Shown piece by piece: positions 1 through 22,694 of a DNA stretch of 22,694 nt. The first letter of the stretch is position 1. The number at the start of each line of letters is the position of its first letter. Source of the stretch: a virus; the IMG/VR virus record IMGVR_UViG_3300033141_001264, positions 1 to 22,694 of that record; one strand, written 5' to 3'. The position numbers and the translations under genes were made by a program. The notes under the pieces are model-generated. The model saw only the letters and a program-made list of their open reading frames with translations, was not told the origin of the DNA and did not search any database.

Positions 1-1
1 C

Positions 2-925
2 GGCAGGTACGGATTGAGAAAGTTGGCAGAAAAGTTAAATGAAAGCGGCTTCAGGACGCGTAGGGGCTACCAATGGAGCCAGCCGGTAGTGAAAAGCACG
101 CTTTCTAACCCTATTTACACAGGTAAAATGGTATGGAACAGGACGGAGCGCAAAAACACTAGGTCGATACCACGAAACCCCGATGAATGGGTTTTGTCAG
201 AAGGTCAGCACGAAGCCATAATATCGGTAGAATTGTTTGACAAAGTTCAAGCCGTATATAAGGAAAGGGCAAAGTACAGCCCTAAATCGGCTGGCAGCCC
301 TTATCCATTGACCGGCCTTATATATTGTGCTAATTGCGGCAACAAATATCGCGGCTGGTATAAGAAAGCTAAAAAGCCTGGAAGGCTTGTCTATTACTAC
401 CGATGCGGCGGATACATGCGCGGAAAGATATGCCATGCGCCGTCAATCCAAACACACAACTTAGAAGAATATGTGATTTCTAAAATAGAAAAATTGGGCC
501 AGAATAAGAAGGACTTGGCTGCTGCATACAAACAAGCTGTGGCCAATAAAACGACCAGAAAAGAAGCCCTTAACGCAGAAATCCGTAATGCCAAAAAGCT
601 CATAGAATCAATCAAGGTTAAGAAGAAAAGATACTTTGAAGCATTTGAAAATGGGATTTTGGAACCTGGTGACATAAAAGAAAGGATCCGCGAGTTGAAT
701 ACAGAATATGAAACAACTGGAAGCCGTATTCAGCAGATAGAACTGCAGCTACTTGAAATAGAAGCTCAATCAGAACATATTAAAACGGTTTTAGAAAAAA
801 TAAAAAATATCCGCAAGCTCTGGGAAGCTGCGGACACGGAGCAGCGCAAAATGTTAATGCGCCTGGTTGTTAAAAAGATTATAATTCATGATAGAGATAA
901 TATTAAATTGGAACTACACATCTAA
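2..925 (+). CDS. Large serine recombinase/integrase, C-terminal part (5' end outside window)
   Basis: This is the C-terminal part of a large serine recombinase, the enzyme that would integrate and excise the phage by site-specific strand exchange. The reading frame is open to the left edge, so the TTG at 14 is probably internal and the catalytic resolvase domain lies outside the window. Counting from that TTG, residues 1-55 are the end of the 'recombinase' DNA-binding domain (a helix, then the NPIYTGKMVWN motif). Residues 101-142 form the zinc ribbon, with Cys105, Cys108, Cys131 and Cys140. Residues 165-270 are a charged coiled coil, as these enzymes use for synapsis and directionality control. 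It is convergent with the lysis genes, as expected where an integration module meets the end of the late operon. It could be a non-integrase recombinase of the same family, but the zinc ribbon plus coiled coil favours a large phage integrase. Confidence 0.9.
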   Translation, partial: GRYGLRKLAEKLNESGFRTRRGYQWSQPVVKSTLSNPIYTGKMVWNRTERKNTRSIPRNPDEWVLSEGQHEAIISVELFDKVQAVYKERAKYSPKSAGSPYPLTGLIYCANCGNKYRGWYKKAKKPGRLVYYYRCGGYMRGKICHAPSIQTHNLEEYVISKIEKLGQNKKDLAAAYKQAVANKTTRKEALNAEIRNAKKLIESIKVKKKRYFEAFENGILEPGDIKERIRELNTEYETTGSRIQQIELQLLEIEAQSEHIKTVLEKIKNIRKLWEAADTEQRKMLMRLVVKKIIIHDRDNIKLELHI

Positions 926-935
926 TCCACTTTTC

Positions 936-1012
936 CTCCTACAAGGAGTTGTCTTACTAAAAGAGTTGGCTGGGCAACTCATTCAAAAAGACAACTCCCT
1001 GTAGGAGTTTTG
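936..1012 (+). terminator. Nested inverted repeat after the recombinase gene (likely terminator, possible att region)
   Basis: Starting 11 bases after the recombinase stop, arms of 20 bases at 936-955 and 988-1007 are inverted repeats with one mismatch. They enclose a second perfect hairpin (GAGTTG 963-968 with CAACTC 975-980). Each outer arm also holds its own small hairpin (for example CTCCT 936-940 with AGGAG 944-948). On the plus strand the structure is followed by GTTTTGTGC, so it can end recombinase transcription. Because recombinase attachment sites are often imperfectly symmetric and lie beside the integrase gene, an att site cannot be excluded. Confidence 0.5.
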
Positions 1013-1042
1013 TGCAAAAAATAACCCCGCAAGGACGGGGTT
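1011..1042 (-). terminator. Second late-operon terminator
   Basis: A 7-bp stem (AACCCCG 1023-1029 with CGGGGTT 1036-1042) has a six-base loop. Read on the minus strand it is followed by ATTTTTTG, a good Rho-independent terminator. There is no T-run on the plus-strand side. It backs up the terminator at 1163-1193 and insulates the recombinase gene from late transcription. Confidence 0.75.
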
Positions 1043-1110
1043 GCCCCATGGAAATATATCCACAAGAGAAAGGTTGGTCCTATATTATTCTACCATGATA
1101 TTTTACAATA

Positions 1111-1170
1111 ATCAACTTAATTGCGCTTAATTACAGCTAATAACACCAAATAACAGCAAATAACAAAAAA
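1111..1170. repeat. Six degenerate 10-bp tandem units, helically phased
   Basis: Six consecutive 10-base units start at 1111, 1121, 1131, 1141, 1151 and 1161. They read ATCAACTTAA, TTGCGCTTAA, TTACAGCTAA, TAACACCAAA, TAACAGCAAA and TAACAAAAAA. Each ends in an A-rich step, so A-tracts recur once per helical turn and the DNA may be intrinsically bent. The array lies in the 315-base gap between recombinase and holin genes, between the two minus-strand terminators. I see no gene in this gap. The function is unknown; recombinase or accessory-protein binding is one possibility. Confidence 0.6.
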
Positions 1171-1193
1171 CAGCCCCGGCACATGGCCGGGGC
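1163..1193 (-). terminator. First late-operon terminator, downstream of holin
   Basis: An 8-bp GC-rich stem (GCCCCGGC 1173-1180 with GCCGGGGC 1186-1193) has a five-base loop. On the minus strand it is followed directly by TGTTTTTTG. It lies about 50 bases past the holin stop and is the first strong terminator of the lysis operon. Confidence 0.85.
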
Positions 1194-1240
1194 ATTAGGG
1201 GGGAAATTGGAGACCCTTATACAAGCAAAGGCATCACTTC

Positions 1241-1441
1241 TTAATCATCAAAATAACCCTTGTTTTTACTTGTAGGGTTGTTTATTATTCCCGCTAGGAC
1301 GAGTATTCCCAGCAAGGCGATAACCAACTTGTCATAATTCCCAGGAAGTACAATTGATATGTTGTAAGTTTCCAAAGCATCTGCAAGTAGTGGAATAAAC
1401 GCAAGTATCGAAGCCCAAAGGCCGTAGTTCTTCCAGCGCAT
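1241..1441 (-). CDS. Holin, phi-LC3 (Phage_holin_1) type
   Basis: This 66-aa membrane protein resembles phi-LC3-type holins, which form membrane lesions at the programmed time so that endolysin reaches the wall. The WKN start, the hydrophobic helix at about 8-24, the second helix at about 39-55 and the ending AGIINNPTSKNKGYFDD match the family, where a G-x-x-x-D/N-P-T motif precedes a polar tail. I chose ATG 1441 because GAGG lies 8 bases upstream. The frame also allows GTG at 1450, but that codon overlaps the ribosome site. The start lies two bases after the M15 endolysin stop, so the two are probably translationally coupled. It is the last gene of the lysis block, followed by two terminators. 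Confidence 0.85.
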   Translation of the reverse strand: MRWKNYGLWASILAFIPLLADALETYNISIVLPGNYDKLVIALLGILVLAGIINNPTSKNKGYFDD

Positions 1442-1443
1442 GT

Positions 1444-1866
1444 TTACCACCTCGCTTTCTTTCCGCGCACGTCAACGTGGACGTGGCCATCTTTGTACCT
1501 TCCAAGTCCACCGTCTTGGAAATACTTCTCCGCAATGTCGGCTAGTTCGTTCATGCTCATTCCCTTGACATAAATATCAGCGGCATTGCCTCGCAAGTGT
1601 TGGCTCTTTTTCGCGCCGCCAACTTTCCTGTTCCTTTCGGGGCACCTGTAACCTGAATCAACTATAACCGGCTTGCCTATCTCGTCCCGTAGCTTTTGTA
1701 ATCGTCTTACAAGTTCCGGGTTGATTTTGACTGTTTTACAGCACGGGCATTGGAATTCTCTAAGCGAAAAATCCCTGCTAATTTGTATGTCATTCAACTT
1801 ATTGCCTAGCGAATTCTGCCTAATTATCTCCGCAAATTCCTTGGCTATTTGAAGCATGTTGTTCAT
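1444..1866 (-). CDS. Endolysin, M15-family peptidase (Peptidase_M15_3 type)
   Basis: This 140-aa protein looks like a phage M15 peptidase, a zinc enzyme that cuts peptide bonds in the peptidoglycan stem or cross-bridge. The core motif SGYRCPERNRKVGGAKKSQH (71-90), followed by GNAADI, supplies the zinc ligands His90 and Asp97. HVHVDV near residue 130 supplies the third histidine. An N-terminal cysteine cluster (Cys40, Cys42, Cys43) is common in this subfamily. There is no separate wall-binding domain and no signal peptide, so release would depend on the holin encoded next. The ATG at 1866 follows GAGGTG, which overlaps the TGA of the upstream protease gene. Whether it cleaves D-Ala-D-Ala or L-Ala-D-Glu bonds cannot be read from the sequence. 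Confidence 0.9.
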   Translation of the reverse strand: MNNMLQIAKEFAEIIRQNSLGNKLNDIQISRDFSLREFQCPCCKTVKINPELVRRLQKLRDEIGKPVIVDSGYRCPERNRKVGGAKKSQHLRGNAADIYVKGMSMNELADIAEKYFQDGGLGRYKDGHVHVDVRGKKARW

Positions 1867-1875
1867 AACAACACC

Positions 1876-2802
1876 TCATTCCAACAAGTCAAGCCTGTCC
1901 AAAATCACCGCAAGCTGCTCTCTCGTTACAATCCCCTTTGGATCCCAGTTCTCGCCGTCACCTTTCATTATCTCCTTCTTAATTGCCTTGGCTACTGATT
2001 GTCTCGCCCAAGGTGCTACCTTGTCCAAGTCTTTCAGTTTAGTAGTCATAGATTTGGTTCCCTCCAAACTACTAATTTCCGGCAAAACAAAAAGCCCGTA
2101 CCCTGTTTTAGGGTCGTGGCCCGGTTCTAGCAAGTCTTTCGCGTTTTCTTTCAGAAAGCCCAATGATTCTTCAGGTGTAGGATACCTGCCGTATTTCTCT
2201 TTGTGCCATTGAAACCACAGTGCTAACATGCCGGCTACCCAGGGAGCAGAAAAACTTGTACCGTGAACGTATCTGCCGGCAGAAAGGTACAGGCCAGAAA
2301 AACCGCATACGTCAAGTTTTTCACCAATGCTGCTATAATGAGTACGTTTTGGCTTACCATTAATAAGGGTACACGCGCCCACAGAAATCCAGGTGTCAAG
2401 AGTAGCGGCGTCGCTTAATCCTCGTTCCCCCTCGTTGCCAGCAGATGTTATAAGCGTGACATTGTTGGCAAGAAGGACACCCCTTTGCGCCTGTTCAATC
2501 TCCGGTGTATCGTTACCGCCTAAGCTCATTTCTACAATATTTACGCTTTCACCTACAAGGGACCAGTAGAACTGCCTGATTTTTCCCTGGCTTTCTGGCG
2601 TCAGGTGGCCGTTTATTGTAGTAAGACCCGGTTTCGGCCTTTCTAAGATTTCAGCATCAGGGGCAACCTGCTTTAAAATATCAGCTACATTGGCACCGTG
2701 GCCTTTGAAGTTCTCAAATACGGCTATCTTCACGCCTTTGCCGGTATAGCCAGCTTTGTGCCATTTGTCTATGCGGCAGTATTTCTTTTTTTCTTCGTTC
2801 AT
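1876..2802 (-). CDS. Subtilase (S8) with C-terminal S-layer-homology domain
   Basis: This 308-aa protein is a subtilisin-family serine peptidase fused to an SLH domain. His35 lies in a GHGANVADI motif, the oxyanion Asn123 in SAGNEG, and the catalytic Ser183 in HGTSFSAPWVAG. The usual catalytic Asp position after the first strand reads VKIAVFENF, with Glu30 in its place. Residues 258-308 form one SLH repeat (DLDKVAPWARQSVAKAI... followed by VTREQLAVILDRL); such repeats bind secondary wall polymers beneath S-layers. No signal peptide or prodomain is visible. It sits inside the lysis operon, between the XhlA-like gene and the endolysin, with a ribosome site made by the GGGGGG of the preceding gene. 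I infer that it reaches the wall during lysis and degrades surface-layer or wall protein. A virion-associated role is possible. Confidence 0.85.
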   Translation of the reverse strand: MNEEKKKYCRIDKWHKAGYTGKGVKIAVFENFKGHGANVADILKQVAPDAEILERPKPGLTTINGHLTPESQGKIRQFYWSLVGESVNIVEMSLGGNDTPEIEQAQRGVLLANNVTLITSAGNEGERGLSDAATLDTWISVGACTLINGKPKRTHYSSIGEKLDVCGFSGLYLSAGRYVHGTSFSAPWVAGMLALWFQWHKEKYGRYPTPEESLGFLKENAKDLLEPGHDPKTGYGLFVLPEISSLEGTKSMTTKLKDLDKVAPWARQSVAKAIKKEIMKGDGENWDPKGIVTREQLAVILDRLDLLE

Positions 2803-2805
2803 GCT

Positions 2806-3066
2806 TTACCCCCCTACATAAGAAAGGACTGCAATAAACATTGCAACCCCGGCGATTATCCAACTGGTGTAATCTTTTCTCGTTTCTGTTGCCCCCTGTA
2901 TACTGGAAACCTTTCTCATTAACTCGTTAACCTGCTGCCTCAAGTTGTTGTAATCACGGATTAGTGTAGTTGTGCGGTCCATTTCTCTTCGTAACGTTTC
3001 AATATCTTTTCTAAGTTGGGAGAACATTTCAAAGAGGTCTTTGTTTGAGTACCATTGCTCGTTCAA
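2806..3066 (-). CDS. XhlA-like coiled-coil membrane protein of the lysis cassette
   Basis: This 86-aa protein has a heptad-like charged region (residues 10-55), a short linker and one C-terminal transmembrane helix (about 66-85, SWIIAGVAMFIAVLSYVGG). This is the layout of the haemolysin XhlA family, membrane proteins that act with a holin during lysis in Gram-positive phages and PBSX-type elements. The start is TTG at 3066 behind a GGGGGGTG ribosome site. It is the first gene of the lysis block, separated from the rha gene by a terminator, so it must be read through from upstream or have its own promoter in the 120-base gap; I see no convincing promoter there. Confidence 0.75.
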   Translation of the reverse strand: MNEQWYSNKDLFEMFSQLRKDIETLRREMDRTTTLIRDYNNLRQQVNELMRKVSSIQGATETRKDYTSWIIAGVAMFIAVLSYVGG

Positions 3067-3152
3067 AAATTACACCCCCCCTGGGGAATTTTGGTTTGCC
3101 AACACGTGTTTGAAATGGTATCCTAAAAGTGCAGGCTAGGTGGTGTACACAC

Positions 3153-3182
3153 CGAAAAGCCCGCCGTCCTGGGGAGGCGGGC
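3153..3182 (-). terminator. Terminator after the Rha-family gene
   Basis: GCCCGCC (3159-3165) pairs with GGCGGGC (3176-3182), and three further inner pairs are possible. On the minus strand the stem is followed by TTTTCGG, a short T-run. It starts 8 bases after the rha stop and would end or attenuate that transcript. Confidence 0.65.
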
Positions 3183-3189
3183 CTGCCTG

Positions 3190-3882
3190 CTATCCCTCGG
3201 CTGCTTCGTCTAAAAGCATTGTGTTTTCAGGCTCTATATAACCACGTATTTTCTCGAAATATGTTTTCAAAATCTCTTTACGTTCTTGATAATCAGGAAT
3301 CGTTACTACAAGCCCTACATCGAACTTTTGAAGTCTTTGAATAGCTTCCATTTGCCAGGGTGTTAGATGTTCTCTGACTGATTCTCCTTTCGCTAATCCA
3401 TGCTCTTTCCTGAAATCCCTTGCTCTCATGCCTAATACAATTTGGTTGAGCATATCAGCTTCATTGGAGTAATGGTAGTATCTAGGGTTTTCATGCATTA
3501 TTTTAATTGCATTAGTTAACTCTGGGTATTCCAAGCGTGCCAAGTTGCGGTTAATAATAAACCGCTCCATTTCGTTGAAGCGGTTAATGTAGGCTTCTTT
3601 AAACTGTGCTGCTTTCTTGCCCGTAAAACCCATTACAACAAATACAAATCCGTCTTTGGTCAATAAATATTCTTTATATTTGCCCTTACCTGCCCGGTAA
3701 TAAGAAACCACAAAATTGCGGTTTCTAAATTCCTTGCTACATTCGCAGGTTTCAACTGCTCTTAAAACAACATCATGCCGTTTATCAAATATCTCCGCAA
3801 CTTTTCTACTGCTTACTACAGGAATACCATCAAGCACAGTCACCCCAAAACTATCATCTTTAACCAAAGCTAACTTTGTCAT
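3190..3882 (-). CDS. Rha-family phage regulatory protein
   Basis: This 230-aa protein has an N-terminal Rha domain (Phage_pRha): VSSRKVAEIFDKRHDVVLRA at about 24-43, then F-x-x-RNF and YLLTKDGFVFVVMGFTGKKA, ending in the conserved helix with RFNEME. Rha proteins are temperate-phage regulators linked to interference with phage growth in hosts lacking integration host factor; the mechanism is unclear. The C-terminal 110 residues are helical and of no family I recognise. I chose ATG 3882 because AAAGGAG lies at ideal distance; a TTG at 3900 overlaps that site. It sits between structural and lysis genes, bounded by a terminator on each side, which suggests independent transcription and perhaps expression in the lysogen. 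Confidence 0.85.
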   Translation of the reverse strand: MTKLALVKDDSFGVTVLDGIPVVSSRKVAEIFDKRHDVVLRAVETCECSKEFRNRNFVVSYYRAGKGKYKEYLLTKDGFVFVVMGFTGKKAAQFKEAYINRFNEMERFIINRNLARLEYPELTNAIKIMHENPRYYHYSNEADMLNQIVLGMRARDFRKEHGLAKGESVREHLTPWQMEAIQRLQKFDVGLVVTIPDYQERKEILKTYFEKIRGYIEPENTMLLDEAAEG

Positions 3883-3914
3883 TTTAAAAGCTCCTTTCAA
3901 ATATATTTGCCCCT

Positions 3915-3943
3915 TTTAAAAGTGAAGCAAGCGGGACCGGCAA
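3915..3943 (-). promoter_or_regulatory. Possible promoter of the Rha-family gene
   Basis: On the minus strand TTGCCG (3943-3938) and TTTAAA (3920-3915) are separated by 17 bases, each matching four of six consensus positions. The start would fall near 3908, leaving room for the AAAGGAG site. The -35 element lies inside the inverted-repeat region 3926-3982, so a regulator binding there could control it. The match is modest. Confidence 0.35.
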
Positions 3944-3982
3944 GGAGCAAACCGGCCCTTTCGGGAGCGACCCTAGCTTGCT
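3926..3982. promoter_or_regulatory. Inverted-repeat element upstream of rha (operator or structured RNA)
   Basis: The outer arms AGCAAGC (3926-3932) and GCTTGCT (3976-3982) are perfect inverted repeats, extended inward by GGG 3933-3935 with CCC 3971-3973. They enclose two further hairpins: CCGG 3937-3940 with CCGG 3952-3955, and CCC 3956-3958 with GGG 3963-3965. The fold is a three-way junction on either strand. It matches no riboswitch I know. It may be an operator overlapping the rha promoter, or a structured leader RNA. Confidence 0.45.
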
Positions 3983-4009
3983 AAAATAAAAAACAGGCCA
4001 AAGCCTGTT
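3983..4009 (-). terminator. Terminator of the structural operon (possibly bidirectional)
   Basis: AACAGGC (3992-3998) pairs with GCCTGTT (4003-4009) across a four-base loop. On the minus strand the stem runs straight into TTTTTATTTTAG, a strong T-tract. On the plus strand AAATTTTTGC follows, so it may work both ways. It separates the structural genes from the rha cassette. Confidence 0.8.
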
Positions 4010-4072
4010 AAATTTTTGCAGGATATTTTTTCTCCTTGGCGAATATATTGTTTTTCAAAAGGAGGAATTAAC

Positions 4073-4264
4073 TTGAATACCAGGATAACTATAGCAATTA
4101 TCATCGTAATGCTTCTTACAGGTAATGCTATATGGTTTATGGTTGACTTTTACACGGCTTGCTACAGGTATTCACGGTATGCCCCATTTTTTATGTTTCT
4201 AATGGGCGCAATCACTATTTCGCTAGCTGGTTGGTTTTTATTGACAGTGTTTAAGGACAAATGA
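4073..4264 (+). CDS. Small two-helix membrane protein (plus-strand accessory gene)
   Basis: This 63-aa protein has two hydrophobic helices (about 5-24 and 37-59) joined by an aromatic and basic loop (FYTACYRYSRYAP). I do not recognise the family. The start is TTG at 4073 because a perfect AAAAGGAGG lies 7 bases upstream; the frame is open further upstream but without a comparable site. It is transcribed against all neighbouring late genes, and its stop is 11 bases from the stop of the convergent membrane protein. A weak stem with a T-run follows. The opposite orientation and isolated position are typical of a 'moron', an accessory gene expressed from the prophage. An envelope role such as altering the host membrane or excluding other phages is possible but unproven. 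Confidence 0.6.
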   Translation: MNTRITIAIIIVMLLTGNAIWFMVDFYTACYRYSRYAPFFMFLMGAITISLAGWFLLTVFKDK

Positions 4265-4265
4265 G

Positions 4266-4299
4266 AAAGCCGCCCTATGAAGGCGACTCTTTATTTTTC
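4266..4299 (+). terminator. Weak terminator of the plus-strand membrane gene
   Basis: CGCC (4271-4274) pairs with GGCG (4282-4285), with some outer pairs, and is followed by CTCTTTATTTTTCTT. The stem is short. It overlaps the last codons of the convergent minus-strand gene. Confidence 0.4.
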
Positions 4300-4589
4300 T
4301 TATTTGCACCCATGTATATACCTAGGATTATCCCCTCTGCTCCTATTGCTGCTATTACTAGGAAGAAGTAGACGAATGGCAAGTATAATTTTTCTGTATC
4401 TTCTCGACTTTGCTCCATATATTCTATTATTTGTTGCTCTTTTGGAGTGTCGTAATCGCCAACCATGCCTGCTAAATTCATTTCAAACAAAACTGCCTTT
4501 TGGCTTAATTTGATTTTATCAGCACACTTGTAAGCTCCCACCAAGCCAATTGTTATAAATAGAATTGACAGCAATAGGAGTTTTCTCAT
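4275..4589 (-). CDS. Two-helix membrane protein of unknown function
   Basis: This 104-aa protein has a hydrophobic N-terminal helix (about 4-19, after MRK), a polar acidic middle of about 50 residues and a second hydrophobic helix (about 68-93), then a basic tail ending KKNKESPS. The first helix could be a signal anchor, which would place the middle outside the membrane. Its ATG overlaps the TGA of the giant upstream gene by four bases (ATGA), with AAGGAG seven bases upstream, so the two are translationally coupled. It is the last gene of the structural operon, followed by the terminator at 3983-4009. It may help DNA delivery or lysis; I recognise no family. Confidence 0.75.
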   Translation of the reverse strand: MRKLLLLSILFITIGLVGAYKCADKIKLSQKAVLFEMNLAGMVGDYDTPKEQQIIEYMEQSREDTEKLYLPFVYFFLVIAAIGAEGIILGIYMGANKKNKESPS

Positions 4590-7500
4590 AACTGTTCTCC
4601 TTGAGAAAATAATTTTAATTTATTATACTCCATTTGCCGTTTTCTAGGAACAAGCTCAAAGGCTCTTATAGAAGGTAGAAGTTGTTTTTTGTGCATTTCT
4701 TCGTAAATTCTCTTCGGGTCTATCATCATTTCTCTTAATTTGGGTATTAGTTTTTCCATTTTTGCTTTATCGTTGCTTTCTCTGGCCTTGATATACTCAT
4801 CAATCAGCCTCTGCTCTTTCTCCCTTATCTTGCTCTCCGAGTACCCAACAATCCTCTTGACGTCTCGCTGAATACTCTCGCTTACCGGCATAAACCCTAC
4901 TGCCTTTAATGCCCTTTCCTGCGGTGATAACACAACCTTCAGCCTGCCCCTTCTCCACGGGTCGGATATTTCGCCGTCCTTTTGCATGGCCAGCGCTAAA
5001 TTACCCGGTGCTGGTGAAATAGCCCTTAGCGCTTCTACCCATTCCCGCTTGGCTGCCAATTGCGCAGTGCGTACTACAGTGCTTACAGCGGGTCCAGCCA
5101 AGTCTCTTATTTCGCCAGGAATAAAATCACCCATACCGACACGCCTTGAAATGTCCGCGCCGACATTGGAGAAGGCTCCGTACATTATTTCTTTGGCTAT
5201 GGCCTGCTTGGTCGGGTCGTTACCTGCCCATTCCATTAGAGCTTTTTTGCCTTCTAGTTCTAAGTCAATGTTGAATAAGCCTTCAACAGCATTCTTTAAT
5301 GCGTCCATGCCCGGGAAGGCAAAATACCCGCCGAGTACAACAAACGGCACCCAGAACCTTGCATTTTCCGCGCCTTGTAGCTGCGTAATGAATTCTAATT
5401 GTTTAACGGGGAACTTCTTAAACTGGAATAACACCTGCCCGACAGGACCAGCTCTCCTGATGAATGCAGGTGCGTCTCCTATACCATATTCAAACTGCGT
5501 CAATCTTATTACATCTTTTGCGTAATTTATTGCTTCTTGTCTTGTTTTGCCTTCTGCAAGCACTTTATAATATGCTCCTAACCCTGTGGCACGACGCAGG
5601 AATTTTTCAGTTGCTTGGAAAGCGGCAGTTGAAGCATTAAACAGCCTGCCCATTCCAGCTTTGGAATAACCGGCACCGGATTCAAGCCCCAGTTGAACGT
5701 CTACGCCTATTTGCTTCAATACGCCTCTATCTGTAGCCGAGCGCATGGCCGCTCGTCTCATACCTTGCGTTATCCATTTAGCCCCTAGCTTAGCGTAAGC
5801 ATTAATTAGTGTAGTAGCGTTTACCAAGGCCGTACTGATATTATACAAGCCAAGCTTGGCAATCGCCACAGCATTGGTTGTTGTGCTTGCAAGCTGCAAT
5901 GCTGGCCTGTCGCCCAAGTACCTGCCGAAAAATTTACTTACGGCCGGCACTTTCGCCATTGTGTTGTTGATTAGTTCTTCAACTTGTGTTGGGTTGCCGT
6001 TTACGTCGTTGATATAGTTTTTAATGTACTGCGCTATGCCTTTGTGTTCCTTGTCAAACGGGCCAAACTGCCGCTCAAACCTTGAAATCGACCTGGATTT
6101 AAATATATCCAGCGCAGCATAGCGGGAAATCATGTTAAAGTAGTGCCTGTGCACCCAATCCAGATCCGTTTCCCAGCCTTTTGCGCCTTTCCTCTGAAGG
6201 AAATTGCCGACAAACCTTGAGCGTCCTTTCATTCTGGCAATACCATTAAGTAATTCCTGTGCTTCTTCGGCAGTTAAGCCAAATTCTTTTTCGATTTTGC
6301 CTTTCAGTTTGAAGTATGACTTGTCGCCAATAACGGAAGCTTGTACGCTTTCCCCCGGAAACTCAAACTTTTTCGGAACAATGGTTATTTTCCTACCCTG
6401 CCTTGCCAGCGGGTTGCTCATCTGTACGGCTTCTCTTAAAGTCTTGGCGCTTCCGGCAAGTTTACCGTCTACTGCAATGAAATAGTTATGAAAGAAATGA
6501 GGTATATAACCTGTTCGGTAGCCGATAGGCTCCTTGCCTCTCATCTCCCTTGTCCGTTTGATTACGTTCCAAGCATGGTCGTAAGCAGCGCGGGTTAGCC
6601 TGTATGCCTTAATTATTTCTTTATTAGCGCCGAATTGGTTAACCAGTTCCGCAGGAGTAAACTTCTTGCCGAGCATATCCCCTGTCAAAAGTATCTCATA
6701 AAGCAACGCTTTGTTTTCTCTGTAAGCCCTTCTCCTTGCAAGCGGACTTCTTGCCTCACCGCTTAATGCTTTATCAATAGCTTTTAACCGCTTGTCAAAT
6801 AACCCCCTTAACCTTTCTTGCGTGTTGGTTGCCTCTATACCGTCTCTAACGTAGGATTCAGCAACGGGGTATTTCTTGGCAACCATTGTAGGTGATTTGA
6901 GCGGTGTTAATAGCCCCGGCTCTTTGACTTCCTCTTTGGTGATTACTTTAACATTCTTTTCTGCAATACCGGCAACGTCTTTTAAGTCTTGGGCGGCTTT
7001 CTCCACACTCTCGCCGACTTTTTCTATTGGAAGGCCGGAGTAAAGCATCACTGTGCCGTCTGTTTCTTGCTTTGGTTTTAGAAGTTCCTGCGCTTTCTTA
7101 ACTTCTTCACGTGCTTCCTGCACGTCGTCAAAAAGGAACTCTAACAATTCATTGGTAGCTTCTTCCTCCGCCTCATAGCTTTTACCTGTAATTTCTCCCT
7201 TTGTCCTTAAATATTCCTCATTTTTTGGCAGTTCATAACCTTCCAGTGTCTTAGTGCCGTGTGTCAGGTTGTCGTCTATTATCAATTCAATTCTTTTCGC
7301 TAATGCCTGGTTTTCTTGTCCTTCGTCTCTTATAATTCGTAGCAAGGCATTTTCAATCTCTTTGTAACTTACCCCCGTCTCGTCCTTAATCCGTTCAATT
7401 GCTTCGCTGGTATATCTCTTAGTGCCGCTAAACTCTCCTGTTGCCTCGTTAAAGTATCTCTCACCCTTAACCGTGTCTCTAAGTTCGCCAAGCAGCCTGT

Positions 7501-8956
7501 TTGCCTCTGCCTGGATATAAGGCTTTAGCTCCGGGTGTTCGTACTGGTATGCCTTTACGCTTCGCTTGCCTACTTCTTCAAAGGTGCGTTCTTCTATGGG
7601 TTTGGTTTGAGGTTTTGCTTGCGGCTTCACTTCTGTTTTCTCAAATTTGGGCAAATAGAATTTTTCATAGACGAACTTAGCTTCATCTCTATCATACCAA
7701 GCCCTACCGCCCAATTGTTCAGCATAAACTCTGGTTCCATCAGGTAGCATGTACCCTCCACCATATGGTTTTATCTTCCTGAGAAACTCATCAAAAGATA
7801 ACGGTTTTTCTTCTTTAGGTTGTGGTTTCTTCGGCATTTCTGTGGGTTTTACTTCTGGTTTCTTTTGTATTTTTTGATATTCCTTGAGCACCTCTGGCGG
7901 AACATTTTTATTGTTGCGCAACGCCCATTCTATGTGTTGCTTATAAATAGCTTCCGGTGTAACGTCATCATAACTGAACCCTTTGCCTTCACCGGCTAAC
8001 TCTAACCACCTTTCAAAATCTGCTATTTGTTGCTCTGTGTATCCCCTAGCTCTCGAAAACTCTTTCCAGTCCTTCGTTGCTGCAATTTCTGGCGGTACAG
8101 GTTTGCCTTTGCCTTCTGGTATTTCGCCCTTATCTGCTAATTCTCCATATTTTTCATATTCTCTTTCAAATTCCTTCTGCGTCATTTGCCAGGGTTCTTT
8201 TTTCTTTTTAGGAGGTTTTATCGCTGGCATTGTTACTTCTTGCTTTGGCTTTTCACGCCGCAACAACTTGCCGATTTTTTCAACACCCTTTTTGACAACA
8301 GGCGCAGCAACCTCAAACGCCTTCACCGTTGCAGGGTCGGCAATGCCGAATAATGCTGCACCAACACCTGTTTGTTTGGCGATTTCGGCAGGTGGTTTGC
8401 CCTCCGCTGCTGCTCTGGTAGCTTCAAACGCTACCCCTGCGCCTGCACCACGGGCAGCCATAGTGCCGTAACGCCCTAACTGCGGAAGCGCTTTCCTTAT
8501 CGCACTTTCAACCGCTTTGCCTGCTGTGCCGTATGCGCCAGTAATGGGTAAGGTCATGCCTAAAAATTCTCCGCCCGTTTTGGCAACCTTCTCCAGTGTG
8601 GTAGTAGGCTTGTATTCAACATTTGGAAGTTCTAAAGGAGATATTTGTTCTCCAAGAGGGTCTTGATAGTTTTTAGCAGGCAAAATACCCTTGCCTAAAC
8701 CAATTAACCCTGCACGGATAGTTTTTTGAAGTGGTGTTTCTTTTTCAAGATAAGATTGTACTATCTCGCCTGCCCTCTTTTTGTTTAAATAATCCTGCGC
8801 TTCTGCTCGCTGCTCTGGCGTGATTGTTGGACGTTCACCAGGTGGTAGTATTGCCTTCGTTGAAGGTGGCGGAGGGGCAAATACAGCAAACCCCTTGCCT
8901 TTTGGGTTGGGTAACGTAGATTTTCTTTTTTCTTGTGCGAATATCTCAAAGCCCAT
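4586..8956 (-). CDS. Giant 1456-aa virion/ejection-type protein with large-polyvalent-protein-like domains
   Basis: This is the largest gene. The N-terminus (1-60) is proline-rich. Residues about 112-208 are glycine/alanine-rich and hydrophobic, suited to membrane contact. Proline-lysine linkers follow, then helical segments. A region near 820-960 (YIPHFFHNYF onward) and one near 1120-1190 (a glycine-rich helix, then GPVGQVLFQFKKFPVKQLEF) resemble 'large polyvalent protein associated' domains found in giant phage proteins. A hydrophobic stretch lies near 1195-1215. It is encoded after the fibre genes, where short-tailed phages encode internal proteins injected with DNA. The role as an ejected channel or internal core protein is inferred. 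I see no transglycosylase or peptidase motif with confidence. A tape-measure role is possible, but no tail-tube gene is present. The ATG at 8956 follows AAGGTGG. Confidence 0.75.
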   Translation of the reverse strand: MGFEIFAQEKRKSTLPNPKGKGFAVFAPPPPSTKAILPPGERPTITPEQRAEAQDYLNKKRAGEIVQSYLEKETPLQKTIRAGLIGLGKGILPAKNYQDPLGEQISPLELPNVEYKPTTTLEKVAKTGGEFLGMTLPITGAYGTAGKAVESAIRKALPQLGRYGTMAARGAGAGVAFEATRAAAEGKPPAEIAKQTGVGAALFGIADPATVKAFEVAAPVVKKGVEKIGKLLRREKPKQEVTMPAIKPPKKKKEPWQMTQKEFEREYEKYGELADKGEIPEGKGKPVPPEIAATKDWKEFSRARGYTEQQIADFERWLELAGEGKGFSYDDVTPEAIYKQHIEWALRNNKNVPPEVLKEYQKIQKKPEVKPTEMPKKPQPKEEKPLSFDEFLRKIKPYGGGYMLPDGTRVYAEQLGGRAWYDRDEAKFVYEKFYLPKFEKTEVKPQAKPQTKPIEERTFEEVGKRSVKAYQYEHPELKPYIQAEANRLLGELRDTVKGERYFNEATGEFSGTKRYTSEAIERIKDETGVSYKEIENALLRIIRDEGQENQALAKRIELIIDDNLTHGTKTLEGYELPKNEEYLRTKGEITGKSYEAEEEATNELLEFLFDDVQEAREEVKKAQELLKPKQETDGTVMLYSGLPIEKVGESVEKAAQDLKDVAGIAEKNVKVITKEEVKEPGLLTPLKSPTMVAKKYPVAESYVRDGIEATNTQERLRGLFDKRLKAIDKALSGEARSPLARRRAYRENKALLYEILLTGDMLGKKFTPAELVNQFGANKEIIKAYRLTRAAYDHAWNVIKRTREMRGKEPIGYRTGYIPHFFHNYFIAVDGKLAGSAKTLREAVQMSNPLARQGRKITIVPKKFEFPGESVQASVIGDKSYFKLKGKIEKEFGLTAEEAQELLNGIARMKGRSRFVGNFLQRKGAKGWETDLDWVHRHYFNMISRYAALDIFKSRSISRFERQFGPFDKEHKGIAQYIKNYINDVNGNPTQVEELINNTMAKVPAVSKFFGRYLGDRPALQLASTTTNAVAIAKLGLYNISTALVNATTLINAYAKLGAKWITQGMRRAAMRSATDRGVLKQIGVDVQLGLESGAGYSKAGMGRLFNASTAAFQATEKFLRRATGLGAYYKVLAEGKTRQEAINYAKDVIRLTQFEYGIGDAPAFIRRAGPVGQVLFQFKKFPVKQLEFITQLQGAENARFWVPFVVLGGYFAFPGMDALKNAVEGLFNIDLELEGKKALMEWAGNDPTKQAIAKEIMYGAFSNVGADISRRVGMGDFIPGEIRDLAGPAVSTVVRTAQLAAKREWVEALRAISPAPGNLALAMQKDGEISDPWRRGRLKVVLSPQERALKAVGFMPVSESIQRDVKRIVGYSESKIREKEQRLIDEYIKARESNDKAKMEKLIPKLREMMIDPKRIYEEMHKKQLLPSIRAFELVPRKRQMEYNKLKLFSQGEQL

Positions 8957-8971
8957 ACTATCGCCACCTTA

Positions 8972-10321
8972 TTATGGCCATTGACCCTGAGGCCACCTAT
9001 TATCTATTGCCCTTAATACTTTTTCAATGTTAACGCCCTGGTCTATCATGTACTGCTTATTTTCGTTGAAAGCTTTTAAGGCTTCTTCCCTAGTATCGTA
9101 ATCATATATTTGCGCTATAGCTGTCTGCGTAGCTTCGTAGTTTTCTTTTAGTGGTGGTTGTCCAGTTTCAATCCCAAGTATTTGCTTCTCACTATCCGTC
9201 AACGGTTGTCCGCTCGCCATTTTCTTGTAAAGACTGTTTATATACTGCTCCTGTGCGCTAGGCGGCTTATAATATGGGGCGTTTATATCCCGCTGCATAC
9301 CCTGTTTCACCATAGACAAGTACCAATCCTGCGCTTGCGGTGACGCCTGCCACTGCCTGTATGATAGGGTCGGCTGTCCTTGATACAGTCCTGTTAAGCC
9401 CGCTTCCTGCAGGGCTAAATTGGCCCTCTGCGCAGCGGTCATCTGACTGTAGGGCAGTTGCGCAAGTTCCTTCCGTTGTGCCAGCTGCGCTTGCTGTAAT
9501 CTATACTGTCTGTCGGCGTTCATTTGATTTATCAGAGCCTGTAACGCTTGCGCCTGTAACCCTGCTTCGGTCGCCGCCAGGTCTGATTGGTAAGCGTTTT
9601 GTATATCCGTTCTTCTTCGTGCTATGTCCTCTAATGCCTGCTGTTCTTGACGTTTAAGTGCTCCTATCTGCCCCTGCAAAGCAGCATTTTGCATTAGCCT
9701 GGCCTGAGTATTCTCTCCGCTGTCTCGCAGGCCCCGGTTGGCCAGGTACTCTTGAAATGACTTGGCACTTAAACGGTTCTGTACTGCTGCTGCGTTTCGC
9801 AGGTCATAATACTTAGGTGCTATTCCTGCTTGTTCTTGTTGTAGGTTAGATAGTGCAGCACTGCGTGCCTTATCTAATTGAGCTAGTGCTTGTTTTTTCT
9901 TTAACTGTGCAAGTCTGTCTATTTCAGCTTGGATATTACTTTGATATGTTTTTTGCCCTTTGATTAAAGATTTTAGTTCATCAATTTGTTTTTGGTATTT
10001 GTCCGGTGCTTTGGTAAAATATTGTGGGTATGCTTTCTTGAACTCCTCTGCCGCTTCCGGGTCGCTTAGCGGGATGCCTGCTTGTTGTTTTTTGATTATT
10101 TCTGCTGCATACTTGGACGGGTCGCCGCCGAAGTAGCTCGATAAATGCTCCTTGTAAGACACAGGTTTTGATTTTGAAGTGTTTGATTTTGGTTTTGATT
10201 TTGTCTCTTTTCCATATTGCGGAGTAGTTGAAACCACCTTCCCGCCTGCCACGTACCCGCCAGCTTCCGGACTCCACCTCGCCTTTTTGCCGTTTATTGT
10301 GGTTTCTACTTTAAAAGCCAA
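8972..10321 (-). CDS. Glutamine/alanine-rich coiled-coil protein, probable internal virion (ejection) protein
   Basis: This 449-aa protein begins with a short beta-like segment containing GKKARWSPEAGGYVAGGKV, then a lysine/serine-rich linker (about 38-60). A long helical region (about 105-310) is very rich in Gln, Ala, Leu and Arg and reads as coiled coil. The last 130 residues are mixed, with several tyrosines. It lacks enzyme motifs. The alanine/glutamine-rich coil directly before a giant protein resembles the internal ejection proteins of short-tailed phages, so I infer that the two act together during DNA entry. The start is TTG at 10321 behind AAGGTGG; its TAA is 15 bases before the start of the giant gene. 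Confidence 0.7.
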   Translation of the reverse strand: MAFKVETTINGKKARWSPEAGGYVAGGKVVSTTPQYGKETKSKPKSNTSKSKPVSYKEHLSSYFGGDPSKYAAEIIKKQQAGIPLSDPEAAEEFKKAYPQYFTKAPDKYQKQIDELKSLIKGQKTYQSNIQAEIDRLAQLKKKQALAQLDKARSAALSNLQQEQAGIAPKYYDLRNAAAVQNRLSAKSFQEYLANRGLRDSGENTQARLMQNAALQGQIGALKRQEQQALEDIARRRTDIQNAYQSDLAATEAGLQAQALQALINQMNADRQYRLQQAQLAQRKELAQLPYSQMTAAQRANLALQEAGLTGLYQGQPTLSYRQWQASPQAQDWYLSMVKQGMQRDINAPYYKPPSAQEQYINSLYKKMASGQPLTDSEKQILGIETGQPPLKENYEATQTAIAQIYDYDTREEALKAFNENKQYMIDQGVNIEKVLRAIDNRWPQGQWP

Positions 10322-10369
10322 TTTATCACCACCTTAAAATAACACCCGGAGATGTTGCGCATTAAAGTC

Positions 10370-10540
10370 CTACTGTGTAGTTTTCTTTCCTTTTTTCCTA
10401 GTTTCCCGTGCCTCAATATCAAAAATGAAAGTTTCGCCTTTAGCTTTCATTTTCCCTTGCAACTCTTTTAGTGCTTCTTTAAGAAACTGATTTTCGTTTA
10501 AGTCTTCTGGTTTTTTGCTAACCCTTATTACTTTGCTCAT
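10370..10540 (-). CDS. Small charged protein, 56 aa
   Basis: The peptide begins MSKVIRVSKKPEDLNENQFL and ends with a basic tail (RETRKKGKKTTQ). Its ATG at 10540 overlaps the TGA of the Ig-like protein by four bases (ATGA), behind AGGTGG, so translation is coupled. It is probably a helical protein without membrane segments. I do not recognise a family. The coupling and conserved-looking codon use make it likely real. A 48-base gap separates it from the next start. Confidence 0.6.
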   Translation of the reverse strand: MSKVIRVSKKPEDLNENQFLKEALKELQGKMKAKGETFIFDIEARETRKKGKKTTQ

Positions 10541-11022
10541 TCTACCACCACCTGTTTTTCTACTTTCCCGTGCCGACCTGCGTCTACTTCTATTCGGTAG
10601 ATGCCGGGTGTTTCAAATATCACAGACCATGTTGCAGGCATTGACGCTCGGGCCTGTTCTTCGCCGTCAATATATAATATAGCTTCTTTATTATCCCCAT
10701 TTTCTGCTTTTGCTGTGATATTTACAGGTTCATTTACAAATACATTAGGTGGAATTAAAACTACTTGCGCCTTTTTGTAAATCTTTGCAACAAATCTTCC
10801 GTTTTCTTCTTCCAAAAATAATTCTTTATTTAACAGCACATCTCCCCAACCAAATGGCATATCATTTGTTTCAGACAAAACTTTCCTAACATGTTCATAT
10901 TCTTGAACAGGAGGGTCTGCTGGCTTGCCACGCACATAATAACTATTCCATACAGTTTTTATTAATCCATTTTTTAATGCGATAACTAGTTTTTTATCGT
11001 CATCTTCGGCCCAGTGCGTCAT
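10537..11022 (-). CDS. Tail-fibre accessory protein with C-terminal Ig-like fold
   Basis: This is a 161-aa protein. The N-terminal half (1-85) is mixed and unrecognised. Residues about 86-161 look like an Ig-like or PKD-like beta sandwich: alternating hydrophobic strands with VFVNEPVNITAKA, AILYIDGEE, WSVIFETPGIYRIEVDA and a final VEKQVVVE strand. Such domains in phages bind host surface sugars or decorate fibres. Its ATG overlaps the fibre gene stop (ATGA), so it is probably made with the fibre and may be its accessory or chaperone. The exact role is inferred. Confidence 0.65.
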   Translation of the reverse strand: MTHWAEDDDKKLVIALKNGLIKTVWNSYYVRGKPADPPVQEYEHVRKVLSETNDMPFGWGDVLLNKELFLEEENGRFVAKIYKKAQVVLIPPNVFVNEPVNITAKAENGDNKEAILYIDGEEQARASMPATWSVIFETPGIYRIEVDAGRHGKVEKQVVVE

Positions 11023-12134
11023 AGTTCATACACCTCCCAAATATATTCTCGGTCATTACTACTTGAAGACAATTGAACTAAAACGGGTGACGTTACACCA
11101 GTTAAAACGGTTTCTCTTTCAGACGTGGATGAAGCGCCATCGTTCAAAATTTGCACATCGCTGTTAATGCTACTACCTGCAATGGCCCACTGTGCTCGAT
11201 CAATATCAGTATTTACAAAACTACCAGAGGCAACTAATGTAGGAGTATATTTGTTTGCTTCTGCCTCTATACCATTGAGTTTGTCTTTATCTGCTGCACT
11301 CATAAACCCTGCTACACTTGTTGTCGCTGCTGGGTGTTCAGAAGTGCCTCCTGCACCGACGTGAGAAGAGGGGGCAGCTCCTACCTGTGCTGCCGTAACA
11401 TTGTGTGGGTTCGCATTATCGGCCGAATGTTCACCTATATCTCCGTCAACTTCATTGATTGCTCCAACTACACTGCTTTTCTCGGTTGTAGTCAATGAAG
11501 TCAGTGAACCCACTTTTATATCTGTATCTAATTTTGCATTTGTTAAACTGTCATCAGGAATTTGCCCTAGCGTTACGTTTACTATTTGAGTGTAAAGCCA
11601 TTCCACAATTGCCTGCACTGTAGTTCCGCTACCTGTTGCTACTTCTGTTGCTCCAACTTTATCAGCACCGCTAGCACCATCTGTGGTCGCGCCCATCTCT
11701 GCCTCGGTATAATACCTACCGTCATGGTCTGAACTGGTTTTGTGGGTATCTATATAGTTTTTAAGTGCTTCTAAAAGTGCCTGCACCGTAGCCCCTGTTA
11801 ATCCCGATATAGCAGTAGCAGCGACAAAATCTGCTCCGCTAGACCCGTCTGTGGTGTCTTTTAGCTTGTTTCTGATACTCTCTAGAAGTGCTTGGACTGT
11901 TGTTCCGTCTAAATCGGCAATAGCAGTTGCACCTATTTTGTCTGCTCCGCTTGCTCCGTCTGTGGTAGCTTCTAATTCTGATAAAAGAGTGTTATTGATA
12001 TAATCTTTTATATCATTTGCTGCCTGGTCGTATTTTTCTTTCAGTTGTGCTGCTGTTAATCCGTCATTAACATTAGGCTGGTCGCTTAATGATTGATGAT
12101 AATTTAGGTCTTTAGTTAATTGGGTAAACGCCAT
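11019..12134 (-). CDS. Tail fibre with three 35-residue repeats
   Basis: This is a 371-aa fibre-like protein. Three repeats of about 35 residues lie at 57-91, 94-128 and 150-184, with the pattern TTDGxSGADxxxATxIxxxxGxTVQALLExL. They are followed by segments typical of phage fibres: SSDHDGRYYTEAEM, NPHNVTAAQVGA and GFMSAADKDKLNGI. The C-terminal 80 residues (from about 295) form a beta-rich tip ending DREYIWEVYEL. This arrangement, shaft repeats plus a tip, suits a trimeric receptor-binding fibre. It lies after the nozzle gene and before the Ig-like accessory gene. The ATG at 12134 follows GGGGTGAG. The receptor cannot be predicted. Confidence 0.85.
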   Translation of the reverse strand: MAFTQLTKDLNYHQSLSDQPNVNDGLTAAQLKEKYDQAANDIKDYINNTLLSELEATTDGASGADKIGATAIADLDGTTVQALLESIRNKLKDTTDGSSGADFVAATAISGLTGATVQALLEALKNYIDTHKTSSDHDGRYYTEAEMGATTDGASGADKVGATEVATGSGTTVQAIVEWLYTQIVNVTLGQIPDDSLTNAKLDTDIKVGSLTSLTTTEKSSVVGAINEVDGDIGEHSADNANPHNVTAAQVGAAPSSHVGAGGTSEHPAATTSVAGFMSAADKDKLNGIEAEANKYTPTLVASGSFVNTDIDRAQWAIAGSSINSDVQILNDGASSTSERETVLTGVTSPVLVQLSSSSNDREYIWEVYEL

Positions 12135-12146
12135 AATCTCACCCCT

Positions 12147-13931
12147 TTATTTAGCCTCTCCGCCTGTTCTTGTTAAAAGACTGATAGATAGAATAGTTGC
12201 TTTCTCCGTGTTTGTTGTATTTTCTAAAATTAATTTAAAATAAACGAATTTTTTGGCTTTAATTTTTAGCCTAAACGGTTGGGGATTATAATAAGTTAAA
12301 TAAGACCAGTTAGAATAATCAATCTTAGAATAATCCATCAGGCTGTACTGAATATCATAAGTTTGTGTAGATGTGTCTCTATCTGTCTGCCATTTGACAG
12401 TAACCTTTTCCTTGCTTCCCGGTTGCATAGAAATCCATATACGGTTAAGAAACTTCTGCAACCATTTCGTTTGAAAGTCATAGAGATTCATTTCCCACCT
12501 GTAAGTCATATCTGCTCCGTTATCATTTCTTAAATCAGCATCAAACTTCATTATCTGCCCGTTAGTAGTCCCAAAGTGCATCTCACTGTTAATAACAATA
12601 AAACAAGTCGGCGTATCGGTTAATTCAAACTTATACCATGTTCCATTGCGGTAGTTGTAAATCCATATTGTATTACCTACTGCCAGCCAGTATTCGCCTT
12701 TTTCTTCCCAATCAATAGTCTTGGCCGTGGTCAAGTCAACATCATCTAATGAAGGTTGAACTTTTTTGCTAATATATACGGCGTTTCGTTCGTCCCTAAC
12801 GGTCGTGGAAATCCATTCGTAGACCCCTTTAAAGACTGAATAAGGGTTATTCTGGACTAATCTGCCCTGTGCAAAGGCTACGTTGCCTATGTTCCCATTC
12901 AAAGGATATACAGGGAAGCTGGCATTGCCGTTTGTATCTAATTCGTAATAAGAGTAATAAGACGCTCTTTCTTTCAAGATTATCTGCCGGTCGTATTGTC
13001 TTATGATGTCGGTTATTGCAAACTCGTAACTGCCAATATCTGCGTTTGCGTTGATGGGGAAGTATTCTGCGCTTGTGGAGCCATCAACGGGTATCCCGCT
13101 ATAAAATCTGCGGTTTTTGTAATCACTATTGCCCCATAAATGAATCCGTGTATCATTTGCCCCGCCAAAAAGCATTGCTGCTCTGCATTTAGTTATCTGC
13201 GGTCTATCTGTTGCATTGGTTTTTGTCCAGTCTATGACAACATTTTCAGGGGCTGAGTCATCAGGTGCGGTTGAAAATGTAACTGTTCCGGCTGCCAAGT
13301 CAACGGTATAATCTGTTCCCTCTGTTTGCGCCGTACCATTGACTTCTACGGCGTCAACGCTGTCTATATCTGTTTCCGGTAACTGATAAACTGTAGAACT
13401 ACCATCACCACTAAAGGTCATTCGTTTAGCACCTGTGAGAAGGTTGGCCTGTTCATATGCCGTGCCTCCACCACTAGGGGGTGCTGCTATATAAACTGTT
13501 GGACGGTAACCTGCTACGTCTCCAAAGGTTGTGCCGTCCCAGTATTTGTATTCATTTCCGTTTAGCATGTACACTTTGTCATCAAAACTAAAAAAGAACG
13601 TCTCGGCGTCTGTGAGCGTTCCTAATTCGGTATTAGTGCCTGCACTTAAATCGTGTTCATATACTTTCCCATTTGCGGCAAACAAAAAATGATACGCCCC
13701 ACTTATTTTCCCGTACCACATGCCCCTAATTGAATAGGCTCCTAAACTTGCAAATAACTCTGCATAACCTTCTCTGGTTTTAAGTTTATAGTCATCTGTC
13801 ACACGGAAGTTAGTCATATTGGGTGACTCGCCAAGCTCTAATTGCGTGTCGCCGGTTTCGTTTTCATTCAACCCAAGGAATTTATTTATTTCAGTTGGCG
13901 GTTGTGACTGTCGGCTTTTTATCCGTGCCAC
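12147..13931 (-). CDS. Tail nozzle / head-stabilisation-type protein
   Basis: This 594-aa beta-rich protein has the hallmarks of podoviral stabilisation or nozzle proteins. The N-terminal motif INKFLGLNENETGDTQLELG is followed by MTNFRVTDDYKLKTREGY. Repeated strands (LFAANGKVYEHD, FSFDDKVYMLNG, AMLFGGANDTRIHLWGN, WLAVGNTIWIYNYRNGTWY) suggest a beta propeller. A small extra beta domain appears at about 168-238. In short-tailed phages this protein extends the tail below the adaptor and holds the DNA in. Its place between the adaptor and fibre genes fits. The start is GTG at 13931 behind GGGGGTG. Confidence 0.75.
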   Translation of the reverse strand: MARIKSRQSQPPTEINKFLGLNENETGDTQLELGESPNMTNFRVTDDYKLKTREGYAELFASLGAYSIRGMWYGKISGAYHFLFAANGKVYEHDLSAGTNTELGTLTDAETFFFSFDDKVYMLNGNEYKYWDGTTFGDVAGYRPTVYIAAPPSGGGTAYEQANLLTGAKRMTFSGDGSSTVYQLPETDIDSVDAVEVNGTAQTEGTDYTVDLAAGTVTFSTAPDDSAPENVVIDWTKTNATDRPQITKCRAAMLFGGANDTRIHLWGNSDYKNRRFYSGIPVDGSTSAEYFPINANADIGSYEFAITDIIRQYDRQIILKERASYYSYYELDTNGNASFPVYPLNGNIGNVAFAQGRLVQNNPYSVFKGVYEWISTTVRDERNAVYISKKVQPSLDDVDLTTAKTIDWEEKGEYWLAVGNTIWIYNYRNGTWYKFELTDTPTCFIVINSEMHFGTTNGQIMKFDADLRNDNGADMTYRWEMNLYDFQTKWLQKFLNRIWISMQPGSKEKVTVKWQTDRDTSTQTYDIQYSLMDYSKIDYSNWSYLTYYNPQPFRLKIKAKKFVYFKLILENTTNTEKATILSISLLTRTGGEAK

Positions 13932-13943
13932 AGTGTCACCCCC

Positions 13944-14870
13944 TTATGCATCAAAACTGCCATACAGATTAACTATCGTTTCCTCACTTACGGGTTTGTT
14001 GAAGGTCGATAATGCTTTTAATTCCTCGAATCGTTGGAGGAAAAAGTTTGCTACATCAGGGTTTTCCTCAAGCATTAAATGAGCGGCCAAACCATAAGGT
14101 ACTATAGTCCTTGCGGTTACGTCATCAACCTGCATGGTGTCGGTTAAATCGGTAATTACGTTTGGTATCGGTCTGTAAACTACTCTTATATTGCCTTCGT
14201 AATAATAATTAATATATAAGTCTCTGCGCCCTTCCCACTTATAGTTAGCATCTTTCCTGTACTGTCTTGGCGGTTCTTCTCTGATAATCTGGTCTATGCT
14301 TTTAAAGTCATCTGGCATTTGCTTTTTTATCCAAGGTCTGTAATCCGACACATCATCATCGCTGGCAAAAGGCACGTCAAATAATGCCCTGTTTACTGTC
14401 CTGAAATAGTAATCGCCAGTAAACCTTAACCTGCTTTTTGTCGCCCCTGCTGTTGGTGTTACTATGCCTTTACAAGCAGTGAATCCACTTGCTGTAGGTG
14501 TACAGTTTATTGTTTTAAGCGTGTTCCATCCGTTTGTGTAATCCTCTACATATACGGTACAGTCACCGTCTACTTCAAAGTAGTATGCCTTGGCGCTGCC
14601 AACGGCTTCATATGTTAGTTCATCACCTTCAAAGGCCGTTATATCGAAGTTTGAGATGTACCCTAATAAGTTTTCGATTGGCTTGTTACTTATCTCATAA
14701 GTGCTAAAAATATCGCCCTGCTCGATTAGTTCTGTCTGGAGCAGAGTAAGAATACTAGGGGTTCTAACTTCGTATACCTTGGTATCTGTTGTGTCTATTA
14801 CTCCAGTTTCATTGCGTTTGTCTAATAAATCCATCGTGATATTAAATACTTCCTGTGCAGTTACACTCAT
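13944..14870 (-). CDS. Head-to-tail adaptor-type protein with an inserted beta domain
   Basis: This is a 308-aa protein. The helical N-terminus (AQEVFNITMDLLDKRNETG, then SILTLLQTELIEQG) and the C-terminal helical part (DDVTARTIVPYGLAAHLML..., RFEELKAL) match the layout of adaptor proteins that ring the portal exit. Between them, residues about 74-163 form a separate beta-rich module (DITAFEGDELTYEAVGSAKAYYFEVDG...) resembling a carbohydrate-binding or jelly-roll fold. It lies between head proteins and the nozzle gene, as adaptor genes do. The ATG at 14870 has only a weak site (AAAGG about 10 bases away). Confidence 0.65.
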   Translation of the reverse strand: MSVTAQEVFNITMDLLDKRNETGVIDTTDTKVYEVRTPSILTLLQTELIEQGDIFSTYEISNKPIENLLGYISNFDITAFEGDELTYEAVGSAKAYYFEVDGDCTVYVEDYTNGWNTLKTINCTPTASGFTACKGIVTPTAGATKSRLRFTGDYYFRTVNRALFDVPFASDDDVSDYRPWIKKQMPDDFKSIDQIIREEPPRQYRKDANYKWEGRRDLYINYYYEGNIRVVYRPIPNVITDLTDTMQVDDVTARTIVPYGLAAHLMLEENPDVANFFLQRFEELKALSTFNKPVSEETIVNLYGSFDA

Positions 14871-14898
14871 CTTATCACAGCCTTTTTTAAACTATCTT

Positions 14899-15450
14899 CT
14901 ATTCTTTGACTAACGAAAACCTAAATAAAACATCTGAATCAGACGCACCATCATTAGTAATACTAACAATGTAATCTGTATTTACATCTAATTTGAGTGG
15001 TAATTGAGTTCCTAATTTTTCTCCACCTACTATCTTTTGTCCGTATGTTCCGCCAAGATAATATTCATCTAACTGTGTACCGCCTGAAATGCCTGACGGG
15101 TCCGAATACGCTTTTGTATCAATTGTAGTAGTGCTTGCCCTGTTACGGTTTATTAATGATATTTCTGTAGTTCCATCAGTTATAGTAGGATTTTCAAAAA
15201 ATTTTAGCGTTATTTGGTCGCCATTTGTAACAATTGATTCAATTATATAACAAACATTGTCGTCTCCAGTTTTAATCTGTATATACGATGTACCAGAAGC
15301 TGTGACTGTATACTTGGCAAAACCAGCAAACACATTACCATCAAAAACAAGTTTATTTAAAATAGGCATAGACACAAAAGCATTTCTTGCTGTATCAAAT
15401 ACATTGCCAAATACAGTTAAAAAAAATTGCTCAAACTTATTACTAGCCAT
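14899..15450 (-). CDS. Beta-rich virion protein of unknown function
   Basis: This 183-aa protein is made of alternating beta-like segments with glycine, asparagine and threonine-rich turns (YTVTASGTSYIQIKTGDDN, ITLKFFENPTITDGTTEISL, LPLKLDVNTDYIVSITNDG). It has no signal peptide, helix-rich part or enzyme motif. Such proteins near the capsid genes are often head fibres or decoration proteins, and that is my best inference. Its ATG lies inside the 3' end of the zinc-finger gene (8-base overlap) with GGGGAGAAG upstream, so the two are coupled. Confidence 0.65.
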   Translation of the reverse strand: MASNKFEQFFLTVFGNVFDTARNAFVSMPILNKLVFDGNVFAGFAKYTVTASGTSYIQIKTGDDNVCYIIESIVTNGDQITLKFFENPTITDGTTEISLINRNRASTTTIDTKAYSDPSGISGGTQLDEYYLGGTYGQKIVGGEKLGTQLPLKLDVNTDYIVSITNDGASDSDVLFRFSLVKE

Positions 15451-15724
15451 TATTCACTTCTCCCCTCCTTTTTTTCGGATGTTCTATGCGGTAATGAGAA
15501 AGAAGTTCACCCATGTTATCAGTTTTAAAGTCACATTTTTTGCATTTATACTCTTTTATGCTTTCTTTCACAGGTACGCTGTCAAACCTGTGTTTGAACC
15601 TCTTGATTATCCGTTCGTTATCTGTGCAAAATTCACCGTTTTCGTCAAATCTGACATATTTTATATTGCCGATTGGCGGGTTAAACCGCACCAGCATATT
15701 AGGCTGTCCCTTAAACTTAATCAT
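15443..15724 (-). CDS. Small protein with a C-terminal C2H2 zinc finger
   Basis: This is a 93-aa protein. The N-terminal half (MLVRFNPPIGNIKYVRFDENGEFCTDNERIIKRF) resembles small structural phage proteins in which a beta strand is followed by 'ENGEF-T-D-ER-I' and a helix. The C-terminus holds a classical C2H2 finger: Cys61, Cys64, His77 and His82 in the spacing C-x2-C-x12-H-x4-H, with Phe67 and Leu75 as core residues, then a basic tail (KKRRGE). It may bind DNA or a partner protein. It sits between capsid and adaptor genes, so a head-completion or DNA-end role is possible. The ATG at 15724 follows AGAGGTG. Confidence 0.75.
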   Translation of the reverse strand: MIKFKGQPNMLVRFNPPIGNIKYVRFDENGEFCTDNERIIKRFKHRFDSVPVKESIKEYKCKKCDFKTDNMGELLSHYRIEHPKKRRGEVNNG

Positions 15725-15760
15725 CGTATCACCTCTGTTTTTACTCCCCTCTTACTCCAC

Positions 15761-15898
15761 CTACTCGAAAAACCTTTTCAGCGGATACAATTTAAAACTA
15801 AATAACGTTCCTATTTTTATCTCGATACCGTGTCATATAATTGCACCGACAATAGCAATATACACTGCCCATTCAAGATAATTAAGGTACTGTTTCAT
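15761..15898 (-). CDS. Microprotein with one membrane helix, interrupted by an in-frame UGA
   Basis: ATG at 15898 sits behind a perfect GGAGGTTATT site and encodes 21 residues (MKQYLNYLEWAVYIAIVGAI plus I), a single membrane helix, ending at a UGA (15835-15833). The same frame then stays open for 23 more codons (HGIEIKIGTLFSFKLYPLKR then FFE) to a TAG at 15763-15761. Joined, it would be a helix plus a basic tail. UGA is a normal stop elsewhere in this window. It may be a real 21-aa protein, a stop-readthrough product, or a gene with a nonsense change. I see no selenocysteine hairpin after the UGA. Confidence 0.45.
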
Positions 15899-15921
15899 GT
15901 AATAACCTCCATATATAGGAA

Positions 15922-15949
15922 TAGGGGCAAAGCCTAAGCCCTGCCCCTA
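15922..15949 (-). terminator. Hairpin after the decoration-protein gene (weak terminator or processing site)
   Basis: TAGGGGCA (15922-15929) and TGCCCCTA (15942-15949) form a perfect 8-bp stem with a 12-base loop. On the minus strand it is followed by TTCCTATATA, which is not a clear T-run. It lies seven bases after the decoration gene stop and could lower downstream expression or protect the abundant capsid mRNA. Confidence 0.5.
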
Positions 15950-15955
15950 GGTTGG

Positions 15956-16339
15956 TTAAGGTATCTGAATTACTGCAATTGCAGCGGCATGATCAGTTTT
16001 TAGGATTTTTCCGCTTGCAGGAGTCAAGGTAATAGATATAGTCCCTGCTTGTGCCTTATATTTAGCACCTTCAAGGATAATAACTTCTGTTTTCCCGTCT
16101 GCTACACTACCGGTTAATGCACTCCCTGCTGCCCAGTAGTCACCTGCAGCAACACTCCACCCCAATGCACCGGCACCGCTACCGTTTTCAATCATGATTA
16201 TTACTTTATGGTCGGGCGCGGTGGGTGTAATGGTAAATACTTCGGTTTCGTCAATGGTTGTGGAAGTGGCTGCATTTTTGGTTAATTCTACCTCGCTGTT
16301 GAAGGTGCTGATGTCCGTATTGGTTACACTAACTGCCAT
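15956..16339 (-). CDS. Capsid decoration-type beta protein
   Basis: This 127-aa protein is rich in Thr, Ala, Gly and Ile, with alternating beta strands (TIDETEVFTITPTAPDHKVI, KTEVIILEGAKYKAQAG, ISITLTPASG) and no enzyme motif. It lies directly downstream of the major capsid gene (15 bases), where decoration or cementing proteins are often encoded. Its start is ATG 16339 behind a perfect GGAGGTGAT site, which suggests high expression. I infer binding to the outside of the mature head. The family is not recognised with certainty. Confidence 0.65.
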   Translation of the reverse strand: MAVSVTNTDISTFNSEVELTKNAATSTTIDETEVFTITPTAPDHKVIIMIENGSGAGALGWSVAAGDYWAAGSALTGSVADGKTEVIILEGAKYKAQAGTISITLTPASGKILKTDHAAAIAVIQIP

Positions 16340-16353
16340 TTATATCACCTCCG

Positions 16354-17196
16354 TTATATAGCCGTTTCAGCGGCGTAAGTCAAGTTGAGACGTACTAAAT
16401 GGTCGCCTCGAACTACTTTGGCCCCATACACGTGCAATCCCCTTACCGCCGTGTCGAACGAACCTTCAAGTCTCATAGCTTCTGTTTCAACAATCTGATC
16501 GGCGTATACAATAGCATTATAACTGCCGGCCAGGCATTGGCTTTGTGGAGTATCTACAGTACCGAGGTTAACTACTTGGTTAGTGACGTAAATGTCAAAG
16601 CCAAGTTCTTTGGTCCATGCCATCCCGCCGGTGCCGTTGATACCGTTGTTAATCTGGAATTTGATGCCTGCCAACTGTAATTTCAGCCGTACCCAAGGGG
16701 GAATAACCATCCACATATCACTTTCAGGCACGTTCTGCTCGGCCAGTTTTTGTTGCGCTAAGCCAAGTGTCGAAAGGACGGTTGCACTGTCTAAGCTAGC
16801 ATCGGTTACAGTGTGCAAGGCATCGGTATATTTACCGAGAACAAAGCTATCGGCGGTTTCTTTAAGTTTGTAGGCAGCCCTTTCAGCTTGTGAACCTTTC
16901 AGGTCTACATTGGCCTGTGCCTTGGTAATATCGTCAACCTTGAACGCAAAGTATTTTTGTTGGTCGATTTGTAATACGACCTGTGCGTCTTTCAGTTCTT
17001 CGTAAGATACGCTGCCGGAATAAGTGTTGATTGTCGGGTCAGAAAGACCACTGAAGTAGACCGTATCGCCTGCCTTCTTGATAGTTCCGGAATACTCCTT
17101 ATTACAGATTTTCTTTGCTACCAGGTTATCTTCCAGCACCCGCAAAATCTTTGTTGACCATATCTTCGGTACAAAGTTCGGTACATCTACTGCCAT
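16354..17196 (-). CDS. Major capsid protein (P22 coat-like)
   Basis: This 280-aa protein follows the scaffold gene and begins FVPKIWSTKILRVLEDNLVA, a start typical of P22-coat-like capsid proteins. It is followed by a GDTVYFSGLSDPTINTYSG segment (N-arm and E-loop region), a long helix with AERAAYKLKETADSF, the MWMVIPPWVRLKLQL motif and a beta-rich C-terminus (VRGLHVYGAKVVRGDHLVRL). This is the order seen in HK97-fold coats. There is no protease gene upstream, so assembly probably uses scaffold release rather than cleavage. The ATG at 17196 has AAGGAGTGAT upstream. Confidence 0.85.
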   Translation of the reverse strand: MAVDVPNFVPKIWSTKILRVLEDNLVAKKICNKEYSGTIKKAGDTVYFSGLSDPTINTYSGSVSYEELKDAQVVLQIDQQKYFAFKVDDITKAQANVDLKGSQAERAAYKLKETADSFVLGKYTDALHTVTDASLDSATVLSTLGLAQQKLAEQNVPESDMWMVIPPWVRLKLQLAGIKFQINNGINGTGGMAWTKELGFDIYVTNQVVNLGTVDTPQSQCLAGSYNAIVYADQIVETEAMRLEGSFDTAVRGLHVYGAKVVRGDHLVRLNLTYAAETAI

Positions 17197-17211
17197 TGAT
17201 TATCACTCCTT

Positions 17212-17241
17212 ATCAAAAAGACCGCCTTTGATGGCGGTCTT
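17212..17241 (-). terminator. Hairpin with T-run between scaffold and capsid genes
   Basis: AAGACCGCC (17218-17226) and GGCGGTCTT (17233-17241) make a perfect 9-bp stem with a six-base loop. On the minus strand TTTGATAAGG follows the stem, whose own 3' end is CTT, giving five T's. It stands four bases after the scaffold stop, inside the operon, so it is either a partial terminator or an mRNA-stabilising end upstream of the capsid gene. Confidence 0.65.
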
Positions 17242-17244
17242 GCG

Positions 17245-18096
17245 TTATTTGAACCAGTGTTTTTGGCTCTCCATGATAGCCTTCCAGTTTTTGTTGATTT
17301 CTTCTGTTGACATTTTTTCTACTTGTTCTTTGGTGAAGTACGGTTGCTTGCCGTCTCCACCCTTGACTGGCCCTGTTGTGGCATTGGCGTTTTCTTCGTT
17401 TTTGGCTTGCTTCTCTTTGCCTTCTTGCAGTTTGGTTAATTGCTCCTTGAGTTGTTGGTTTTGATACCTGATATAAGCATCAACTAAACTTCTTTTGCCT
17501 GACTTCCATTCCTTGAACACAGATTCTGGTATTGAATCTTTCTCTTCATCGAAATATCTGCCGTTTTCTTGCTTAAAGTATTCTAGAAACTCTAATCTTT
17601 CCGCATCTTCTTTTTCCTGTTTTTCTTTTGCTTTTCTTTCTTGCTCGTATTGCTCGCGGAATTTGCGGTTTTCCAAGATTTCTTGAGCAAGTTCTTCTGG
17701 GATATTTTGTTCGATTAGCTCGTTTAGTCTTTGCTGTTCTTCTGCTTGCTTTACTGCTTCAAGGTACTGTTCTACCGTCATACCATGTTTTTTAGCTTGA
17801 TTTTCAACGAATGATAGCCTTGGGTCGTTTTCTAACTGTTGCAGCCTTTCGTAGATTTTGTCGTAATTCATGCCTTTTTGGGCCAGTTCTACAGCTTTGT
17901 CTTTGTCCAGCGGCACTTCTTCTTTGTTGTATTTAATTGTCAAGAATGGTTCTTCTGGCTCTGTCGGATCTTTCGGTTCCGTCGGCTCGGATGGTGTGTC
18001 CGGCTCCTTCGGCTCCGTCGGCTCGCCAGTAGGTTCAATCGGCTCATTAGGCTCAACAGGTTCATTAAGGGTTTGGTGGCCCTGTCCTTCTAACAT
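17245..18096 (-). CDS. Scaffolding protein with Glu-Pro repeats
   Basis: This 283-aa, highly charged protein carries proline/glutamate repeats at residues 11-50 (NEPVEPNEPIEPTGEPTEPK and similar). A short beta segment follows (FLTIKYNKEEVPL), and then long helices (about 65-225) rich in Glu, Lys and Gln. The last 35 residues (YFTKEQVEKMSTEEINKNW) form the helix-turn-helix-like end that scaffolds use to hold coat protein. Its position between the portal and capsid genes and its composition fit a procapsid scaffold that leaves before DNA packaging. The ATG at 18096 follows AGGAGG. Helical domain limits are approximate. Confidence 0.85.
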   Translation of the reverse strand: MLEGQGHQTLNEPVEPNEPIEPTGEPTEPKEPDTPSEPTEPKDPTEPEEPFLTIKYNKEEVPLDKDKAVELAQKGMNYDKIYERLQQLENDPRLSFVENQAKKHGMTVEQYLEAVKQAEEQQRLNELIEQNIPEELAQEILENRKFREQYEQERKAKEKQEKEDAERLEFLEYFKQENGRYFDEEKDSIPESVFKEWKSGKRSLVDAYIRYQNQQLKEQLTKLQEGKEKQAKNEENANATTGPVKGGDGKQPYFTKEQVEKMSTEEINKNWKAIMESQKHWFK

Positions 18097-18159
18097 TCAA
18101 ATTCCTCCTTCGCTATGGTAGGCGAAATATTTACCCAGTTTAATGTCTTATGGCAGGAC

Positions 18160-18186
18160 AAACAAAAAGCACTCAAAAGAGTGCTT
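18160..18186 (-). terminator. Terminator/attenuator upstream of the scaffold gene
   Basis: AAGCACTC (18167-18174) pairs perfectly with GAGTGCTT (18179-18186) around AAAA. On the minus strand it is followed by TTTGTTTGTCC, the stem's own TT adding to the T-run. It lies between the 46-aa gene and the scaffold gene within the head operon, so it probably reduces readthrough; a second promoter for scaffold and capsid may follow but is not clear. Confidence 0.65.
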
Positions 18187-18191
18187 GATAA

Positions 18192-18332
18192 TTAGCCTTT
18201 TTTGTGTTTAAAATACTCAATCTGCCTCAACCTGCGTACTGCGCTTGACTTGCTTTTATACGGTCCCCCCATCCTTTTGCCGCTTTCGGAGTATACATAG
18301 TATTTACCCTTGTATTTCCGTATCAGCCGCAC
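18192..18332 (-). CDS. Small basic protein overlapping the portal 3' end, 46 aa
   Basis: The frame reads MRLIRKYKGKYYVYSESGKR, then MGGPYKSKSSAVRRLRQIEY and FKHKKG. The segment 'GK-x-Y-V-x-S-x-x-GK-x-x-GGPY-x-S-K-x-x-A-x-x-RLRQ-x-E-YFKH' is a pattern I recall from small phage proteins of unknown function, which is why I accept it despite the poor start. The start is unsure: GTG 18332 (used here), GTG 18335 or CTG 18326, all close to GGGGAGG in the portal coding end. It overlaps the portal by 29 bases in another frame. A strong terminator follows. It may act in DNA packaging or head assembly. Confidence 0.65.
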   Translation of the reverse strand: MRLIRKYKGKYYVYSESGKRMGGPYKSKSSAVRRLRQIEYFKHKKG

Positions 18333-20007
18333 CACCTCCCCGCATCATCATCTGCATTATCTGCTGTTCCTGCTCCTGCTCGGGCAGGTTCATAATCTGC
18401 TGCTGTACTTCCGGGGGCAGTTGCTCTAAAAACCTTGCCATTATTTCATAGATAAACTGTTGCCTAGTGTCCTCCTGCTCTATCTCTTGAATAAGCTCCT
18501 GCCGTTTGGGTATCAATCCGTTCGGCACTCGGTCAAGGTACTGCAGGAAGGTGATTTTCTCTTGCTGTAACAGGTTGTCAAGCGTCTGCATAGCTGTGAT
18601 TTCGCTCCAATATGAGCTGGGACCAACATCTATTTTTAGTCTAAACTTCATGTCTTTGAGTTTAGAGAAGTCAAATTCCTTTATCTGCCTTTGTCCAAAC
18701 ACCTCTACGTCAATAGAACGTTTTCCATAGTAGTTAGCCATGAAATCAAGCCAGATGTAGCCTATATCCTCTACAAATTGGTATAAGTTTTGTTTAACAG
18801 TTTCGAGCGGCACTGCTGCTGCTTGCTGAACAGCTATGATAGCGCTTGTATTTTCGGGTTTGACGTCACCAAGTGCAGCGTCTGAAGCACCTAACATGTC
18901 CTTGGTATACTTAATTGCCAGGTCAATAGTCTTGAATACCTGGTCTGACATTTGGCCTGGTGAGAGGTATTTTGCTACGTCGTTTATACTTCCTGCACCT
19001 TCTACGCCTATTGCAGCACCTATCTGGTTATTCCATGCCGCTATGAGAGATTTGTTGTAAATCGCCTTCGGAAATGCAGTATGCATTAAGGACATCATGG
19101 CCATAGCAAACATCTTATTTATAAATACCTGGTTCGGGATAAGCCCTGTCCCTACTGCCTGCCCATGGTATGAGTTTTTCCTCTTATCCCAGTTCATCCA
19201 GGCTACCGAATACCTTGAAAGTTTTGTATCCCATTTATCACGAATTACGGTGTACTTGGTAATTTTTTTGGCATAGACCTTGTCGTTTTCTTTCCAGAGC
19301 TTCAAGAGTGCTATACATTTCCCGGTGTCGGTGTCTTTTTTATCCAACTCAATCTTCGACCGGTCGCCACTTTGGTACTGTGTTTCATCATCAGCAGTAA
19401 TTTTAAGTAAATCAGCCTTTTTTGCACCATAAGCCTTGGCTTCTTCTCTTAGTTTTGACACCAACTGCCGAAAAGATATGATAATATAAGGCTGGTTCTC
19501 CACTTCCGGGTCGTTTGGGTTGCCAAAAAACACGTTCACATTGTCCACTGCATCTATGTCAATATCGCCCTTCATATCCTGGCCGGTGTCTATGTTCGGG
19601 TTCCACCAAATATAAGCGCAGGCATCACCACTCAAAGCAGCATCCAAAAGCCATTGGCGCAGCTTTTGAGACATTTTCTTCTTTTCCCAGAGGGTATCAG
19701 AGTAGTTTGATACCAGTTCGGCAGCCTGCTTGATATATTCTTCTTCTTCGTTTGTCGGCTCATCTCCCACATTTTCCGGCACAAACTGCATTTTGAGGTT
19801 TTCGGACATGATTGAAGCAATAAACCAGTTTATAACACGTTTAAAAATGTTGAATACAGGTGTCGGAAGACCGTTGGCCTCTACTCCTCGCCATTGGTCA
19901 CCGGCATAGAAGGCTTCATTCTTATCCACCTGCGAATACAGGTTGATTTTATGGTTGTAGTCTATGCCCGCCTGGTACTGCAGCCATTCTGTGGTTATTT
20001 CGTTCAA
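18304..20007 (-). CDS. Portal protein
   Basis: This 567-aa protein is the ring through which DNA enters and leaves the head. The N-terminal segment has NEAFYAGDQWRG followed by PVFNIFKRVINWFIASIMSE, the usual start of podovirus-type portals. The central wing and stem contain HGQAVGTGLIPNQVFINKMF and MLGASDAALGDVKPENTSA, the conserved pattern of portal helices. The C-terminus is glutamine and methionine-rich (QEQEQQIMQMMMRGGG), like a barrel region. It lies between the terminase and scaffold genes. The start is TTG at 20007, overlapping the preceding TGA (TTGA), with AGGTGAGGA upstream. Confidence 0.9.
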   Translation of the reverse strand: MNEITTEWLQYQAGIDYNHKINLYSQVDKNEAFYAGDQWRGVEANGLPTPVFNIFKRVINWFIASIMSENLKMQFVPENVGDEPTNEEEEYIKQAAELVSNYSDTLWEKKKMSQKLRQWLLDAALSGDACAYIWWNPNIDTGQDMKGDIDIDAVDNVNVFFGNPNDPEVENQPYIIISFRQLVSKLREEAKAYGAKKADLLKITADDETQYQSGDRSKIELDKKDTDTGKCIALLKLWKENDKVYAKKITKYTVIRDKWDTKLSRYSVAWMNWDKRKNSYHGQAVGTGLIPNQVFINKMFAMAMMSLMHTAFPKAIYNKSLIAAWNNQIGAAIGVEGAGSINDVAKYLSPGQMSDQVFKTIDLAIKYTKDMLGASDAALGDVKPENTSAIIAVQQAAAVPLETVKQNLYQFVEDIGYIWLDFMANYYGKRSIDVEVFGQRQIKEFDFSKLKDMKFRLKIDVGPSSYWSEITAMQTLDNLLQQEKITFLQYLDRVPNGLIPKRQELIQEIEQEDTRQQFIYEIMARFLEQLPPEVQQQIMNLPEQEQEQQIMQMMMRGGGAADTEIQG

Positions 20008-20261
20008 TCGTCCTCACCTGCCTTCTGCGGCGTGCCGTCGTATGTCAGAATGTTCATTAGCCCCTGCGTAATTTTGTCCGTTTCCTCCTGGCTCTTTTTC
20101 GCTTCTCTGGCCTCTCTGACCATTCTAACGGGCGTTTTTATTGGTTCTATGTCCTTGCCTTGGTTGATATTTAGGCCATCTTTGAGGCCTTTTCGATAGG
20201 CCCACATTGGCAATATAAAAAGGCACAGCCCTATAACTGTACCTGTAATGAGATATTCCAT
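20004..20261 (-). CDS. Small membrane-anchored protein between terminase and portal
   Basis: This is an 85-aa protein. One hydrophobic helix (about 4-23, LITGTVIGLCLFILPMWAY) is followed by a polar, charged tail with a helical basic segment (KTPVRMVREAREAKKSQEET). No family is recognised. GGAGGGT precedes the ATG at 20261, two bases after the terminase stop, and its TGA overlaps the portal start, so all three are coupled. Its placement suggests membrane-associated packaging or virion assembly, but this is speculative. Confidence 0.7.
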   Translation of the reverse strand: MEYLITGTVIGLCLFILPMWAYRKGLKDGLNINQGKDIEPIKTPVRMVREAREAKKSQEETDKITQGLMNILTYDGTPQKAGEDD

Positions 20262-20263
20262 GG

Positions 20264-21742
20264 TTACCCTCCGTAATTGATATAATCTTGTGTTGGTGTC
20301 GGGTGAAACGGGTCCGTCTTGGGTTTTTCGAAGTTCCAGATGGGTTTTTTCTGCCTGGGCGCCATCTCTACTTTTGTCGACTGTTGTTCTCTGATATAAT
20401 GCGCTATTGCTAAACCCATTATCAAATCGTCATGCGAACCTTCCTGCGCCTCCGGTTTGCCCTGCTCGTTTCTAACGAAAGTGAGCATTTCTTCAAGTGT
20501 GCCAACGTCGTTAATAAGTTCTGGTGATTCACGGACGACAGTAACCAGCTCAGATATAACCAGGGGCCGCGTAACTTTCGTCGTCTGGAAGCCATATGCG
20601 TCTTTAATTTTGCCCGTGAATGTGTCTTCACGCTTTCTAATAAACTGCTTATAATATTTAAGCCTTTGCAATTCCTTAACCGGGTGCGTGCTAAAATTCG
20701 TTTCAATACCGATAAGCGCATTGTTGTAATATTTCCCCAAGCAGTACATTTGTTGAGCGTAAAGGTCCTCGTCAAACTGATGTCTTAACACTGCCGCCTG
20801 GTTGCCGGTAATGTTGTTTAAAACGTGGCCGGTGAAGTAGTCCGAACCTTCGCCAGCAGTGTCACCGCCCAACACGTAAGGATAACCTTTCTTTACGTCT
20901 TCGTAAATGCTAATGTAGCCGTCCGGTGCATCTACCCACCTGATACTTTCGTCAATGATTCTCCTGCCGTCGTCGTCGTAAACAAAATAACCGCGTTTAA
21001 GCGGCTGTCTGTCTTTAGTTTCGGCAATTCTTTCGTTGACTATGCGGGCCGGAAAGATTGTCTTGCCCAGAACCCCCCACTGGCCCAAACAATAAACCTG
21101 ATAGTAATATTCATCTGTGTCTTTAAAGCCTTCCAGCACGGCAATGTTTTCCGCGTCTAGAAACCTGTTGTCCCGATACGTTGAATGAACTATTGTGGTA
21201 CTTTCTCGAGGTCTGTCGAAAAACTCCTCTTTGAGCCAATGCGTAATAGAAACAGGGTTAAACGTAAGTATAATCTGCCGGTAATTCCGCATCCTGCCAC
21301 GCATACGAATATCCAGCTGCCGGAAGTCCTCTGCCGTCAATTCCGACGCTTCTTCAATCCATATCCCGGTGACGCAGTGAATTGACTTCAGTTTTTCAAC
21401 GTCGTCCAAGCCAGAGAACAATATTTCGCTGTCGTTTAAGCAGGTAATATGCAGATCGCTTTTGTTGACTTTGAAAAGCTTCCCCATGCCCCAATCGGCA
21501 ATAATACTTCTAAGTAAAGCAAAGCAACTCTCCCGCAATGTCCGGGCAACTTTTCGCACAACTAAAAACCGGTGACCGCGCTCGGTGAGTATTCTGTATA
21601 TAAGCTTCTGCGCCGCAAATACCGATTTCCCACTAGAACCACCGCCCCAAAGGACTAAATACCGACTTTTGTCGCTATATAGCGAGTAAAACTTTTCGTT
21701 GGTGACGTGGGGTAGATTAGTAAGGTCGATTTGTATATCCAT
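20264..21742 (-). CDS. terL: Terminase large subunit
   Basis: This is the DNA-packaging motor and nuclease. Numbered from ATG 21742 (492 aa), Walker A is GGGSSGKS at 33-40, Walker B with catalytic Glu is GIWIEE at 126-131, and the coupling motif LTFNP is at 159-163. The nuclease domain has Asp294 in LGGDTAGEGSD, Glu347 in IGIETN, and Asp438-Asp439 in GSHDDLIMGLA. The length is ordinary. The frame also allows GTG 21772 (ten residues longer), but that start has no ribosome site; ATG 21742 has AAGGGA about 11 bases upstream, so the choice is uncertain. It lies between a 75-aa ORF and the membrane protein gene. Confidence 0.95.
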   Translation of the reverse strand: MDIQIDLTNLPHVTNEKFYSLYSDKSRYLVLWGGGSSGKSVFAAQKLIYRILTERGHRFLVVRKVARTLRESCFALLRSIIADWGMGKLFKVNKSDLHITCLNDSEILFSGLDDVEKLKSIHCVTGIWIEEASELTAEDFRQLDIRMRGRMRNYRQIILTFNPVSITHWLKEEFFDRPRESTTIVHSTYRDNRFLDAENIAVLEGFKDTDEYYYQVYCLGQWGVLGKTIFPARIVNERIAETKDRQPLKRGYFVYDDDGRRIIDESIRWVDAPDGYISIYEDVKKGYPYVLGGDTAGEGSDYFTGHVLNNITGNQAAVLRHQFDEDLYAQQMYCLGKYYNNALIGIETNFSTHPVKELQRLKYYKQFIRKREDTFTGKIKDAYGFQTTKVTRPLVISELVTVVRESPELINDVGTLEEMLTFVRNEQGKPEAQEGSHDDLIMGLAIAHYIREQQSTKVEMAPRQKKPIWNFEKPKTDPFHPTPTQDYINYGG

Positions 21743-21778
21743 AAAATGCTCAATCCCTTGTGGCCGTACCACGATGTA

Positions 21779-22006
21779 TTACATTCCCAAAAACAACTCT
21801 TCGGCAATTCTTAAAACGCCTAGTGCCCTCGATAACTGTTGTGCAGTATTCCCAATTCTTATGTCCCCGTTCTTAAGCTGATATATTATAATTGCGTCTG
21901 CAAGTTCGCCCGATTCTATCCATTTGCCAAACGAGTCATGTAAGCACTCTAAAGACACATGCCCGTTTTTACGGTCGCGGTAAACTTTTAGATTGACCGT
22001 CTCCAT
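21779..22006 (-). CDS. Small protein next to terminase, 75 aa, unknown
   Basis: The protein begins METVNLKVYRDRKNGHVSLE and contains FGKWIESGELADAIIIYQLK, a short beta-like segment (NGDIRIGN) and a C-terminal helix (RALGVLRIAEELFL). I recall similar small proteins beside phage terminase genes but no function. The ATG at 22006 follows AGGGGGAG at good distance. It lies between the small and large terminase genes, so it may be a packaging accessory. There are no membrane segments. Confidence 0.7.
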   Translation of the reverse strand: METVNLKVYRDRKNGHVSLECLHDSFGKWIESGELADAIIIYQLKNGDIRIGNTAQQLSRALGVLRIAEELFLGM

Positions 22007-22121
22007 TTTCCACTCCCCCTATACCATAAATGGGAAAATCATCTAAAAATAAAAACCCTTAATTTCCAATGGTTCAGTCTACTTCGTCCACCAGCCGGAT
22101 ACCAAAAATTACTCCGTTTTT

Positions 22122-22139
22122 GCTGGAAATTATTCCAGC
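22122..22139. other. Hairpin overlapping the small terminase stop codon
   Basis: GCTGGAA (22122-22128) pairs with TTCCAGC (22133-22139) with a four-base loop that includes the TAA stop of the small terminase. There is no T-run on either strand, so it is not a typical terminator. It may be an mRNA processing or packaging-related structure. The rest of the 123-base gap to the next gene shows nothing convincing. Confidence 0.3.
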
Positions 22140-22504
22140 CCCTCCGGTTTCTTGATAACAAACTGCACCGGCCCGCCGTCTTTGCCGGTGAGTTCTTGCT
22201 GTACGCGGTCTTTGTATTTGTGCGGCATTGCACCTTTTAAAAGGAAAATTAAAAGCGTGTCGCTGCCGTCGTAAGCTCGGCGCACTGCTTCCGCTTCCAG
22301 CTTCTCTGCCACCTGGTTCAAAGCATCTTCAATTTGCGCATCAAATTCCTCATCTTTTTTGCGAGCGTCATATATAGTCTGGCGGGCAACTCCGCAAGCT
22401 TCTGCGGCTGCTGTTATTGTACCAAGCTCGACAATCTTTTTAATCAGTTTTTTCTTTTTTTGCACAGTCAGTTTTGTACGATTTGCCACGGCGCCCGCTA
22501 CCAC
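22130..22504 (-). CDS. terS: Terminase small subunit
   Basis: This 124-aa DNA-recognition subunit should select phage DNA for the large terminase. Residues about 28-53 form a helix-turn-helix (GTITAAAEACGVARQTIYDA), followed by a coiled, charged helix (DALNQVAEKLEAEAVRRAYD) and DTLLIFLLKGAMPHKYKDR, a typical terS sequence. The start is unsure: GTG 22504 and GTG 22489 are both in frame. A well-placed ATG at 22511 (GGGGA site, ATGA overlap with the upstream stop) is in another frame and stops after 23 codons. A run of A7-G-A6 on the coding strand follows the start region. It is the second gene of the late block as seen here. Confidence 0.85.
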   Translation of the reverse strand: MVAGAVANRTKLTVQKKKKLIKKIVELGTITAAAEACGVARQTIYDARKKDEEFDAQIEDALNQVAEKLEAEAVRRAYDGSDTLLIFLLKGAMPHKYKDRVQQELTGKDGGPVQFVIKKPEGLE

Positions 22505-22507
22505 CTT

Positions 22508-22693
22508 TCATTTTGATTCCCCGCCGTCTATCACTTTCAAGAATAGCTTCTTTTCCGGTTCCTGATTCGCCAATCCTTGCGCCGCTTCGTATAGCCAGTA
22601 CGCTACTTCTTCGCTCGTGTTTTCCTCGTCTCTCGTTACGACGTAGATTTTTCCTTTTTCTTTGAAAATTTCTATTTCTATCACTATATCGGC
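22508..22693 (-). CDS. Partial small protein at right edge
   Basis: An open frame runs in from the window edge for 61 codons (ADIVIEIEIFKEKGKIYVVT..., EEVAYWLYEAAQGLANQEPE, KLFLKVIDGGESK) and ends at TGA 22510-22508. The only in-window start is GTG at 22684, without a visible ribosome site, so the true start may lie outside. It has a beta-then-helix composition and no recognised family. Its stop overlaps an ATG leading into the small terminase region, so it probably belongs to the same operon. Confidence 0.55.
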   Translation of the reverse strand, partial: ADIVIEIEIFKEKGKIYVVTRDEENTSEEVAYWLYEAAQGLANQEPEKKLFLKVIDGGESK

Positions 22694-22694
22694 T

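Follow-up and report, generated by a model that had tools for sequence, protein, structure and literature searches.

A C2H2 zinc finger on a small head-module protein of uncultivated tailed phages: a possible mobile cassette exchanged with other tails

Single C2H2 zinc fingers are mostly discussed as eukaryotic, with a few cases known from archaeal viruses. The virus record IMGVR_UViG_3300033141_001264 of IMG/VR, whose 22,694 nucleotides we refer to as the window, encodes a small protein with such a motif among its head genes (Table 1), raising the question of whether the finger is real and what it might do there. The original prediction, made from the sequence alone, had the ORF, its strand, its length and its four ligands right, and the terminase, portal and capsid genes recognised with Pfam and PHROGs bear out its assignment to the head module. 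Other loci are named here by labels of the form L002.

Table 1. Coordinates of the features discussed; positions are those of the window unless a locus is named.
Feature	Position	Strand	Basis or remark
93-residue finger ORF: N-terminal module, linker and C-terminal C2H2 finger	15443..15724	(-)	ORF translation, AlphaFold2
N-terminal module, residues 1-53	15566..15724	(-)	common to finger, HeH-like and basic-tail relatives
C2H2 finger, residues 59-82 (ligands C61, C64, H77, H82)	15479..15550	(-)	motif, Pfam, AlphaFold2
AGGAGG, putative ribosome-binding-like site of the next gene, within the basic-tail codons	15464..15469	(-)	
8-nt overlap of the finger ORF and the next gene	15443..15450	(-)	
Terminator-like G+C-rich hairpin, weak T tail	15922..15949	(-)	upstream of the finger gene
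Micro-ORF, 21 residues	15833-15898	(-)	between the hairpin and the finger gene
Major capsid protein gene	16354..17196	(-)	PF25209, PHROG 267; anchor for locating relatives
Terminase gene	upstream of the finger gene	same as finger gene	PF04466
P22-type portal gene	upstream of the finger gene	same as finger gene	PF16510
283-residue ORF, taken as scaffold	upstream of the finger gene	same as finger gene	position only
127-residue gene, taken as decoration-like	upstream of the finger gene	same as finger gene	by position
Next gene, 183 residues	14899-15450	(-)	downstream of the finger gene; PHROG 5335, unknown function
Further ORFs, structural type	downstream		by position
Subtilase-family protease gene	1876-2802	(-)	PF00082 (E 6.4e-13), S-layer homology domain PF00395
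M15 peptidase gene	1444-1866		PF08291
ORFs with a DLTGxxFGxLT start	L002 2058-2354; L020 6473-7114; L025 5846-6511; L028 2994-3767; L143 1652-2278 and 3293-3973		

The ligands, arranged as C61-x2-C64-x12-H77-x4-H82, form the sole motif of this kind in the six frames of the window. A loose C2H2 pattern occurs there once, whereas 300 order-1 random windows average 0.31 occurrences, and when the hydrophobic core is also required the comparison becomes 1 against 0.007. The finger passes a ligand-spacing test of C-x2-4-C-x12-H-x3-5-H, and its x12 spacing rules out membership of the bacterial Ros/MucR zinc fingers, which are spaced C-x2-C-x9-H-x(3-4)-H; the zinc site of phage Mu Com we take to be all-Cys. 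Pfam C2H2 models score the whole window protein at E 1.9e-4 (21.6 bits) at best and the finger stretch alone at E 2.8e-5 (24.3 bits), both below the 27-bit cut-off, and the finger of locus L121, described below, exceeds the cut-off for zf-H2C2_5 (28.7 versus 27 bits). The family profile matched C2H2 fingers of solved structure, with 256 sequences at E up to 1 and a multi-finger PRDM9 chain as the best of them (6.7e-15), and an NCBIfam scan gave nothing of use. The AlphaFold2 model of the window protein, made with 33 aligned family members, has a mean pLDDT of 84.7 (about 91 for residues 61-80) and predicts a beta-beta-alpha finger with short strands at residues 59-60 and 67-68 and a helix at 71-81, which supports the fold originally proposed; given its pTM of 0.48, the model does not fix the placement of the N-terminal module relative to the finger. 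Foldseek matched nothing in the PDB at E 0.001 or better; single C2H2 fingers were among its highest rows, one of them in first place. In a viral structure library no row reached E 0.001 or better either: an unnamed 61-residue protein was at the top (E 0.015), and the rows included DUF7349 phage proteins (0.11-0.51) and an archaeal-virus C2H2 protein (0.26). Sequence comparison and modelling confirm that the window protein carries a real C2H2 finger, which would presumably bind zinc.

The finger departs from the canonical form in one respect. Leu74 stands at the canonical position, whereas Phe66 lies two residues past C64, a C-x-F variant in place of C-x3-F, and the statement that both residues are correctly placed holds for the leucine alone. 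Of 44 distinct finger proteins, 31 have the phenylalanine at the second place and 9 have it at the fourth. The conservation of the ligands in these 44, as in the 33 aligned family proteins, is partly a product of selection since both sets were picked by motif; carriers found later (L142, L143, L144 and L134, the last with a copy of the L044 protein on another contig) lie outside the 44-protein counts. In this set 41 proteins have His as the fourth ligand and 3 have Cys, at a spacing of 4 in 33, 3 in 10 and 5 in 1, and the helix face is marked by Gly at +2 (42 proteins), Leu at +4 (39) and Asn at -1 (30). The finger segments are mildly basic, with a mean net charge of +2 and a range of -2 to +5, and the linkers are acidic on average. 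Dozens of relatives, some with an overall identity as low as 26%, retain the ligands and core, but the basic tail KKRRG of the window protein is not conserved in them and, as its codons include AGGAGG, the stretch may reflect the signal of the next gene and not a function of the protein. Neither the placement of the phenylalanine as in a textbook finger nor the emphasis on the basic tail is borne out.

Relatives were sought by position, with the capsid protein as anchor, on 78 distinct contigs, and the gene was detected by a profile of the N-terminal module. It is present on 58 contigs, with a finger on 39, a tail that we call HeH-like (helix-extension-helix-like) on 14 and a basic tail on 4; the remaining copy, L080, is cut by the contig end and stands outside the tail counts. 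Of the 20 contigs where the profile detected no gene, 11 run for no more than 550 nt past the capsid gene, 4 (L029-L032) have distant capsids of 30-36% identity, and 5 (L009, L010, L070, L086 and L090) have at least 1.7 kb of room and no match. The distinct proteins in the same position, the window protein included, number 46: 33 with a finger, 9 HeH-like and 4 with a basic tail. The original prediction had looked to same-position homologues for conserved Cys and His; their absence from 13 of the 46 formally counts against it, and these 13 have a different tail and not decayed ligands. The closest relative of the window protein, and the single one that a search with it found in viral_contigs, is the 75-residue protein of L002, which matches it at 91% over residues 1-56, parallels it to residue 53 and then continues in a Lys/Pro-rich tail without a finger. 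The linker between the N-terminal module and the tail varies in length. The HeH-like assignment is our own reading of a sequence pattern and of a match of the L020 protein to the PHROG 'endonuclease VII' (E 6.8e-6); the modelled tail has two helices, predicted at a middling confidence of about 63-68. Pfam named no HeH-type domain in the 4 of the 9 HeH-like members that were scanned, and a PDB sequence search with the HeH-like alignment gave six rows, the best being RpoN at E 0.04. For the window protein itself AlphaFold2 predicts the finger and no helix-extension-helix tail.

What all three kinds of protein have in common is the N-terminal module of about 53 residues, which is predicted by AlphaFold2 to be beta-rich with one helix at residues 37-46. 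The modules of the finger and HeH-like members form one family, aligning in hhalign at 99.4% (E 1.7e-21) over columns 1-55 only. The best VIA structural match of the window module is YqbF of the Bacillus subtilis skin prophage (2HJQ, family PF14553), at a low Z of 3.9 (42 residues, 2.1 A); photosystem I subunit D and the other rows that follow score no higher than Z 2.8. With the model of a HeH-like member, YqbF alone reached Z 2 or above, at Z 3.2 and 9.1 A over 78. Membership of the YqbF family is unsupported by sequence, given that the window protein has no Pfam row for PF14553 and that hhalign with a PF14553 protein gave 0.3%; furthermore, no C2H2 finger is named in YqbF. We therefore regard the modelled kinship with YqbF as a lead and not as a membership. 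The gene slot agrees with it, as a PF14553 protein lies directly after the PF05065 capsid gene in L145; PF14553 is rare in sampled genomes (0 of 60; 2 of 398, one above the cut-off). The family alignment and this weak structural match together support the separate phage-type N-terminal module that had been suggested. Presumably HI1506 (2OUT) is a similar two-domain protein of a Mu-like prophage.

The tails appear to have been exchanged repeatedly. On a tree of the N-terminal module (55 columns, partly unresolved) the distribution of finger against other tails takes 7 changes, and well-supported branches require at least 5 of these. Within a group of 16 rows the window and L002 are sisters; all the other rows have the finger, so that a loss or replacement in L002 is most likely. 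The DNA shows one crossover at the junction of the modules: the N-terminal modules of L078 and L024 share 20 of 54 residues and their DNA before the linker 105 of 196 aligned nucleotides, whereas from the linker start through the tail and the next gene 367 of 375 nucleotides are identical, and this jump in identity at the linker start points to a recent event. In addition, L028 (finger) and L026 (HeH-like, with a protein identical to that of L025) have N-terminal modules identical at 33 of 55 residues and different tails, on contigs that share a metagenome number.

The same finger is also found on other proteins. Used alone as the query, it gave 24 loci, 13 of them on new contigs, and of these 8 have the N-terminal module of the family and 5 do not. 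In L109/L111 and L118/L119 the finger ends ORFs of 99-112 residues between the terminase and portal genes (PF04466 and PF16510 by Pfam in L109, the locus scanned), and the L109 and L118 contigs have no finger ORF in the 7.5-8.5 kb around or after the ORF in the capsid position. In L121 it lies on an 81-residue protein with a PHROG 933 start, encoded directly after an HK97-type (PF05065) capsid gene. The L109 and L121 proteins align with the family in hhalign across the finger columns only. The finger DNA of L109 and L067 is only 74% identical over 81 nt, so any transfer was not recent. L098 is a possible further carrier, with a finger-only match (E 1.4e-4) whose third ligand is Cys in an unrelated phage-like region.

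Apart from L098 and L033, a metagenome-assembled genome (MAG) of Anaerovorax odorimutans that points to Bacillota as hosts, the members found come from virus contigs. Among 391 genomes of the Clostridia, the class of L033, the two that match are the L033 genome itself and L098. In genome_contigs a protein search with the window protein gave 32 pattern matches and no relative, and a search with the capsid profile gave 1 relative among 56 pattern matches. Five queries against 50,697 annotated phage records returned no significant relative: the window protein gave six rows, all at E 1 or worse, L028, L085 and L109 gave no match, and L121 gave matches of E 0.7-1 that span 29 finger residues, in five Brevundimonas phages. 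None was found in the plasmids, searched with part of L038. Among the papers listed by literature searches, judged by titles and the starts of abstracts and with most subscription journals outside this scope, none dealt with C2H2 fingers in phage head-module proteins.

The surroundings of the gene bear on its expression. A terminator-like hairpin precedes 39 of 46 family genes (those of L066 and L069 being weak) but only 72 of 980 stretches of 110 nt drawn at random from the same loci, and none of 3 genes with other N-terminal domains. The scan covered 260 nt for the window, where hairpin and gene are about 200 nt apart, and 110 nt for the other loci; the window hairpin, with its weak T tail, is missing from the list of a stricter scan. 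If these hairpins work, the finger gene would be expressed less than the capsid cluster, in keeping with a low-copy part. In the interval between hairpin and gene the window has a micro-ORF for a membrane-like peptide (MKQYLNYLEWAVYIAIVGAII), preceded by GGAGG; in L002 the spacer is shorter and too small for it. Downstream, the 8-nt overlap with the next start codon makes translational coupling to the next gene, which had been put forward as a fact, plausible, and the gap to the next ORF is -11 to +14 nt in 39 of the 43 family loci that have one (3 of the 46 have none). Between the window and L002 the first 30 or so residues of the next gene product are kept and its body is unrelated, and in many relatives this product begins MSQ(A/G/L)..., as though exchangeable domains were attached to a short docking start.

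We believe, tentatively and at somewhat less than an even chance, that the product of the gene is a small head-module protein, probably of low copy number, made up of two exchangeable parts, the tail of which probably binds nucleic acid. The N-terminal module would dock on the head during its assembly, or on the portal side of it, and the tail would bind nucleic acid with little sequence specificity, most simply phage DNA that is being packaged or is already packaged. Given the position among head and packaging genes, the exchange with HeH-like tails and the reuse on unrelated N-terminal domains, the partner of the finger should be one common to many phages, and DNA is the simplest. The finger may thus be an interchangeable answer to the task of HeH/LEM proteins in the capsid-adjacent slot of other phages. 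The wider reading, which we advance with more reserve still, is that in uncultivated tailed phages the finger is a mobile cassette, carried by small head or packaging proteins of at least three unrelated kinds, swappable with HeH-type tails and handling viral DNA during packaging or after ejection. If true, this would place a zinc finger in a prohead or virion, far from its familiar setting in eukaryotic transcription factors. Conserved and mobile, the family keeps to one gene neighbourhood, in phages with no significant annotated relative to the five queries. It also amounts to a natural experiment, with one N-terminal head module, three kinds of tail and sister phages with and without the finger, and opens the role of small post-capsid proteins to testing.

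Parts of this proposal have parallels in known systems. ORF12 of the Streptococcus phage vB_Sags-UPM1, an 84-residue HeH/LEM protein annotated as DNA/RNA-binding and encoded between the connector and capsid genes, resembles the window protein in its size and in adjoining the capsid gene but, as far as the sections consulted describe it, has a HeH/LEM domain and no finger (PMC10221047). The ejection protein gp44 of 80alpha, a minor capsid protein present in about two copies per virion that binds DNA non-specifically as well as DNA ends, works in the way we propose; its gene lies between the portal and capsid genes, it is mostly helical to about residue 250, and the parts of the report seen mention no zinc finger (PMC7290940). 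The window protein is unlike this large, mainly helical type from the portal-capsid gap, having 93 residues, a place after the capsid gene and a beta-rich N-terminal module. AFV1p06 of the archaeal virus AFV1 has a single C2H2-like finger that binds zinc and DNA, with Glu as the fourth ligand and disordered extensions; in the portions consulted neither a module like that of the window protein nor a head gene is described (PMC3541406).

Other readings of the same evidence were weighed. The finger could be a protein-protein docking tail that recruits the product of the next gene, the portal, the terminase or a host protein and touches no nucleic acid. The near-constant helix face (Gly at +2 in 42 of 44), the HYR segment and the mild charge would suit a fixed partner, perhaps a protein, as well as they suit DNA, and the tight overlap with a variable next gene and the survival of L002 without a finger point the same way. 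However, with a next gene that varies widely and a finger that recurs beside other capsid genes, one shared viral partner is hard to name, and relatives swap the finger for HeH-like tails; we regard docking as rather unlikely. That the motif arose by chance, binding no zinc and having no function, we reject as extremely improbable: the lack of a finger in the closest relative and the Pfam score of the window protein under the cut-off speak for it, but the random-window counts, the conservation of ligands and core in dozens of divergent relatives, the L121 score above the zf-H2C2_5 cut-off and the match of the family profile to solved eukaryotic fingers all oppose it.

The protein might instead be a late regulator of transcription or translation, merely encoded in the head operon and taking no part in the virion or in packaging. 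Phage zinc-finger proteins can regulate, as does Com of phage Mu, a small nucleic-acid-binding translation activator that is not itself a head-module protein (PMC6483171, in the part consulted), and AFV1p06 is discussed in the accessible text as a possible regulator of its virus (PMC3541406). Against this, the place between the capsid gene and later structural-type genes is kept on 58 of 78 contigs, and the best structural match of the N-terminal module, YqbF, is a protein of the post-capsid slot, which makes regulation improbable in our estimation. Slightly more doubtful again is an outer capsid decoration protein displaying the finger outside. A trimeric outer minor capsid protein is, according to the part of the report available, the product of the JBD30 gene whose number directly follows that of the capsid gene (PMC11445458), but in the window it is the 127-residue gene that is closer to the capsid gene and in its transcription unit, and hairpins part the finger gene from it. 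We accordingly keep the low-copy, probably nucleic-acid-binding head-module protein as our tentative preference.

Two observations concern other genes of these contigs. Several loci have ORFs with a DLTGxxFGxLT start and the cysteine pairs CDCGN and KSCGC, inserted at differing places of the head module; a Pfam scan of the L028 and L143 copies gave no match, and they look like mobile, homing-endonuclease-like inserts. In the window, the gene for a subtilase-family protease with an S-layer homology domain adjoins that for an M15 peptidase, a pair unusual for a phage lysis region.
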